Below the pieces are notes generated by a model. That model did no database searches. It worked only from the letters and a program-made list of their open reading frames with translations, and was not told the DNA's origin. Positions 1 to 58,380 of a stretch of DNA of 58,380 bases are shown piece after piece. Every line of letters begins with the position of its first letter. Within the stretch, counting starts at the first letter, position 1. The stretch is from positions 1-58,380 of the forward strand of contig MFGN01000003.1 of NCBI GenBank assembly GCA_001780285.1, written 5' to 3'. The stretch comes from Candidatus Falkowbacteria bacterium RIFOXYD12_FULL_34_57. GTDB lineage: Bacteria > Patescibacteriota > Patescibacteriia > Patescibacteriales > UBA12075. The translations under genes and the position numbers were made by a program.

Positions 1-152
1 AACCCAAATTATTAATTAATTTGAGTTAGATTTTATATGACTCAACCGATAGTAGCAAAGTTAGAAAATAGATGGCTCAATTCGGGTTATTTGCGATTTT
101 TATGTTGGTAATGTATTATTATTAATATAAATATTAATAAATATATAATTTT
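1..152. other. AT-rich leader region at the window edge
   Basis: No gene is seen. An imperfect inverted repeat is present: positions 1-10 (AACCCAAATT) face 79-88 (AATTCGGGTT). An inner pair TGAGT / ACTCA lies near positions 22-45. This could be a structured leader for the small gene that starts at 153, or the remains of a terminator of a gene outside the window. The sequence does not decide between these. Confidence 0.3.
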
Positions 153-422
153 ATGAAAGAAACATTGGGAAATGAACTAGAATCGATAGCTGTTGGCAGT
201 GGTTTGGTGATGCTTGGGCCGGCTGCTACCGAAGGTGTATTTAACATGATGACAAATGCCACAGAGGCTAATATTGCTTTTTTACCAAGTGAAATGCCGG
301 GATTGGAGAATTTTGTTGAGCTTGGAGTTGACACTGCACAAGGCTTGGCTCTTCCGTTAGCAACCTTTTTAATTATATGGGCAGGATTAAAACATGTGGT
401 TAAGGGGGTTAACGAGAAATAA
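153..422 (+). CDS. Small membrane protein of unknown function (89 aa)
   Basis: I do not recognise a family. A glycine/alanine-rich hydrophobic stretch lies near residues 15-30 and a clear membrane segment near residues 63-82 (Gly-Leu-Ala-Leu-Pro-Leu followed by Ile/Trp-rich residues), ending in a short basic tail. This fits a small inner-membrane protein. The ATG at 153 has no Shine-Dalgarno sequence, only an AT-rich leader, as for many genes here. The next gene starts 17 bases after the stop, so they are probably co-transcribed with the DUF167 gene. An overlapping open frame on the other strand is judged a shadow. Confidence 0.6.
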   Translation: MKETLGNELESIAVGSGLVMLGPAATEGVFNMMTNATEANIAFLPSEMPGLENFVELGVDTAQGLALPLATFLIIWAGLKHVVKGVNEK

Positions 423-439
423 TAAATAAAGATAAAAAT

Positions 440-670
440 ATGAATGATGATGACAAAAAATTACTGCAAAAGTTTGAAAATGTTGTTGGTAAAAATATGG
501 ACGAACAAGCTGCTGTTATGTTTTTTGCCAAGCTTAGTTTAAATGAGTATAACAGACTGATAGAAATTTTTGCAAATAATTATTTTCCGAACATTAAAGA
601 CAAAACTAAACAAAAAGTATTAGTCGTGTTGAAAAAATTAAAAGAAACATTAAAAAATAAAAGATGTTAA
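440..670 (+). CDS. Small soluble hypothetical protein (76 aa)
   Basis: No family is recognised. The product is short, charged and probably helical, with a lysine-rich C-terminus and no membrane segment. It overlaps the next gene: its last codons and stop (to 670) include the ATG of the DUF167 gene at 664, an arrangement typical of translational coupling. It is therefore read as part of one small operon, 153-975. The coding call rests on this overlap and on the uninterrupted frame. Confidence 0.55.
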   Translation: MNDDDKKLLQKFENVVGKNMDEQAAVMFFAKLSLNEYNRLIEIFANNYFPNIKDKTKQKVLVVLKKLKETLKNKRC

Positions 671-975
671 AAAATTTTAAAGATCAACTTAACAAGGCGG
701 GAGAAGTTTATTTAAAAATTAAGGTGCATCCGGGGGCGCCAATATCTTGTGTTAAAGATATAATAATTGATAAAGATGATTGCGTTAATAACGAAATAAT
801 TAAGTTAAACATAAACGCCCTGCCTACACGAGGAAAAGCTAACCAAGAATTGATTAAATTTTTATCTAAAGAGTTTTCGGTGGATAAAAATAATGTTAAA
901 ATAATAAGCGGAGCCGGAAGTAGAATAAAATTAATTAAGGTAAACAACAAATTACAAACAACAAAAAACAAATAA
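664..975 (+). CDS. DUF167 / YggU family protein
   Basis: A 103-residue protein with the YggU/DUF167 pattern: a beta strand leading into HPGAP (22-26), PTRGKAN (54-60) followed by a helix, and a C-terminal GAGSRIK segment (83-89). The family is small, widespread and of unproven biochemical function. The length is usual for the family. The start overlaps the preceding gene by seven bases, and the DUF167 pattern begins soon after it, so this ATG is preferred. The Asn/Lys/Thr-rich tail after residue 93 runs into an AT-rich repeat spacer and may be an extension with no function. Confidence 0.8.
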   Translation: MLKNFKDQLNKAGEVYLKIKVHPGAPISCVKDIIIDKDDCVNNEIIKLNINALPTRGKANQELIKFLSKEFSVDKNNVKIISGAGSRIKLIKVNNKLQTTKNK

Positions 976-1080
976 ATTTCAAATCTCAAGAATCAAAATT
1001 CAAAATAATGGTCAAAATGATAGTTTTAATTTTTTATGTTTCGAATTTATAATTTATTTGAAATTTGGTGCTTGGAATTT
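974..1080. repeat. AT-rich imperfect palindromic spacer repeat
   Basis: The left arm from 974 (AAATTTCAAATCTCAAG...) and the reverse complement of the right arm ending at 1080 (AAATTCCAAGCACCAAATTT) are clearly related. The whole spacer between the DUF167 and uppS genes can therefore fold back on itself. Related low-complexity spacers with 'AAAAGC.AAAA.CTAAAA' character occur near 1807, 31628-31735, 37871, 39671 and 46204. I read these as members of a dispersed intergenic repeat class. The boundaries are approximate. Confidence 0.45.
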
Positions 1081-1097
1081 GTATTTTTAATTTAAAT

Positions 1098-1805
1098 ATG
1101 GATACAAAAATAAAAATGAATATTCCAAGCCATGTAGGAATTATTATGGATGGGAACAGGAGGTGGGCTCGTGAAAGAAATTTGCCCACACTCGAAGGTC
1201 ACTTTAATGGGTATAGAAAAATGCATCAAATTCCAGGATATTTTTACGCTGAAGGCGTAAAAATTGTTTCTGTTTATGCTTTTTCCACCGAAAACTGGAA
1301 CAGAAGCCGAGATGAAGTAAATTACTTAATGAAATTATTAAAAAAAGCATTGCAAGACGACCTGGAAGATTTTCAAAAAAAAGAATATAGATTGTTTGTG
1401 AGTGGTCGAATTAATGATTTACCCGGAGATTTGCCTGAGATTTGTGTGCATGCTATGAGTGAAACTGCTAATAATAAAAATGGAATTTTGAATATTTGTT
1501 TGAACTACGGAGGACAATCAGAAATTGTGGATGCGGTAAAAAAGATTTTAAAAAAAGGAATTAAACCAGAACATGTACACAGGGGAATGATTAGAAAATA
1601 TTTATATAACAGTGAAATTTCCGACCCGGACATCATCGTTAGAACTTCTGGTGAAAAAAGATTGTCGGGTTTTCAATTGTGGCGTTCCGCTTATAGTGAA
1701 TTATTATTTATGGAAAAATATTGGCCAGATTTTGAAAAAGATGATGTACAGTTTATTTTAAAAGAATACAATAATCGTAATCGAAGATTTGGGGGAGATG
1801 AATAA
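1098..1805 (+). CDS. uppS: Isoprenyl transferase (undecaprenyl diphosphate synthase)
   Basis: Cis-prenyltransferase that condenses isopentenyl diphosphate onto farnesyl diphosphate. It makes the C55 lipid carrier used for peptidoglycan and surface glycans. The signature IIMDGNRRWA is at residues 15-24, with catalytic Asp18. FSTENW follows about 60 residues later, and the C-terminal DPDIIVRTSGEKRLSGF motif supplies the diphosphate-binding Arg residues. The length, 235 aa, is normal. The frame is open from a TTG at 1065, but that would add unrelated residues from the repeat spacer, so the ATG at 1098 is chosen. The product supplies the polysaccharide locus and the peptidoglycan genes in this window. 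Confidence 0.95.
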   Translation: MDTKIKMNIPSHVGIIMDGNRRWARERNLPTLEGHFNGYRKMHQIPGYFYAEGVKIVSVYAFSTENWNRSRDEVNYLMKLLKKALQDDLEDFQKKEYRLFVSGRINDLPGDLPEICVHAMSETANNKNGILNICLNYGGQSEIVDAVKKILKKGIKPEHVHRGMIRKYLYNSEISDPDIIVRTSGEKRLSGFQLWRSAYSELLFMEKYWPDFEKDDVQFILKEYNNRNRRFGGDE

Positions 1806-1905
1806 AAACCGTAAAGTTAAGAGTGAAAAGTAAAAAGCTAGAAAGTTGTTTGCACGACAAACTTATAATTATTTAAACAACCCCTTTATTTTTATAAGAA
1901 TATTT

Positions 1906-3387
1906 ATGTTGAAGTTTCGAATTTTTTTATGGTCGTGTCTTTTTTTTATTTTAGGATTTTTTATTTATAATGGAATTACTCCAGGCGGCCACAAGGTATA
2001 TTGTCAGAATTTTGAAAAACAAAATTATTTCATTGGTAAATTGAGTCCGGAGACAAGGGTTGGTGCGGGGAATAAAAATATTAACAACGCCTTAGTGGGA
2101 AATCCTATATATTTTTCTCTAAAAACACTACGCAAATTTGACGAAGCCACCATTAATTTAAAATATAAAAATTCAAACGACCTGCCTTTGATTGAGGCGG
2201 GTATTTTGGTTGACAATACTATTTGGCGATACGACCTTAGGGGGATTGAAAATAAATTAATAGAACAGCTTGTTTACGTTTGGGATGTTTTTCGGGATAA
2301 TGATTTGATTTTCCTACAGAGAGAAAAAAAATATAATAGTATCTCTGAATTTTTAGATAATCCACCCGATAGTGCAAAAATAGCCACATATAACTATACT
2401 CTGGACATGGAATATATTTTGTCTGATTATCGGAAAAGGGCTGAAAATGAAATTATTTCTAATATTCCCGCACTTCGCGGTTCTTATCAATTTTTTACCT
2501 ATATTAAGGATGAAGAATTTAATTTTGAATTTGAATTTTTGGATTTAAATGAGAATAAAGATGAGGATCAAATAAATTTGCACTTGTACTATAATGACAC
2601 CTTGATAAAAACGGCACACCTAGATGATGACGGTATCTTCAGTGATAACGGTAGCACTACAAAATCAAGAATAATTAATATGCAGGTTAATGATCTTCCA
2701 GAAGGGGTCTATAAAGTTGAATTAAGGGCAAATGACGATATAGTAACTCAAAAAATAAACACCAAACAAAACAAGATATCATTTTTAAATAAATTATATC
2801 TTTATAGGGGTGGTAAAAGTAATTTTAGTATTTATACTGATAGTAAAAAAATACAATCTAAAACTGTTTACCCAGGTAGTTTGCAAATTTTGAAATCAGG
2901 GAGCAGTGAAATGATAATAAACGAAACCTATAAGCAGTTTGAAATGAATATGCCTGAAACTTCTTCAACTACTAAATATTACGAGATATTGATTCAAAAA
3001 GACGGGCTTATCCTTACTGGTGATGGGGTATTTAGTTTTAATCCAAGAGAGCTTTTAAATCCAAGGTTTAGAAGGGCTGATTATAATTTGGATATTAATA
3101 ATGGAAATATTGATTATATTTTAGCCAGATATAATCTTGTGCAAAAAAATGAGGAGTTGCGTATAACCTCTGCTGTCTTTGATTTGAAAAATGCTTATCG
3201 CCATACATATAAATATCAATTGGTTGATTCTGGTGAATATAATTTTTTAATTTCTATTCCCGATCTAAAATTGGAGGATAATAAAAGAATTGAAATAGAA
3301 GAAATTTGCGTAAATCTAAAAGGAAAATCATTAAAAGAAAAAATATTATCACTAACTTTCCCACTTTACGAGGGTCGTGAACAATAA
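1906..3387 (+). CDS. Membrane-anchored extracytoplasmic protein of unknown function
   Basis: About 493 aa. An N-terminal hydrophobic segment (residues about 5-24) is followed by a long stretch with many short beta-type segments rich in Asn, Asp and Tyr and no further membrane span. This fits an anchored or secreted beta-rich, Ig-like surface protein. No catalytic motif is recognised. A TTG at 1846 is in frame but lies in repeat-like spacer, so the ATG at 1906, right before the hydrophobic segment, is preferred. It is followed closely by a tiny membrane protein and an SPFH protein, which may form an envelope operon with it. Confidence 0.6.
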   Translation: MLKFRIFLWSCLFFILGFFIYNGITPGGHKVYCQNFEKQNYFIGKLSPETRVGAGNKNINNALVGNPIYFSLKTLRKFDEATINLKYKNSNDLPLIEAGILVDNTIWRYDLRGIENKLIEQLVYVWDVFRDNDLIFLQREKKYNSISEFLDNPPDSAKIATYNYTLDMEYILSDYRKRAENEIISNIPALRGSYQFFTYIKDEEFNFEFEFLDLNENKDEDQINLHLYYNDTLIKTAHLDDDGIFSDNGSTTKSRIINMQVNDLPEGVYKVELRANDDIVTQKINTKQNKISFLNKLYLYRGGKSNFSIYTDSKKIQSKTVYPGSLQILKSGSSEMIINETYKQFEMNMPETSSTTKYYEILIQKDGLILTGDGVFSFNPRELLNPRFRRADYNLDINNGNIDYILARYNLVQKNEELRITSAVFDLKNAYRHTYKYQLVDSGEYNFLISIPDLKLEDNKRIEIEEICVNLKGKSLKEKILSLTFPLYEGREQ

Positions 3388-3418
3388 AATCTTTAAAAAT
3401 GGGGAAATTTTGATTTTC

Positions 3419-3595
3419 ATGAAAATATTGCTTATAACCAAAGAAATTTTTTATTTGTTGACAGGTTTGCTGTTTTCTTTTATTTTATTGGAAATTTTCT
3501 GGACAGGACTTATTTTATCCTTTTTTAATATCAATTTACTATTGATTTTTTGGTTAATACTTGTTATGTTTATACTATATTTTAAAAAATATTAA
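3419..3595 (+). CDS. Small two-helix membrane protein (about 58 aa)
   Basis: Two strongly hydrophobic helices fill almost the whole product, separated by an Asn-containing turn, with a basic Lys-Lys-Tyr end. No family is recognised. A GTG at 3377 is an alternative start; it would overlap the preceding gene and has a GAGGG only two bases before it. The ATG at 3419 has GGGGA 12 bases upstream. The gene ends six bases before the SPFH gene, so the two are very likely co-transcribed. Confidence 0.5.
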   Translation: MKILLITKEIFYLLTGLLFSFILLEIFWTGLILSFFNINLLLIFWLILVMFILYFKKY

Positions 3596-3601
3596 CAGTT
3601 T

Positions 3602-4645
3602 ATGTTTACACGACACAATGAAAAAGTTTTTAAATTTCTTCCATTAATTTTGTTTTTTGTGTTTTTTATTTTACCCAGTCTGGGTAAAAATGGATTTTTT
3701 ATATTATTAATTATAATTTTATTTTTTGTGGTTAAAAACATTGTTTCAGGCTATAAAAACGACTTAAAAATAAAAGACATGTCAAAAATAATTGATGTGG
3801 ATAAAATTAAATTTATGAACAAAACAAAACATTCATTAATTTCCATTATTTTATTAGTTTTGGTTTTTTGGCTCTTTTTTGCTTCTATTGTTATTGTGGA
3901 TGCTGGTGAAACAGGCGTTTATTCTTTATTTGGAAGAGTTAAAGACAAAGAATTATCATCTGGATTTCATTTGGTGATACCATTGGCCAAGGTCGCTAAA
4001 ATGAGCATTAGAACCGAGGAATACACTATGAGTATTGCCCAGGGAGAGGGAAAAAGGGTTGGAGCCGATGCTATCACCTCTTTAACCAAAGAAGGTCTTA
4101 GTGTGGATTTAGACATGACCGTTCTTTATCGTCTAAATGAAGAACAAGCATCCGATTTATATAGTAAGGTTGGATTAAATTATGAAGAAAAGATTTTGCG
4201 CCCAGCTATTAGAACATCTATCAGGGATATTATTGCGCAATACGAAGCCAAGGACATTTATTCGGAAAAAAGAGAAGAGGCAGCTGATAAAATCCTTGAG
4301 GCTTTAAGGAATAACGTGGTTACAAGGGGTGTTATTGTGGAAGATGTTATGCTTCGAAATGTATCTTTGCCGGCAGGGCTTACAAGTGCTATTCAGGAAA
4401 AACTAAAAGCTGAACAAGAAGCGCAAAAATATGAATTTTTACTCGACAGAGAGATGAAGGAAAAACAAAGAAAAATTATTGAAGCCGAGGGTCAGCGCGA
4501 TGCGCAACAAATTATCAATGAGAGCTTAACCACTAACTATTTATATTATTTATATATTAGCGACTTAAAGAGTAGAGAGGGAACCATATATGTACCAACC
4601 AGTCCCACCACAGGCATGCCGTTGTTTAAGAATTTAGGTAATTAA
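3602..4645 (+). CDS. SPFH-domain (prohibitin/stomatin/HflC-like) membrane protein
   Basis: 347 aa. Two N-terminal hydrophobic segments (about 12-45) and a third (about 78-100) precede an SPFH domain that opens with VDAGETGVYSLFGRV. A C-terminal coiled coil follows, rich in Glu, Lys and Gln with the family-typical AEGQRDAQ segment. SPFH proteins form membrane-associated rings and often regulate proteases such as FtsH. The extra N-terminal membrane pair is longer than in HflC or stomatin. No FtsH or NfeD partner gene is seen in the window, so the partner is unknown. The ATG at 3602 directly precedes the first membrane segment. Confidence 0.85.
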   Translation: MFTRHNEKVFKFLPLILFFVFFILPSLGKNGFFILLIIILFFVVKNIVSGYKNDLKIKDMSKIIDVDKIKFMNKTKHSLISIILLVLVFWLFFASIVIVDAGETGVYSLFGRVKDKELSSGFHLVIPLAKVAKMSIRTEEYTMSIAQGEGKRVGADAITSLTKEGLSVDLDMTVLYRLNEEQASDLYSKVGLNYEEKILRPAIRTSIRDIIAQYEAKDIYSEKREEAADKILEALRNNVVTRGVIVEDVMLRNVSLPAGLTSAIQEKLKAEQEAQKYEFLLDREMKEKQRKIIEAEGQRDAQQIINESLTTNYLYYLYISDLKSREGTIYVPTSPTTGMPLFKNLGN

Positions 4646-4660
4646 ATAATTAAAACCAAT

Positions 4661-5116
4661 ATGATTCACGGGGTTGTTATAAAAAAATTAAACAAATATC
4701 AAGATGATCGAGGATGGCTTTCCGAAGTATTTAGGCATGATGAACACGATTATATGCCATCAATGTCTTATATAAGTGTAACAAAACCAGGGGTTGTGCG
4801 CGGACCGCATGAACATGTCTATCAGTGGGACTGTTTTGTTTTTGTGGGACCCGGAACTTTTGAGGTTTATCTTTGGGATCGAAGAAATGAATCTGACACA
4901 CACGAAAGACATATCAAAATAGAGGTGGGAGAAGAATCTCCCACTATGATAATGGTGCCACCGGGGGTGGTGCATGCTTATAAATGCATTTCCGGATATG
5001 ATGCTTGGTGTATAAATATGCCGAATAAATTGTTTAAAGGAATTCAAAAAGGAGATGAAGCAATAGACGAGATTAGATGGGAAGAGCGCGATGATTCTCC
5101 TTATAAAATTGATTAG
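4661..5116 (+). CDS. rmlC: dTDP-4-dehydrorhamnose 3,5-epimerase-like cupin (RmlC family)
   Basis: Cupin of the RmlC family, which epimerises C3 and C5 of dTDP-4-keto-6-deoxyglucose in dTDP-L-rhamnose synthesis. DDRGWLSEVFR (15-25) and RGPHEH (47-52), holding the catalytic-type His, are visible. PPGVVHAY (100-107) and a D..IRW segment (136-140) follow. At 151 aa it is shorter than enterobacterial RmlC (about 180) but matches the compact forms. It starts 15 bases after the SPFH gene. The presence of rmlB, rmlD and rmlA in the window supports rhamnose over other deoxysugars, although an epimerase of another dTDP-sugar pathway is possible. Confidence 0.8.
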   Translation: MIHGVVIKKLNKYQDDRGWLSEVFRHDEHDYMPSMSYISVTKPGVVRGPHEHVYQWDCFVFVGPGTFEVYLWDRRNESDTHERHIKIEVGEESPTMIMVPPGVVHAYKCISGYDAWCINMPNKLFKGIQKGDEAIDEIRWEERDDSPYKID

Positions 5117-5173
5117 TATCCGTTATTGAGAATTTTATCTATATTTAATTTTATTTTAAAAAATGTTTAATTA

Positions 5174-5210
5174 TTCGCATGTGCCCTATTTATAGTTGGG
5201 CTTTCGCGAA
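5174..5210 (+). promoter_or_regulatory. 5'-leader hairpin with TTCGC/GCGAA closing stem
   Basis: TTCGC (5174-5178) pairs with GCGAA (5206-5210), and an inner stem GCCC (5183-5186) pairs with GGGC (5198-5201). The element ends 11 bases before the ATG of the first HIT gene. The rmlA leader at 30857-30891 carries the same outer stem with a different inner stem. There is no T-tract, so a terminator is unlikely. It could affect translation or mRNA processing (inference). Confidence 0.55.
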
Positions 5211-5221
5211 GAGAAATAACT

Positions 5222-5626
5222 ATGGATTGTATTTTTTGTAAAATAATAGCAGGTGATATCCCAAGCTATAAAGTTTATGAGGATAAACAGGTATTGGCAT
5301 TTTTTGATATTTTGCCTATTAGCCCTGGACACACCATTATTGTCCCTAAAAAACATTTATCGGATTTAGAAGATTTAACCAATGAAGAATTTTCTGCTAT
5401 AGCCCTAGCTACTAAAAAAATTGGTAAAGCGGTTCTGAGCGGCCTTGATGTCAAGGGATATAGTATTTTTTTGGATAATAAAAGCGCAGCCAATCAGCAT
5501 GTCCCCCACATTCACTTTCACTTGGTGCCAAGAAAAGAGGGTGATGGACTCGAAAGATGGCCACAAAGCGGATATGAACAAAATGAAGCGGAATTTTTCT
5601 TGAAAAAAATAAAAGCAGAGTTATAA
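5222..5626 (+). CDS. HIT family nucleotide-binding protein (Hint-like)
   Basis: 134-residue histidine-triad protein. The N-terminal CIFCKI (3-8) gives the zinc-type CxxC, and HVPHIHFH (93-100) contains the full triad with nucleophilic His98. Family members hydrolyse nucleoside phosphoramidates or adenylylated compounds. The length is standard. The gene has its own structured leader (hairpin 5174-5210). A second, divergent HIT gene follows 43 bases downstream; the pair sits between rmlC and rmlB without an obvious pathway link. Confidence 0.93.
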   Translation: MDCIFCKIIAGDIPSYKVYEDKQVLAFFDILPISPGHTIIVPKKHLSDLEDLTNEEFSAIALATKKIGKAVLSGLDVKGYSIFLDNKSAANQHVPHIHFHLVPRKEGDGLERWPQSGYEQNEAEFFLKKIKAEL

Positions 5627-5669
5627 AACCCGCGAATCAATATGCGGATATAGCTCAAAAAAATGATAT

Positions 5670-6077
5670 ATGTCTGATTGTGTTTTTTGTAAAATCGTAA
5701 AAGGAGAAATCTCTAGTTATAAAATTTATGAAGATGATAGTTTTTTTGCATTTTTAGATATTAGTCCGAGAAATTTAGGACACACCCTTGTAATTCCTAA
5801 AAAACATTATCGCTGGGTTTGGGATGTGGAAAATATTGGTAATTATTACGAAGTAGTTAAAGATATTGCAAATGCCATCAAACGAGCTTGTAATACTGAT
5901 TATATAGTTTCTACTGTTTTTGGAGAAGATGTTCCACATGCACATGTTTGGCTTATTCCGAGGTATAAAAATGACGGACATGGGGATGCGATTGATCTAG
6001 AAAATGTTAAAAAATTCAGTGAAAGTGAAATGAAAAATATTGCCAAAGAGATATCGCAACAGATAAAAATCAAATAA
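5670..6077 (+). CDS. Second HIT family protein, triad His3 replaced by Trp
   Basis: 135 aa, a clear paralogue of the preceding gene (CVFCKI at 4-9, GHTLVIPKKH at 37-46). The triad reads DVPHAHVWL: His90 and the nucleophile-position His92 are kept, but the third His is Trp94. Loss of the third His suggests altered leaving-group or substrate preference, not loss of the nucleophile (inference). The leader contains a small CCGC/GCGG hairpin (5630-5647). It is probably co-transcribed with the first HIT gene and rmlB. Confidence 0.88.
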   Translation: MSDCVFCKIVKGEISSYKIYEDDSFFAFLDISPRNLGHTLVIPKKHYRWVWDVENIGNYYEVVKDIANAIKRACNTDYIVSTVFGEDVPHAHVWLIPRYKNDGHGDAIDLENVKKFSESEMKNIAKEISQQIKIK

Positions 6078-6135
6078 TAAAATTTATTAGCAATTCGCGG
6101 TATTTATATAAAATTCGCGGATTAGTATCACACAG

Positions 6136-7137
6136 ATGAAGATATTGGTTACGGGGGGGGCGGGATTTATTGGATCCAACTTCATACATTATTGGTTAGG
6201 AAAACATCCAGATGATAATATTATCAATCTGGATCTTTTGACTTATGCCGGAAATCTGGAAAATTTAAAAGAAATAGAACATTTAAACAACTATGAATTC
6301 GTGCGAGGTGATATTTGTGATCGCGATTTAGTAAATGATTTAGTAAAAAAGGTAGATTTAATTGTGCATTTTGCAGCCGAATCTCATGTTGATCGGTCAG
6401 TATTTAGTCCGCGAAAATTTGTAGATACCAACATAGCGGGTACCCATAATTTACTTGAAGCAGCCCGGAATACGGGTGGAGTACGTTTTCATCATATTTC
6501 CACAGATGAGGTTTATGGACACCTGGGTCCTAATGACCCACCTTTTAACGAAAAGACTCCATATGCTCCCAGAAGTCCCTATAGCGCCTCCAAGGCTGCT
6601 TCTGACATGTTGGTTCAGGTCTATTTTACTACCTATAAGCTACCAATAACTATATCACACTGCTCTAATAATTATGGACGTTTTCAATTTCCGGAAAAAC
6701 TAATACCTTTAATTATCACTAATTTAATGTTGGGTAAAAAAATCCCGCTTTATGGAGACGGAAAACAAATCAGGGACTGGATTCATGTGGATGACCACAA
6801 CAGGGGGGTAGAAACAATAATTGAAAAGGGTCGTATTGGAGATACATATTGTTTGGGCGGAAATAATGAGGTAACAAATATAGATATTGCTCGCATGATT
6901 TTGGATATCATGGGTCATGATGAAGATAAAATTGAACATGTAGCTGATCGCCCCGGACACGATGTTAGATATGCTATTGATTTTTCAAAAATAAACAAAG
7001 AATTAAACTGGGAACCAAAAATTGATTTTCAAAAAGGCTTGCGGGAAAAGATAAAATGGATGATAGAAAATGAACAGTGGTGGAGAAGAATCAGAAGCGG
7101 TGAGTATCAGGATTATTATAAACAACAATACGGATAA
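6136..7137 (+). CDS. rmlB: dTDP-glucose 4,6-dehydratase
   Basis: Short-chain dehydrogenase/reductase-fold enzyme that converts dTDP-glucose to dTDP-4-keto-6-deoxyglucose. The Rossmann motif GGAGFIG is at 7-13, the STDEVYG catalytic segment at 122-128 and the YSASK Tyr/Lys pair at Tyr149/Lys153. The length of 333 aa is normal. The leader carries a direct repeat ATTCGCGG (6093-6100 and 6113-6120), which recalls the CGC-containing leaders of neighbouring genes. With rmlC, rmlD and rmlA it makes a complete dTDP-L-rhamnose pathway. Confidence 0.95.
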   Translation: MKILVTGGAGFIGSNFIHYWLGKHPDDNIINLDLLTYAGNLENLKEIEHLNNYEFVRGDICDRDLVNDLVKKVDLIVHFAAESHVDRSVFSPRKFVDTNIAGTHNLLEAARNTGGVRFHHISTDEVYGHLGPNDPPFNEKTPYAPRSPYSASKAASDMLVQVYFTTYKLPITISHCSNNYGRFQFPEKLIPLIITNLMLGKKIPLYGDGKQIRDWIHVDDHNRGVETIIEKGRIGDTYCLGGNNEVTNIDIARMILDIMGHDEDKIEHVADRPGHDVRYAIDFSKINKELNWEPKIDFQKGLREKIKWMIENEQWWRRIRSGEYQDYYKQQYG

Positions 7138-7166
7138 ATTCTAATTTATAAGCCTTAATTTATTTT

Positions 7167-7877
7167 ATGAAAAGGATTATTCTCCTAGGTTTAACTACTA
7201 CCCCCAAATCTGATTGGCGGGCCAAGGTTGAGGAAATAAAAAAATTTAATATAAAAGAAGTAGCTCTTTTTCTTACCTTTATAGACCAAAAAAGAAGAAA
7301 AGAACTATATATATTATTAGAAGATTCTCCCTTAAAAAGTGTTCCTCATGTGCACATTAAAGATGATATGGAAGAATGGGAAATTGATTATCTAATAAAT
7401 AAGTATGGCGTAAAAGTTTTTAATACACATATTGATCGCGATTATGAGAGATACCTAAAAATGCGAAATTTGAAAGATAAATTGTATATTGAAAATTGCG
7501 AAAGGGTTGATGAAGATTTTGAAAAAGCAGTAAAAAAATCAGCCGGAATTTGCTTTGATGTGGCTCATTTTCATGATATTGGTTTAAAAATAGGATTATA
7601 TCCTCATCTGCCGGCATTAATGGAAAAATATAAAGTAGGTTGTTGCCATGTTTCCGCAATAAGGGATGGAGTTTTTTATAAGTGGGTAAATCCGCTTACA
7701 AAAAAAGAATATCAGTTGTGTGATTATCATTATTTGGAAGATTTAAGCGAGTTGGATTATGTTGTAAACTATTTAAAATATTTACCAAAATATGTAAGTA
7801 TTGAATTAGAAAATTCTTTTGCGGAGCAATTGAGGGCAAAGGAGTATTTAGAAAAAATTATTAATAATATCGCATAA
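7167..7877 (+). CDS. Putative TIM-barrel protein (sugar-phosphate isomerase/epimerase-like)
   Basis: 236 aa. The pattern of alternating strands with acidic and His residues at strand ends fits an AP-endonuclease-2/xylose-isomerase-type TIM barrel. Examples are HVHIKDD (56-62), YIENCE, CFDVAHFHD and CHVSAIRDG, with a late SIELENS segment. Those residues could form a divalent-metal site. The substrate is unknown. It sits between rmlB and rmlD and ends 35 bases before rmlD, so a sugar-related role is plausible but unproven. The family call is by fold pattern only. Confidence 0.55.
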   Translation: MKRIILLGLTTTPKSDWRAKVEEIKKFNIKEVALFLTFIDQKRRKELYILLEDSPLKSVPHVHIKDDMEEWEIDYLINKYGVKVFNTHIDRDYERYLKMRNLKDKLYIENCERVDEDFEKAVKKSAGICFDVAHFHDIGLKIGLYPHLPALMEKYKVGCCHVSAIRDGVFYKWVNPLTKKEYQLCDYHYLEDLSELDYVVNYLKYLPKYVSIELENSFAEQLRAKEYLEKIINNIA

Positions 7878-7882
7878 GCGAT
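7869..7882 (+). repeat. Short ATCGC/GCGAT hairpin in the rmlD leader
   Basis: ATCGC-ATAA-GCGAT forms a perfect 5-bp hairpin that overlaps the stop codon of the TIM-barrel gene. It is followed by ATTCCAG. The 12-base string AAGCGATTCCAG recurs exactly at 21651-21662, in the leader of the coiled-coil membrane protein gene, there within the hairpin TCGC-GTAA-GCGA (21645-21656). Confidence 0.5.
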
Positions 7883-7912
7883 TCCAGGGTTTTAATTTTT
7901 AGTTTGAAATAT

Positions 7913-8797
7913 ATGATTATTCCAATGGGACAAGCTGACAAAATTTTAATATTAGGCGCGCGAGGTAATTTAGGCGGGCAATTGATGCGTGTTTTAGGAA
8001 ATAATTATCGTTTAATTTGCTGGGATCATGAGGATTTGGATATTACCAATAGAAATGAGGTTAATAAAAAAATTTACGAAGTTAAGCCCAATATTATTAT
8101 TAATACGGCTGCCTATAATGCGGTTGATAAATGTGAAGAAGTGCCAGAGGAATATCAAAAAGCTAAACTTTTGAACGGCGATGCAGTCGGTTTCATTGCC
8201 GATGCCGCTCTTTCTGTAAATTCATTATTTATTCATTATTCTACGGATTATGTGTTTGCGGGAGACAAACAAACTGGATACGCAGAAAAAGACGAACCTC
8301 ATCCAATTAGTAAATATGGAGAAACCAAGCTTTTAGGGGAACGCGAACTAGAACTTAGGGCTAGAAACAGTTTAAAATATTATTTAATTAGAACCTCAAA
8401 ACTTTTTGGACCAAAGGGAGAGAGTGATATGGCCAAACCTAATTTTTTTGATATTATGTTAAAAAAATCCGAAACCGTTGATAGATTAGACATTGTAAAT
8501 GAGGAAGTAAGCGCATTTACTTATACTTTTGACCTGGCTTGCGCCACTAAGGAATTAATTGAAGCAAAGCACAAATTTGGCATTTATCATATCACTAATA
8601 ATGGTGTATATACCTGGTTTGAGGCAGCACAAGAATTATTTAAATTATTAAAAAAAGATATTATTTTAAATCCGATTGCCAGCGCTAATTATCCGCGGCC
8701 CGCTAAAAGACCAGTTTTTTCAATACTTTTGAATACAAAATTAAAACCCCAAAGAAAATTCATAGAGGCATTAAGGGATTATGTAGAATTATTATGA
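7913..8797 (+). CDS. rmlD: dTDP-4-dehydrorhamnose reductase
   Basis: About 294 aa SDR enzyme for the last step to dTDP-L-rhamnose. The NAD(P)-binding GARGNLG is at residues 15-21. NTAAYNAVDKCE is the family segment after the fourth strand. HYSTDYVFAG is followed by the catalytic YGETK (Tyr135/Lys139). The start is uncertain: the ATG at 7913 is used, the ATG at 7925 would leave only a few residues before the Rossmann strand, and a TTG at 7904 is also open. It closes the rml block and ends with TGA. A tRNA follows after a promoter. Confidence 0.9.
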   Translation: MIIPMGQADKILILGARGNLGGQLMRVLGNNYRLICWDHEDLDITNRNEVNKKIYEVKPNIIINTAAYNAVDKCEEVPEEYQKAKLLNGDAVGFIADAALSVNSLFIHYSTDYVFAGDKQTGYAEKDEPHPISKYGETKLLGERELELRARNSLKYYLIRTSKLFGPKGESDMAKPNFFDIMLKKSETVDRLDIVNEEVSAFTYTFDLACATKELIEAKHKFGIYHITNNGVYTWFEAAQELFKLLKKDIILNPIASANYPRPAKRPVFSILLNTKLKPQRKFIEALRDYVELL

Positions 8798-8860
8798 ATT
8801 TGTAGTTTTTACCACTTTAAAAGTATTTTTTTTATTTAATTTTAGCAAATATTAACAATA

Positions 8861-8889
8861 TTGACACTTTAAGGCTTATTTTGTAGTAT
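8861..8889 (+). promoter_or_regulatory. Sigma70-type promoter of the tRNA gene
   Basis: TTGACA (8861-8866), a 17-base spacer and TAGTAT (8884-8889). The expected start is about ten bases before the mature tRNA 5' end at 8899. The perfect -35 and correct spacing support the call. Confidence 0.7.
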
Positions 8890-8898
8890 ATGAATATT

Positions 8899-8972
8899 GC
8901 CACCCTAGCTCAGCTGGTTAGAGCAACTGTTTTGTAAACAGTAGGTCGTCGGTTCGAATCCGACGGGTGGCT
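8899..8972 (+). tRNA. tRNA-Thr (anticodon UGU)
   Basis: The cloverleaf can be drawn directly. Acceptor arms GCCACCC / GGGTGGC, D-arm GCTC/GAGC, anticodon stem ACTGT/ACAGT with loop TTTGTAA (anticodon TGT, reading ACA), T-arm GTCGG-TTCGAAT-CCGAC and discriminator T. The 3' CCA is not encoded, so maturation needs the CCA-adding enzyme found at 49.5-51.0 kb. It is a single gene flanked by its own promoter and a small terminator, with no integration remnants beside it. Confidence 0.96.
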
Positions 8973-8980
8973 CATTTAAA

Positions 8981-9007
8981 AAATTTGCTTGTCAGCAAGT
9001 TTTTTTA
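8981..9007 (+). terminator. Intrinsic terminator after tRNA-Thr
   Basis: A short hairpin TTGCT-TGTC-AGCAA is followed directly by a run of T (from 9000). It lies about ten bases after the tRNA and ends its transcript before mtaB. Confidence 0.6.
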
Positions 9008-9065
9008 GTATAAAGTATTAAGTAGGAGGTAGTGCATAGTATTTTGATTTATTATGAATTAATTT

Positions 9066-10319
9066 ATGAAATATAAAATTTATACACTAGGGTGCAAGGT
9101 AAATCAATATGATTCTTGTATGTTATCCCGTAAATTATCTTTGAATGGATTCAGAGAAGCATCTAAGGATACTGATATTATTATTGTGAATACTTGCGCG
9201 GTTACTAAAATTGCCATAGAAAAATGTAAAAAAATATTTGCAATCGCCCGTAAAGAAAACCCGAAAGCAAAGTCGGTGATTATGGGCTGTTGTTCCAAAA
9301 TTTATAAAGAAAATCTGACAGATTTAAATTATGATATGCTTTGGGGGGTGGGGGAGTTTGATGAATTGTTGGAAAAAATAAAGAAATTAACGGATTTTGA
9401 ACAAAAAAAATCAAATTCTTTGTCTAAAAAAGAAGATTCTCAAATACCACAACTCAAATCGCGATACTTTATTAAGATACAAGATGGTTGCGAGCAACTT
9501 TGCTCTTATTGTATAGTGCCTTATACCAGGGGAAAATTGAAAAGCAGGAGTGCGCTGGAGGTAGTAGAGGAAGTTGAAAAAAGTGTTAAAAATGGATATA
9601 GAGAAATAGTTTTGAGCGGTATTCATTTAGGTCTTTATGGTGCGGAAATTTCCAGTATGCGATTATCCGAATTAATAAAAATGCTTTTAAGGGTCATTGC
9701 GGACAGCAGAATTCGTTTAAGTTCTATAGAGATTAGCGAAGTAAATGATGATATTATTAATTTATTGGCCCACGATAGGCGCGAAGGAGAATCTTATTTG
9801 TGTCGGCATTTGCATCTTCCCCTGCAGTCCGGATCAAATAAAATTCTAAAACTTATGAATAGGCCGTACACCAAAGAAGATTTTATAAAAAAAATAAAGA
9901 AAATCAGAAAAACAATAGGCGATATTGCCCTGACTACTGATGTGATTGTTGGTTTTCCAGGAGAGACTGATGATGATTTTAAAGAAACATATCGACTTTT
10001 AAAAACTTTAAAATTTAGTAAAATTCATGTTTTTCCATTTTCAGCACACAAACTTACTCCGGCATCAAAAATGAAAAATCAAATAGGGGGGGATATAAAG
10101 AAAAAAAGGGCAAAAATCTTGCGGGACTTGAGTGTTAAACAAGAAAAAGAATTTAAAAATAATTTCCGCGGTCAAATTTTGGATTTAGTAGTGGAGAACA
10201 ATGGGGAAGATAAATTTTTGGGGAAAAGTGAATATTATTTTAATGTTTTATTTTCAAAAAATCAAATATACGGGGATGGAAAGGTAAGAGAGAAAGAGAT
10301 AATAAAGGTAAAAATTTAA
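9066..10319 (+). CDS. mtaB: tRNA (N6-threonylcarbamoyladenosine-A37) methylthiotransferase
   Basis: Radical-SAM methylthiotransferase that converts t6A37 to ms2t6A in tRNAs reading ANN codons. The N-terminal UPF0004 domain has Cys10 (TLGCKVNQ), Cys44 (NTCAVT) and Cys75 (GCC). The radical-SAM cluster is DGCEQLCSYC, with Cys142, Cys146 and Cys149. GCKVNQ and SGIHLGLYG favour MtaB over MiaB. The C-terminal TRAM-like domain is short. The length, 417 aa, is normal. It lies downstream of a tRNA-Thr, itself an ANN reader and a plausible substrate. It ends at a strong bidirectional terminator shared with the convergent prkA operon. Confidence 0.9.
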   Translation: MKYKIYTLGCKVNQYDSCMLSRKLSLNGFREASKDTDIIIVNTCAVTKIAIEKCKKIFAIARKENPKAKSVIMGCCSKIYKENLTDLNYDMLWGVGEFDELLEKIKKLTDFEQKKSNSLSKKEDSQIPQLKSRYFIKIQDGCEQLCSYCIVPYTRGKLKSRSALEVVEEVEKSVKNGYREIVLSGIHLGLYGAEISSMRLSELIKMLLRVIADSRIRLSSIEISEVNDDIINLLAHDRREGESYLCRHLHLPLQSGSNKILKLMNRPYTKEDFIKKIKKIRKTIGDIALTTDVIVGFPGETDDDFKETYRLLKTLKFSKIHVFPFSAHKLTPASKMKNQIGGDIKKKRAKILRDLSVKQEKEFKNNFRGQILDLVVENNGEDKFLGKSEYYFNVLFSKNQIYGDGKVREKEIIKVKI

Positions 10320-10330
10320 TTTTAAAAAAG

Positions 10331-10360
10331 AAGCCGTCTTTTATAAGACGGCTTTTGTAT
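10331..10360. terminator. Bidirectional intrinsic terminator between mtaB and the prkA operon
   Basis: AAGCCGTCTT (10331-10340), a four-base loop, then AAGACGGCTT (10345-10354), a perfect 10-bp stem. T-rich sequence follows on the plus strand and a T6 run follows on the minus strand. It can end both convergent transcription units. Confidence 0.92.
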
Positions 10361-10361
10361 T

Positions 10362-12572
10362 TTAAGCATTAAATAATTCATTATCCAGGGCATAAAGCGA
10401 TACACTTATTGCCCCTTCCTCTGTGTACCCGTATTTTTCTTGCAAATTTTTTATAAGCAATTTTACGCTATATTTTATTTTTTGATCGTAAGTCTCAAAC
10501 TTAGTGTCATTAAAATTGGCGATGGCATTTCTAAAATTTTCACTATCCTTTAGTGATGTAATAGATGTATCTTTTAGTTTGGAGATATAATTATTTTTTA
10601 GCGACAGAAAAAGATCCGCCTCCCCAATGCTTTTTTCTTCAATATTTATTTCTTGAAGTGTTTTTTGAACATATTTTTTTTGAATCGCTCTCCTGATTTT
10701 TTCATCTTTTTTTTCGAATAACTTTTTTTCAATAATATCAAAAAAATCTTCAGATGCTTTTATTTTTTCTCGAGTCCATGGACACACTTCTTCTGTGTCT
10801 ATTTCCATGTTGATGGCATAAAGATAATTCATAATATCTTTGTTTATCTGTTCCTCATTAAATTCATAAAGAGCCATTTTTATTTCTTCTGTGGTGGTGT
10901 AGTTATACATACTGAGCAGAGAGATGAAAAATTCTTTTTTTGGTATGGCTCTTAATGCTCTTTCTTTTTCTTCTTTGTCTTTTATGCTGTTTGCCAGTTC
11001 TGTTTTTTTTCTTTGAAGCTCAGCAAAAAAGAAATCAATATCTTCCATGGTTATTAATTTTTTAGATCCCCGGTGCTTGTTCATCAATTCTTTAAAGAGT
11101 TTTATTGAATCTCTCCCAGAAAGACCGAAATGACCGTCTTTTTCAGCTTCTTTCATAATCATTCGTCTTGTATCGGCTGTTAATTTTTTTCTATCTTCTT
11201 CCGATAACCAGGATGGTATTTTTCCACGATAAAGATCCATTTTAATTAAGAGCCCGTTTCCGTCTGTATATTTTTTATACTTTCCAATATCCCCCAGCCA
11301 TGTTTTTATCGCCTTGGAATCTTGATCCAATCTGGTAGAGACAATCATTTTGACAAAGTTTTTTAAAACCCTTGGCAGGAAATGCCTTCCAATATCGTGG
11401 CCAAATGCTTTTTCCAATATCTTTATTTCTACCGGAACTTCAGTAACATAAGTAACATCCAAATATTCTACCCTATCAGCAAAAGATTTTAAATCGCTGA
11501 TAGATTCCCAATCTTCCAAATTCATGATTACCAAAAGAAGAGAATTTACAGATTCTTCCTTGTGTCCAACTTTAAGTAGCGCCTCGCTTACAATATTGTG
11601 CAGTTTTCGCATTCGCTGCACATTATTATCCTTAATATCTGTTAAGACATATATCCCGTTATTGGTTTTGGCAAATGGAGAATAGGTGTATTGAACCTTG
11701 TTGCTGTCTTCAAAGAAATCAGTAATGATTTTCTGCAGCGGTTCATTGTCTAGTGTAAATTGTTTTATGGGCTCATCACCGGGTCCAAAAACAGTAATTC
11801 CGTTTCCAACCCTTCTATTAAATTTATTTTCTCGAACATTTATTCTTTTAAAAACTTCTTCAACGGAACCGAATTTTTTGGATAATTCATGAAAAAATGA
11901 TTCGCAAATTGCACATGGTTTGTATGAGAATATCCATTCGTACTCTTTGTTGTTAGCAATCTCGTGTTTGTCCTCGTTGTTTTCAAGAAGTCCGTCAAGA
12001 AATTCAGCTCGATGCTCTATCGGAATAATCATTATCGGGTGGTCGTGCGACGGGCAATGAATTTCTGAATAATCTTTTCCGTTATCATCCCCGGCACAAA
12101 CATCTTTTTCTTTTTTGGGAATACGCCAAACTATTTCATATGTTTTTCCCTCCGGTGAATTGGTATATTCGGTAATAAATTTTAACAGGTCGTCCATAAA
12201 TGTGCTTTTACCGCACCCCGGGGGACCTCTAAAAATATAAATTTTATTCTGAGTTGCTCCGATTTTCATCCCTTCTATCTTCTGTATAAATCTGTTAGCA
12301 AATAAGGTGTCGGGCATGAAAGTGTCAAAGATTTTAGAACAATCAATTTGATTAAAATTAATTGATTCCGGATCGTTATCCACCTCCTTCTTAACAGCGG
12401 ATACTATTCCGTCAGAAACAATCTGTTTTATGCATCTTAAGTATTTTTTAGGATTTTCTCTTACAAATTCAAAATATTTCTCCAGGGTAAGTATTTCATC
12501 TATTTTCGAGGAGGAATCTTTTGCAACTCGTGACAATACTTCATTTACGCTTTTCATGTCAATATTAGTCAT
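10362..12572 (-). CDS. prkA: PrkA family AAA+ protein 1 (divergent, with Cys/His metal-site motif)
   Basis: 736 aa. PrkA proteins have an AAA+ core and are described as a Ser/Thr kinase or an ATP-dependent protease. Walker A GPPGCGKST is at 116-124. HCPSHDHP (172-179) sits where the usual PrkA 'SPVYESPL' motif is expected. With Cys220-Ala-Ile-Cys223 it gives a possible zinc or redox site. The 'NNGIYVLTDI' and 'ADRVEYLDVTYVTEVPVEIKI' regions (about 304-384) match the PrkA sensor region. The C-terminal third is long and charged. It is the last gene of the operon, with AGGAGG five bases before the ATG. It is clearly paralogous to the first gene but far diverged, so the two probably have distinct roles in one complex (inference). 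Confidence 0.82.
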   Translation of the reverse strand: MTNIDMKSVNEVLSRVAKDSSSKIDEILTLEKYFEFVRENPKKYLRCIKQIVSDGIVSAVKKEVDNDPESINFNQIDCSKIFDTFMPDTLFANRFIQKIEGMKIGATQNKIYIFRGPPGCGKSTFMDDLLKFITEYTNSPEGKTYEIVWRIPKKEKDVCAGDDNGKDYSEIHCPSHDHPIMIIPIEHRAEFLDGLLENNEDKHEIANNKEYEWIFSYKPCAICESFFHELSKKFGSVEEVFKRINVRENKFNRRVGNGITVFGPGDEPIKQFTLDNEPLQKIITDFFEDSNKVQYTYSPFAKTNNGIYVLTDIKDNNVQRMRKLHNIVSEALLKVGHKEESVNSLLLVIMNLEDWESISDLKSFADRVEYLDVTYVTEVPVEIKILEKAFGHDIGRHFLPRVLKNFVKMIVSTRLDQDSKAIKTWLGDIGKYKKYTDGNGLLIKMDLYRGKIPSWLSEEDRKKLTADTRRMIMKEAEKDGHFGLSGRDSIKLFKELMNKHRGSKKLITMEDIDFFFAELQRKKTELANSIKDKEEKERALRAIPKKEFFISLLSMYNYTTTEEIKMALYEFNEEQINKDIMNYLYAINMEIDTEEVCPWTREKIKASEDFFDIIEKKLFEKKDEKIRRAIQKKYVQKTLQEINIEEKSIGEADLFLSLKNNYISKLKDTSITSLKDSENFRNAIANFNDTKFETYDQKIKYSVKLLIKNLQEKYGYTEEGAISVSLYALDNELFNA

Positions 12573-12581
12573 TTTTGCCTC

Positions 12582-14216
12582 CTAATTTTTCACTCTTCTG
12601 GCAAGCTTGCCGTTTTTCATAAGATATAATACTCGTATCGGTTTATATTTTATGGGGGAAGTGGGATCATATTGGTTTTTAGTTACAGAGTTCTGGTCAA
12701 CCTCAAATTCGGTTGTCTCCAACGCTACCGGCTGTCCCCATAAAAATTCTGTTCCCCTTAACACCCCATCAATATAGGGGGTGTGCAAAGGTTTTCCTTC
12801 AAACATATGCTCAATATACAGGGTACCATCCTTTTTTTGCCCCACTTCTATGTGGGGCGGATGATAAAGACCGTCAATTACCATTTTGCGATAATCTTCT
12901 CCCTTTTTACTTTTTATATAATAAATCCAGCTTCTTCTCTCTTCGTTGAACACTTTATCTGTTATCCAAAGCTTATTTTGTCGGACAAAATCCTGAAAAT
13001 TTTCTTTGGAAAGAAAGTTTAAAAGCATGAAGTCATTAAAATTTTCTCTGATATGAAAAATAAAACTGCGTCCCATTCCTGTTTTTTTGTCATATTTCAT
13101 TCTCTCTTTAGTATCAAGAGTGCGATCAAATTCTTTTGAAAGCTTACCCTTATTAGCCAGGTCCTCAATAAAACAAATTAATTTATATCCTAGCGCATAA
13201 GGATTAAGCCCAACTTTTGGCATGGTCATTACGCCCGAATTTACCCTGCTATAAATTACCTCGTTGGTAGAAAGCATGGGATCTTTTTCAAATAATTCTT
13301 GGTGCCAATAACTTGCCCAGCCCTCATTTATGATTTTGGTTCTGATTTGCGGCTGAAAATAGAGCGATGTTCTGCGCACTATTTCCATTACTTCTTTCAT
13401 CCATCCGTTTTCTTCTTTTTTTAAGAAATCAGAATGATTCATGATAAAAGAAATAATATCCAAATCTTCATTGCCCTTGTATTCTTTTTTATATTTCTTA
13501 TAAAACTCTTCAAACTCAGGAAACTCACTTTTAATATCGTGAAAAAATTCTTTGTTTCCCCGTTTTTCTCCAAAAGTTTTAATCTTTTCATTATATTTAT
13601 TGGTGAATTCTATCCATTTTTGAGAATTTGAATTTTCTCGTAAAAATTGTCCAAAAAAGAAATCTAGTTTGGATTGTGCCTGCGGTTCATTTTCCTTGTT
13701 CATTTCTTTGTAATATCCAACCAAATTATCCAAAGCACGAATAAATTCAATGACATAATCTACATATCTTTTTTTCTCGCCTAATTGGCGCCTAATTCTG
13801 TCAATAACAATTTTATCAGAATTGGCAATAGCCATGAAATCATCATCCCATGTATGCTTGAAAAAGACATTGTTTTGAAAAAAATCAATGTGTCCAAGTA
13901 CGTGGTAGAATATCATGACATTCAACCAATCTGGATTATTGTCATTGTAAAAGGATACTGCCGGACGAGTATTAATTACGGTTTCATACGGATTAGAGGG
14001 GTAATGTTTATACATCTCTTGTTCCTGATTTACCCTTATCCCATGAACCCAATAATCATACATAGTCGGAATCATTATTTTTGGCGACAATCTTAAAATA
14101 TTCTGATTTGTAACTATATACTCCAGAGTTTCATTGTCAAATTTCAAACCAGAGCTCCGTGCCTTTATTTTGCAACCTTCCATTAGGACTTTTGCTTCTT
14201 GATTAATTAATTCCAT
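12582..14216 (-). CDS. spoVR: SpoVR family protein
   Basis: 544 aa. The family is needed for spore cortex in Bacillus, but it occurs widely in non-sporulating bacteria next to prkA and DUF444 genes; its biochemical activity is unknown. Diagnostic segments are the N-terminal 'PYETVINTRP' (76-85) and 'YHVLGHIDFFQNN' (104-116, His105/His109). 'NEGWASYWHQ' (297-306), with Glu298 and His305, is the most conserved block. The conserved Glu and His residues could bind a metal. AAGGAG lies eight bases before the ATG, inside the end of the DUF444 gene, and only three bases separate the two genes, so translation is probably coupled. There is no sign of sporulation genes here, so a stress or stationary-phase role is more likely. 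Confidence 0.92.
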   Translation of the reverse strand: MELINQEAKVLMEGCKIKARSSGLKFDNETLEYIVTNQNILRLSPKIMIPTMYDYWVHGIRVNQEQEMYKHYPSNPYETVINTRPAVSFYNDNNPDWLNVMIFYHVLGHIDFFQNNVFFKHTWDDDFMAIANSDKIVIDRIRRQLGEKKRYVDYVIEFIRALDNLVGYYKEMNKENEPQAQSKLDFFFGQFLRENSNSQKWIEFTNKYNEKIKTFGEKRGNKEFFHDIKSEFPEFEEFYKKYKKEYKGNEDLDIISFIMNHSDFLKKEENGWMKEVMEIVRRTSLYFQPQIRTKIINEGWASYWHQELFEKDPMLSTNEVIYSRVNSGVMTMPKVGLNPYALGYKLICFIEDLANKGKLSKEFDRTLDTKERMKYDKKTGMGRSFIFHIRENFNDFMLLNFLSKENFQDFVRQNKLWITDKVFNEERRSWIYYIKSKKGEDYRKMVIDGLYHPPHIEVGQKKDGTLYIEHMFEGKPLHTPYIDGVLRGTEFLWGQPVALETTEFEVDQNSVTKNQYDPTSPIKYKPIRVLYLMKNGKLARRVKN

Positions 14217-14219
14217 TTA

Positions 14220-15524
14220 TTATGCTCCTTTTATTGAAGTAAGTTTTTTTATACCCTCAATTAGCCGTGTATCTCCAAAGTCAGGATGGTTGATTACATC
14301 AAGTTTTAAGAGGTCGCTATGAGTTTCCAGTATTTTTGAGGCTTTCAAGTAAACTTCTACTTCGCTTGGTTTATTTGTTCCGTAATTTGGCCTCACAATA
14401 GTGATTCCTAACCGATTAACCGTTTCTGTCATTTTTTTAATTTCGGCAATGGTTTCTTGTCCATCTTTATCCCAATCATCGCCATCAGTGCCGTGAAAGA
14501 CATAAATATTATAGTCTCGCGCCAACTCTTCTTCCGCAATTATTTTGTTTACAAGTTTATAAGCTGAACATACCTTAGTTCCGCCGGCAACACGCGACCT
14601 ATAGTAGGTGTCAAAATTAGGCACTTCTTTGGCTTCGGTGTCGTGAAGAATAAAACGGCTTTTTACCCGTTCTTTATATTCAAACATCAGCCAAGAATAA
14701 AGCAAAAGATGTTGAGTAACTACCGCTTTAGTAAGTTCTCCACTCATTGATCCTGAATAGTCCCGCAAAAGAAAAACAATCGCCTGAGATTCAAACTCCC
14801 TCTCCGCTGACAAAACTCGATACACTAGATCATTTGGTGCGATAATAAAATTTTCTGGATCAACATTATTCTTGTCTATCTTGCCAAGTGCGTTGTTGGT
14901 TTTTACAATTTCTCTCATGGTCGCTTTTTTGTCTAAAAATTGTCCAGACCTTCTGTTTTTATCGGTCAAATCGTACACATACTTAGTGGTGGGCATTTTT
15001 TTAGCTTTTTCTGTTAGGTTGGGCAATTGAAATTCTTCGGATAATTTTTTTCCCAGATCATAAGCTTGGGTTTCAATACCATGATCGCCGCCTTCGCCGT
15101 CGCCAGCTTCACCCTCGCCCTCACCCTCTCCTTCTTCGTCTATGGATTTTTCTCCAATAACATCTCCTTCTTCTCCTTCTCCCTGCCCGGCTTCTCCATC
15201 TTCTGTTGGGTTAAATTCTCCGTGAACCAATTTTTCTTCTTGTACCACTGGAATCAAAATAACTTTTCCGCTGCGAGTGGGCAGTTTGCCAACTTTAATT
15301 TTTTTAAGAAAACCATCCTTAACTCTTTGCTCATCGCGTTCAAGAAGTTCTTCCATGGTTTCCACAGAGCTTGCAGAGTTTGAGCCAGAAGGAATAAGAT
15401 TTGACAAGAGTTTAAGATCGTTGGGTTTGTAGATTTGCTGATATATGCTATTTTTTTCTCCCGACAATCTCTTAGCCTCTGCGAGGCCCAGAATATCAGA
15501 ATTGGTCATGCAACTATTATTCAT
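14220..15524 (-). CDS. DUF444 (YeaH/YhbH, UPF0229) von Willebrand factor A-domain protein
   Basis: 434 aa. An N-terminal region of about 100 residues is followed by a very acidic Gly/Glu-rich linker (about 103-150). The C-terminal VWA-type domain carries the MIDAS motif DYSGSM (255-260), with later 'GGTKVCSAY' and 'FHGTDGDDW' segments giving the remaining metal-site Thr and Asp. DUF444 is the usual third partner of PrkA and SpoVR; VWA partners of AAA+ proteins often act as adaptors (known for MoxR-type systems, inferred here). GAGGTG lies four bases before the ATG. It is preceded by a GC-rich hairpin that separates it from the first prkA. Confidence 0.92.
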   Translation of the reverse strand: MNNSCMTNSDILGLAEAKRLSGEKNSIYQQIYKPNDLKLLSNLIPSGSNSASSVETMEELLERDEQRVKDGFLKKIKVGKLPTRSGKVILIPVVQEEKLVHGEFNPTEDGEAGQGEGEEGDVIGEKSIDEEGEGEGEGEAGDGEGGDHGIETQAYDLGKKLSEEFQLPNLTEKAKKMPTTKYVYDLTDKNRRSGQFLDKKATMREIVKTNNALGKIDKNNVDPENFIIAPNDLVYRVLSAEREFESQAIVFLLRDYSGSMSGELTKAVVTQHLLLYSWLMFEYKERVKSRFILHDTEAKEVPNFDTYYRSRVAGGTKVCSAYKLVNKIIAEEELARDYNIYVFHGTDGDDWDKDGQETIAEIKKMTETVNRLGITIVRPNYGTNKPSEVEVYLKASKILETHSDLLKLDVINHPDFGDTRLIEGIKKLTSIKGA

Positions 15525-15566
15525 TTTTCACCTCTTGAAATTTGTGGGTTTACAGTCTAGAGAAAA

Positions 15567-15591
15567 GGGCCGGATATTAAATCTCCGGCCC
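15567..15591 (-). terminator. GC-rich hairpin between prkA2 and the DUF444 gene (partial terminator or mRNA stabiliser)
   Basis: GGGCCGGA (15567-15574) pairs perfectly with TCCGGCCC (15584-15591). On the minus strand only TTTTC follows, so termination should be partial. Such an element inside an operon would leave more prkA2 mRNA than downstream mRNA, or protect its 3' end. The high GC content stands out in this AT-rich genome. Confidence 0.6.
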
Positions 15592-15609
15592 CTCTGAGCT
15601 TGTGCTTCT

Positions 15610-17658
15610 TTATTCTTCATATGTGCAAAAAAATTCAATAGTTTTCACTGCACATGTCGGACAGTACCCAAGCTTGTCTATCATGCTTTTCATGATTTTT
15701 GTGTAAAGCTTTTCGTTTTCTTCATTTGTTCTATTGGCCAAGGCCCCGATTAAACTGCCGGCGCCGGCAATATCAGATTTAAGTCTGACATCTGTAACAG
15801 CTTTTATCAGTTCTAAATTATCCATAAAATCATAATTTCTATCGGTGGATAGTTTTTGTCCATAAATTTTTCGAACAGAGTTTCTAAATGTATCGCTTTG
15901 TTCGCGGGTTTTGAGGCCCAGCCTTGCTTCAACGCTCTGTATGAACTTTTCGTCAATTTTCAGGGGTTTGAGATCTCCTGTTTGAGGATCTTTATATTTC
16001 CACATTTTGTCCGGACCAAGATTTTCAGCATCAATACCGATAATCATGTTAACATAACGAAAAACATCTTTTTTAATCGCTTCCGGGTCGTCCATATAGG
16101 CATTGAACATGGTTTCCATAATCTTGTCTCTGTAAAGCTTTTTTGCATCATCAATATCTTTTTTATATTTCTCTCTTAGACCACTTTCATGGACATAGGT
16201 GAGAACCACTTTTTGTAAAGTATTAAAAATATCCAAGGCAAACATGCATTTGCCCTCACAGGTTTCATTTCTTTCCAGTAAAAGCTGAATAGCCCTTCCT
16301 AGATTCCTTTGTCCCAAACCCCTTTGTCCGAAATGTTTCGTGATATCCGGATTTTGTGCCAACTCATCAATAACCTCAATTAATGTTTTGGAGCTTTTTT
16401 CGCCGGCAATATCACCAGCTGCAAGCTTCATTGTTTCAATTGGGGTTAATTTATTGTTGTGCGGCAGCCTGGTCAGGATTACTCCGACAGAAGCGGCATA
16501 GTTCATATTTGGATCTTCATGCAGGGCATCCCCATTTACGGTGGTTTTCTTTTCTGTGCCCAGAGCATAACTGGTGAGCTTTTCTTGGAGTTTGTAGTCG
16601 GTATTATGTGATACATAACAAATTCGGCATCGATCAATAATCGGCGCCTCTGATCTTTCGGCTACAAAATTACTGAATTCATCGTTGTTTGATGTACCAA
16701 TAATCAACACATCAAGGGGCCATTTAAACCCATCGATTTCAATTGTTCTGTTTTGGATAACACCTAGATACACCTGAACCAAATCCTTTTTGTTTTTAAA
16801 GGTTTCATCTGAAAAATGAATCCCACCTCCGGCAACGCGAGCCAATGCCCCGCGCCGAAGATCAAATCTATAAGGATTGTCAGTATCTGAAATATGCAGA
16901 AGTCTTGGAATAGATTCTTCACCCAAAAGGTCAATGGAGGAAGATGTGATTTTATCTTTTGCCGGATATTTTCCTGTTACCGTACCAAGACTCTCGGTTA
17001 GGGGTACTGGAACGATTTTTATGAATTCCAGCATCTTAGCAAGATCACCTTCTGTATATTCCCTGATTTGATCCCATATATATCCTGAACAAGCTCCCAG
17101 GGGGCGATAATTTTTATAGAGTTTGCGAATATCTTCATCTTTAAATTTCATCCAATTTTGGAGTGCTTCCTGGCTCGCGCCTTTTGATTCCATAAGATTC
17201 ATAGCCAAAATCATGGGGTCTTCATAGGTCTGAGATTCAATTTTTTTAATTTTTCCGAATCCGCCCAGTTTTTCCAAATCCTTAAACTGGAAAGTATATT
17301 TTTTATTTTCCGGCAGAGAAAGAAATTCTCTGTAACGATTACAAAGATACTCCACAAAAAAAGTTTTTCCATTACCCGGTTCGCCAACCAGAATAAAAGC
17401 CATTTCTTTGGATGATCCACCTTCAGACGCATCTTTTACAAAAGATACAAATGAATTAATTTCCTCATAAAGTCCAACGAGGTGTTTACCTGGTGCGCGG
17501 AAAAATTTAAAATTGTTGATTTTTTTTCCAGCCCAAGTAATTGTTTCAACTCCGTCACTTAAAATCATTCTAGATACACCCTGAAAGGCATTTTCAAAAA
17601 CCTTTTTTCCACTCTTTACATCTTTCACATGCTGTTCTAGCGTAACAAGTTTACTCAT
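15610..17658 (-). CDS. prkA: PrkA family AAA+ protein 2 (first gene of the operon)
   Basis: 682 aa, closer to canonical PrkA in layout than its paralogue. Walker A GEPGNGKT is at 92-99. 'YEDP' (145-148) occupies the conserved position of the PrkA 'YESP' motif, and a later 'DRCRICYVSHN' region matches the 'DRIYIVKVPY' block. It lacks the Cys/His motif of the other paralogue, but its C-terminus carries CPTC (666-669) plus Cys678. AAGGAG lies seven bases before the ATG, an optimal site. Two promoters and a terminator-containing leader lie upstream (17700-17903). It is transcribed first and followed by a stabilising or terminating hairpin, so it is probably the most abundant product of the operon (inference). 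Confidence 0.86.
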   Translation of the reverse strand: MSKLVTLEQHVKDVKSGKKVFENAFQGVSRMILSDGVETITWAGKKINNFKFFRAPGKHLVGLYEEINSFVSFVKDASEGGSSKEMAFILVGEPGNGKTFFVEYLCNRYREFLSLPENKKYTFQFKDLEKLGGFGKIKKIESQTYEDPMILAMNLMESKGASQEALQNWMKFKDEDIRKLYKNYRPLGACSGYIWDQIREYTEGDLAKMLEFIKIVPVPLTESLGTVTGKYPAKDKITSSSIDLLGEESIPRLLHISDTDNPYRFDLRRGALARVAGGGIHFSDETFKNKKDLVQVYLGVIQNRTIEIDGFKWPLDVLIIGTSNNDEFSNFVAERSEAPIIDRCRICYVSHNTDYKLQEKLTSYALGTEKKTTVNGDALHEDPNMNYAASVGVILTRLPHNNKLTPIETMKLAAGDIAGEKSSKTLIEVIDELAQNPDITKHFGQRGLGQRNLGRAIQLLLERNETCEGKCMFALDIFNTLQKVVLTYVHESGLREKYKKDIDDAKKLYRDKIMETMFNAYMDDPEAIKKDVFRYVNMIIGIDAENLGPDKMWKYKDPQTGDLKPLKIDEKFIQSVEARLGLKTREQSDTFRNSVRKIYGQKLSTDRNYDFMDNLELIKAVTDVRLKSDIAGAGSLIGALANRTNEENEKLYTKIMKSMIDKLGYCPTCAVKTIEFFCTYEE

Positions 17659-17699
17659 TTTTTTTCTCCTTTTCTACATTTGACGCTTTGGTTTATGGG

Positions 17700-17728
17700 T
17701 TTTTATGGTTGTTAATTTTAATTGTCAA
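17700..17728 (-). promoter_or_regulatory. Proximal promoter P2 of the prkA operon
   Basis: On the minus strand: TTGACA (17728-17723), a 17-base spacer, TAAAAA (17705-17700). It lies downstream of the leader terminator and about 35 bases before the prkA2 ribosome site, so it would bypass the terminator. The -35 is perfect; the -10 matches four of six. Confidence 0.55.
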
Positions 17729-17795
17729 TGTACAAAAAATCCAGCGCGAAAGCTGGGGTCATTTTACTTTTTATAAATTTTTTTAGATATGCCAA
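17718..17795 (-). CDS. Possible 25-codon leader peptide upstream of prkA2
   Basis: A TTG at 17795 follows AAGGAGG by six bases and opens a 25-codon frame ending in TAA at 17718. The predicted peptide starts MAYLKKFIKSKMTP. The terminator hairpin (17741-17756) lies inside the frame, the geometry of an attenuation leader. Nothing in the amino-acid content (no run of one residue) names the signal. An alternative five-codon ATG frame starts right against the ribosome site with no spacing and is less likely. It may simply be the 5' part of a small RNA. Confidence 0.3.
   Translation of the reverse strand: MAYLKKFIKSKMTPAFALDFLYIDN
17733..17756 (-). terminator. Terminator-like hairpin in the prkA leader
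   Basis: On the minus strand CCAGC-TTTCGC-GCTGG is followed by ATTTTTTGT. This is a short intrinsic terminator or attenuator between the distal promoter P1 and the operon. Transcripts from P1 that stop here would be about 135 bases long. Confidence 0.6.
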
Positions 17796-17821
17796 GACAT
17801 CCCTCCTTGTTATCTAATAGC

Positions 17822-17838
17822 TTTGTAAGTCTTACAAA
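17822..17838. promoter_or_regulatory. Perfect inverted repeat in the prkA leader (operator-like)
   Basis: TTTGTAAG-T-CTTACAAA is a perfect 8+8 palindrome with a one-base centre, just downstream of the expected P1 start. The spacing suits a dimeric repressor site; as RNA it could form only a tight hairpin. No regulator gene is adjacent. Confidence 0.5.
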
Positions 17839-17874
17839 CATAATCTTTATATTTATAATAATAAAAGTATGTAT

Positions 17875-17903
17875 ATCTTAGGTTGTTTTGACTTTTTTGT
17901 CAA
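17875..17903 (-). promoter_or_regulatory. Distal promoter P1 of the prkA operon
   Basis: On the minus strand: TTGACA (17903-17898), 17 bases, TAAGAT (17880-17875). The same -10 TAAGAT with TTGAC-type -35 and 17-base spacer is seen at 48884-48912 and 58256-58284. It gives a leader of about 200 bases containing the inverted repeat, a possible small frame and a terminator. The remaining AT-rich bases up to 18042 hold no visible gene. Confidence 0.6.
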
Positions 17904-18042
17904 CATATGTTTTGTCAAATTTCATATAAAAAAATTATCTAAAATTAGTGATTATAAAATATAAAAAAAAATTATAAAAAAAACAAAAAAAATCTTCTTT
18001 GTAAAAAATATTTTACTTATTTTTTTATAGAAAAGTCAACTA

Positions 18043-18071
18043 TTGACAATTTTTTATTTTTATACTATAAT
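18043..18071 (+). promoter_or_regulatory. Consensus sigma70-type promoter
   Basis: TTGACA (18043-18048), a 17-base spacer and TATAAT (18066-18071): full consensus. It drives the small membrane protein at 18092, with a leader of about 14 bases and no Shine-Dalgarno sequence. Confidence 0.85.
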
Positions 18072-18091
18072 GAGATAACTATATAAAAAAT

Positions 18092-18343
18092 ATGATAAAA
18101 AAAGTAGGAAAAATATTATTAATAATATTAGGTTTCGTCTTCATTGTATTCGGGGCAATCAGTTTGTTGCTTCCCTTTTCTCCTGGATTTTTGTTTTTAT
18201 TTTTAGGAATTACATTAGCCGCCAAGGGTTCTGGCAGAATAAGAAATTCAAAATCTACAAGCCTGCTGTTTGGTTTTGTAAACTCAAAAATAAATATTTT
18301 AAAAGAAAAAATAAATTGGAATAAGCTCGATAGATTACTTTAA
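18092..18343 (+). CDS. Small membrane protein with Pro-Phe-Ser-Pro-Gly-Phe turn (PGPGW-like)
   Basis: 83 aa. Two hydrophobic helices (about 8-28 and 32-48) are joined by a short turn LPFSPG and followed by a basic, amphipathic tail. The layout resembles the PGPGW-type small transmembrane proteins, whose signature turn is similar; their function is unknown. It has a perfect promoter and its own terminator, so it is a separate monocistronic unit. The near-leaderless mRNA lacks a ribosome site. Confidence 0.65.
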   Translation: MIKKVGKILLIILGFVFIVFGAISLLLPFSPGFLFLFLGITLAAKGSGRIRNSKSTSLLFGFVNSKINILKEKINWNKLDRLL

Positions 18344-18364
18344 GATAAAAAAATATTATAATTT

Positions 18365-18406
18365 AAAACACTCAAAACATTTTAAGTTTTGGGTGTTTTA
18401 ATTTTA
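18365..18406 (+). terminator. Intrinsic terminator after the small membrane protein gene
   Basis: AAAACACTCAAAAC (18365-18378) pairs with GTTTTGGGTGTTTT (18386-18399) through 14 pairs with one G-T wobble, followed by AATTTT. Confidence 0.75.
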
Positions 18407-18458
18407 AGGATATAATTTCTAAAAAATTTTATCATAAAAATTATTAATTATTACCAGT

Positions 18459-18488
18459 TTGTCTAAAAACTATTTTTTATGTTATAAT
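18459..18488 (+). promoter_or_regulatory. Promoter of the P-type ATPase gene
   Basis: TTGTCT (18459-18464), an 18-base spacer and TATAAT (18483-18488), about 26 bases before the ATG at 18515. Confidence 0.6.
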
Positions 18489-18514
18489 AATAACAGACTT
18501 AAGTCCGCAATATC

Positions 18515-21181
18515 ATGCAATATCACAATCTAAAAATTAAAGCTTGTTTAGATATTTTAAAAACTCCAGAAAATGGCTTAACTAATGAAAAGGCTTTAAA
18601 AAGACAAGAAAAATACGGTAAAAACGAAATTGCAGAAGAGAAGCAGCTGGGTAAGCTAGCTATATTCTTTTCTCAATTAAACAATGCATTAGCGATTATA
18701 TTAATTATTGCTGGATTCTTGTCTTTGGGTTTGGGTGAATTTGTAGATGCCGGAGTTATTTTTAGCGCTATTGTCGTTAATACTATTATTGGATTTTTTC
18801 AGGAAAATAAAGCAAATCAAGCTATTACTAAACTAAAAACACTTGTAGAAAGAAAAACTGTGGTGCTTCGCGATGGCCACGAAATATATATAAATAGTAG
18901 TTTGATTACGGTTGGAGATATAATTTTAATCCGAGCAGGAAATCGTATTCCTGCAGACGCTCGCCTAATAGAAGCTTCTGATTTACAGATAAATGAAGCA
19001 AGCTTAACAGGGGAGTCTATTCCTTCAAAGAAAACTAACGAGATAATGCCCATGGGGGCGGCGCTTGCCGATAGAGAAAATATGGTTTATGCCGGTACAA
19101 TGGTAGTTCATGGAGTGGGGCGCGCAGTGGTGGTAAGCATTGGTTCAAATACTGAACTTGGGAAAATTGCCGAAATGGTGCGAAGCACAAAAGAGGAAAA
19201 AACTCCACTACAAATTAGACTCGATGGATTTGGCAGATTACTAGGAATTATGAGTACGATTATTTGCGCGGTGATTGTTATTGTTGGAATTATACAGGGA
19301 CGTGGATTAAGGGATATGTTTATCACGGGTGTGGCTGTGGCGGTCGCTTCTATTCCCGAAGGTCTTTCTATGGCGGTAACCTTTATTCTGGCGCTTGGAA
19401 TGCAAAGGATACTTAAAGAAAAAGCTTTAACTCGAAAATTAATTGCCGCTGAAACACTGGGTTCAACTACGGTAATATGCACAGACAAGACCGGAACACT
19501 TACAGAGGGAAAAATGCATGTTTCACATATCGTGATTGGTGAAAAAGAATTTGAAGTCAAAAGCCTTGGAAGCAGACAAGAAGAAAAAGAGGCTATGGCT
19601 GTCAGCTTGGCTTTGCAGGTTGCAATGATGTGCAACAATGCCACTGTTGAAAATCCTGACGACGAACTCGCATCTTGGCGGCTTATTGGCTCGCCAACTG
19701 AAGCGGCCCTTATGTCTGCAGCCATCCAATCTGGTTTGAATAAAGAAAAGCTTTTAAAGATAGAGCCCCAAATTGACGAAGTTCCTTTTGATAGCACTAA
19801 AAAATATATGCTGAGCTTGCACAAATCTGAAAAGAGCGGATATATTCTTTACGAAAAAGGCGCCCCGGAAATACTTTTAAATAAATCAGCAAATTATTAC
19901 CACAAAGGAATAGAAACAAATTTATCAGATGATGCTATTGCGCACTTAAATAAAACTTATGAAAATTTAACCAACAGAGGATTAAGGGTGATTGGTATGG
20001 CAATTAAGCATATAAAAGACAAGGGGGGATATGCTAAAGGCCACATTAATTGGGAAGATTTGGATAAAGATCTGACTTTTGTCGGCTTTATAGCTATTAA
20101 TGACCCCTTACGCCCAGAAGCTAGGGAAACAATTTTAATGTGCAAGAAAGCCGGAATTCGTCCAATACTTATTACTGGCGACCACAAATTAACTGCTCGC
20201 GCCATAGCTTTTGAGGTGGGTATGAAGATAAAGCCAGAAAACATTATTACAGGAGAAAAACTTGATAAAATCAGCGATGAAATTCTTAAAAAATTAGTGA
20301 AAAAAATTGATATTTATGCACGGGTTAGTCCGCATCACAAATTACGCATCATCAAGGCTTTACAAAGTCGCGGAGAAGTAGTGGCTATGACTGGCGACGG
20401 TATTAACGATTCTCCGGCACTCAAGGCGGCCGATATCGGCATTTCACTTGGCACCGGAACAGATATTGCCAAAGAAACTTCAGATATTGTGTTATTGGAT
20501 GATAATTTTACAACTATTGTATCGGCTATCAGGGAGGGGAGGGTGATATTTCAAAATATTAGAAAAGTTATTACCTATTTAATTTCAGATAGCTTTTCTG
20601 AAATTATTTTGATTATTGGTTCTATTATATTGAATACACCACTAGCTATTATTCCGGCGCAAATTCTATGGATTAATATTTTAAATGACGGCTTGCCTGA
20701 TTTTTCTCTGGCTTTTGAAAAGGGGAGTGAATCTACTATGCGTGAAAAACCAATAAAAAAAGAAGATCCCCTGCTTTCAGAAGAAATGAAAATGATTATT
20801 TTCCCCGTTGGTATTTTGCGCAGTTTAATGATTTTTATAATTTTTCTTTTATTATTTAAAAACTCAAATGATCTAGATTATATTAGGACTGTAATTTTTG
20901 CTATTTTGGGCACCGGAAGTTTAATGGCTATATTCAGCATTCGTGATTTTAGTTGCCCGATTTGGAGAAACAATCCTTTTTCAAACAAGTATTTACTTGG
21001 GGCTGTTGGGGTAAGTTTTGCTCTGCTTCTACTCGGTATATACTGGAGTCCTTTGCAGTTTATTTTACATACGGTAAATATCGGACTTTCATCTTGGCTC
21101 TTAGTTTTTGGGACAGGGCTTATAGGAATTTTAATAATAGAAGCTGTGAAAATGAGATATATCTTAAAAAATAATGTATAA
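18515..21181 (+). CDS. P2-type cation-transporting ATPase (Ca2+-ATPase-like)
   Basis: 888 aa, full length. Actuator motif TGES at 165-168, phosphorylation motif DKTGTLT with Asp324, and the hinge GDGINDSPAL are present. The M4 motif IPEGL (280-284) keeps the ion-binding Glu. The M6 segment WINILNDGLP keeps the Asn and Asp ligands, with the SERCA Thr position replaced by Asn. M5 keeps a Glu (SFSEIIL) but has no Asn at the SERCA position. This favours Ca2+ or a related cation; Na+ or H+ cannot be excluded. It has its own promoter. Its stop overlaps the start of the FtsB-like gene by eight bases. Confidence 0.9.
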   Translation: MQYHNLKIKACLDILKTPENGLTNEKALKRQEKYGKNEIAEEKQLGKLAIFFSQLNNALAIILIIAGFLSLGLGEFVDAGVIFSAIVVNTIIGFFQENKANQAITKLKTLVERKTVVLRDGHEIYINSSLITVGDIILIRAGNRIPADARLIEASDLQINEASLTGESIPSKKTNEIMPMGAALADRENMVYAGTMVVHGVGRAVVVSIGSNTELGKIAEMVRSTKEEKTPLQIRLDGFGRLLGIMSTIICAVIVIVGIIQGRGLRDMFITGVAVAVASIPEGLSMAVTFILALGMQRILKEKALTRKLIAAETLGSTTVICTDKTGTLTEGKMHVSHIVIGEKEFEVKSLGSRQEEKEAMAVSLALQVAMMCNNATVENPDDELASWRLIGSPTEAALMSAAIQSGLNKEKLLKIEPQIDEVPFDSTKKYMLSLHKSEKSGYILYEKGAPEILLNKSANYYHKGIETNLSDDAIAHLNKTYENLTNRGLRVIGMAIKHIKDKGGYAKGHINWEDLDKDLTFVGFIAINDPLRPEARETILMCKKAGIRPILITGDHKLTARAIAFEVGMKIKPENIITGEKLDKISDEILKKLVKKIDIYARVSPHHKLRIIKALQSRGEVVAMTGDGINDSPALKAADIGISLGTGTDIAKETSDIVLLDDNFTTIVSAIREGRVIFQNIRKVITYLISDSFSEIILIIGSIILNTPLAIIPAQILWINILNDGLPDFSLAFEKGSESTMREKPIKKEDPLLSEEMKMIIFPVGILRSLMIFIIFLLLFKNSNDLDYIRTVIFAILGTGSLMAIFSIRDFSCPIWRNNPFSNKYLLGAVGVSFALLLLGIYWSPLQFILHTVNIGLSSWLLVFGTGLIGILIIEAVKMRYILKNNV

Positions 21182-21584
21182 GAATAAGGATAAAAAAAAG
21201 AATAGTAGGGTTTGGGGGCAGCTGCTTTTAACTGTTGTTGGTTTTATGATTTTGTTGATTATAGTGCTTCCTTTGTTTAAAAATATTAACAAGCAATATA
21301 AAGTAAACCAAGAAATAAAAGATTTGCAAAATGAAATAATTGCGCTTGAAAAAAATAATCAAGACCTGCTTAAATTAATTAACTTTTTAGAATCAGATCA
21401 GTTTATCACCGAACAAGCTCGATTAAAATTAAATTATAAAAAGGAGGGGGAAGATGTGGTGGTTATCAAGGACAAGGAAGATACAGCAAACAAAATGAAA
21501 ATTTTTGAATCAGGCAAAAGGCCAGAAGAAAATTTAAATAATCCAGAGAGGTGGTTAAGGTTTTTTATAAAACCGAATAGCTAA
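21174..21584 (+). CDS. FtsB/DivIC-like septum formation initiator
   Basis: 136 aa. A basic cytoplasmic tip is followed by one membrane helix (about 15-35) and a heptad-type coiled coil (about 40-75). The family's 'ARLKLNYKKEGEDVVVI' segment follows. FtsB/DivIC proteins bridge FtsL and FtsQ in the divisome. An FtsQ-like gene is present at 47.2 kb. The ATG lies inside the end of the ATPase gene, implying translational coupling although the functions appear unrelated. Confidence 0.85.
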   Translation: MYKNKDKKKNSRVWGQLLLTVVGFMILLIIVLPLFKNINKQYKVNQEIKDLQNEIIALEKNNQDLLKLINFLESDQFITEQARLKLNYKKEGEDVVVIKDKEDTANKMKIFESGKRPEENLNNPERWLRFFIKPNS

Positions 21585-21644
21585 TCAATAACTGAGGGTC
21601 AAAAGTCCAAAATCAAATTAATAGTTTTTAATATCCATAAAGTG

Positions 21645-21656
21645 TCGCGTAAGCGA
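21645..21656 (+). repeat. TCGC/GCGA mini-hairpin in a leader
   Basis: TCGC-GTAA-GCGA, with a GNRA-type loop, 25 bases before the ATG at 21682. It shares AAGCGATTCCAG with the rmlD leader at 7876-7887. Confidence 0.45.
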
Positions 21657-21681
21657 TTCCAGATTTTTAACCAATATTTTT

Positions 21682-23283
21682 ATGTTAAACAAAGTAGATG
21701 GTATAAAAAAATTAAGCAAAAAAGAACTGGAAGAGTCCAGAAAGATTGTGCTTGCCTCTATCAATGAAGAATTTAAGAAGGGACAAGAGCTTTTGGAGGG
21801 TAATAATAAGACGCCAAATAAAAAGGTAGATGGAATTTTTTCTTCCCTTAAACAATTAAAAAACAACAACAAACAACAAGTACAAAAAAAAGAAATAACA
21901 GATACGGAAAAAAAAGAGTGGAAAAAAGAAATTGGAAAAATTGTAGAAATTGAAAAACCAAGATTTAAAATATCCGGATTTGGTGTTATGAAAAATTTAA
22001 AGAATATTCAAAATCAGGAAGATTTGCACAAAAAAGACAAAAAAAATGATTTACAAATAAGCAACAACAACAAACAGGCTGTCAGAGGTTTAGTGGCAAA
22101 TAAAGAAAAAGAAGATGAAATACTTAAAATAAAAGAAGAAAAAATTCGCGAGATGCAATTACAAAAACAAAGACAGATAGAACAGGAAAGATTGAGAGAA
22201 ATAAATGCGTTAAAGGAAAAAGAAGAAGAAAAGAAGAAGAAAAAAGAGGAGGAAGAAAAAAGAAAAAGAGAAAAAGAACAGTTAATTTTAAAAAAACAAG
22301 AAGAGGAGAGACGAACAAAAGAAAGAGAGCGCCTCAAGGAGGAGAAAGAAAAACAACGAAAAATTCAGAGAAAAAAGAAAATAAAAGAACAATTAAGGAA
22401 AGAAAAAGAAGCTTTTAGGCAGATACAGCTTGAGGCCCGCGAAAAATCCAGAGAAAAGGAACACTTAGCCAGAATGCAAAAAAAGAAGAAAGCGGCAAAA
22501 AAGAGAGAGGCTTTGATAAAAAAATACAAATCAAAAATAAAATCTTTATTTAAATATTTACACCTTAGAACTTTTAAAACAACCAAAAAGGTCATTTATT
22601 TTTGTTTGTTTTTCTTGGTTGTGATTTTAATTTTATATTTTATTTTTGTTTCTGTGATATTAAAATTTGACATAGACAATGTGCTAAGCAGATTCGTGGC
22701 TGATTTTATCCCCGTTCCGGCACTTGCTACAAGCGACGGTATTATAGAATATTATAAGTATAAAGATTTGAAGGATAATTTTAAGAATACCGAAGGAGAA
22801 ACCGATATTGATAAAAAAATTCAATCTTTAATAGTAAGAGAAATCGCTATTAATAATCTAATAAAAAGATATGGTGTATCTTTTTCAGATTTTGAAAATC
22901 ATGACAAGCTAATGGAATTTTTGGAAAGTAAAGCTATGTACGACAATGCTATAAATCAGGTAGCAATAAATAGAATAAAAAAAATAAAAGGCATGATAGA
23001 TGATAACAATGATTTTGTGCGCATCTCTACCAAATTTGGTGATAAAATGGGAAAGATAAGCATCAATAAAAACACTGATCCGGATAAAAATGGTTTAAAA
23101 GATTTGGAGGTTAATGAAATAAGTGAGGTTATTTTTTCAGGCGATGGCTATTATATTTTTAGGTGCTACTATAAAACAGAAGAAGAAACTACTCTAAACT
23201 ATGTTTTTGTAAAGAGTAAAACCCTAGATGATTACTTATCTGAATATATAAAGAATTATAAACTGCTTAGTTTTGTGGATTAA
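21682..23283 (+). CDS. Membrane-anchored coiled-coil protein with SurA/parvulin-like C-terminus
   Basis: 533 aa. A long Lys/Glu-rich cytoplasmic region, with an almost unbroken charged helix at about 140-280, leads to one membrane helix (about 304-327). An extracytoplasmic domain follows. It opens with 'VPVPALATSDGIIEYYKYK', typical of SurA/PpiC-type chaperones, and includes a helical part and a short degenerate parvulin-like end ('GDGYYIFRCYY'). The large charged cytoplasmic arm is unusual for that family and may bind nucleic acid or other proteins. It follows the FtsB-like gene by about 100 bases and is closed by an AT-only hairpin. Confidence 0.6.
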   Translation: MLNKVDGIKKLSKKELEESRKIVLASINEEFKKGQELLEGNNKTPNKKVDGIFSSLKQLKNNNKQQVQKKEITDTEKKEWKKEIGKIVEIEKPRFKISGFGVMKNLKNIQNQEDLHKKDKKNDLQISNNNKQAVRGLVANKEKEDEILKIKEEKIREMQLQKQRQIEQERLREINALKEKEEEKKKKKEEEEKRKREKEQLILKKQEEERRTKERERLKEEKEKQRKIQRKKKIKEQLRKEKEAFRQIQLEAREKSREKEHLARMQKKKKAAKKREALIKKYKSKIKSLFKYLHLRTFKTTKKVIYFCLFFLVVILILYFIFVSVILKFDIDNVLSRFVADFIPVPALATSDGIIEYYKYKDLKDNFKNTEGETDIDKKIQSLIVREIAINNLIKRYGVSFSDFENHDKLMEFLESKAMYDNAINQVAINRIKKIKGMIDDNNDFVRISTKFGDKMGKISINKNTDPDKNGLKDLEVNEISEVIFSGDGYYIFRCYYKTEEETTLNYVFVKSKTLDDYLSEYIKNYKLLSFVD

Positions 23284-23313
23284 AGAGGGTTTAATCCATG
23301 TAATATTATACTA

Positions 23314-23347
23314 AAATAAATATATTATAATATATTTATTTTTTTAA
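23314..23347 (+). terminator. AT-only terminator-like hairpin
   Basis: AAATAAATATAT (23314-23325) and ATATATTTATTT (23330-23341) form a 12-bp all-AT stem followed by a T run. It is weak thermodynamically but correctly placed after the coiled-coil protein gene. Confidence 0.5.
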
Positions 23348-23391
23348 TATTAGTAAAATTTTTTATTAAATTTAAAAAAACAAAAAAACAC

Positions 23392-23420
23392 TTGACAAAT
23401 ATTTAAAAATATGACATAAT
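23392..23420 (+). promoter_or_regulatory. Strong sigma70-type promoter of the 187-aa gene
   Basis: TTGACA (23392-23397), a 17-base spacer and CATAAT (23415-23420). The sequence around the -35, ACACTTGACAA, is identical to that at 48880-48890, suggesting a shared promoter style. Confidence 0.8.
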
Positions 23421-23476
23421 GGTGTTATATAATTGTTCTTAAATTTGAAAGAAACTATTAAACAAGGAGTGAGGAA

Positions 23477-24040
23477 ATGACGACAGAGAAAAAAGTATTT
23501 GAAAGTATTTCGATTTATGGAGAACCCCTGGCTAAAACCATTGTGAAAGTAAAAGTTCCCAAAAACCCTAACAGTGTCACTGAAGATGTAATCGGCTTAA
23601 GCTGGATTGAACCCCATACATTTGCAGACCGGCAAGGAAATTTGATTGAGGTCAAAAAGCATCTTCGCCACGGATATCTGGCTCAGCCGGAATATGACGG
23701 TTCCATGGGCGGTCTCAGGACAGAGAGGGTAATTATCAGTCGGAATTTCTATGTTACTCCGGAAATGTGCGGAAAAATGATTGTGGCTCTCGCCGTGGTT
23801 ACACCGAAACATAGCAAGGGAAAGGTTCAGGAAATTACTTTCGGTGATCAGGTCTCGGAAAAAGATATTGACGCAGACAAAGTTATCATCGACTACTATC
23901 CGGTCAAAGAATCATCTGCCGTGGAACTTAAATTCCCGGAAGAAAGAAAGTCCGACAAGGACATTCCTGTGCCTGGTACCAAAAAGTTTATCCACTTCAA
24001 AGATACCGGATACACCTGGCACATGACAATTGACTGTTGA
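23477..24040 (+). CDS. Unknown soluble protein, autonomous highly expressed-type gene (187 aa)
   Basis: No family is recognised. The product is soluble with no signal or membrane segment and is predicted beta-rich. It has a His/Arg segment (KKHLRHGY, 56-63) and a Gly-rich turn (YDGSMGGLRTER). The ribosome site AAGGAG is seven bases before the ATG, which is unusual here because most neighbours lack one. Codon choice is clearly different, with many C- or G-ending codons (ATC, GGC, CTG, CGG) and visibly higher GC than the flanking genes. With a near-consensus promoter and a very strong terminator it forms a monocistronic unit. This suits an abundant protein, a recently acquired gene, or both. 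Confidence 0.8.
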   Translation: MTTEKKVFESISIYGEPLAKTIVKVKVPKNPNSVTEDVIGLSWIEPHTFADRQGNLIEVKKHLRHGYLAQPEYDGSMGGLRTERVIISRNFYVTPEMCGKMIVALAVVTPKHSKGKVQEITFGDQVSEKDIDADKVIIDYYPVKESSAVELKFPEERKSDKDIPVPGTKKFIHFKDTGYTWHMTIDC

Positions 24041-24057
24041 ACAACGAAAACAAAAGG

Positions 24058-24096
24058 GGCCCGGAAAAAAGCATAATGCTTTTCCGGGCCTTTTTT
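24058..24096 (+). terminator. Very strong intrinsic terminator
   Basis: GGCCCGGAAAA, then AGCAT-A-ATGCT inside, then TTTCCGGGCC, and a T6 tract. The stem is about 15 bp with a GC-rich base. It is among the strongest terminators in the window. Confidence 0.95.
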
Positions 24097-24286
24097 AATA
24101 AAAATCTTTTCTTAAGAGGAATTTGCTCACTATAATTGTTATCAGATATATCAATCAGGATACAACGGTGTCCGACATCCCATCAATGTTAATTTAAGAT
24201 GGTATTTAAATAAAAACAATAGCTTTTTTATATCTGTTTATGGTATAATATAGTTAGTTAAAAGTTTATTCCGCATTTTAAATTTA
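24097..24286. other. Non-coding gap with a small hairpin and an extended -10 promoter
   Basis: No open frame. It contains GGATAC-AACG-GTGTCC (about 24157-24172), a 6-bp hairpin without a T-tract. Near its end is an extended -10 element, TGG-TATAAT (24241-24249), in the string GTTTATGGTATAATATA. That string recurs upstream of the flippase gene. No good -35 is present. Confidence 0.5.
24241..24249 (+). promoter_or_regulatory. Extended -10 promoter of the glycosyltransferase/DUF4012 operon
   Basis: TGG-TATAAT without a recognisable -35. The ATG follows 37 bases downstream. The 17-base context is shared with 34474-34490. Confidence 0.6.
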
Positions 24287-25426
24287 ATGAATAACAACAA
24301 AAAACAAATAAAACGCATCGGAATAGATGCGCGATTTTATGGTCCGGGGAAGGGTTTGGGACGATATACTAAGGAGGTGGTAGATCGGATTTTGGATATG
24401 GACACAAAGAATGAATATGTAATATTTTTAGGTTTAGATAGCTTTGATATTTTTAATACCAAAAATCCAAAAGTAAAAAAAGTGTTGGTTCGTGCTCGCT
24501 GGTATTCTGTTTTAGAACAAATCATGATGCCTTATTTAATCTTGCGAGAAAAATTGGATTTTATGCATTTTTTGCATTTTAATGTACCCCTGATTTGTCC
24601 GACTAAATATATTGTCACTATCCACGACCTGATATTGACTAAATTTCCCACCCCCAGAGCAAGTACATTGAGCCCTATTTTTTATAAAATAAAACACCTT
24701 GGATATAAGATGATTATTAAATCTGGTATTAAGAATGCGCAAAAAGTAATAGCGGTGTCTTGTTTTACAAAACAAGAAATTATCAATCAATTCAGTATTT
24801 CAAATGATAAAATTGTGGTTACTTACGAAGGAGTTTCTAATGATTTAATGAAATTAAAAGCAGGTGACAAAAGCATGTCATTGGGGTATAATATAAGGGT
24901 GCCATTTCTTTTATATGTGGGTAATGCTTATCCCCACAAGAACCTGGGGGGGTTAGTTAACATTTTTTCTAAAATAAGAAAAAAATATCCGGATTTAAGC
25001 TTGGTTTTAGTTGGGAAAGAGGATTATTTTTATAAACGTCTAAAAACCTATGTAAAAGACCGCGATTTCACTAATATTATTTTTACTGGATATGTGTCTG
25101 ATCAAGATTTAGCCAAAATCTACAGCAAAGCCCTTGCCTATATTTTTTCTTCATTTTGCGAGGGATTTGGCCTCCCGCCACTAGAGGCCATGAATCACGG
25201 TGTTCCGGTACTAAGCTCCAATAAAACCTGTATGCCGGAAATATTGGAAGATGCTGCGCTTTATTTTAATCCAGACAAAGAGAGTGACGCAATACAAAAA
25301 ATTATTGAAATTATGGAAAATAAAGATTTAAGGGAAAAGTTAAAAATAAAAGGGTTTGCGCAAGTAAAAAAATACAGTTGGGACAAATGCGCCAGACAAA
25401 CTTTTGAAATTTATGTCAGAGAATAA
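24287..25426 (+). CDS. Glycosyltransferase family 4 (GT-B fold)
   Basis: 379 aa. The N-terminus 'RIGIDARFYGPGKGLGRYT' is the acceptor-domain start typical of GT4 mannosyl/glucosyltransferases. The donor domain has 'LLYVGNAYPHKNL' and the conserved 'EGFGLPPLEAM' EX7E motif, followed by 'GVPVLSSN'. It transfers a sugar from a nucleotide-sugar donor on the cytoplasmic side. It is the first gene of the surface-glycan locus and overlaps the DUF4012 gene by 14 bases. Donor and acceptor sugars cannot be told from the sequence. Confidence 0.93.
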   Translation: MNNNKKQIKRIGIDARFYGPGKGLGRYTKEVVDRILDMDTKNEYVIFLGLDSFDIFNTKNPKVKKVLVRARWYSVLEQIMMPYLILREKLDFMHFLHFNVPLICPTKYIVTIHDLILTKFPTPRASTLSPIFYKIKHLGYKMIIKSGIKNAQKVIAVSCFTKQEIINQFSISNDKIVVTYEGVSNDLMKLKAGDKSMSLGYNIRVPFLLYVGNAYPHKNLGGLVNIFSKIRKKYPDLSLVLVGKEDYFYKRLKTYVKDRDFTNIIFTGYVSDQDLAKIYSKALAYIFSSFCEGFGLPPLEAMNHGVPVLSSNKTCMPEILEDAALYFNPDKESDAIQKIIEIMENKDLREKLKIKGFAQVKKYSWDKCARQTFEIYVRE

Positions 25427-28268
25427 AAAAATATTATATACCAGCCATAAAGAAAGGCCTTCTCCCTTTTTGGTAAATTTGAATAAATTTATTACAAATG
25501 AAGAAAAAAAAGAAAACTTAAAGAATAAATCTTTTTTGAGTAGATTTTTTTCTTTTTTTCTTTTTTTCAAACCTAAAAAAGAAGAGGAACCGCAATTTTT
25601 CTTTCATGAAAATTCAGAGTTTGAGAAACCAAAAAAATTTAATATTTTTAATTTTAAAAAAATTCCGCCGGCAACAAAATTTTCTCTACTTAATAACGAA
25701 AATAAAAAACAAACTTTTTTGAACAGGTTAAATTTACAAATCAAAACCATTTTTCAAAAAAATAAAGATATTCTTCCGCATTTTTCATGGTCCAAAGAAA
25801 AAATTTTTAATAAGAACGGGCTCGAAGATAAAAAAAATTACAAAAAAATAAGAAGACTTTCATTTTTTGCACCCGTTAAATTAATATTTGTTTTAATTTT
25901 TTCTTTGATTCACGGAGTATTTTATTTAAGTTTCAAAATTGGATATATTTTTGTGTTTGTAGCTCGATTTTTTGGTGTTTTAAATATTGCCCTGCTTAAA
26001 TTTGTTGTTAGTTTTTTTGATTTTCGGGTAGAGACCACTTCTCCTTGCCCCAATTCCCCCCTTGAGAGAACCAATTTTTCGTCTATTAAAACACCCGCTT
26101 TAATAAAAGATAAAATTGAAGGAGTGGGCGGAGAAATAAAGAAGAATAATTTATTAAAAAAAATACTTGGCATCAACCCCGAATCTGCACTTTTAAAAAA
26201 TAGAGAATTTATTTCCAGATTGATAAAAAATAGGGGTATATATACCCATAGAAGACCGTCAATTTTAAAATCATTACTTGTCTTTGTTTTTATCTTAATG
26301 ATTTTAATTTCTCCGTTCGGAGCTATAGATTATTATCAAAATTTAGATGCCCTGCGCGGGAGAGTTTTGGGGGCATCAGAATCAGCTATTAATGACATTT
26401 TAATTGCTTCCAGATCTATGGCTGATTTAAATTTTGCACACGCCAATCAAGGTTTTGTCCAGGCTGGAAATAGTTTTTTTGAAGCGCAAAAAGAGATAGA
26501 AAAAATTAGCGGATTGCTTAGTATTCTTCATACTCTGCCAAATCAAAAATTAAAGTTAGCTTCCATGGCAGATTCAATTTTAAGGGGGGGGGAAATAGCA
26601 TCAGAAATAGGCAATCAATTCACTTCGGCGCTTAGTATTTTTGAAAAAAAAGAAGAACTATCTATTAAAGATATAATAGATAGTTTTTACACTCACGGAA
26701 AAATTATCAGTAAAAATATTCAAGAATTAAAAATTATTATTTCCCAAATTAACTTAAGGGATATACCACAGGAATACTTAGAAACCTTTATTATTTTAAA
26801 AGAAAAACTTGAATTAGTGGATAGTGGTTTGGTTGAATTTATTGACATATTAGAAAAATTAAAAATTTTTTTAGGATTTGAAATAGATAAGAGGTATATG
26901 CTTGTATTTCAAAATAACACAGAAATGCGCGCCAGTGGAGGATTTATGGGTAGTTTTGCTGTAATAGATTTTGCCGACGGTCAGATTACTAATTTAGATG
27001 TTCCTGGTGGCGGAACATACGACACTGAAGCTGGTCTTGATATCAAGATTGTTGCTCCCAAACCACTTCATTTGGTAAATCCTTTATGGCATTTTTGGGA
27101 TGCAAATTGGTGGCCTGATTGGCCAAAAACAGCACGCAAGCTGATGTGGTTTTATGAAAAAAGCGACGGTCCGACCGTGGATGGAGTAATAAGCTTCACG
27201 CCGACCGTTATGGAAAAATTTCTGAAAATTATGGGACCCATTGATATGACGGAAAAATATGGAAAAGTGTTTACTGCAGATAATTTTTGGGAAATCACCC
27301 AGGATCTAGCGGAACAAAAACAAGACATAACCCTAAAACCGAAACAAATAATAGGGGATTTGTTTGAAAAAATTATTACAGATTTACCGCAAAAGTTAAA
27401 TAAAGATTCATTTGTGGACTTGTTAAAATTGATTCGAGAATCAGCAAATGAAAAACATATCTTGTTTTATTTTAATGACGAAGTCTTACAAGATAAAATT
27501 AGTAAATTGGATTTTGGGGGAGAAATGAAAAATCAAACCAAAGATTATTTAATGGTTGTAAATACTAATATTGCCGGCCAAAAAAGTGATAAAAAAATAC
27601 AAGAAGAAATAAGTCATAAAGCCGAGGTTCTGGGTGATGGATCTATAATCAATACTCTGGAAATAAAGCGAACCCATACAGGCACGAAGGGAGAAAAATT
27701 TACAGGGGTAAGAAATGTTGATTGGATGAGAATTTATGTGCCACAGGGAAGTAAGCTTATAGAAGTAAGTGGTTTTGAGGCTCCGCCTAAAAAATACTTT
27801 GAACAGCCGGAACCCGATTGGATAAAAGATGAGGATGTTGGAAAAAACGAAGACGATGCGATCTATGACGAAGAAAGTGAAACATTTATTTATGATGAGT
27901 TAAATAAAACGGTTTTTGCTAATTGGTCACAGGTTGATCCGGGAGAATCTGTTAATATTATAATTAAATATAAATTACCCTTTAAAATAGAATTTCAAAA
28001 TAATAATGATTTTATAGAGAAAGTTGCCAAACTAATAAACCCTAATCAAAAAGAAATTACTACTTATGCCTTGCTTGCACAAAAACAACCCGGATCAATT
28101 GGCAGTAAAATAAAAAGTGAGTTGATTTTATCACCTCAGTATAAATCCATTTGGCAATATATAACTCCGTCATCTTCAACCAGCAACAAAGGGTGGGTAA
28201 TTGAAGATATTTTAACTACGGATAAATATTTTGCTGCGATTATAACACTTGCTAATTCACAAAATTAA
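25413..28268 (+). CDS. DUF4012 membrane protein
   Basis: About 951 aa. A basic Phe/Lys-rich N-terminus (about 160 residues) is followed by hydrophobic stretches around 155-205 and a clear membrane helix near 285-305. The extracytoplasmic DUF4012 domain is identified by 'NNTEMRASGGFMGSF', 'PGGGTYDTEAG' and 'WWPDWPKTAR'. DUF4012 is frequent in polysaccharide loci of actinobacteria and CPR bacteria; its role is unknown but probably lies in glycan assembly or attachment. The ATG at 25413 lies inside the preceding gene; an in-frame TTG at 25404 is less likely. The next gene starts two bases after its stop. Confidence 0.85.
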   Translation: MSENKKILYTSHKERPSPFLVNLNKFITNEEKKENLKNKSFLSRFFSFFLFFKPKKEEEPQFFFHENSEFEKPKKFNIFNFKKIPPATKFSLLNNENKKQTFLNRLNLQIKTIFQKNKDILPHFSWSKEKIFNKNGLEDKKNYKKIRRLSFFAPVKLIFVLIFSLIHGVFYLSFKIGYIFVFVARFFGVLNIALLKFVVSFFDFRVETTSPCPNSPLERTNFSSIKTPALIKDKIEGVGGEIKKNNLLKKILGINPESALLKNREFISRLIKNRGIYTHRRPSILKSLLVFVFILMILISPFGAIDYYQNLDALRGRVLGASESAINDILIASRSMADLNFAHANQGFVQAGNSFFEAQKEIEKISGLLSILHTLPNQKLKLASMADSILRGGEIASEIGNQFTSALSIFEKKEELSIKDIIDSFYTHGKIISKNIQELKIIISQINLRDIPQEYLETFIILKEKLELVDSGLVEFIDILEKLKIFLGFEIDKRYMLVFQNNTEMRASGGFMGSFAVIDFADGQITNLDVPGGGTYDTEAGLDIKIVAPKPLHLVNPLWHFWDANWWPDWPKTARKLMWFYEKSDGPTVDGVISFTPTVMEKFLKIMGPIDMTEKYGKVFTADNFWEITQDLAEQKQDITLKPKQIIGDLFEKIITDLPQKLNKDSFVDLLKLIRESANEKHILFYFNDEVLQDKISKLDFGGEMKNQTKDYLMVVNTNIAGQKSDKKIQEEISHKAEVLGDGSIINTLEIKRTHTGTKGEKFTGVRNVDWMRIYVPQGSKLIEVSGFEAPPKKYFEQPEPDWIKDEDVGKNEDDAIYDEESETFIYDELNKTVFANWSQVDPGESVNIIIKYKLPFKIEFQNNNDFIEKVAKLINPNQKEITTYALLAQKQPGSIGSKIKSELILSPQYKSIWQYITPSSSTSNKGWVIEDILTTDKYFAAIITLANSQN

Positions 28269-28269
28269 T

Positions 28270-30768
28270 ATGGATTATCAATTATCACAATCAAATATTT
28301 ATATAATTTCACCAACAATTATATATTTTATATCCATCTTTCTTGTGTTATTGATGGTGCTTTGGCTTACCAAAAGAATTTTTAAGGATTTTATACAAAA
28401 AAGCAAATATTTCGATCATATTATTTATTTGGTGAGATTACCTAAAGAGCGTCCCGGAGATGAAACGAAAGAACCCACCACTCAGGAAATAAGAGAGGAT
28501 ATATCTGTGGGGGAAACTATTTTTGCTAGTATTGGCGGCCTTAGAGCTCAAAGGGGTTTGCGCGCTTGGCTTTTTGGTAGGAATGATCATTTTTCTTTTG
28601 AGGTTGTTGCCAGTAAAAAAAAGATAGCTTTTTATGTTGTTGCTCCTAGAGAAATGGGAAGATATATTGAACAACAAATAAGCGCTCATTATCCATCGGC
28701 GGTTATAGAAGAAGTGGATGATTATAATATTTTTAAGCCAAACAGTGAAATTGTAGCCGGATTCTTAAAGACTAGAAGAAGTTTTATTTATCCGATTAAA
28801 ACTTATCAAAACCACGAAACAGACCCTATGAATTCTATTATAAATGTATTATCTAAACTTGATGATGAAGAAGGGATAGCAATTCAATATGTAGTACGCA
28901 GCGCCAGACCGTTTTGGCATAGAACAATAAGAGATATTACTTCAAACATCAGGCGCGGTAAATCCCTGCAGGAATCAATCAGTATCGGCACTAGAAATAA
29001 AATTTTTTCCGTGGTATTGGATATTATCAAATTATTTATATCTAAACCAAAAGAAGAACAGTTTCAGCAAAATAGCCAAATTCCGCGCCTGACAGCCATG
29101 GAAGAAGAAATGCTTAAGGGAATAGAATCAAAAAATGGCAAAGCTGGATTGGATGTTAATTTACGCATAGTAGTCAGTGCTAAAACACCTGGAAAAGCAA
29201 GTGTATATTTGAATAATTTAGGTAATGCCTTTGCACAGTTCAATCACTATGAATACGGGAACAGTTTTAGTCAAAATATAAAAACCAGCAATCATGATAA
29301 AATAATAAACAGTTTTATTTATAGGCGTTATGATCGTGATATAGGATTTCTTTTGAATACAGAAGAATTGGCTAGTCTTTATCATCTACCGCTTAAAACA
29401 TCAGAAACCCCCAATATCTTATGGCTTAATGCTAAATATGCTCCGGCCCCAGCAGATACATCCGCAACAGGAATTATTCTTGGTGCGAATATTTACAGAG
29501 GAGTAAAAAAAGACATACAGATAAGCAGGGATGATCGAAGACGCCATATGTATGTAGTTGGTAAATCCGGCGGTGGTAAATCTATGTTTATGGCCAACAT
29601 GGCTGTTCAGGATATTCTAAACGGTGAGGGGGTATGCGTTTTGGATCCGCATGGAGACTTAATTGAAGATATTATTACCCGTGTTCCGGCCGAACGGGCA
29701 GAAGATGTGATTCTTTTTGCTCCGGCAGACACGGAGAGACCGCTTGCTTTAAATTTGTTATCATACGACCCGAATTATCCGGAACAAAAAACATTTGTAA
29801 TCAATGAACTTATTAAAATATTTGATAAATTATATGATCTAAAAGCTACGGGGGGACCAATATTTGAGCAATATATGCGTAATGCGCTGCTTCTAATTAT
29901 GAGTGATCCCGCGTCAGGTTCAACTTTAATGGAAGTACCAAAGGTCCTTGCTGACCCTGATTTTAGGAGAATGAAATTGGAAAAATGTTCCGACCCCACC
30001 GTAGTTGATTTTTGGCGAAAAGAAGCAGAAAAAGCCGGCGGAGACGCGGCATTGGCTAATGTGGTGCCCTATGTAACCAGTAAATTAACCCAATTTATAT
30101 CCAATGATACCATGCGCCCCATTATTGGACAGCAAGAAAGTTCTTTTAATTTTAGAGAAGTGATGGACAAGAAGAAGATTTTGTTAATCGATTTGTCTAA
30201 GGGGCAAGTTGGTGAAATGAATGCATATTTATTGGGTATGATTATTATTGGAAAAATACTTATGGCCGCGCTTTCTAGAACTGATATACCAAGAGAGAAG
30301 AGAACTGATTTTTATTTATATATTGATGAGTTTCAAAATTTTACTACTGATTCAATATGTTCCATACTCTCAGAGGCTAGAAAATACGGTTTAAACCTCA
30401 CCATGGCGCATCAATATTTAGGACAATTATCCCGCGGCCAAGACACATCCATTAAGGATGCGGTTTTTGGCAATGTGGGCACATGGATACTTTTCAAGAT
30501 TGGCTCAGAGGATGCGGAAGTCTTAGAAAAAGAATTTAGCCCAGTATTTAATAAATATGATCTGATTAATATTGAAAAATATACTACTTATGTTCGCCTG
30601 TTGATTAACAATACATCTAGCCGACCTTTTTCCATGAGCACGCCATGGCCGCTTTCCGGGGTAGAAAATCCGGCAATAGCTGCAAAGATCAAGGCTTTGA
30701 GCAGATTTAAATATGGACAGGATAGAAGATTGATAGAAGCGGAAATAAGAAAAAGAACAAAAATTTAA
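28270..30768 (+). CDS. VirD4/TraG-like membrane ATPase (type IV secretion coupling-type)
   Basis: About 832 aa. One N-terminal membrane helix (about 14-35), a region of about 390 residues without known motifs, then an AAA/FtsK-HerA-type ATPase domain. Walker A GKSGGGKS is near 430 and Walker B LYIDEFQNF near 683, preceded by 'LLIDLSKG'. Proteins of this kind are common on CPR chromosomes, often without a full conjugation set. No relaxase, VirB4 or pilin gene lies in the window, so a role in DNA transfer is not supported locally. Co-transcription with DUF4012 suggests an envelope role, or a pilus/DNA-uptake motor (inference). Confidence 0.82.
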   Translation: MDYQLSQSNIYIISPTIIYFISIFLVLLMVLWLTKRIFKDFIQKSKYFDHIIYLVRLPKERPGDETKEPTTQEIREDISVGETIFASIGGLRAQRGLRAWLFGRNDHFSFEVVASKKKIAFYVVAPREMGRYIEQQISAHYPSAVIEEVDDYNIFKPNSEIVAGFLKTRRSFIYPIKTYQNHETDPMNSIINVLSKLDDEEGIAIQYVVRSARPFWHRTIRDITSNIRRGKSLQESISIGTRNKIFSVVLDIIKLFISKPKEEQFQQNSQIPRLTAMEEEMLKGIESKNGKAGLDVNLRIVVSAKTPGKASVYLNNLGNAFAQFNHYEYGNSFSQNIKTSNHDKIINSFIYRRYDRDIGFLLNTEELASLYHLPLKTSETPNILWLNAKYAPAPADTSATGIILGANIYRGVKKDIQISRDDRRRHMYVVGKSGGGKSMFMANMAVQDILNGEGVCVLDPHGDLIEDIITRVPAERAEDVILFAPADTERPLALNLLSYDPNYPEQKTFVINELIKIFDKLYDLKATGGPIFEQYMRNALLLIMSDPASGSTLMEVPKVLADPDFRRMKLEKCSDPTVVDFWRKEAEKAGGDAALANVVPYVTSKLTQFISNDTMRPIIGQQESSFNFREVMDKKKILLIDLSKGQVGEMNAYLLGMIIIGKILMAALSRTDIPREKRTDFYLYIDEFQNFTTDSICSILSEARKYGLNLTMAHQYLGQLSRGQDTSIKDAVFGNVGTWILFKIGSEDAEVLEKEFSPVFNKYDLINIEKYTTYVRLLINNTSSRPFSMSTPWPLSGVENPAIAAKIKALSRFKYGQDRRLIEAEIRKRTKI

Positions 30769-30856
30769 ACCCACTACCCAGTATTATTAAATAAACTAAA
30801 TATGGACAAGCTGTATTTTATTTGATAATATATTTAATACCTATAAATAATTAACA

Positions 30857-30891
30857 TTCGCATATACCACACTTATGTGTGGATTCGCGAA
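30857..30891 (+). promoter_or_regulatory. 5'-leader hairpin of rmlA with TTCGC/GCGAA closing stem
   Basis: TTCGC (30857-30861) pairs with GCGAA (30887-30891), and CCACAC (30867-30872) pairs with GTGTGG (30877-30882) across a TTAT loop. It ends ten bases before the ATG. The outer stem and distance to the start codon match the HIT-gene leader at 5174-5210 while the inner stem differs. Confidence 0.6.
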
Positions 30892-30901
30892 ATGAATAAC
30901 A

Positions 30902-31627
30902 ATGAAAGGAATAATACTTGCGGGGGGGAATGCAACGCGGCTTAGACCATGTACAGAAATAACCAGTAAGCAGCTTTTACCGGTTTATAATAGACCAATG
31001 ATTTACTATCCGCTAAATACTTTAATTAAAGCGGGTATTGAAGATATCCTAATAATTGTTGCACCGGATTATGCGGAAAAATTTTTACATTTACTCGGCA
31101 GTGGAGAAAAATTTGGAATAAAAATTTCTTATAAAGTTCAAGAAACCCCAAGGGGATTGGCCGATGCCTTTATTATTGGGGATGGATTTATCGGAAATGA
31201 TAATGTAACCATGATTTTGGGTGATAATATTTTTGAAGATGACCTCAGTGAACATATTAAAAATTTTACAGGGGGCGGTAAGGTTTTTGCAAAAAAAGTT
31301 TCTGATCCGGAAAGATTCGGCGTGGTGCGCTTTGACGAATCAATGAAAGCGGATACAATAATTGAAAAACCAAGTGAATGGATTTCAGATTATGCCTTGA
31401 CCGGAGTTTATATCTTTGATTCCAGGGTAATCGAGGTTGCTAGAAGCGTTAAACCGTCTGCAAGGGGCGAGATTGAAATTGTGGATTTGCATAATTGGTA
31501 TTTAGAACAAAATGAACTAGAAGTCGCAATGATTACAGGGGCTTGGCTTGATGCCGGAACTTTTGATAGTTATTTGGAAGCGCAAATTTTAGCAAAAGAA
31601 AAATTGCAGGATAAGATGGTGATTTAA
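30902..31627 (+). CDS. rmlA: Glucose-1-phosphate thymidylyltransferase (short form)
   Basis: 241-aa nucleotidyltransferase that makes dTDP-glucose, the first step of dTDP-rhamnose synthesis. GGNATRLRP (8-16) is the nucleotide-binding signature, followed by 'KQLLPVYNRPMIYYPL' and 'LGDNIF'. 'DAGTFDSYLEA' lies near the end. It is shorter than the 290-aa RmlA because the C-terminal extension is missing, as in other short forms. It sits 22 kb from rmlC/B/D, inside the glycosyltransferase locus, with its own hairpin leader. Confidence 0.93.
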   Translation: MKGIILAGGNATRLRPCTEITSKQLLPVYNRPMIYYPLNTLIKAGIEDILIIVAPDYAEKFLHLLGSGEKFGIKISYKVQETPRGLADAFIIGDGFIGNDNVTMILGDNIFEDDLSEHIKNFTGGGKVFAKKVSDPERFGVVRFDESMKADTIIEKPSEWISDYALTGVYIFDSRVIEVARSVKPSARGEIEIVDLHNWYLEQNELEVAMITGAWLDAGTFDSYLEAQILAKEKLQDKMVI

Positions 31628-31735
31628 AAGTTAAAAGCGAAAAACTAAAATTTAAAAATAACACTTAAAATATCAAAATAATAAATTAATTTGTTAACTT
31701 TAAATTGTTGCTTTTAGCTTTTCATTATTAGTTTT
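31628..31735. repeat. AT-rich spacer with inverted-repeat character
   Basis: The left part (AAAGTTAAAAGCGAAAAACTAAAA) and the reverse complement of the right part (TAAAAACTAATAATGAAAAG followed by CTAAAAGCAA) share blocks in the same order. It resembles spacers at 1807, 37871, 39671 and 46204. No gene is present. Confidence 0.4.
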
Positions 31736-31736
31736 T

Positions 31737-32714
31737 ATGAAATATAAACTTGCAATTGGTTTTATTGCATATGGTGAATATACACTTAAATATTTGCCTA
31801 TTTTTTTATCATCTTTATTTGCCGGGATAGATCAAGAATCTGTTTTAGTCTTGGCTGTTGATTGTTCGGAAAATACTAATGACAGAAATTTAAAAATTTT
31901 AAAGAAATATCCGCAAATTAAAATAATTTTTCAGGGCAGTAACCTGGGATTCGGCAGAGCGCATAACATGATGATATCCCGAGCAAAAGAATCAGGGTCA
32001 AAATATTATTTAGCTCTAAATCCGGATATGCTGATCGAGAACAAGATGATCGGAAAAATGCTGGCGTCAATGGAAAAAGACGGCGAATTGGGATCGGTAA
32101 GTCCGAGGATTATGAGATGGGATTTTAATAAAAAAGAGAAAACGGACATTATAGATACATTGGGAATTGAAATGAAATCCGGATTACTATTTTTTGATAT
32201 TGCGCAAGGCAAAAAAAATCCAGTCTCAACATTTTCAAATAATGAGGAGATAAAAAAAATGTCTATAAATATTCTCGGACCATCAGGGGCTGCCGCCATG
32301 TATAGTTTGAACGCGCTGGAAAAAGTCAAAGATAATAACGGTTATTTTGACAATCTTATGTTTATGTATAAAGAAGATGCGGATTTGGCTTATCGCTTAT
32401 TTTTGGCAGGATTTAAATCAAGGTGCGTTACAGATGCTATTTTTTATCATGATCGTACTGCATCAGAACAGGGTCGGGGAAATCTGCAAATTGCCATAAA
32501 TCGAAAAAACAAAAATAAACAATGTAAAAAATGGTCATTCTTACATCAAAATATTATTTTTATAAAATATTGGCGCTTGCAGAATTTCAGGAATAAATTA
32601 GCCATAATCCGGCATGAGTTTAAAATGATAGTTTATGCGGTTTTATTTGAAAGATACTTATTGGCAGAATTTATTAATTTATGGAAAGCAAGGAAAAAAA
32701 TTATAAAATATTAA
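31737..32714 (+). CDS. Glycosyltransferase family 2 (rhamnosyltransferase-like)
   Basis: 325 aa, GT-A fold. 'SNLGFGRAHNMMI' and 'ALNPDM' (the DxD-like donor/metal site) are typical of WbbL/RfbF-type rhamnosyl transferases. 'YKEDADLAYRLFLAGF' follows as the catalytic acidic segment. The N-terminus is slightly unusual (IGFIAYGEYTL in place of VSYNS). The C-terminal hydrophobic part may contact the membrane. Its end overlaps the open frame of the next GT2 gene, and the pair is adjacent to rmlA, so rhamnose is a reasonable donor (inference). Confidence 0.88.
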   Translation: MKYKLAIGFIAYGEYTLKYLPIFLSSLFAGIDQESVLVLAVDCSENTNDRNLKILKKYPQIKIIFQGSNLGFGRAHNMMISRAKESGSKYYLALNPDMLIENKMIGKMLASMEKDGELGSVSPRIMRWDFNKKEKTDIIDTLGIEMKSGLLFFDIAQGKKNPVSTFSNNEEIKKMSINILGPSGAAAMYSLNALEKVKDNNGYFDNLMFMYKEDADLAYRLFLAGFKSRCVTDAIFYHDRTASEQGRGNLQIAINRKNKNKQCKKWSFLHQNIIFIKYWRLQNFRNKLAIIRHEFKMIVYAVLFERYLLAEFINLWKARKKIIKY

Positions 32715-32737
32715 AAATTTTGAATTTAAAATTTATA

Positions 32738-33568
32738 ATGAAGTTATCAATAATCATAGTTTCCTGGAATGTTCGGGATCTATTGAGGAACAATCTAAAA
32801 GCTGTTTTTGCGTCTGATCTGAATTTTGATTTTGAGGTTTTTGTGGTGGATAATCATTCGCGCGACGGCACGCCCGAAATGATAATTAAGGAGTTTCCAC
32901 AAGTTAATTTGATTATAAATAATTATAATGCCGGTTTTGCAAAAGCAAATAATCAAGCCATTGAACAAGCGCAGGGGGAGTATGTTTTACTGTTAAATCC
33001 AGATATGAGGGTTATAAATGACACTCTTGTAAATATGGTTGATTGGGTGGATAATCATCAGGATGTGGGCATTGCCGGATGCAATTTGATTAATAAAAAA
33101 GGAGAAGATATTATGCATGTCAGGCGTTTTCCCCGTTTTTTGGACCAATTAGCGATTATTCTTAAACTGCCCCATATTTTTCCCGACATTCTCAATGGAT
33201 ATTTGCAAAAAAACTTTAATTACAGAAAAGAAGCTGAAGTCGACTCCATCCGCGGTTCTTTTTTTATGATTAGAAAAAAAGTTATTGAGCAATTAGGCGG
33301 TTTGGATGAACGGTATTTTATATGGTTTGAAGAGGTTGATTATTGCCGGCAGCTAAAAGACACTAAATGGAAGTTGATGTATACTCCGGCTGCAAAATGC
33401 ATTGATTATGTAGGAAAAAGCTTCGGTCAGGTACCGCGGGGTAAAACTCAGATATATTTCAGGGATTCTATGTTGAAATATTTCAAAAAATGGCACTCGT
33501 GGTATCAATATCTGACATTGAAAATATTTTGGCTATTAGGTATACTTATTAGTAAAATAAAGAGATAA
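32738..33568 (+). CDS. Glycosyltransferase family 2
   Basis: 276 aa. 'SIIIVSWNVRDLL' opens the domain. 'VVDNHSRDGT', 'NAGFAKANNQAI', 'LLLNPDMRV' and 'WFEEVDYCRQL' are the ordered GT2 motifs, and a C-terminal hydrophobic helix is present. An ATG at 32681 would overlap the preceding gene and add unrelated residues, so the ATG at 32738 is preferred. It is closely related in layout to its upstream neighbour; the two probably add successive sugars of one repeat unit. Confidence 0.9.
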   Translation: MKLSIIIVSWNVRDLLRNNLKAVFASDLNFDFEVFVVDNHSRDGTPEMIIKEFPQVNLIINNYNAGFAKANNQAIEQAQGEYVLLLNPDMRVINDTLVNMVDWVDNHQDVGIAGCNLINKKGEDIMHVRRFPRFLDQLAIILKLPHIFPDILNGYLQKNFNYRKEAEVDSIRGSFFMIRKKVIEQLGGLDERYFIWFEEVDYCRQLKDTKWKLMYTPAAKCIDYVGKSFGQVPRGKTQIYFRDSMLKYFKKWHSWYQYLTLKIFWLLGILISKIKR

Positions 33569-33607
33569 TCTATATCTGAGTCAATTTAAAAATTAATTAA
33601 AAACAAT

Positions 33608-34378
33608 ATGAAAAAAACATTTTTACTTTTTATCATCACGATTCTGCTTGCCGGATGCGCGGGCAATATGAATCAAAATAAACTAGATGAAAGAACGGCT
33701 CCTCTTGACGTCAACAAGAAAAATGATGAGGCGGAGGCCATGATGCGCATTAATGAATTAAAAAACGGCACTACTCCGCAAATCGGCAAAACCGAAGAAA
33801 GTAAACCGTTAATAAACCAGCAGGGCAATAATCAAACTGCAAATAATAAATTAAACAATAATACCAAAACTATGGAATTAGAAAATTTAGCGGCTGTTTA
33901 TAAACAAGCTGTCATGAAAACAAACTACGGTGATATCAAATTTGTATTTTATGCTGATGAATCGCCGGTAACCGTGAATAATTTTCTTAAGCTTGCTAAA
34001 GAAGGTTTTTACAACGGCACTCTTTTTCATCGGGTTATCAAGAATTTTATGATCCAAGGCGGTGATCCGAACAGCAGGGATGAAAACTGGGCGACTCACG
34101 GAATGGGCGGACCGGGATACAAATTTCAAGATGAATTCAATGACCACAAACTAGTTCGCGGATCACTGGCTATGGCCAACTCCGGGCCAAATACCAATGG
34201 TTCTCAATTTTTTATCGTCACCGCAGAAGCTACTCCTTGGCTTGACGGCCGCCACACCAATTTTGGTTATGTGGTTGAGGGTATGGAAATAATAGACCAA
34301 ATAGAGGGAGTAGAAAAGAACGAAAAAGACCATCCGCTTAAAGACATAAAAATAGAAGAAATTGAATTGTTGAAGTAG
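33608..34378 (+). CDS. Cyclophilin-type peptidyl-prolyl isomerase lipoprotein
   Basis: 256 aa. The lipoprotein signal ends in LAGC (lipidated Cys17). A low-complexity Asn/Lys linker (about 20-95) joins it to a cyclophilin domain with 'GTLFHRVIKNFMIQGGDP', 'GSLAMANSGPNTNGSQFFI' and 'LDGRHTNFG'. These include the catalytic Arg and Phe/Gln positions. It probably assists folding of surface proteins at the outer face of the membrane. It ends the glycosyltransferase operon at a clear terminator. Confidence 0.93.
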   Translation: MKKTFLLFIITILLAGCAGNMNQNKLDERTAPLDVNKKNDEAEAMMRINELKNGTTPQIGKTEESKPLINQQGNNQTANNKLNNNTKTMELENLAAVYKQAVMKTNYGDIKFVFYADESPVTVNNFLKLAKEGFYNGTLFHRVIKNFMIQGGDPNSRDENWATHGMGGPGYKFQDEFNDHKLVRGSLAMANSGPNTNGSQFFIVTAEATPWLDGRHTNFGYVVEGMEIIDQIEGVEKNEKDHPLKDIKIEEIELLK

Positions 34379-34420
34379 AATATCGCTTTATACATAATGT
34401 AATACTGAAAAATTTAAATA

Positions 34421-34457
34421 AAAACCACTATTTCTTACGCAATAGTGGTTTTTATTT
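34421..34457 (+). terminator. Intrinsic terminator after the cyclophilin gene
   Basis: AAAACCACTATT (34421-34432) and AATAGTGGTTTT (34441-34452) form a 12-bp stem with an eight-base loop, followed by T-rich sequence. Confidence 0.9.
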
Positions 34458-34481
34458 TTGTAGATTTTTAATCATTGTTTA

Positions 34482-34490
34482 TGGTATAAT
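34482..34490 (+). promoter_or_regulatory. Extended -10 promoter of the flippase operon
   Basis: TGG-TATAAT within GTTTATGGTATAATATA, as at 24241. A further hairpin, GACTC (34539-34543) with GAGTC (34556-34560), lies in the leader about ten bases before the ATG at 34570. Confidence 0.6.
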
Positions 34491-34569
34491 ATATAAAGTA
34501 AAATTAATTAATTTAGAACTTATATATTTACCCAAAAAGACTCTGTTAAGTTGTGAGAGTCCTGTAATT

Positions 34570-36012
34570 ATGAAAAAAATAACAAACATTGCCCGCAATA
34601 CTTCTTATTTTACCATTGCTCTAATTATTCAAAAAATAATCACTTTAGCATATTTTACTTTTTTGGCGCGCTATTTGGCACCGGACAATTTAGGTAGGTA
34701 TTATCTAGCAATAAGTTTTTCTTCCATATTTATCACAATAGTTGATCTGGGGCAGGCCAATATCCTGACCCGCGAGGTGGCCAAGGCGAAAGAAGGGGCA
34801 CAGAGATTTATAAATATTATTATGGCAATTAAACTGCCCTTGATTTTTGGGGCAGGATTTTTGGTATTTGCCTTGGCTAATATTTTACATTATCCACCCT
34901 TAACCCGGCAGTTAATTTACATGTCTGTTGCGCTAATGATTATGGATTCACTTTCCACTACATTCTTTGCCGCTATCCGCGGATTCCATAATTTATTCTG
35001 GGAAAGCATCTCCAGTGTTTTGACCCAGTTGATTGTCATGATTTTGGGCATTGTATTTATATATCTCGGATTTGGATTGAAGTTTTTAATGTTAGCAATG
35101 ATCATTGGGGCCATGTTCCGATTTCTGCTTTCTTCCGCATTACTTGTGTTTAAGTGGAAAATTAATATCAAACCCGTTTTTAATTTTGTTGGCATTAAAT
35201 CATTCATGATATTAACCGTGCCATTTGCCGTATTTGGAATATATCAAAAATTATACACCTATTTAGATACAGTGATGCTTTCCAAGCTGGCAAGTGATTA
35301 CCATGTAGGACTTTATCAAATCGCCTTTAAAATAATATTTGCTTTGCAGTTTTTGCCTATGGCTTTTATCGCCAGTTTATATCCGGCCTTTGCGGATTAT
35401 TGGAAAAACAATAAAGATCAGTTGCTCATCACCTTTGAAAGAGGGTTTAATTATTTAACAATTATTTCGGTGCCTATTACTGTTGGTGTTATGGTTATTA
35501 CCGATAAAATAATGCTTTTGTTCAAACCGGAATACTTGGCATCAATTTCTTCTTTAAGGATCATTATCCTGGCTCTACCGTTTTTATTTTTAAATTTTCC
35601 CATTGGTGCTCTTCTCAATGCCTGTGACAAACAAAAAGTAAACACCAGAAACATGGGAATCACTCTTATGTTTAGTATAATATTAAATATAATATTAATT
35701 CCTAAATTCAATGTGGCAGGTGCTAGTATTACAGTATTTGCCAGTAATTTTTTTATGTTTATAATCGGCATGATTAGCGTATCTAAATTTATAAAAATCA
35801 GACCGAAAAAATTATTTTTACCAATGATGAAAGTTGTGCTAATATCAATTTTAATGGGAATATTTGCCTGGTACTGGAAAATATATATCAATATATTCGC
35901 AACAATACTAATCTCCGCGCTTATTTATTTCATGGGAATTTATTTTATGGGGGTAATAAAAAAAGATGATATAAAAAGTATCTTAAGTTCTTTTGCTAAA
36001 AAAAATATATAA
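34570..36012 (+). CDS. Polysaccharide flippase (MATE/Wzx-type)
   Basis: 480 aa with about 12-14 hydrophobic helices spread over the whole length and the N-terminal 'ARNTSYFTIALIIQKIITL' and 'LGRYYLAISF' segments typical of Wzx/RfbX transporters. It moves lipid-linked glycan repeat units across the membrane. It leads an operon with a GT4, a GT2 and an O-antigen ligase, consistent with a Wzx-dependent pathway. The conserved Asp/Glu after helix 2 ('IVDLGQANILTREVAKA') is present. Confidence 0.9.
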   Translation: MKKITNIARNTSYFTIALIIQKIITLAYFTFLARYLAPDNLGRYYLAISFSSIFITIVDLGQANILTREVAKAKEGAQRFINIIMAIKLPLIFGAGFLVFALANILHYPPLTRQLIYMSVALMIMDSLSTTFFAAIRGFHNLFWESISSVLTQLIVMILGIVFIYLGFGLKFLMLAMIIGAMFRFLLSSALLVFKWKINIKPVFNFVGIKSFMILTVPFAVFGIYQKLYTYLDTVMLSKLASDYHVGLYQIAFKIIFALQFLPMAFIASLYPAFADYWKNNKDQLLITFERGFNYLTIISVPITVGVMVITDKIMLLFKPEYLASISSLRIIILALPFLFLNFPIGALLNACDKQKVNTRNMGITLMFSIILNIILIPKFNVAGASITVFASNFFMFIIGMISVSKFIKIRPKKLFLPMMKVVLISILMGIFAWYWKIYINIFATILISALIYFMGIYFMGVIKKDDIKSILSSFAKKNI

Positions 36013-36051
36013 AATAAGTGTATAAATTAAAAATTAAAAATTGCATTCACA

Positions 36052-37161
36052 ATGCGTACTTTATTATTTACAATAGAATATCCGCCGTTTAAGGGTGGGG
36101 TTGCAAATTATTACGGAAATTTGATGAAAAATTTTCCGGATGAACTTGTCGTTTTACACAACAATGATAGAAAACTGACAAAATGGTGGATTTGGCCGAA
36201 GTGGTTACCGGCTATTTGGCAACTTAAACAAACTATAAAAAAAAATAAAATAAACCATGTACTAGTCGGCCATCTGTTACCGCTTGGAACTGTTGCTTAT
36301 TTTGTTTGCCAAAAAATGAATATCCCTTATTCGGTTTTCATTCATGGCATGGATATTACTTTTGCAATGCGAAAGAAAAGAAAGAAAAAAATAGCGATAA
36401 AAATACTTCAAAATGCAAAAAATATAATTTGTGTAAGCGAGTACACAAAAGAAATTGTGAAAAAATTTCTAGAGTCATCATCCGGGGGCGAATCAGTTAA
36501 AACATTAAAAAGTAAATTGATGGCGGAAAAATTGCATGTTGTTAATCCTGGAATAGAACCTCTTATAACTCGTAATCAGGAAACTATAACTCAAATAGAA
36601 AATAAATACGAACTGAAAAATAAAACAGTTTTATTTAGCATTGGACGCTTAGTAAAGAGAAAGGGGGTTGATATGGCAATCAAGGCGATGTCGGAAGTCT
36701 TGAGGGTGGTACCAAATTTATATTATGTAATTGCCGGAACAGGACCAGATGAAAAATATTTAAAAAAATTAACAAATAATAACAAAAATATCATTTTTAT
36801 AGGATCACCAAATGACACAGAAAAATGGGCATGGATGGAAAAATGTGATATATTTATACAGTTAAGTAGAAAAATTGTAGATGATTTTGAGGGGTTTGGG
36901 ATTGTGTATCTGGAAGCCGCGCTTTATGGTAAACCGGTCATTGCCGGAGATTCTGGAGGGGTAAGTGATGCTGTTTTGGGCGGTACTACCGGAATACTGG
37001 TTAATCCAGAAAAAATCGATCGCATAGCTAGTGCTATAATCAGACTTGCAACCGACAAAGAAACAGCTAAAAAACTAGGTGAACAGGGCAGAAAAAGAGC
37101 TATGGAAGAATTTAATTGGCAAGGTCAAGCTAAAAAAATCCATGATATCATAAGTCTTTAA
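36052..37161 (+). CDS. Glycosyltransferase family 4
   Basis: 369 aa, GT-B fold. The N-terminal glycine-rich acceptor loop is 'EYPPFKGGVANYYGNL'. 'SIGRLVKRKGVDMAI' starts the donor domain and 'EGFGIVYLEAALYGKPVIAG' holds the EX7E motif. The product is similar to GT4 enzymes of exopolysaccharide loci. It starts 39 bases after the flippase gene and ends eight bases before the following GT2 gene. The sugar specificity is unknown. Confidence 0.92.
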   Translation: MRTLLFTIEYPPFKGGVANYYGNLMKNFPDELVVLHNNDRKLTKWWIWPKWLPAIWQLKQTIKKNKINHVLVGHLLPLGTVAYFVCQKMNIPYSVFIHGMDITFAMRKKRKKKIAIKILQNAKNIICVSEYTKEIVKKFLESSSGGESVKTLKSKLMAEKLHVVNPGIEPLITRNQETITQIENKYELKNKTVLFSIGRLVKRKGVDMAIKAMSEVLRVVPNLYYVIAGTGPDEKYLKKLTNNNKNIIFIGSPNDTEKWAWMEKCDIFIQLSRKIVDDFEGFGIVYLEAALYGKPVIAGDSGGVSDAVLGGTTGILVNPEKIDRIASAIIRLATDKETAKKLGEQGRKRAMEEFNWQGQAKKIHDIISL

Positions 37162-37169
37162 AATATTAT

Positions 37170-37871
37170 ATGGTTTCAATTATTATTCCACTTTATAATC
37201 AGGCGGACAAAATTAAAAAATGCCTTTTAAGCATCCAAAATCAAACTTACCAAAACTATGAAATTGTTGTAGTAAATGATAGATCAACAGATGAATTGAT
37301 AAAAATAATTGAATGGTCTAAAAATGAATTTGGCATAAAAATAGAATGGATGCATAATCAGGAAAATCACGGCGCACCGTATTCCCGCAACAAAGGTTTT
37401 CGAAAATCAAAAGGAGAATTTCTCTTGTTTTGCGATGCTGATATTATTTTAGAGCCAGACGCGCTGGAAACAATGCTTAAAACATTAAAAGAAAATCTAC
37501 AAGCAAGTTACGCCTACCCCTCTCATTTACATGGCCGAAAATTGTTTAAATTGTGGCCTTTTGACGCAGAAAAATTAAAACAGATACCCCATATTCATTC
37601 TACGGCCATAATTCGAAGAGAGCATTTCCCTATGTTGGGCTGGGATGAAAATATAACCAGGTTTCAAGATTGGGATTTATGGCTCACAATGCTAGAAGAG
37701 GGACATACTGGCATTTGGATTGACCGAGTATTATTTCAAATCAAGGGTGGGGGGCACACCATGAGCTCTTGGCTACCGTCATTTACATACAAATGGCTAC
37801 CCTTTCTTCCTGGTGTCAAAAAATATAAAAAAGCCATGGAAATAGTGAAGAAGAAACACAAATTAAATTAA
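37170..37871 (+). CDS. Glycosyltransferase family 2
   Basis: 233 aa. 'VSIIIPLYNQADKI', 'VVNDRSTDE' and 'GAPYSRNKGF' are followed by 'LLFCDADIIL', the DxD metal site. 'RFQDWDLWL' is the later acidic motif. It is compact and mostly soluble, with one short hydrophobic C-terminal patch. It is in one operon with the GT4 gene. Confidence 0.92.
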   Translation: MVSIIIPLYNQADKIKKCLLSIQNQTYQNYEIVVVNDRSTDELIKIIEWSKNEFGIKIEWMHNQENHGAPYSRNKGFRKSKGEFLLFCDADIILEPDALETMLKTLKENLQASYAYPSHLHGRKLFKLWPFDAEKLKQIPHIHSTAIIRREHFPMLGWDENITRFQDWDLWLTMLEEGHTGIWIDRVLFQIKGGGHTMSSWLPSFTYKWLPFLPGVKKYKKAMEIVKKKHKLN

Positions 37872-37949
37872 GAACAAAAAACTAAAAGCAATAGTTAAAG
37901 ATAAAAAGTTGATTTTAAAAAATTTAAGTTGCTGTTTTTACATTTTAAT

Positions 37950-39671
37950 ATGAATTTCAAATTATTTAAGACTACATTTCTTTTTATAGTATTAATAGAA
38001 TTATTGTCTATTTTTGCGTATTTAATTCCGGAATTTAATCAAATAAGTTTTAGTATTATTGTTTTTGTGGTTTTGATACTTTCTTTGTATAATCTGCGCT
38101 GGGGACTTTCAATTGTTTTAGCCGAACTTTTTATCAGCTCTAAGGGTTATTTATTTTATTTAGGGTTGGGGGGGCTTAATATTTCTATTAGGGTCGCCTT
38201 GTGGTTGGTGTTGATGTCGGTTTGGTTTTCAAAATATATATTAACACTCTGTCGTTGCAAGGAACGAAACAACAACGGAATGATATGGCAATCTCGTATT
38301 CATCACTATATTAAGGGATTGCTTCGTCACCCGGCTCCTCACAATGACATTAAATCATATTTTATCCCTCTATTTATTTTTATCGCGTGGGGAGCTATAA
38401 ATGGATTGCTTCAGGGTAACGACTTTCATAATGTTTTCTTTGATTTTAACGGCTGGGTGTATTTTTCTTTAATATTTCCTGTTTATTCTGTTTTTAATAA
38501 AAATCAAGGGGTGTCGTGTGTTCCGAAAAATACCCAAAGTCCATTCTTAAATGATTTATCTGCTGTATTTTTAGCTTCTATTTCTTGGATATCTATCAAA
38601 ACTTTTATTCTTTTATATATTTTTTCCCACGAAATGACTTCTGTTATGCCATCCCTTTACAGGTGGGTGCGCACTACGGGGGTGGGGGAGATTACCTTGA
38701 TAGAAGGGGGATTTTATAGAATATTTTTTCAGTCCCATATTTATGTTTTAATTGGATTTTTTGCATTATTTTCTTATTTAATATTAAAAAACACAAAAAA
38801 TGTCATTCTGAGCGCCAGTGAAGAATCTCGTGTTATCAGGGCTATTCGTTTGGTTGCGAAATTCTTCACTTCATTTAGAATGACAAGGGGGGAGTTTTTC
38901 GACTATACTACCTTTAATCTCTCTGTTCTATTTTTAGCAGTAACTATTATAAATTTTTCTCGCAGTAACTGGGTGGGGCTTGTTGTTGGACTTGGGGTTT
39001 TATTCCTGTTTGTCATTCTGAATGCAGCGAAGCGAAACGAAGAATCCTATATTATGACAAGATTCTTCACTGGCGATCAGAATGACACTTTAGTAAAAAG
39101 AATTTATAGATTTATATCAATATTTTTGGCTATTACAATTATGAGTTTTGTGCTCATAATAATCATTGTAAAATTTCCCTATCCCAGTCCAACCGGATCA
39201 TATAACGCGGGAGAGTTACTTACAAAAAGAGCAAGTCAAATTTCCGGAGAAGCCGGGGTTTCATCCCGTTGGAACTTACTACCGGAATTATGGAAAGAGA
39301 TAAAAAAAGCGCCGATTTTAGGAAGTGGGTTTGGTGCTACGGTTACCTATAAATCAAATGACCCAAGAGTACTAGAAACCAGTATTAATGGAAATTATAC
39401 TACCTATGCTTTTGAATGGGGGTGGCTGGATATCTGGCTCAAATTGGGTATTGGTGGACTAATTGCATATTCATTATTAATTTCTAGAATATTGCATATA
39501 GGATTTGTAAATTTTCCAATTTCAAATTTCAAATTTCAAATCCTGGGGTTGCTGATTGGATTAATTGTGATATCTACTATTAACTTTTTTAGCCCCTATT
39601 TAAATCATCCTCTGGGAATAGGATATTTAATATTAATAGCGGCAATCGTAGAAAATAAAAACGGAGAGTGA
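37950..39671 (+). CDS. O-antigen ligase/polymerase family membrane protein carrying three in-frame repeats
   Basis: About 573 aa with about ten or more hydrophobic helices and a large extracytoplasmic loop ending in 'SGFGATVTY', the Wzy_C/WaaL-type pattern. It would polymerise or ligate glycan on the outer face of the membrane. Three segments are encoded by palindromic repeat elements: about residues 101-133 (LTLCRCKERNNNG..., from 38250-38349), 285-312 (NVILSASEESR..., from 38801-38885) and 355-380 (VILNAAKRNEES..., from 39011-39087). The reading frame stays open through all three. A TTG at 37929 is an upstream alternative start. The gene may make a functional protein with extra loops or be on the way to decay. 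Confidence 0.8.
   Translation: MNFKLFKTTFLFIVLIELLSIFAYLIPEFNQISFSIIVFVVLILSLYNLRWGLSIVLAELFISSKGYLFYLGLGGLNISIRVALWLVLMSVWFSKYILTLCRCKERNNNGMIWQSRIHHYIKGLLRHPAPHNDIKSYFIPLFIFIAWGAINGLLQGNDFHNVFFDFNGWVYFSLIFPVYSVFNKNQGVSCVPKNTQSPFLNDLSAVFLASISWISIKTFILLYIFSHEMTSVMPSLYRWVRTTGVGEITLIEGGFYRIFFQSHIYVLIGFFALFSYLILKNTKNVILSASEESRVIRAIRLVAKFFTSFRMTRGEFFDYTTFNLSVLFLAVTIINFSRSNWVGLVVGLGVLFLFVILNAAKRNEESYIMTRFFTGDQNDTLVKRIYRFISIFLAITIMSFVLIIIIVKFPYPSPTGSYNAGELLTKRASQISGEAGVSSRWNLLPELWKEIKKAPILGSGFGATVTYKSNDPRVLETSINGNYTTYAFEWGWLDIWLKLGIGGLIAYSLLISRILHIGFVNFPISNFKFQILGLLIGLIVISTINFFSPYLNHPLGIGYLILIAAIVENKNGE
38250..38349. repeat. Palindromic repeat element inside the O-antigen ligase gene, copy 1
   Basis: It starts TGTCGTTGCAAGGAACGAA and ends GCTCCTCACAATGACA. 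The ends are imperfect inverted repeats, and ATGGCAATCTC / GGGATTGCTTCGTCAC form the inner arms. This matches the type of dispersed element beginning GTCATTGCGAGGA seen in many bacteria. It lies in frame between helices of the protein. Confidence 0.75.
38801..38885. repeat. Palindromic repeat element inside the O-antigen ligase gene, copy 2
   Basis: Terminal inverted repeats TGTCATTCTGAGCGCCAGTG...GAATC and ATTCTTCACT...TAGAATGACA. The element is of the GTCATTCTGAGC...GAAGAATCT class. It encodes the SASEESR-type peptide typical of this repeat when translated. Confidence 0.82.
39011..39087. repeat. Palindromic repeat element inside the O-antigen ligase gene, copy 3
   Basis: It begins TGTCATTCTGAATGCAGCGA and ends in TCAGAATGACA. 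The reverse complement of its right arm (TGTCATTCTGATCGCCAGTG) is almost identical to the left arm of copy 2, so both belong to one family. Confidence 0.82.
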
Positions 39672-39727
39672 AAAACTAAAAATAACAACCAATTTAAACT
39701 TGTTTATTTTCAATTTATTTTCTGCTC

Positions 39728-39756
39728 TTGCAAAATTTTTTATTTTGTTTTATATT
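39728..39756 (+). promoter_or_regulatory. Promoter of greA
   Basis: TTGCAA (39728-39733), 17 bases, TATATT (39751-39756). A hairpin TCTCG (39778-39782) / CGAGA (39791-39795) follows in the leader, about 24 bases before the ATG. Confidence 0.5.
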
Positions 39757-39819
39757 AAATATTATCACTAACATCATTCTCGGTTTTATTCGAGATTTAT
39801 AACTAGTATTAAAAAAAAT

Positions 39820-40278
39820 ATGACTGATCAAATTATATCTCAAGAGGGTTACGAAAAATTAAAAAATGAATTAGAATATCTAAAAACCACAAAAAGACGA
39901 GAAATTGCTGACCGTATTCAAGCTGCTAAAGAAATGGGGGATCTTTCAGAAAATGCTGAGTATAGCGAGGCCAAAGACGCGCAAGCCTTTAATGATGGTA
40001 AGATTGCTGAACTTAGTCAACAATTAAAAAATTTAATTGTGGTAGGGGGTGATGGAAAAAAGAATGAAGTAGGTATGGGCTCTAAAATAACCGTAGAAAC
40101 GGGAGGAAAAATAAAGGAATATACTATAGTTAGTTTTAATGAGGTAGACCCTTTGTTGGGAAAAATTTCCAATGAATCTCCTATTGGGCAAGCATTTTTA
40201 GGTAAAAAAAAGGATGCTACTGTAATAGTTTCCACGCCAAGGGGGGAAATTGAATACAGGATAGTGGACATACAATAA
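39820..40278 (+). CDS. greA: Transcription elongation factor GreA
   Basis: 152 aa. The N-terminal coiled coil carries GDLSENAEY (40-48), the acidic tip that enters the RNA polymerase secondary channel and stimulates transcript cleavage. The C-terminal FKBP-like domain has 'NEVDPLLGKISNESPIGQAFLG'. Length and domain order are canonical. It is monocistronic with its own promoter and terminator. A second, more divergent GreA-type gene lies at 51.1 kb. Confidence 0.96.
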   Translation: MTDQIISQEGYEKLKNELEYLKTTKRREIADRIQAAKEMGDLSENAEYSEAKDAQAFNDGKIAELSQQLKNLIVVGGDGKKNEVGMGSKITVETGGKIKEYTIVSFNEVDPLLGKISNESPIGQAFLGKKKDATVIVSTPRGEIEYRIVDIQ

Positions 40279-40350
40279 TATTTAACTTTTAAATAACAAA
40301 AAATCTTATTAATCAAAAAAGGATTAAAATAGACAAAAACTTAAATAAAG

Positions 40351-40380
40351 AATCATTCAAATAGGATGATTTTTTATTTT
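40351..40380 (+). terminator. Intrinsic terminator after greA
   Basis: AATCAT (40351-40356) pairs with ATGATT (40366-40371), followed by TTTTTATTTT. The stem is weak but the T-tract is good. The lysS -35 begins at its end. Confidence 0.6.
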
Positions 40381-40407
40381 GACTTTTTTTGTAAAATATC
40401 TTAAAAT
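40379..40407 (+). promoter_or_regulatory. Promoter of lysS
   Basis: TTGACT (40379-40384), 17 bases, TAAAAT (40402-40407). It gives a leader of about 90 bases before the ATG at 40502, with no Shine-Dalgarno sequence. Confidence 0.65.
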
Positions 40408-40501
40408 ATATAGATAAGGTGCTTAAAGTTGAGCATCTAATTTTATATTTTTAATCAAAGTTAATTGTTTATTATATTCAACTTAACTTATAAATAAATT
40501 T

Positions 40502-41977
40502 ATGCCAGAACAAAAAATTAATGAACGCGATGATCGTTTGCGAAAGTTAGGAGAATTAAAAAATATTATAGGAATCAATCCATATCCAGCCAAATCAAAT
40601 AAAACCCACACCATAAAAAATGTGCTGGATAATTTTGAAAAATTACAGCAAAACAAAGAGATTGTGGCTATTGCCGGAAGAATTATGAGCAAAAGAGGGC
40701 ACGGCAATCTGACATTTATCAACCTAAAAGAATCCAGCGGACAGATACAGATTGCTTTTTCCAAAAAAGAAATCGGCTCTGACAATTATAAAATATTGGA
40801 TAAATTTATAGATATCGGGGATTTTGTGGATGTTAGCGGCACATGTTTTGTAACCCATAGAGGGGAGAACAGTATCATGGCATCAGATTTTAGATTGTTG
40901 ACCAAAGCTCTTCTACCTCTACCTGAAAAATGGCACGGATTGAAAGAAGATGAAGAAAGATACAGAAAAAGATACTTGGATCTTTTAATGAATGATGAAT
41001 TGCGTAATGTGTTTGTAAAAAAATCTAAATTTTGGAATGTGACCAGAGAATTTATGAAAAGCAAAGGTTTTTTTGAAGTAGAAACACCAACTTTGGAGAC
41101 TACCACGGGAGGAGCTGAGGCTACTCCTTTCAGAACTCATCACAATGATTTTGACATGGATATCTTTTTACGTATTTCAGTAGGAGAATTGTGGCAAAAA
41201 AGATTAATGGCTGCCGGTTTTGATAAAACATTTGAGATAGGCAGGATCTACAGAAATGAAGGCAGCAGCCCCAATCACCTGCAGGAATTTACTAATATGG
41301 AATTTTATTGGGCTTATGCTGATTATCAAGACGGCATGAAGCTGGCAAGGGAACTTTATATTACTATTGCCAAGGAAGTATTCGGAACAACAAAATTCAA
41401 AACCAAAGAACATGAATATGACCTGGATCGTGAATGGCCGGAAGTAGATTATCGCGAGGAAATATTGAAACAGACAGGGATAGATATTCTAAAGACCGGT
41501 GAAGAGGAAATAAAAAACAAATTACAAGAATTAAAAGTAAAGTATGAAGGAGATAATAGAGAAAGATTGACTGATACTCTTTGGAAATATTGCCGTAAAA
41601 ATATTTCCGGACCGGCGTTTTTGGTAAATCATCCTAAATTGATCTCGCCTCTGGCAAAAGAAAAAGAGAGTAATAAGGGTTTGACAGAAAGATTCCAGAT
41701 ATTGATCGCCGGAGCGGAGATCGGCAACGGTTATTCTGAACTTAATGATCCGACCGAACAAAGAGCGCGCTTTAAAGAACAGCAAAGGCTTTTGGAATCC
41801 GGTGATGAAGAGGCTATGATGCCGGATTGGGAATTTGTAGAAATGCTTGAACATGGCATGCCCCCGACTTGCGGTTTTGGATTTGGCGAGAGATTATTTG
41901 CTTTTATGATAGATAGCACGGTAAGAGAAGCTTCACTCTTTCCTTTAATGAAGCCTAAAATTAGTATAAATTATTAA
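40502..41977 (+). CDS. lysS: Lysyl-tRNA synthetase, class II
   Basis: 491 aa. The N-terminal OB-fold anticodon domain includes 'AGRIMSKRGHGNLTF'. The class II core begins with 'RYRKRYLDLL'. Motif 1 ('EVETPTLETTTGGAEATPF'), motif 2 ('EIGRIYRNEGSSPNHLQEFT') and motif 3 ('GFGFGERLFAFM') are present. It charges tRNA-Lys with ATP. The length is normal. It is followed by MazG-like and serS genes in the same direction. Confidence 0.97.
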   Translation: MPEQKINERDDRLRKLGELKNIIGINPYPAKSNKTHTIKNVLDNFEKLQQNKEIVAIAGRIMSKRGHGNLTFINLKESSGQIQIAFSKKEIGSDNYKILDKFIDIGDFVDVSGTCFVTHRGENSIMASDFRLLTKALLPLPEKWHGLKEDEERYRKRYLDLLMNDELRNVFVKKSKFWNVTREFMKSKGFFEVETPTLETTTGGAEATPFRTHHNDFDMDIFLRISVGELWQKRLMAAGFDKTFEIGRIYRNEGSSPNHLQEFTNMEFYWAYADYQDGMKLARELYITIAKEVFGTTKFKTKEHEYDLDREWPEVDYREEILKQTGIDILKTGEEEIKNKLQELKVKYEGDNRERLTDTLWKYCRKNISGPAFLVNHPKLISPLAKEKESNKGLTERFQILIAGAEIGNGYSELNDPTEQRARFKEQQRLLESGDEEAMMPDWEFVEMLEHGMPPTCGFGFGERLFAFMIDSTVREASLFPLMKPKISINY

Positions 41978-41994
41978 GTATTTAGTATTAAGCT

Positions 41995-42324
41995 ATGGAT
42001 AAAAATTTGCAAAAATTTATCGATGAACAAGAGAAAAAACTTGTAGATTGTTTACATTCTGATGATACTGAAAAAGAAATATTATTGTCCTGGATGGCTA
42101 AATTAACAGAGGAAGTAGGTGAGTTGAGCGATGAGATACTTTTGTATAGCGGCTATCAAAGAAAAGAAAAAAGAGATGCTAAAAAGCAAGATGCCCTGGG
42201 CGGCGAATTAGCAGATGTGATTATCGTAACCCTCCTATTGGCCAAAAGAACCAATATTGATATTCAAAAGGCTTTAGCTGATAAAATCAAAAAAATAAAC
42301 AAAAGAAAATATGTACGTAAATAA
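41995..42324 (+). CDS. MazG-like nucleotide pyrophosphohydrolase
   Basis: 109 aa, all-helical. The metal-binding EExxE motif 'LTEEVGELSDEI' and the later 'GELADVI' ExxD motif are those of the MazG/dUTPase-type alpha-NTP pyrophosphatase fold. Such enzymes hydrolyse (d)NTPs to NMP and PPi as house-cleaning. It starts 17 bases after lysS and is probably co-transcribed. The substrate is not predictable. Confidence 0.85.
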   Translation: MDKNLQKFIDEQEKKLVDCLHSDDTEKEILLSWMAKLTEEVGELSDEILLYSGYQRKEKRDAKKQDALGGELADVIIVTLLLAKRTNIDIQKALADKIKKINKRKYVRK

Positions 42325-42397
42325 TTATTTGTCATACTTTGAATATAGCAAACTCAGTTCCCCTTGGGGGTAATGTTTTTATTTGTTTTATTTCCTA

Positions 42398-42527
42398 TTT
42401 GTCACTCCGGAAGCCCTAGGCTGTCCGGAATACAGGAGGGAACCGTAAAAACGGAATTTGATTATTAACTTAATATAACCTAATTTACCGTTAAATCCTG
42501 GATCCCGGATCAAGTCCGGGATGACAA
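42398..42527. repeat. Intergenic palindromic repeat element (TTTGTCAyTCCGGA type)
   Basis: The left end TTTGTCACTCCGGA and the reverse complement of the right end, TTGTCATCCCGGACTTGATC, align, as do internal ATACAGG / GGATCCAGG parts. The right half matches the widely dispersed GGATCCCGGATCAAGTCCGGG element. The length is about 130 bases, with AT-rich sequence in the middle. It lies between the MazG-like gene and serS. Confidence 0.75.
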
Positions 42528-42603
42528 AAAAATTTAAATAAATTTTTTGTTATTAATTAAAAGCTTTAAATTTTGCATTTTGCACTTTGAGCTTTATAAA
42601 TAT

Positions 42604-43923
42604 ATGCTAGATATTAAATATATCCGCGAAAATGCGGAACAAATAAAGGAAGCTGCCAAAAATAAAAATATTACGATTGATATAGATAAGCTTTTAAAGA
42701 CGGATGATGAAAGAAGGGCTTTACAAACTAAAATTGATGAATTGCGCGCCGAGCGCAATGAATTAGCTAAAACCAATAAAAAGGGCAAGCCAACTGAAGA
42801 ACAAGTAAACAAGGGGAGGGACATAAAAGAAAATATTGCTCAAAAAGAAGAGGAATTGGAAAAAATAAACGATGAATATACAGGGCTCATGGTAAAAGTT
42901 CCGACTATCCCTTCTCCTGATACGCCCATTGGAAAAAGTGAACATGAAAATATTGAGCATTTTAAATGGGGAGAACCGACAAAATTTGATTTTGAACCTA
43001 AAGATCATATTCAAATTGCTAAAAATCTGGATCTTTTTGATACTGAAAGAGGCGCGAAGGTAGCTGGTTACAGGGGGTATTATGTAAAAAATGAAGGAGT
43101 CAGCCTGCAAATGGCGCTGATGATGTTCGCCTTGGAAAAACTTATTTCCAGAGGATTTATGCCTATGATACCGCCGACATTGGTCCGTGAATTTGCTCTT
43201 TTTGGCTCAGGATATTTTGCCGGTAAAAATTTCAACGAAAATATCGATGAAATATATAAAATAGAAAATTTCGGCGTAGATGCGGAGGGAAAACAAAATA
43301 AAGAAAATAAATTTTTAATAGGAACAGCCGAACCTTCTTTGCTTGCTTATTATGCCAATGAAGTATTAGATGAAGGACAATTGCCGGTAAAAATGTGCGG
43401 TTTTTCCCAGTGTTACCGCAGTGAAATCGGCAGCTATGGTAAAGACACAAAGGGTCTTTATCGCGTACACGAATTCATGAAAGTTGAACAGGTTTGTATT
43501 TCTAAAGCTGACATAGAGGAATCCGACAAGCTTCACAATGAAATGGTGGAAATATCTAAAGAGTTGCATAAAGATCTGGGGCTGCCTTTTAGGGTGCTGC
43601 AGATATGCACAGGAGATATGAGCGCCGGAAAATACAAAATGTTTGATTTGGAGGCCTGGATGCCATCAAGAAACGGTTATGGCGAAACCGGATCGGCGTC
43701 TAATTTTCTTGATTGGCAGGCTCGCAGATTGAATGTGCGCTACAATTCCAAAAACGGAGATAAAAAATATGTTTATATGCTGAACAACACCGCATTGCCC
43801 AGCGTCAGGCCGATGATCGCCATACTTGAAAATTTCCAGCAGGCAGACGGCAGCGTAGTGATTCCCGAAGTATTGAGAAAATATATGCCTGGTAATTTAG
43901 GAGTGATCAAAGCCAAAAAATAA
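42604..43923 (+). CDS. serS: Seryl-tRNA synthetase
   Basis: 439 aa. The N-terminal antiparallel coiled-coil tRNA-binding arm (about 30-100) precedes a class II core. Visible motifs are 'PPTLVREFALFGSGYF', 'GTAEPSLLAYY', 'GFSQCYRSEIGSYGKDTKGLYRVHEF' (motif 2, in two parts) and 'LNNTALPSVRPMIAILE' (motif 3). The ATG at 42604 starts MLDIKYIREN, the usual beginning; a TTG at 42547 lies in spacer. Unlike the neighbouring genes it is preceded by a repeat element. Confidence 0.97.
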   Translation: MLDIKYIRENAEQIKEAAKNKNITIDIDKLLKTDDERRALQTKIDELRAERNELAKTNKKGKPTEEQVNKGRDIKENIAQKEEELEKINDEYTGLMVKVPTIPSPDTPIGKSEHENIEHFKWGEPTKFDFEPKDHIQIAKNLDLFDTERGAKVAGYRGYYVKNEGVSLQMALMMFALEKLISRGFMPMIPPTLVREFALFGSGYFAGKNFNENIDEIYKIENFGVDAEGKQNKENKFLIGTAEPSLLAYYANEVLDEGQLPVKMCGFSQCYRSEIGSYGKDTKGLYRVHEFMKVEQVCISKADIEESDKLHNEMVEISKELHKDLGLPFRVLQICTGDMSAGKYKMFDLEAWMPSRNGYGETGSASNFLDWQARRLNVRYNSKNGDKKYVYMLNNTALPSVRPMIAILENFQQADGSVVIPEVLRKYMPGNLGVIKAKK

Positions 43924-43996
43924 ACTATTTTTGTATACTTAAAGTGACACAAAATTGATTCAAAATTCATAATTCATAATTCAGGGTTTACTCTAT

Positions 43997-44935
43997 ATGT
44001 CAAAAATCAAATTAGCGCTTTTATACGGCGGTATTTCCGATGAACGGGAAATTTCTATCAATACCGGAAAACAAATTGAAAAATCTTTGAATAAATCCAA
44101 ATATACGATTTTTAAATATGATCCGAAAAAAGACCTAAAGAAATTTTTTAATGATTGTATAAATAAAAAATTTGATCTGGTTTTTCCGGCTCTTCATGGA
44201 CCATTCGGCGAGGATGGCCGCTTGCAAGGAATGCTTGATATGCTTAAAGTGCCTTATGTATTTTCCGGATGTTTAGCAAGTGCTCTTGCTATGAACAAAC
44301 ATAAAACTAAAATAATAGCACATGAAGCCGGACTTGATGTAGCATCTAATATTGTAATAAGTAAAAATGCTGAATATAACATTGAAGGGATAATAGATAT
44401 TTTAGACTTACCTATTGTTGTTAAACCCACGGAATTGGGTTCTTCGGTTGGAATTTCAATAATTAGTGACAAAAAAAATTTAGAACAAGGGATTAAATTA
44501 GCTTTTCAACATTGTAATGAAATAATGTTAGAAAAATATATAGAAGGACGGGAATTAACAGTAACTATTATGGGTAATGGGAAAAAAATTCGTATTTTAC
44601 CGATAACAGAAATTATTCCTGTTGTTGCTGATTTTTATGATTATAATGCTAAATATCAAGATGGTGGATCCAGACATATCTGCCCCGCCGAAATACCGGA
44701 AAAAGTAAAATTAGAGCTGGAGAAGATGGCTTTAAAAATCTATAAACAAGTTGGATGCCGCGATCTGGCCCGCGCTGATTTTATTTGGAGCAAAAAAGAT
44801 AAAAAACCTTACTTTATAGAAATAAACACAATTCCCGGAATGACCAAAACCAGCCTAGCGCCGGAATCAGCAAAAGTGGCAGGAATTTCTTTCTCTGAGT
44901 TCTTGAATCGGTTAATTAAATACAATATTAAATAA
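43997..44935 (+). CDS. ddl: D-alanine--D-alanine ligase
   Basis: 312-aa ATP-grasp enzyme that makes the D-Ala-D-Ala end of peptidoglycan precursors. 'LLYGGISDEREIS' (N-terminal loop), 'PALHGPFGEDGRLQG', 'VVKPTELGSSVGISI' (ATP-binding loop) and 'EINTIPGMTKTS' (metal/D-Ala site) are in order. The length is normal. It belongs to the peptidoglycan/division group with the MurF-like and FtsQ-like genes downstream. Confidence 0.95.
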   Translation: MSKIKLALLYGGISDEREISINTGKQIEKSLNKSKYTIFKYDPKKDLKKFFNDCINKKFDLVFPALHGPFGEDGRLQGMLDMLKVPYVFSGCLASALAMNKHKTKIIAHEAGLDVASNIVISKNAEYNIEGIIDILDLPIVVKPTELGSSVGISIISDKKNLEQGIKLAFQHCNEIMLEKYIEGRELTVTIMGNGKKIRILPITEIIPVVADFYDYNAKYQDGGSRHICPAEIPEKVKLELEKMALKIYKQVGCRDLARADFIWSKKDKKPYFIEINTIPGMTKTSLAPESAKVAGISFSEFLNRLIKYNIK

Positions 44936-44952
44936 ATACTATACCACCCTGT

Positions 44953-45024
44953 GTCACTCTTAACTTTATTCATAATCCACTAGACTAATTGACGACATGA
45001 ATCCTGAATCAAATTTAAGATGAC
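44953..45024. repeat. Decayed copy of the GTCAyTC palindromic repeat
   Basis: The left arm GTCACTCTTAACTTTATTCA and the reverse complement of the right arm, GTCATCTTAAATTTGATTCA, align with a few changes, like the element at 42398-42527. It has lost the GC-rich core. It lies in the spacer between ddl and the aminotransferase gene. Confidence 0.55.
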
Positions 45025-45048
45025 CTAAGAGATAAATTTTTACACAAA

Positions 45049-46206
45049 ATGACTTTTGAACGAATAAAAAATTTACAATTATCAATAATAAAACAAATAG
45101 AAATTCGGGCCAGTAAACACCCGAATGCTATTTCCTTGGCTCAAGGAATCCCCAGCTTTGATACGCCCGAATGCATTAAGAGGCGCGTGGAACAAGCGAT
45201 GCGCAGGGGCATAGTTTCGAAATACTCCCTTTCACCCGGGCTTCCGGAACTTAGGGAGTTGATAGAAGAATCATTGTCTGAAGAGGGGATGTATTATGAT
45301 TGGGAAAAAGAGATAATTGTAACCGTAGGGGCTATAGAAGCAATCACGGCTACTCTTCTGGCCATTACTAATCCCGGAGACGAAGTCGTAATTCCAGAGC
45401 CGACATATACAAGTTACAGGGAAGTTTTAACTTTGGCCGGCTGTAAAACCGTGTTTGTGCCACTGGATGAAGAGCGAGAATGGGCTTTTAATCTGGAAAA
45501 ATACAGAAAAGCAATTACACCAAAAACCAAAGCTATCTTTTATTGCAACCCGAATAATCCCACAGGAACCATTTATTCCCGTGATCAGCTTTTGGGACTT
45601 GCCAAGCTCGCAAAAGAATATGATTTATTCTTAATATCCGATGAAGTTTATAAAGATTTTATATACGACTCAAGGGAAAGATTTTCTTTGGCGCAGATTC
45701 CGGAGCTTAGAGAAAAAGTAATTAGAATCAATTCTTTTTCCAAATCTTTTGCCATGACCGGCTGGCGGGTTGGCTATGTACATAGTGATGAAAAAAATAT
45801 CCAAAACATATTAAAAGTGCATGATTGCCTTGCCACATGCGCTCCGGTTGTTTCGCAATTTGCGGCCATGGGGGCGCTGGAAATGGGAAAACAGGATACA
45901 TTAAAATTTAAAGAAGCTTATATCAACAGGAGGGATTTGATTTGTAAGCGTTTAGACAAGCTGAATAATATTTTTGAATACATCAGGCCGCATAGTTCTT
46001 ATTATGTGTTCCCTAGATTATTAAAAGAAAAAGATTCATGGAAATTCGCTCTGGATTTATTGGATAATATACAGGTAGCCGTTGTTCCGGGAATAGCTTT
46101 TGGACCGAATGGAGAATCACATATTAGAATCAGTTTCGGACGCACGGAAGAAGATATTAATGAAGCATTTGATCGGATGGATAAATACTTTATTCAAAAG
46201 TCATAA
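45049..46206 (+). CDS. Pyridoxal-phosphate aminotransferase, class I/II
   Basis: 385 aa, fold type I. 'SLAQGIPSFDTPECI' opens the protein. 'YCNPNNPTGT' binds the cofactor phosphate region. 'SDEVYKDF' holds the Asp/Tyr pair, and SFSKSFAMTGWRVGY contains the Schiff-base Lys232. 'SHIRISFGRTEE' supplies the substrate carboxylate Arg. It resembles aspartate/aromatic or LL-diaminopimelate-type aminotransferases; the substrate cannot be set. Its position between ddl and MurF-like genes suggests amino-acid supply for peptidoglycan (inference). Confidence 0.92.
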   Translation: MTFERIKNLQLSIIKQIEIRASKHPNAISLAQGIPSFDTPECIKRRVEQAMRRGIVSKYSLSPGLPELRELIEESLSEEGMYYDWEKEIIVTVGAIEAITATLLAITNPGDEVVIPEPTYTSYREVLTLAGCKTVFVPLDEEREWAFNLEKYRKAITPKTKAIFYCNPNNPTGTIYSRDQLLGLAKLAKEYDLFLISDEVYKDFIYDSRERFSLAQIPELREKVIRINSFSKSFAMTGWRVGYVHSDEKNIQNILKVHDCLATCAPVVSQFAAMGALEMGKQDTLKFKEAYINRRDLICKRLDKLNNIFEYIRPHSSYYVFPRLLKEKDSWKFALDLLDNIQVAVVPGIAFGPNGESHIRISFGRTEEDINEAFDRMDKYFIQKS

Positions 46207-46449
46207 AGTTAAAAGTCGAAAATCAAAAAATAAAAAAGAGCGAATTTTTTGCCCCTTGAATTTGATATTATTTTTTTCAGTATCTGCTAAATAATTTTTA
46301 TGCATTTTAATTGCACCCCAGCTTATGAGTATTATAAGTATTAATAGATAAAATATAAAACCAAATATTTAGTTCTCCCTAAAATTAATGTTAAATTTAA
46401 AATAACAATTTTGTAATTACAGATTAATATATATTTCAAGTATTATCAA

Positions 46450-47193
46450 ATGAAACCTATATTTAAACAAATTCTAAAATATTATCTAAAATACCTAACT
46501 AAACTGGCGCTTTTTTTTCACCGCCCCATGATTATTATTGTGTCTGGAAATAGTAATAAATATTTTATAAAAGAAGAAATTAAAAAAATATTACTTAAAA
46601 AAGGATTTGATGTTCGCGCTAATCCGAAAAATTTTAATACCGAAATTGGCTTGCCTCTTTCCATTCTTTATTTAAAAAGCGGTTATGGCTGTTATACAAA
46701 TTGGCTTCCTATAATATTAAGTGCACCCAGGGCTGTGTTTTCTGAATTTCCGAAAATTTTAGTGTTAGAGCTGGGAACCTCTGCTCCTGGAGATATGAAA
46801 TATTTATTATCAATCGTAAAGCCGGACATCTCTATTATCTACAGCATTACCCAGCGTTATCTGGACGGCTTTCCCAGTTTGGAAAAACTGATAGGGGAGT
46901 ATGAATATTTGGCAAAAAGGACTAAAAATTTACTAATATTAAACAATGATGCTGAATTAGTAAAAAACCTCCAAATAGGGGCAAATTGCAAAAAAATATT
47001 TTTTGGATTAGAGAAGGGGGGGGATTGGCAAGTTAAAAATATTAAAAAAAATAACAAGGGACAAGGTTTTGAGGTATATTTAAATAATAAAAAATACAAA
47101 GATATTCAAATAAATAAATTCGGGGAACATCATGTGTGCGCATCACTTATCGGATTAATAATTGATAAACAATTCTTGAATTATGCTGAATAA
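46450..47193 (+). CDS. MurF-like protein lacking the P-loop and C-terminal domain
   Basis: 247 aa. The layout follows the central domain of MurF-type ligases: 'NPKNFNTEIGLPLSILYL' resembles the MurF 'GNFNNEIGLPLTLL' block. 'LELGTSAPGDMKYLLSIVKPDISII' resembles 'EMGASRPGEI...ARPDIGVI', and later 'ILNNDAELV' resembles 'VLNADDP'. The usual GxxGKT ATP loop is replaced by 'VSGNSNKYFIKEE', and the C-terminal glutamate-ligase domain is missing. It is probably a non-catalytic, scaffold-like relative or a decayed gene. Its end overlaps the ftsQ start by 11 bases, which argues for a maintained gene. Confidence 0.7.
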   Translation: MKPIFKQILKYYLKYLTKLALFFHRPMIIIVSGNSNKYFIKEEIKKILLKKGFDVRANPKNFNTEIGLPLSILYLKSGYGCYTNWLPIILSAPRAVFSEFPKILVLELGTSAPGDMKYLLSIVKPDISIIYSITQRYLDGFPSLEKLIGEYEYLAKRTKNLLILNNDAELVKNLQIGANCKKIFFGLEKGGDWQVKNIKKNNKGQGFEVYLNNKKYKDIQINKFGEHHVCASLIGLIIDKQFLNYAE

Positions 47194-48073
47194 TATGCTA
47201 CCCAATAAAATAATCAAAAACAACAGAAAATACACCAGAAAAGGGGGCATGCACTATAGCAGTAAAGATTATTCGAACCCCTTTTTTGTTAAAAAGAAAA
47301 AATTTAATTTTAATTTTATAAAATTTAATTTTTCTTTTCGGTTTAAGGTTGTGGCTGTTTTGATTTTTATTATAATTATGTCTCTTTTATGGTTTTTGTT
47401 CTATTCTCAATTCTTCGTAATTAAAAATTTTGAAATAGAAGGAACTGGCAAGATTGATGCGGAAACCATAAAAAAAATAACTGAAAGACAAACAAATAAC
47501 AAACTGTGGCTCATGTTTCCACAAAGAAATATATTTTTTTTCAACAAAAAAAAACTTAGACAAAATTTGGAAAGCGGATATTCCTTTGAGGTTCTAAAAA
47601 TTATTAAAAATTTCCCTAGTACCATTAAAATTGAATATCAGGAAAAAAAATATGCTATAATATGGATGGAAAATGAACAATATTTTTATGCGGATAGGGA
47701 GGGATTTATTATTACGGAAACCAACCCCCTGGAAATAACTGAAAAAAATTATCCACTAATTTACAACTTAACCACCAACAAAATAGCTAATAATCAAATT
47801 TCTGTTGACCCAAAATACATACAAGATGCTATATATCTTTTTGATCTATTCAAAGAAGGGGATATGATAACTGAAAAATTGATTATTGATCAAGAAGTTG
47901 ATACAATAAAAGTGAAAATTTTAGAAGCGGGAGAAATTTATTTCAATACTAATGAAAGTTTAGAAAAGCAATATGAAAAATTGCTCATATTAAAAAGTGA
48001 AAGATTAAAAGAAGATTTTAACAAAAAAACCTACATTGACCTAAGAATTGGAGATAGTATATATTATAGATAG
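47183..48073 (+). CDS. ftsQ: FtsQ/DivIB-like cell division protein (POTRA domain)
   Basis: 296 aa. A basic cytoplasmic tail (about 50 residues) leads to one membrane helix (about 53-75). A POTRA domain follows, starting 'FFVIKNFEIEGTGKIDAETI', then the beta domain with 'IIKNFPSTIKIEYQEKKYAII' and 'YADREGFII'. This is the FtsQ/DivIB layout of the divisome. It overlaps the MurF-like gene, and an FtsB/DivIC-like partner is encoded at 21.2 kb. No ftsA or ftsZ gene follows. Confidence 0.9.
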   Translation: MLNNMLPNKIIKNNRKYTRKGGMHYSSKDYSNPFFVKKKKFNFNFIKFNFSFRFKVVAVLIFIIIMSLLWFLFYSQFFVIKNFEIEGTGKIDAETIKKITERQTNNKLWLMFPQRNIFFFNKKKLRQNLESGYSFEVLKIIKNFPSTIKIEYQEKKYAIIWMENEQYFYADREGFIITETNPLEITEKNYPLIYNLTTNKIANNQISVDPKYIQDAIYLFDLFKEGDMITEKLIIDQEVDTIKVKILEAGEIYFNTNESLEKQYEKLLILKSERLKEDFNKKTYIDLRIGDSIYYR

Positions 48074-48143
48074 TTTAGACATTGGTTAATATACTAATAT
48101 TAGCAAATAAATTATTAAAAATATTAAATTTTATCTAATATTT

Positions 48144-48173
48144 CAGCTAAAAGCTGATTCGCCTCGAGCGGAA
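48144..48173 (+). repeat. Leader hairpins CAGCT/AGCTG and TTCGC/GCGgAA
   Basis: CAGCT-AAA-AGCTG (48144-48156) is followed by TTCGC-CTCGA-GCGGAA (48158-48173), 11 bases before the ATG at 48185. The second hairpin repeats the TTCGC/GCGAA theme of the leaders at 5174 and 30857 with one extra G. Confidence 0.4.
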
Positions 48174-48184
48174 AATCAAAACAT

Positions 48185-48331
48185 ATGGAAACAATTTTTA
48201 AGATAGTTTTTACCCTGGCAATAATTTTATTTTGCTTTTTCATTATTGGTATTTTTTTATTGATTATTAAATTAATGTTTTTATTCTCTCCGGAGATAAC
48301 TATATTGGGAATAAAATTTATTCCGTCTTAA
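48185..48331 (+). CDS. Small single-span or two-span membrane protein (48 aa)
   Basis: METIFKIV begins a 48-residue, very hydrophobic product: Phe/Ile/Leu-rich from 5 to 35, then LFSPEITILGIKFIPS. It is followed 40 bases later by a terminator. No Shine-Dalgarno sequence; a CGC-hairpin leader precedes it. The frame is short, so coding is likely but not certain. Confidence 0.5.
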   Translation: METIFKIVFTLAIILFCFFIIGIFLLIIKLMFLFSPEITILGIKFIPS

Positions 48332-48370
48332 ATTGTTTTATTATTTTCAAATTGATAATGATCATCAAAT

Positions 48371-48400
48371 AAAACCCTTATTTCAAAGGGTTTTATTTAT
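48371..48400 (+). terminator. Intrinsic terminator
   Basis: AAAACCCTT (48371-48379) pairs with AAGGGTTTT (48386-48394), followed by ATTTATTT. It ends the ftsQ/small-protein unit. The AT-rich stretch between here and 48513 holds nothing recognisable. Confidence 0.85.
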
Positions 48401-48513
48401 TTAACATAATAGGTTTATTAATCTACATTATGCGAAGTATTATATATTACATTTTGATAGAATTAAATTATCTCCCATTTAAAAACAACAAAACTTCAAC
48501 AGGAAAAAATATA

Positions 48514-48538
48514 AAAGCAGATCATTTTGATCTGCTTT
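48514..48538 (-). terminator. Intrinsic terminator of the 82-aa minus-strand gene
   Basis: AAAGCAGATC and GATCTGCTTT form a perfect 10-bp stem with a five-base loop, nine bases after the stop codon. The minus strand continues TTTTATATTTTTT. Confidence 0.85.
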
Positions 48539-48546
48539 ATTTTGAT

Positions 48547-48795
48547 CTATAAAATTTTTACAAGCTGGTATGGAGCTAGGGATATTGGTTCTTGTTCTGT
48601 TTTTTCCCATAAAAAATTATGGATATTAAACCTCAGCTCTACGGCCAATATCTTTGATTTTGTATAAATTTCTATGCAAGCCGGGATTGGTGATTCATTG
48701 TTTTCTATAATTCGAAAATGTTTTTTCGAATTTTCACCATCTTTAAATTGAATTATATCCCCCTCCCTTGTTCTAAAAACTAAATCTTCTCTCAA
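48547..48795 (-). CDS. Small soluble protein of unknown function (82 aa)
   Basis: The frame is open upstream to 48939. A TTG at 48795 with AAGGAG six bases before it gives a sensible 82-residue soluble product (MREDLVFRTREGD...), while the upstream part overlaps the promoter region. The product looks like a small beta-rich domain with 'GDIIQFKDGE' and 'VELRFNIHNFLWEK' segments. No family is recognised. It is divergent from the small membrane protein gene at 48977, with a palindromic promoter region in between, and it has its own terminator. Confidence 0.6.
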   Translation of the reverse strand: MREDLVFRTREGDIIQFKDGENSKKHFRIIENNESPIPACIEIYTKSKILAVELRFNIHNFLWEKTEQEPISLAPYQLVKIL

Positions 48796-48872
48796 TTCTT
48801 TCTCCTTCTTTGGTTTAAAATTATCTATGCATTCCGCACAATTAAGACTATAATTACACAAAAAATAAATTA

Positions 48873-48889
48873 TGTCAAGACACTTGACA
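48873..48889. promoter_or_regulatory. Palindromic divergent promoter core
   Basis: TGTCAAG-ACA-CTTGACA is a perfect 7+7 inverted repeat. Each arm contains a TTGACA -35 box, one per strand. On the minus strand no clean -10 is visible at 17 bases (ATTATA at 18). The site could double as an operator for co-regulating the two divergent units. Confidence 0.6.
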
Positions 48890-48912
48890 ATACTTATAAA
48901 ATATATTAAGAT
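48884..48912 (+). promoter_or_regulatory. Promoter of the small membrane protein operon
   Basis: TTGACA (48884-48889), a 17-base spacer and TAAGAT (48907-48912). Confidence 0.75.
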
Positions 48913-48976
48913 GAAAGGATGTTTTTGGGATATAAACAATTAAAAATTAAACAAATAAACCAGAAAAGGAGATAAA

Positions 48977-49357
48977 ATGGAGCTTATAGAAAAAGTAATT
49001 GAGTTTTTTAAAAACGCAGAAAAAATTTTTGATGATGAGAGGATAAAGGAAGAAAAAAGAAAATTTATCGTTTTTATTAATGGTTTATTCTTTTTATTAA
49101 CTATTATTTTTGTTGTTGCTGCTGTTTTCTTTGTAGATCCATACCCATTACTTTCCCTTATTTACATTCTTTTTGTTTTTATTATTCTAATCGGTAATAA
49201 TATTTGGATGAGTATTAAACTATTACTCTGCTTCCCCTATACCGGTCCCATTACAACTTACATATTCCTTAAAATGTCCTGGAACACTATAAAAAAATGG
49301 CCCAAAAAAATATGGTACGGAGATAAAAACAATGAACAAGAAAAACAGGAGAAATAA
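48977..49357 (+). CDS. Two-helix membrane protein of unknown function (126 aa)
   Basis: An amphipathic charged N-terminus (1-30) precedes two membrane helices (about 34-52 and 55-78). A hydrophobic re-entrant-like stretch with 'CFPYTGPITTYIFL' and a Lys/Glu-rich tail follow. No family is recognised. AAGGAG is five bases before the ATG, which is unusual in this window. It is driven by the palindromic promoter region and followed three bases later by a second small frame with its own ribosome site. Confidence 0.7.
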   Translation: MELIEKVIEFFKNAEKIFDDERIKEEKRKFIVFINGLFFLLTIIFVVAAVFFVDPYPLLSLIYILFVFIILIGNNIWMSIKLLLCFPYTGPITTYIFLKMSWNTIKKWPKKIWYGDKNNEQEKQEK

Positions 49358-49360
49358 ATA

Positions 49361-49468
49361 ATGAAAAAAATAAATAGAAGAAATTGGTTTAGAAATTTTA
49401 TTTTATACCTTTTTGGCGCATTCTTTGAGGGGTGGGAAGAAGGATCCAAACCCAAAAATAAAAAATAA
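49361..49468 (+). CDS. Small basic peptide gene (35 aa)
   Basis: MKKINRRNW begins a 35-residue product with a basic N-terminus, an aromatic/hydrophobic middle (FILYLFGAFFEGW) and a Lys-rich end. AGGAG lies about nine bases upstream. It directly follows the 126-aa membrane protein gene and precedes a strong terminator, so it is the second cistron of that operon. The amphipathic shape suggests membrane association. Confidence 0.5.
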   Translation: MKKINRRNWFRNFILYLFGAFFEGWEEGSKPKNKK

Positions 49469-49471
49469 TCA

Positions 49472-49505
49472 AAAACCTGTTATTACAAGATAACAGGTTT
49501 TTTAA
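49472..49505. terminator. Bidirectional intrinsic terminator
   Basis: AAAACCTGTTA (49472-49482) and TAACAGGTTTT (49491-49501) form an 11-bp stem with T-rich sequence on both sides. It separates the small membrane operon from the convergent cca gene. Confidence 0.9.
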
Positions 49506-49520
49506 ATTACTTTTATTTTA

Positions 49521-50990
49521 TTATTTTACCCAAAATTCTTCTTTCATTTTCTGGTCGTCCTCAGCCCTTTCTCTGGCAATTATTTCCTTTGCTTTTTGGC
49601 GTAAATCATCAGCGTTCAAATCATTCAATTCTCTACTCCTGTTTTCCAAATATTCTTTAGTGTTTAACTTAGGGTCTTCAATTACTTCAGATAACAACAC
49701 ATCCAGAATAGTGCCGATTTTTGGACTCGGTACAATATTTAATAATTTCATTAAGTCTTCGCCGTTAATTTTCAGCATTTTTACGGAAATAGGGTCGCTT
49801 TGTACTTTTTTCATCATATATTCCAAGTGGCGAAGCTTGTATGGCTTGCCTTTGGGCGTACCGGAGCCAAGCCTGTCGGCAATGCGTATATCTATTAAGT
49901 CCTTTAAATTCCCCTCCCCTACTTTTACCACCAAACGGCGCACAGAGCTTGCTGTGACCTCATCAGCATCATAATAAAACATGTGATTGCGCACTAAATT
50001 GGTTACTTTTTCCATATCCTCTTTGGAAAACTTTAACCTGGTCATTATTTTTCTAGTCATTCTTTCGCCAATGTATTCATGGTTATAAAAAGTGGTCTGA
50101 CCTTTGATTATTTTACGCGCCTTTACTTTCCCAATATCATGAAGCAGCGAAGCTAATTTTACGCGCCAATCTTTACTGGGGCAATTTTTTAATGATAAAA
50201 TATTGTGTTTAAAAACAGAATAAATATGATGATGATTCTGAGGAACACCTCTCCCCTGCTCTAATTCAGGGATAATATATTGTAATAATTTTAGTTCATG
50301 AAGCTTCATAATACCTTCATAAGCACGGTCTGTTTTTAGTATTTTTACCAATTCATCATGAATGCGTTCATTGGCGATAAAGCGGATACTACCCGCCATT
50401 TTCAGGATTCCCCGCTCGGTTTTTGGTTCAATGGAAAATCCCAGCTGACAGGAAAAACGAACTGCGCGCATCATTCGCAGAGCGTCCTCCCTGAATCTGT
50501 CAATCGGCTCCCCAACTGCTCGAATAATTTTTAATTTTATATCCTTCTGTCCGCCAAACAAATCAATAATATCCCAATCTTTGATTTTTGGCTCAATAAC
50601 CTTAGTCATCGCCATCGCATTGATAGTAAAATCTCTTCGCTCCAGATCCTTATCAAGCTCTGTTTCAAACTGAATATCATCCGGATGCCGGCGGTCGCTA
50701 TAAGCGCCCTCCGACCTGTAAGTGGTTGCTTCTATTACATGTTCTGTTTCATTTTTCTTATTTTTAATTTTTATTAATACAGTACCAAATTCATTTTCAT
50801 ATTTGCTGTCCGAAAAAATTTTAAGCATTTTTTCGGGTCTAGCGTTTGTAGTCATATCCCAGTCCCCCGGCTCCTTTCCCATTAACAAATCACGCACGCA
50901 TCCGCCCACAAGGTAAGCCTCAAAACTATTTTGCTTAAAAGTTTTTATTATCTTTTCAATAAAATTCGGTATTTTCATAGCATTTAACAT
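49521..50990 (-). CDS. cca: CCA-adding tRNA nucleotidyltransferase with HD domain
   Basis: About 489 aa. The class II nucleotidyltransferase head has 'YLVGGCVRDLLMG' and the catalytic 'GDWDMTT' (DxD). 'RRDFTINAMAM' follows, and 'RFREDALRMMRAVRFSCQLGF' is the neck. An HD phosphohydrolase domain (LLHDIGK, later RNHMFYYD) follows. It adds or repairs the 3' CCA, needed because the tRNA-Thr gene here does not encode it. A poly(A) polymerase role is the alternative. Starts at 50990 or 50978 (MKIPNF) are both possible; a TTG at 50999 is less likely. The leader holds a small terminator-like hairpin. Confidence 0.92.
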   Translation of the reverse strand: MLNAMKIPNFIEKIIKTFKQNSFEAYLVGGCVRDLLMGKEPGDWDMTTNARPEKMLKIFSDSKYENEFGTVLIKIKNKKNETEHVIEATTYRSEGAYSDRRHPDDIQFETELDKDLERRDFTINAMAMTKVIEPKIKDWDIIDLFGGQKDIKLKIIRAVGEPIDRFREDALRMMRAVRFSCQLGFSIEPKTERGILKMAGSIRFIANERIHDELVKILKTDRAYEGIMKLHELKLLQYIIPELEQGRGVPQNHHHIYSVFKHNILSLKNCPSKDWRVKLASLLHDIGKVKARKIIKGQTTFYNHEYIGERMTRKIMTRLKFSKEDMEKVTNLVRNHMFYYDADEVTASSVRRLVVKVGEGNLKDLIDIRIADRLGSGTPKGKPYKLRHLEYMMKKVQSDPISVKMLKINGEDLMKLLNIVPSPKIGTILDVLLSEVIEDPKLNTKEYLENRSRELNDLNADDLRQKAKEIIARERAEDDQKMKEEFWVK

Positions 50991-50994
50991 AAAA

Positions 50995-51017
50995 ACCAAT
51001 TATTAATTGGCTTTTTG
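50995..51017 (-). promoter_or_regulatory. Terminator-like hairpin in the cca leader
   Basis: On the minus strand GCCAATT-AAT-AATTGGTTTTT: a 6-bp stem and T5 that runs into the start codon region. It lies between the promoter at 51025-51053 and the cca start, so it could attenuate cca. The stem is weak. Confidence 0.4.
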
Positions 51018-51024
51018 TATCTTA

Positions 51025-51053
51025 ACTATATAATAAAATGTTACTTTTGTCAA
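51025..51053 (-). promoter_or_regulatory. Promoter of cca
   Basis: On the minus strand TTGACA (51053-51048), 17 bases, TATAGT (51030-51025). Confidence 0.75.
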
Positions 51054-51079
51054 AAAAAATTTTAAGAAGTTAATATTTG

Positions 51080-51088
51080 TGTTATAAT
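51080..51088 (+). promoter_or_regulatory. Extended -10 promoter of the second greA-like gene
   Basis: TGT-TATAAT with no clear -35; the ATG follows only nine bases after the -10, so the mRNA would be nearly leaderless. Confidence 0.6.
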
Positions 51089-51096
51089 CTAATCAT

Positions 51097-51594
51097 ATGC
51101 AAACACCAAAAAGAAAATTGGGAAAATATTCCCATTTAAAGCCAGATCCACTTCTTACGGCAGGAAAAATCATAGAGCTTCAAAATAAGCTAAAAAAAAT
51201 GAAAAAAGCGCAGCCGGGGTTAATTTTAGAAGTAAAAAGATTAGCTCTGGATGGAGATTTCTCTGAAAATGCAGCTTATCAAATAGCCAAAGGGCGCCTT
51301 CGGGGATTGAATCAAGGAATGCTGGATATTGAGAATCATTTAAAATCAGCTATTGTTATCGCGCCGCAAAAAAATAATACAAAAGTTCAGATTGGTAGTA
51401 CGGTTGAAGTGGAAACAGGAAAAAAACAAAAAACATTTACCATTCTAGGATCCTCTGAAACAAATCCACTTAAGGGAATTATATCTTATAACTCACCAAT
51501 TGGGTCAGCTCTTCTCAATAAAATGGCCGGTGACATAGTAAGAATAGAACTTAAAGAAAGACAAATTGAATATAAAATAATAAAAATATACTAA
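51097..51594 (+). CDS. GreA/GreB-family elongation factor paralogue
   Basis: 165 aa. A basic N-terminal extension of about 25 residues precedes the coiled coil with GDFSENAAY, the tip motif with its acidic residues kept. A GreA C-terminal domain follows with 'SSETNPLKGIISYNSPIGSALL'. It is more divergent than the gene at 39.8 kb. It could be a second cleavage factor or a Gfh-like regulator; the retained Asp and Glu favour cleavage activity. The mRNA is almost leaderless. A strong terminator follows. Confidence 0.88.
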   Translation: MQTPKRKLGKYSHLKPDPLLTAGKIIELQNKLKKMKKAQPGLILEVKRLALDGDFSENAAYQIAKGRLRGLNQGMLDIENHLKSAIVIAPQKNNTKVQIGSTVEVETGKKQKTFTILGSSETNPLKGIISYNSPIGSALLNKMAGDIVRIELKERQIEYKIIKIY

Positions 51595-51605
51595 ATTCAA
51601 AAATA

Positions 51606-51641
51606 AAAACCGCTTCAAAAATTTATAATGAAGCGGTTTTT
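51606..51641. terminator. Bidirectional intrinsic terminator
   Basis: AAAACCGCTTC (51606-51616) and GAAGCGGTTTT (51630-51640), an 11-bp stem with T-rich sequence on both strands. It serves the greA-like gene and the convergent gene at 51690. Confidence 0.88.
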
Positions 51642-51689
51642 CAATCCGCGAAGAATTGGTCCTTAGAGAAAGGATCTTCTTGGTTCATG

Positions 51690-51968
51690 TTAGTATTGTT
51701 TGGCTATGTTTCCGTTAGCCTCGCTTGCTTCTTCATGTTTTTGAAAAAGATAAACGCTTATAATAGTTCCCGAAGCGCAACCAATAGCATAAATAACGGC
51801 AATGCGCCAATTATCTATATCAGTAACTATTCGCTGTAAAACATAGTACCAAATAAGTACATTAACCATAGTAACACCGCCAGAAGCCAAGACCTGAGTC
51901 TTTGTTACAAGCTTTGTCCAGGCAGTTACTATTACCATTTCTATTATGCCGATAAAAAATAGTGCCAT
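51690..51968 (-). CDS. Small membrane protein, DUF5698/UPF0316-like
   Basis: 92 aa with three hydrophobic segments. The end of the membrane part, 'DIDNWRIAVIYAIGCASGTIISVYL', resembles the 'DNLDNPLNLIAYAIGFAVGI' region of UPF0316 proteins, of which only the membrane half is present here (the DUF2179 domain is missing). The function is unknown. It has a promoter at 52084-52112 and an unusually long leader of about 110 bases containing two GGGCGT repeats on its strand. Confidence 0.6.
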   Translation of the reverse strand: MALFFIGIIEMVIVTAWTKLVTKTQVLASGGVTMVNVLIWYYVLQRIVTDIDNWRIAVIYAIGCASGTIISVYLFQKHEEASEANGNIAKQY

Positions 51969-52083
51969 ATGGTTAAAACATCTTATTAAATAATTTTTAT
52001 TAAAGTTCGACCTTTTTTAATACCTCAAAATAAAAAACGCCCCTAATCAATAAAGATAGATACGCCCTGAGTGAGATATATAT

Positions 52084-52112
52084 ATAATATAATATTCATG
52101 AAAAATCGTCAA
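52084..52112 (-). promoter_or_regulatory. Promoter of the DUF5698-like gene
   Basis: On the minus strand TTGACG (52112-52107), 17 bases, TATTAT (52089-52084). Confidence 0.6.
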
Positions 52113-52164
52113 CTTAAAAAGTCAAAAAACAAAAAAATATCACTAATATTAAATAAAAAATAAA

Positions 52165-52188
52165 AGGTGTTTACTTTAGTAAACACCT
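52165..52188 (-). terminator. Intrinsic terminator of the LemA-like operon
   Basis: AGGTGTTTACT (52165-52175) and AGTAAACACCT (52178-52188) form a perfect 11-bp stem with a minimal loop. On the minus strand TTTATTTTTTATTT follows. Confidence 0.88.
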
Positions 52189-52201
52189 GTATTATTTTTA
52201 A

Positions 52202-52852
52202 TTATTTTACCTCAAGTGGTCCCATTTCCCCGCTTTTAAAGGCATCTTTGGTCTTTCCCGAGATAACGATTTTATACATTTGTTCGCGAGCTTCTTTTCC
52301 GCGATAAACAGTATCGCCAATCCGTGCCTCAAGGCGGTCAGTTGGAACACCCAAAACTTTTTCAATAATCAGGCTTTGAACAATTCCATCCTGGCGCCAG
52401 GCATCATATGCCTGAAGTTGGGATAAAAGCTTGGTTTGAAAATTTTTAAACTCTGCGCGTTTTGCTTTTACATAATCTATAATTTTATCATAGACATCAA
52501 GTCCGGCTAAATCAGGGTAAGCTTCTTTAACAGCTGCAAAAAATGCGCCGTTCGCAGAAAATCCGTCTTCACCATAACGACCCGTAACTGCATCTTTTAG
52601 AATCTGATCCATTTTTTCGCTTTTCAAATTAGCAACTCCGACTTGTTCATAAAAACCGTTTACAAATTCGGAAAGCATATTCTGATTATCCAAATATTGT
52701 ACGGGCAAACTTGTTTCGAATTGGATTGATGTACTTCTCAGGCTATTGATTTTGGCATAGATGCCGACACCCAAAAGCAACATTCCTCCAAAAATTACGC
52801 CAAGGACGATTAAAACAACTTTTGCGCTTCCGTTTTCATTGTTAAAATTCAT
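52202..52852 (-). CDS. LemA-like membrane-anchored helical protein
   Basis: 216 aa. One N-terminal membrane helix (about 10-30) is followed by a helical bundle. 'KINSLRSTSIQFETSLPVQ' and the Asn-Met-Leu-rich continuation resemble the LemA pattern in which the membrane helix leads into 'N.L......W..V..QL.RR.DLIPNLV'; the similarity is weak. AGGAG is eight bases before the ATG. It is the second gene of a pair with the Cys-rich protein 71 bases upstream; LemA genes often pair with TPM-domain genes. Function unknown. Confidence 0.5.
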   Translation of the reverse strand: MNFNNENGSAKVVLIVLGVIFGGMLLLGVGIYAKINSLRSTSIQFETSLPVQYLDNQNMLSEFVNGFYEQVGVANLKSEKMDQILKDAVTGRYGEDGFSANGAFFAAVKEAYPDLAGLDVYDKIIDYVKAKRAEFKNFQTKLLSQLQAYDAWRQDGIVQSLIIEKVLGVPTDRLEARIGDTVYRGKEAREQMYKIVISGKTKDAFKSGEMGPLEVK

Positions 52853-52923
52853 GCTTTTTTCTCCTGTTTTTTTGCTCTGCGTTATTGTTTATAAATTTAC
52901 GGCCGCGTATTTGCAAGCCGAGA

Positions 52924-54294
52924 CTACCTTCTGTCTCCAATAATAACGGCCGCTATCCAGCCCATACTGCAAAAAAGAAATGTACCAATATATATAAATA
53001 TTCTCTGCCCAGATGTTGGCTGAATTTGCTGCACAAGATAAAAAAAACCTCGTCCATTATCATCTTTATCTTTGGCCGACATGCTTACTCTCTTAAACTT
53101 GGTTGAGGGATCGATTAGTCCAAAAACTATTTTTTCAATTACCCCATCGCTATGAATACTTTCCACCTTTCCATTTTTAAGTTTTCCAATTGTTTTACCA
53201 ATCAATGTTTCCGAGTTGAGATTAATTCCCCGCAGGCCATTATCCAGGGCAACCAGCATGGATTCATTTCCAAGCGGCATGCCGGTAAAAGATCTGGCCC
53301 AGATAATTTTTTCTCCGTCGGTTGTACATATGATTACAACCGCATTTTTACTAAGAACATCTTTACCATGCCTTTTTTTATCCTGCCAATAAGCTTTAAG
53401 CGCTAATGCGTATCTATCAGGATCAGAAGAAATGTATTCATTTTTTACAATTACCAAATGCATATCTCCTTGCAGATTTGTGCCAAAAGCAGCATCAAAA
53501 TAAGACATAGCATCAAACCATTCTTTTTGATTATCAGGATTAAACCCCACAAAGTAAACCTTGTTTGCGTAATAAAAGTTATAAATATTTTTTTGGAATA
53601 TAGGAAATAATCCTTTTTTTTCATAGTCATCTATATCAGCCGAAAAACTTTTCAAAAGCGATTGTTCGCTGGCATAGATATAATTATCATACTCCATTCT
53701 TTTTGTAACCGGTCCGGGGTTTCCAGAATCAATGCGTTTTTTAGCTTCTTGCCAGAACACAGGATCGCCAACACCCGCTCTTTCAATTATGTAATCCGGA
53801 ATCCGTTCACCGCTTCGCCACCTGTGAGATTGCGGATTATCCGGAAACCTGTTGCTGTCAATCGTATAAGTACCGATTGTGGTTTTTATATAGTAACTAT
53901 TTTCCTGGGTTACATAAGGACAATCATGATATTCTGTTCTGTAGCATGTACTACAATTTCCCTTGTCGTCACAATTACATGGATATGAAACTAAATAAGG
54001 GTCGCAATCATATTCCCATCGACATGGTCCATCGCGATAACAATCAATAATTTCTTTTTGAGTTTTAAGTTCCCAACCGCCCCAATATTCATTAAAGGTA
54101 ATTAAGTTTTTTTTAGCTATTTCCCAACCGACATAAACTGACCCGGGTGCAGCCAAAAAAGCAATAACAACCATTACGATTCCGTACTCTTTCCAGGTAA
54201 TCTCTTTTTGAGTATTCTTTTTATCAAGAATAAATTTTGCAACCAAACCTGTAAAGGCGGCAATCAATACTGAAATAAAAATAGTAATATGCAT
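52924..54294 (-). CDS. Membrane protein with Cys-rich segment (possible TPM-like domain)
   Basis: 456 aa. Two N-terminal membrane helices (about 1-20 and 38-57) are followed by a Cys-rich stretch of about 45 residues (about 84-125) with at least nine Cys, including 'YPCNCDDKGNCSTCYR'. A long mixed region contains 'AVVIICTTDGEKIIWARSF', which loosely recalls TPM domains. One C-terminal membrane helix (about 432-450) ends before 'GDRR'. Both ends are in the membrane, so the Cys cluster is probably outside, forming disulfides or a metal site (inference). GGGGAG is six bases before the ATG. It is co-transcribed with the LemA-like gene. Confidence 0.6.
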   Translation of the reverse strand: MHITIFISVLIAAFTGLVAKFILDKKNTQKEITWKEYGIVMVVIAFLAAPGSVYVGWEIAKKNLITFNEYWGGWELKTQKEIIDCYRDGPCRWEYDCDPYLVSYPCNCDDKGNCSTCYRTEYHDCPYVTQENSYYIKTTIGTYTIDSNRFPDNPQSHRWRSGERIPDYIIERAGVGDPVFWQEAKKRIDSGNPGPVTKRMEYDNYIYASEQSLLKSFSADIDDYEKKGLFPIFQKNIYNFYYANKVYFVGFNPDNQKEWFDAMSYFDAAFGTNLQGDMHLVIVKNEYISSDPDRYALALKAYWQDKKRHGKDVLSKNAVVIICTTDGEKIIWARSFTGMPLGNESMLVALDNGLRGINLNSETLIGKTIGKLKNGKVESIHSDGVIEKIVFGLIDPSTKFKRVSMSAKDKDDNGRGFFYLVQQIQPTSGQRIFIYIGTFLFCSMGWIAAVIIGDRR

Positions 54295-54362
54295 CCCTGT
54301 CTCCCCTTCTTAAATGTTCTTATTTTATTCTCTAAATTTACAAAGAACTAATAAAACATTAT

Positions 54363-54391
54363 ACTTTATCATACTTTAACTATTTTGTCAA
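54363..54391 (-). promoter_or_regulatory. Promoter of the Cys-rich/LemA-like operon
   Basis: On the minus strand TTGACA (54391-54386), 17 bases, TGA-TAAAGT (54368-54363, extended -10). A TATAAT four bases further on is an alternative. Confidence 0.55.
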
Positions 54392-54432
54392 ATATTTAGG
54401 GGGGTATTTTATTTGATTTAAATAAAACAAAA

Positions 54433-54450
54433 AACCTGTAAAAAACAGGA
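54433..54450 (-). terminator. Intrinsic terminator of the ATP-grasp gene
   Basis: CCTGT (54435-54439) and ACAGG (54445-54449) form a short stem; on the minus strand TTTTTTGTTTTATTT follows. It lies about 85 bases after the stop codon at 54536; the bases between hold no gene. Confidence 0.6.
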
Positions 54451-54535
54451 TTTTTAAAAAATAATCTATATTAATTATTAATAAATTTACACCCTGAGAC
54501 TAGATTTATTTTTTCTATGCTCTGATTTTATAAAT

Positions 54536-57007
54536 TTAACTAGCCCTGGTTTGTAAATGATGATAGGGTGGATTTTTTTTGTATCTTTCAATTGCCAATC
54601 TGATTATTTCTTCTAATAAATTAGCATAATTCATTCCGGAAAACTTAGCGGCTTGTGGTCCAAAATTTTGAGCACCAAGCCGCGGATTAGTATTTAGTTC
54701 GAGGATATAGGGATTATTATTTTTGTCTATTTTTATCTCTACCGCCCCGTAATCATGACAATCCAAAATATTGTAGGTATCTATTGCAATTTCTGTAATT
54801 AAACTCATTAATTTACTGCTCATTTTAACTGGTGGAATTTGGGTAATTATTTTTTCTTGATATATTTTATCGCGTCCAAGCTTGGATTTCATTGTTTTTA
54901 TATGCCAATAATTTTCCGGGAGGTTGGAAAATATAGTTCTGCTTAGTGGCAAGACCTTAAAATTTTTTTCATCGTTACCCATAATAAAGGCGTCATATTC
55001 GTCACCATCGACATATTCTTCAATTAAAACAGGGCTGCCCAAATCTTTTATTATATATTTTATTCGTTTATCCAACTCTTTACGATTTTTAACAATTGAA
55101 TCATTAGTAATACCGACCGAATTATCAGTGTTGGCTGGTTTTACAATCATAGGAAACTTTAAACTTGAATCAACTTCGTCATCAAGACTATACACATAAT
55201 CCCAGGCCGGTGTTGGTATATTGTGAAAACTAAGCAATTTTTTAAATTTAATTTTATCCTGGCAGAGAGCTAGGGTAATTGGATTTGAACCGGTGTAGGG
55301 AATTTGTAAAATATCAAAAGCACTAGCGGCGTGAGGCTTTAGAAGGCTGGAATCATTGATTCGCTCACAAATGTTAAACACTAAATCAACTCTGCTTTTA
55401 TTTAAATCATTTATAGCTTTTTGTGGAAAATTAAAATCAAACAAAGAGACCTTATATCCAACTTCTGTTAAAATTTTCGCAATATTTTTTCCAATTTCTA
55501 TTTGTTCATTGGTGTTATTGCTACTATTATCCAGCGAGTAATCATTGCCAACGATCCCAATATGAAGTTTTCGTTGTTGTGCCAAGGGGATTGATCTTAT
55601 TTTTTCTATTCTTTCTTTGCCGATAAATTTTTTATTAACCGAAAAAACGGCATTTTTATTTTTTTCCTGCCTGATTGTCTTGCCCATAGACGATGATTCA
55701 TCAAATTTAACCACGCTATAATTTATTTTCTTCAATACCCGCTTTAGTTTATCGCTAGCATCAACCGGATTGGGACCACTAACAGACAACCAACCCATAT
55801 ACTCATAACCAAATGGCGGTGCCAGTACACTGTCTCCAACTTTTTTGTAAATCACTAAATTCTCTAAATATTTATTATTTTTAATTTCATTGTCGATTTC
55901 AATTTTGGAAACCACGCCCGAATATGGTGCGTGCATCGTTTCTCCGGCAAAATATTTTCTGGGGTATTTGTTTTTATCTACTTTTTTTAAATGAACCCTG
56001 GTTGCAATTTTCATAGCCCCCTCAATTAAATCCACACCCCAGGCCTCTTTTGCAAAATAATAAGCCTCATCCCCACCCATACGCAAATTGATTTCCAGGG
56101 GCATTGGTCCTCTTTTTGTCGACTTGGCCTCAAACTGAAGACAGCCGTTCTGTATATTTAAAACTTCTAAAATTTCATCGGCCATGTCAATCAAGTCCTT
56201 TTTTTGTGAATCTAGCAATGCGGAGGGTTCAGTCATGCCGGTTTCAATAAAAAATGGTTCATCGGTTTGATGGTTATCAGTAATATTATAAAATTTTATT
56301 CGGCCATTTTGAACTAAAATGTTGATATCAACCTCATCTCCATCAATATATTCTTCAGCCAACAAGGTTGAAATTGAACCAAGAGAACTATCTATTTTTT
56401 TAGAAATATTCTTTCTGATATAGTCATAAGTATCTTGTAGGGCGACATGGTTATTAACTTTTATTACAAAAGCGCTGGCTGCTCCATAAATCGGCTTTAA
56501 AACAATGGGGAATTCCAACTTTTCCCGAACATGAATCAAATCAGCTCGGTTGTTTATTTTAAAATATTTTGGCGTAGGAAGATTATTTTTTGCACAAAAT
56601 TCACGAAATCTATATTTGTTTCTAGCCAAATCAGCCACCTTGAAAGGTATACCAGCCAACTTCAATCGTTCGGTTACTTTAGCTGTAAGCAATACCGTAT
56701 CCTCGTGAAAAGTTACCGCCCCATCAATTTTTATTTCAGGATGATTAGAAATAAATTCTTCAATTACTCTAATAGTCTTATCATGTTCAAATAATTCTGA
56801 GAGAATCCAATGCTTAATACATTTTTGTCTTATATTTATTTCTTTACTTACCGCAATTACATTAATCCCCATTTCTCCGATTCGCTTTAAAATAAATTTA
56901 AAATCTTCGGTTCCCGTGCTGCTGGATGAACCGGTATTTAAAAATAAAATTGTTTTGTCTCGCAATGAATTTTCTATTGAATTATTAAAAATATTCTTTT
57001 TATTCAT
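54536..57007 (-). CDS. Fused double ATP-grasp ligase
   Basis: 823 aa. The N-terminal half (about 12-420) is an ATP-grasp ligase of the carbamoyl-phosphate/L-amino-acid ligase type. It shows 'FPIVLKPIYGAASAFVIKV', 'AEEYIDGDEVDINIL' and 'LEINLRMGGDEA', the last typical of L-amino-acid and carnosine-type ligases. The C-terminal half (about 490-815) is D-Ala-D-Ala-ligase-like with 'IPYTGSNPITLALCQDK', 'MIVKPANTDNSVGI' and 'LELNTNPRLG'. Both catalytic cores look intact. The product may form two successive amide bonds, for example a short peptide or a peptidoglycan side-chain unit (inference). It follows an L,D-transpeptidase gene by 61 bases on the same strand. The true ddl is elsewhere (44 kb), so this is not the housekeeping enzyme. 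Confidence 0.85.
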   Translation of the reverse strand: MNKKNIFNNSIENSLRDKTILFLNTGSSSSTGTEDFKFILKRIGEMGINVIAVSKEINIRQKCIKHWILSELFEHDKTIRVIEEFISNHPEIKIDGAVTFHEDTVLLTAKVTERLKLAGIPFKVADLARNKYRFREFCAKNNLPTPKYFKINNRADLIHVREKLEFPIVLKPIYGAASAFVIKVNNHVALQDTYDYIRKNISKKIDSSLGSISTLLAEEYIDGDEVDINILVQNGRIKFYNITDNHQTDEPFFIETGMTEPSALLDSQKKDLIDMADEILEVLNIQNGCLQFEAKSTKRGPMPLEINLRMGGDEAYYFAKEAWGVDLIEGAMKIATRVHLKKVDKNKYPRKYFAGETMHAPYSGVVSKIEIDNEIKNNKYLENLVIYKKVGDSVLAPPFGYEYMGWLSVSGPNPVDASDKLKRVLKKINYSVVKFDESSSMGKTIRQEKNKNAVFSVNKKFIGKERIEKIRSIPLAQQRKLHIGIVGNDYSLDNSSNNTNEQIEIGKNIAKILTEVGYKVSLFDFNFPQKAINDLNKSRVDLVFNICERINDSSLLKPHAASAFDILQIPYTGSNPITLALCQDKIKFKKLLSFHNIPTPAWDYVYSLDDEVDSSLKFPMIVKPANTDNSVGITNDSIVKNRKELDKRIKYIIKDLGSPVLIEEYVDGDEYDAFIMGNDEKNFKVLPLSRTIFSNLPENYWHIKTMKSKLGRDKIYQEKIITQIPPVKMSSKLMSLITEIAIDTYNILDCHDYGAVEIKIDKNNNPYILELNTNPRLGAQNFGPQAAKFSGMNYANLLEEIIRLAIERYKKNPPYHHLQTRAS

Positions 57008-57068
57008 ATTAGATATTTTTTTTATAAATTACATGAATTTTCTCATCTTTAAATAATTTTTATGAACT

Positions 57069-58235
57069 CTAATAATGATTATTTACAACCATACCAGCAT
57101 TATCAATTGTTGAGAGAACCAAATTCATGTTTTCCATCTTTGGATTAGTTAGGTCAAAAATAAATTTAGCATCACCTTGAGTAATATTCGTGCATCCGGC
57201 GCTTCTTTGAGTACCAAAATCATCATGCCAATAAGTTCCATGGACTGCAAATGAACCTTTATAATACATTACCCAGGGAACATCTGGCAGGTCATAAGCA
57301 TGAGTGGCAATTGGTGGTGCTCCAACCATTCTGGCTTTTTCCATTTTCAACCAAACATTATAAGTCCCAACGGCAGTTGGGGTTTGTGGACTACCCACTG
57401 AAACATAGGTCGACATTATGTCCTGATCATATTTATATAAAGTTAAAACTTTTTTTGAAATATTAAGATCTACCCAATAATTATTATTTTGAACACTGTC
57501 CGGTATAAGCACTTTTTTTTCCGGAAAGGGTTGAGCTATTACATTGATAAAAAATGAGTCTATATATGCCCCCGGATATCGTCCCCCATCTATCTTGTAC
57601 CAAGTAAAACCATCGCTCTTTATTATATCAAGAACCTTAACCGTGTTGGTGATATACAATTTACCTAATACTTTAGAATCACTCCTCGGTTCCTCTACAA
57701 CATTCACATATTTTTTATTCACTCTTCCCCACCAACCAAGATATTGCCACTGCCTAGAAATCTGTTTACCAAAATTATCTAAAATTATTTTTCCCATGGG
57801 TATTGTTTTTAAATCCATATTCGTAATGCCAAGTGCAAATTGGCGCATTACAACAAGGGCATCGATGCCGTCCGCCATGTAAACCAATGATTTATCGGTT
57901 GGGTTAACATAATAAACCCTGCCATCGTCTTCGGGTTTTATCAAAATTAATCCCCTGAATCTATCGGGTGTAGTACTTGCAATTTTTAAAAAATCATCAT
58001 TAGAAACACCCAATGACAAATTACTCATGACATTATAAGCATCGGTTGGAGTTCCTAAATAATAGCGGTGAAAATCACCAGGATAAACATACCAAGCTTC
58101 TCCATTTTTATCAACATCTAAAAGAATTTTTCCACTCAGAAGACTTGAAAGATTGTCTTCTGGAAATGCTAGAACCGAAACAATAAAAGAAAAGAAGGAA
58201 ACAATAATAAATAAGCTATATTTTAGCAGCTTCAT
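57069..58235 (-). CDS. L,D-transpeptidase (YkuD) with SH3-like and repeat modules
   Basis: 388 aa. A signal peptide (about 1-23) is followed by two copies of a 'GKILLDVDKNGEAWYVYPGD'-type module (about 34-70 and 95-130). An SH3-like segment (about 170-230, 'YVNVVEEPRSDSKVLGKLY') precedes a C-terminal YkuD domain. The catalytic motif is HGTYWHDDFGTQRSAGC with nucleophile Cys (usual form S-H-G-C; here S-A-G-C). It forms 3-3 crosslinks in peptidoglycan or attaches proteins. The promoter is at 58256-58284. It leads an operon with the double ATP-grasp ligase. Confidence 0.9.
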   Translation of the reverse strand: MKLLKYSLFIIVSFFSFIVSVLAFPEDNLSSLLSGKILLDVDKNGEAWYVYPGDFHRYYLGTPTDAYNVMSNLSLGVSNDDFLKIASTTPDRFRGLILIKPEDDGRVYYVNPTDKSLVYMADGIDALVVMRQFALGITNMDLKTIPMGKIILDNFGKQISRQWQYLGWWGRVNKKYVNVVEEPRSDSKVLGKLYITNTVKVLDIIKSDGFTWYKIDGGRYPGAYIDSFFINVIAQPFPEKKVLIPDSVQNNNYWVDLNISKKVLTLYKYDQDIMSTYVSVGSPQTPTAVGTYNVWLKMEKARMVGAPPIATHAYDLPDVPWVMYYKGSFAVHGTYWHDDFGTQRSAGCTNITQGDAKFIFDLTNPKMENMNLVLSTIDNAGMVVNNHY

Positions 58236-58255
58236 AGAATTGTGTTTACCAACTA

Positions 58256-58284
58256 ATCTTAATCAATATTTCAATAAAGGTCAA
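58256..58284 (-). promoter_or_regulatory. Promoter of the L,D-transpeptidase operon
   Basis: On the minus strand TTGACC (58284-58279), 17 bases, TAAGAT (58261-58256). This is the same -10 as at 17875 and 48907. The remaining bases to the window end (58285-58380) show no gene. Confidence 0.65.
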
Positions 58285-58380
58285 ACGATTGTATTAGTTC
58301 ACCACATATTGGACAACATAGCCATTATTGATTAAATAATCCACAGGAGTCTCTAAATTTAGCCCCCAATGGAAACGTTT

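Follow-up and report, generated by a model that had tools for sequence, protein, structure and literature searches.

PrkA, DUF444 and SpoVR are widespread proteins that are important in stress and sporulation, and whose joint mechanism is unsettled. AAA+ ATPases that work together with VWA partners are found in the MoxR/RavA-ViaA and BchI-BchD systems. The canonical PrkA-DUF444-SpoVR system, exemplified by YeaG-YeaH-YcgB of E. coli and PrkA-YhbH-SpoVR of Thermomicrobium (L109), has a single PrkA. Mutants in yeaH and in ycgB are both sensitive to antimicrobial peptides (PMC2375023; partly given there as unpublished). A cluster reported from haloarchaea in 2011 combines two prkA genes with genes for DUF444 and SpoVR (Anderson et al., PMC3102087).

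A PrkA-DUF444-SpoVR operon with two prkA genes

The window, which is the whole stretch of 58,380 nucleotides from Candidatus Falkowbacteria bacterium RIFOXYD12_FULL_34_57 analysed here, carries four genes on the minus strand, all open within 10362-17658 and transcribed in the order prkA1-DUF444-spoVR-prkA2. The first-pass annotation listed the same four genes on this strand, with DUF444 and spoVR swapped. The features of the locus are as follows.

17741..17756, minus strand: leader hairpin and T-run upstream of prkA1, a possible attenuator (−10.9 kcal/mol, z −2.7)
15610..17658, minus strand: prkA1, first gene, 682 aa (open ORF and Pfam)
about 15564..15590, minus strand: terminator-like hairpin in the prkA1/DUF444 gap (−22.8 kcal/mol, z −4.15)
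14220..15524, minus strand: DUF444 gene, 434 aa (open ORF and Pfam PF04285, 9.4e-38)
12582..14216, minus strand: spoVR, 544 aa (open ORF and Pfam PF04293, 7.1e-58)
10362..12572, minus strand: prkA2, last gene, 736 aa (open ORF and Pfam)
about 10329..10356, no strand assigned: bidirectional terminator closing the operon and a convergent MiaB-like gene

The cassette is built from the same three families as the canonical system, and its 5' end reproduces the canonical PrkA-DUF444-SpoVR order. Both PrkAs contain the PrkA C-terminal domain (PF06798; 2.3e-32 and 9.8e-36) and an AAA_PrkA domain that passes the cut-off (38.5 bits for PrkA1; 28.5 bits for PrkA2, in a genome-wide search), and the solved PrkA 9xip also matches. 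A VWA/MIDAS DUF444 gene adjoins prkA, and spoVR lies in the same operon. The canonical system, however, has one PrkA, whereas here there are two, PrkA2 being added at the 3' end. The two prkA genes make the cassette a variant of the PrkA-DUF444-SpoVR system and not a plain member of it. No PrkA-domain genes other than these two were found in the 1.6-Mb genome to which the window belongs. The genomes of its phylum-mates measure about 0.6 to 1.7 Mb at high completeness, as would fit a CPR-type lineage.

The presence of an AAA+ protein and a MIDAS-containing VWA protein in one operon is shared with MoxR/RavA-ViaA and BchI-BchD. PrkA is nevertheless an AAA+ family distinct from MoxR, with its own C-terminal domain, and both AAA+ proteins of the window are of the PrkA family; the likeness is one of working principle only. 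The arrangement also differs from that in haloarchaea, where the kinase genes are reported to adjoin each other (PMC3102087), while in the window they flank DUF444 and spoVR. Moreover, a DUF444 search of a Haloferax control genome gave a signal below the cut-off of NCBIfam model NF003712, which the window DUF444 passes (539 bits, cut-off 421). A haloarchaeal origin of the window cassette seems unlikely, and the two-PrkA cassette is a different, widespread variant from the pair reported in 2011.

Active sites of PrkA1 and PrkA2

The AAA+ site of PrkA1 is complete, as it is in 70 of 70 sequences, with Walker A GEPGNGKT (92-99), Walker B DE (284-285), the sensor Asn (324) and the arginine finger (343), and these motif residues are invariant or nearly so among 70 homologues. 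PrkA2 retains Walker A, the sensor Asn and the arginine finger; its Walker B Glu is replaced by Asp (312) in 60 of 60 homologues, a fixed difference between the active sites of the two proteins. CPxH (173-176) and CxxC (220-223) motifs are also kept in PrkA2. With regard to Walker B in general, an Asp at the catalytic position may still permit hydrolysis, and the motif of canonical PrkA is itself unusual (ExxE).

PrkA1 is approximately 70% identical to proteins of Desulfobacterota and approximately 22% identical to those canonical patescibacterial and phage PrkAs that were compared. In a tree, PrkA1, PrkA2 and canonical PrkA formed three groups, each supported. In line with the initial reading of this DNA, which took both genes for PrkA paralogues, the predicted model of PrkA2 is a confident AAA+ structure (pLDDT 88.9), and in a profile comparison PrkA2 matches 9xip (3.9e-32). 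The same PrkA-DUF444-SpoVR-PrkA order was found in the cassette of genome G672 (L112), whose 3' PrkA likewise carries Asp in place of the Walker B Glu. This cassette is very divergent, and the first of its PrkAs falls in the canonical group; it is probably an independent two-PrkA system.

The database names of these proteins, and the term kinase-like given to the C-terminal domain, would suggest a cascade of two serine protein kinases, PrkA1 and PrkA2, and the K426A variant of E. coli YeaG is non-functional (PMC4664914). However, kinase activity was not detectable in B. anthracis PrkA, a protein with no kinase P-loop (PMC13001217), and the residues conserved in both PrkA families include the AAA+ site, which makes a kinase cascade very improbable.

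DUF444 and SpoVR

The VWA/MIDAS site of DUF444 comprises DYSGS (255-259), T316 and D347, and the MIDAS residues are present in 83 of 83 sequences. Model NF003712 (PRK05325.2-4, "hypothetical protein") has no functional name. The present data suggest that it marks the two-PrkA cassette, which may lend a meaning to this model and to three PHROG families without known function.

SpoVR contains the motifs HVLGHID (105-111) and NEGWASYWH (297-305), of the general forms HxxxHxD and NEGWxxxxxH, and H105, H109, D111, E298 and H305 are invariant in 67 of 67 sequences. These residues point to a putative metal-site protein. Assignment to a known peptidase fold was rejected, given that the predicted model of SpoVR had no PDB match.

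Transcription unit

Each of the four start codons has a Shine-Dalgarno motif ahead of it (AGGAG, AGAGG, AGGAG and AGGAGG). The first-pass annotation had called these ribosome sites optimal, which is too strong for the weaker motif of DUF444. It had also described a single minus-strand unit. The genes do share a strand, with the caveat that the 85-nt gap after prkA1 holds a strong hairpin (GGGCCGGA-9nt-UCCGGCCC, then UUUUCUCU). Transcription may therefore stop there in part, and the four products may differ in amount. No terminator-like hairpin was found in the corresponding intergenic gaps of related loci. A hairpin similar to that in the leader was found upstream of prkA1 in another locus (L118). 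An Rfam match to HrrF was discarded as chance-level (E 0.054, far under its cut-off).

Distribution of the cassette

To sample the relatives of the cassette, 80 of 429 database relatives were looked at. The search patterns were chosen with altered rows (A1 and A6, in which non-motif residues of the window DUF444 were replaced), used for pattern choice only, and each locus returned was then verified with tblastn, using the unaltered sequence of the window. Since A6 favours window-type DUF444, the 80 loci are a biased sample. The order and strand of prkA1-DUF444-spoVR-prkA2 were kept in 60 of 60 complete loci, a conservation of gene order that is far above chance. This bears out the linkage of two strongly diverged PrkA paralogues to DUF444 and SpoVR that had been read from the window, already seen in its ORFs and Pfam matches, and shows that the pair co-occurs in relatives from several phyla. 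PrkA1 and PrkA2 were always together on contigs of sufficient length, the exceptions being a few partial or rearranged loci, for example L055, L061, L083 and L065. Beyond the four genes there were no conserved neighbours, flanking genes being kept only within lineages, and plasmid searches with PrkA1 gave no match.

The two-PrkA pair and the canonical single-PrkA form alternate: they were never found together in 20 PrkA-positive Desulfobacterota genomes, and 12 of 12 genomes that were checked whole and have a complete cassette contain just this PrkA pair.

Most hosts are Desulfobacterota, and the others are Fibrobacterota, Krumholzibacteriota, Gemmatimonadota, Acidobacteriota, Neomarinimicrobiota and one Parcubacterium. 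The emphasis initially placed on a CPR genome must consequently be shifted, as this is mainly a Desulfobacterota-type cassette that is rare in CPR. This host range, together with the lack of the cassette in all 11 other genomes of the window's family, could indicate a binning or assembly contaminant. Such an origin is scarcely credible, because the cassette lies inside a 58-kb contig and its GC content (36.2%) is near that of the rest of the window (33.0%) and within the range of the other ORFs. Furthermore, another genome of the window's order, G816, carries it on a 65-kb contig and the Parcubacteria genome on a 61-kb contig, and a single clade of these three CPR cassettes was not rejected (AU p 0.96).

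A phage copy of the cassette

The cassette is also carried, with gene order and strand retained, by a phage contig (L020), with identities to the window of 61% for PrkA1, 50% for DUF444, 45% for SpoVR and 30% for PrkA2. Single-protein pattern scans of the viral collection gave no match, the peptide patterns used being poorly conserved. In a four-gene tree, the CPR sequences and the phage were placed apart from 30 others. A recent transfer from Desulfobacteraceae, weakly hinted at by the PrkA1 tree, was not upheld by the four-gene tree. A role as a defence system was also rejected, PADLOC giving only a weak PtuA match to the ATPase loop (E 0.0048).

In the phage, a gene for a ClpP-family protease sits between prkA1 and DUF444 (PF00574, 7.9e-18; PHROG 1827 "ATP-dependent protease", 194.6 bits). 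This raises the question of whether PrkA is part of an ATP-dependent protease, either as an unfoldase feeding a peptidase or as a Lon-like protease itself. In the fold search, PrkA2 came closest to MtaLonC, a Lon-like protease (E 6e-4, low TM), and B. subtilis PrkA was reported to be a protease, as cited in PMC13001217. Nevertheless, a ClpP-like gene was found in 0 of 80 bacterial loci, such genes are frequent in phages as head-maturation proteases, and clean B. anthracis PrkA was without protease activity (PMC13001217). Protease function is, on this evidence, improbable.

A possible mixed PrkA motor

The conserved pairing and the fixed active-site difference point to a PrkA-DUF444-SpoVR stress system that runs on two motors, most likely one in which a mixed PrkA1-PrkA2 AAA+ motor would act through a VWA adaptor on SpoVR. 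We consider the chances of this proposal to be about even; as far as the sequences go, a hetero-oligomeric AAA+ machine is plausible. PrkA1, with its complete ATPase site, and PrkA2, with its altered Walker B, would assemble into one ring, where PrkA1 would hydrolyse ATP and PrkA2 would bind it with slow turnover, supplying ring asymmetry or a docking face. By analogy with MoxR/BchI-type AAA+ proteins and their VWA partners, DUF444 may join the ring to SpoVR, which would be remodelled or activated, probably under starvation or envelope stress. A further-reaching version is possible but doubtful: a PrkA machine that is obligately hetero-AAA+, one of its subunits being deficient in hydrolysis, would have replaced the single-PrkA system in several phyla and some CPR, and a phage would have captured it with a ClpP-type protease.

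Alternatively, PrkA1 and PrkA2 could form two separate homo-oligomeric machines that have one DUF444 and one SpoVR in common, subfunctionalised for example to different triggers or substrates, with no mixed ring. Walker A, the sensor Asn and the arginine finger are retained in both proteins, a homo-oligomer suffices in canonical systems, which run on one PrkA, and the hairpin after prkA1 would permit separate control. Yet, on contigs of sufficient length, the two genes are apart only in a few partial or rearranged loci such as those named above, and the Walker B change of PrkA2 is invariant, with a similar one in the PrkA at the 3' end of the divergent cassette of G672; we regard separate machines as rather unlikely.

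If the further-reaching version is correct, PrkA would have an asymmetric motor of two subunits, and its job could be approached directly by experiment. A naturally split pair, in which one PrkA retains the full ATPase site and the other has a fixed alteration in it, makes the motor and partner roles separable by mutation. The cassette is present in cultured Desulfobacterota, among them Desulfobacter vibrioformis, Desulfopila aestuarii, Desulfatibacillum alkenivorans and Geotalea, and is therefore testable outside CPR.

Organization of the prkA cassette

All four open reading frames that the first-pass annotation placed at window 10362-17658 were present there with significant family matches, but it had swapped the two middle genes. 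The cassette and its associated features are as follows.

Minus strand, first gene: prkA1, 682 aa
Minus strand, second gene: DUF444, 434 aa
Minus strand, third gene: spoVR, 544 aa
Minus strand, fourth gene: prkA2, 736 aa
15525-15612: strong, terminator-like hairpin with a T-rich tail in the prkA1/DUF444 gap (−22.8 kcal/mol, z −4.15)
17659-17822, minus strand: prkA1 leader, in which a short ORF with a TTG start overlaps a terminator-like hairpin

The consecutive genes are separated by 85, 3, and 9 nt, each of the four is preceded by a Shine-Dalgarno-like motif, and a bidirectional terminator, which also serves a convergent MiaB-like gene, closes the unit. At 36.2%, the GC content of the cassette is close to the contig value, and prkA1 and prkA2 are the only PrkA-domain genes of the genome. 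Since the strong T-tailed hairpin sits in the gap after prkA1, the product of this gene may be made in excess over the other three; no terminator-like hairpins were seen in the corresponding gaps of related loci. Attenuation at the prkA1 leader is possible. A similar hairpin lies approximately 100 nt upstream of prkA1 in the related locus L118.

Conservation and alternation with the single-PrkA form

The DUF444 protein belongs to the unnamed NCBIfam family NF003712 (539 bits). Relatives were found by a pattern-guided scan, each being confirmed with tblastn. Bacterial genomes gave 429 matches; the 80 best were examined. The four-gene make-up is constant: 60 of these 80 loci hold the complete cassette, with order and strand kept in 60/60. 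Most of the 20 incomplete loci are interrupted by contig ends, and L055, L061, L065, and L083 are partial or rearranged. Hosts among the best 80 of 429 are mainly Desulfobacterota, together with Fibrobacterota, Krumholzibacteriota, Gemmatimonadota, Acidobacteriota, Neomarinimicrobiota, and Parcubacteria GW2011_GWA2_38_13b. The same scan placed the cassette on a phage contig (L020). PrkA1 of the window shares ∼70% identity with its Desulfobacterota counterparts, 61% with the phage protein, and 56% with that of the Parcubacterium. One deltaproteobacterial MAG (L030:1472-15001) carries the whole cassette twice in tandem, the second copy being truncated where the stretch ends.

The two-PrkA cassette alternates with the single-PrkA form. 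Two PrkA genes were counted in 13 of 14 genomes checked whole, the exception having its locus on a short contig that ends inside the cassette. PrkA-domain genes occur in 20 of 148 sampled Desulfobacterota genomes, as canonical genes or as diverged pairs, and none of these 20 combines the two. PrkA1 was found in 0 of the 11 other genomes of the window's family, and NF003712-type DUF444 in 2 of the 111 genomes of its order, the second of which has the full cassette. Across the phylum, 4 of 380 genomes gave DUF444 matches, only that of the window reaching the family cut-off; the other three loci all pair DUF444 with SpoVR, and two of them include a single canonical PrkA. Canonical single-PrkA triples in two other genomes of the phylum (L015 and L017) show that both forms occur in it.

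History of the cassette

PrkA1, PrkA2, and canonical PrkA form three separate tree groups. In a four-gene tree, three CPR sequences and the phage are set apart from 30 other bacteria (support 96.8), and grouping the CPR sequences in a single clade of three is compatible with the data (AU P = 0.96). This pattern indicates that the cassette is either shared by transfer or old and patchily lost.

The phage contig also encodes RecT, an exonuclease, a primase, and a tail chaperone, and has an extra gene within the cassette.

L021:12065-12631: ClpP-family protease gene (PF00574, PHROG 1827), between phage prkA1 and DUF444

Canonical PrkA-DUF444-SpoVR triples were seen in a 595-kb phage record (LR756511.1, locus L011) and a 107-kb IMG/VR viral contig (L025). 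PHROGs 22605, 19072, and 35217, all of unknown function, match PrkA, DUF444, and SpoVR.

Active sites and proposed mechanism

Active-site residues were read from alignments with canonical PrkAs and across each family. The two paralogues have different, fixed ATPase sites. PrkA1 keeps Walker A Lys98/Thr99, Walker B Asp284-Glu285, sensor Asn324, and Arg343 (70/70 each). PrkA2 keeps Lys122, Ser123, Asn351, and Arg367 (60/60 each), with Asp312 at the catalytic Glu position, also in 60/60. The residues preceding Asp312 are non-acidic, and canonical PrkA has ExxE at the matching stretch. The CPxH and CxxC residues of many canonical PrkAs are retained in PrkA2 and missing from PrkA1. At the sequence level, a PrkA2 profile hits PrkA 9xip, a solved structure, at 3.9e−32. 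The structural model of PrkA2 (pLDDT 88.9) resembles AAA+ proteins, best the Lon-like protease MtaLonC (E = 6e−4).

The Walker B substitution recurs in a third, very divergent kind of cassette from the Desulfobacterota sample.

L112:2965-10642 (genome G672): PrkA-DUF444-SpoVR-PrkA cassette

Its last PrkA also carries an Asp in place of the Walker B Glu, repeating the PrkA2 pattern. Because the first PrkA of this cassette falls with the canonical proteins, a placement to be read with caution given the long branches, the pair is probably independent.

Motif residues of the partner proteins are conserved as well: the DUF444 MIDAS residues in 83/83, and SpoVR H105, H109, D111, N297, E298, G299, W300, and H305 in 67/67. 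In the SpoVR model (pLDDT 81.6) the two motifs fall on helices 96-115 and 294-311; a PDB comparison gave no fold match (best E = 0.8).

The data are best explained by a proposed mixed AAA+ motor that would work through a VWA adaptor on a protein with a putative metal site. PrkA1 and PrkA2 would form a mixed ring with PrkA2 as the slow subunit, DUF444 would be the adaptor, and SpoVR, a putative metal-site protein, the target. Published biology agrees with this mechanism. YeaG depends on Walker A Lys K116 (PMC4664914), an assignment for which we checked the residue numbering, and acts together with YeaH in nitrogen starvation (PMC4664914). Resistance to antimicrobial peptides is influenced by both yeaH and ycgB (PMC2375023). 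PrkA of B. anthracis functions during sporulation and under osmotic stress, and neither kinase nor protease activity could be detected for it (PMC13001217).

Haloarchaea were described in 2011 as having a cluster of paired PrkA genes together with DUF444 and SpoVR (PMC3102087). Searches of the open-access literature turned up no publication on the bacterial form, in which the PrkA pair flanks the other two genes.

Elsewhere in the window, 54536-57007 encodes an 823-aa protein seemingly made of two ATP-grasp (D-Ala-D-Ala ligase-like) halves in a single chain.
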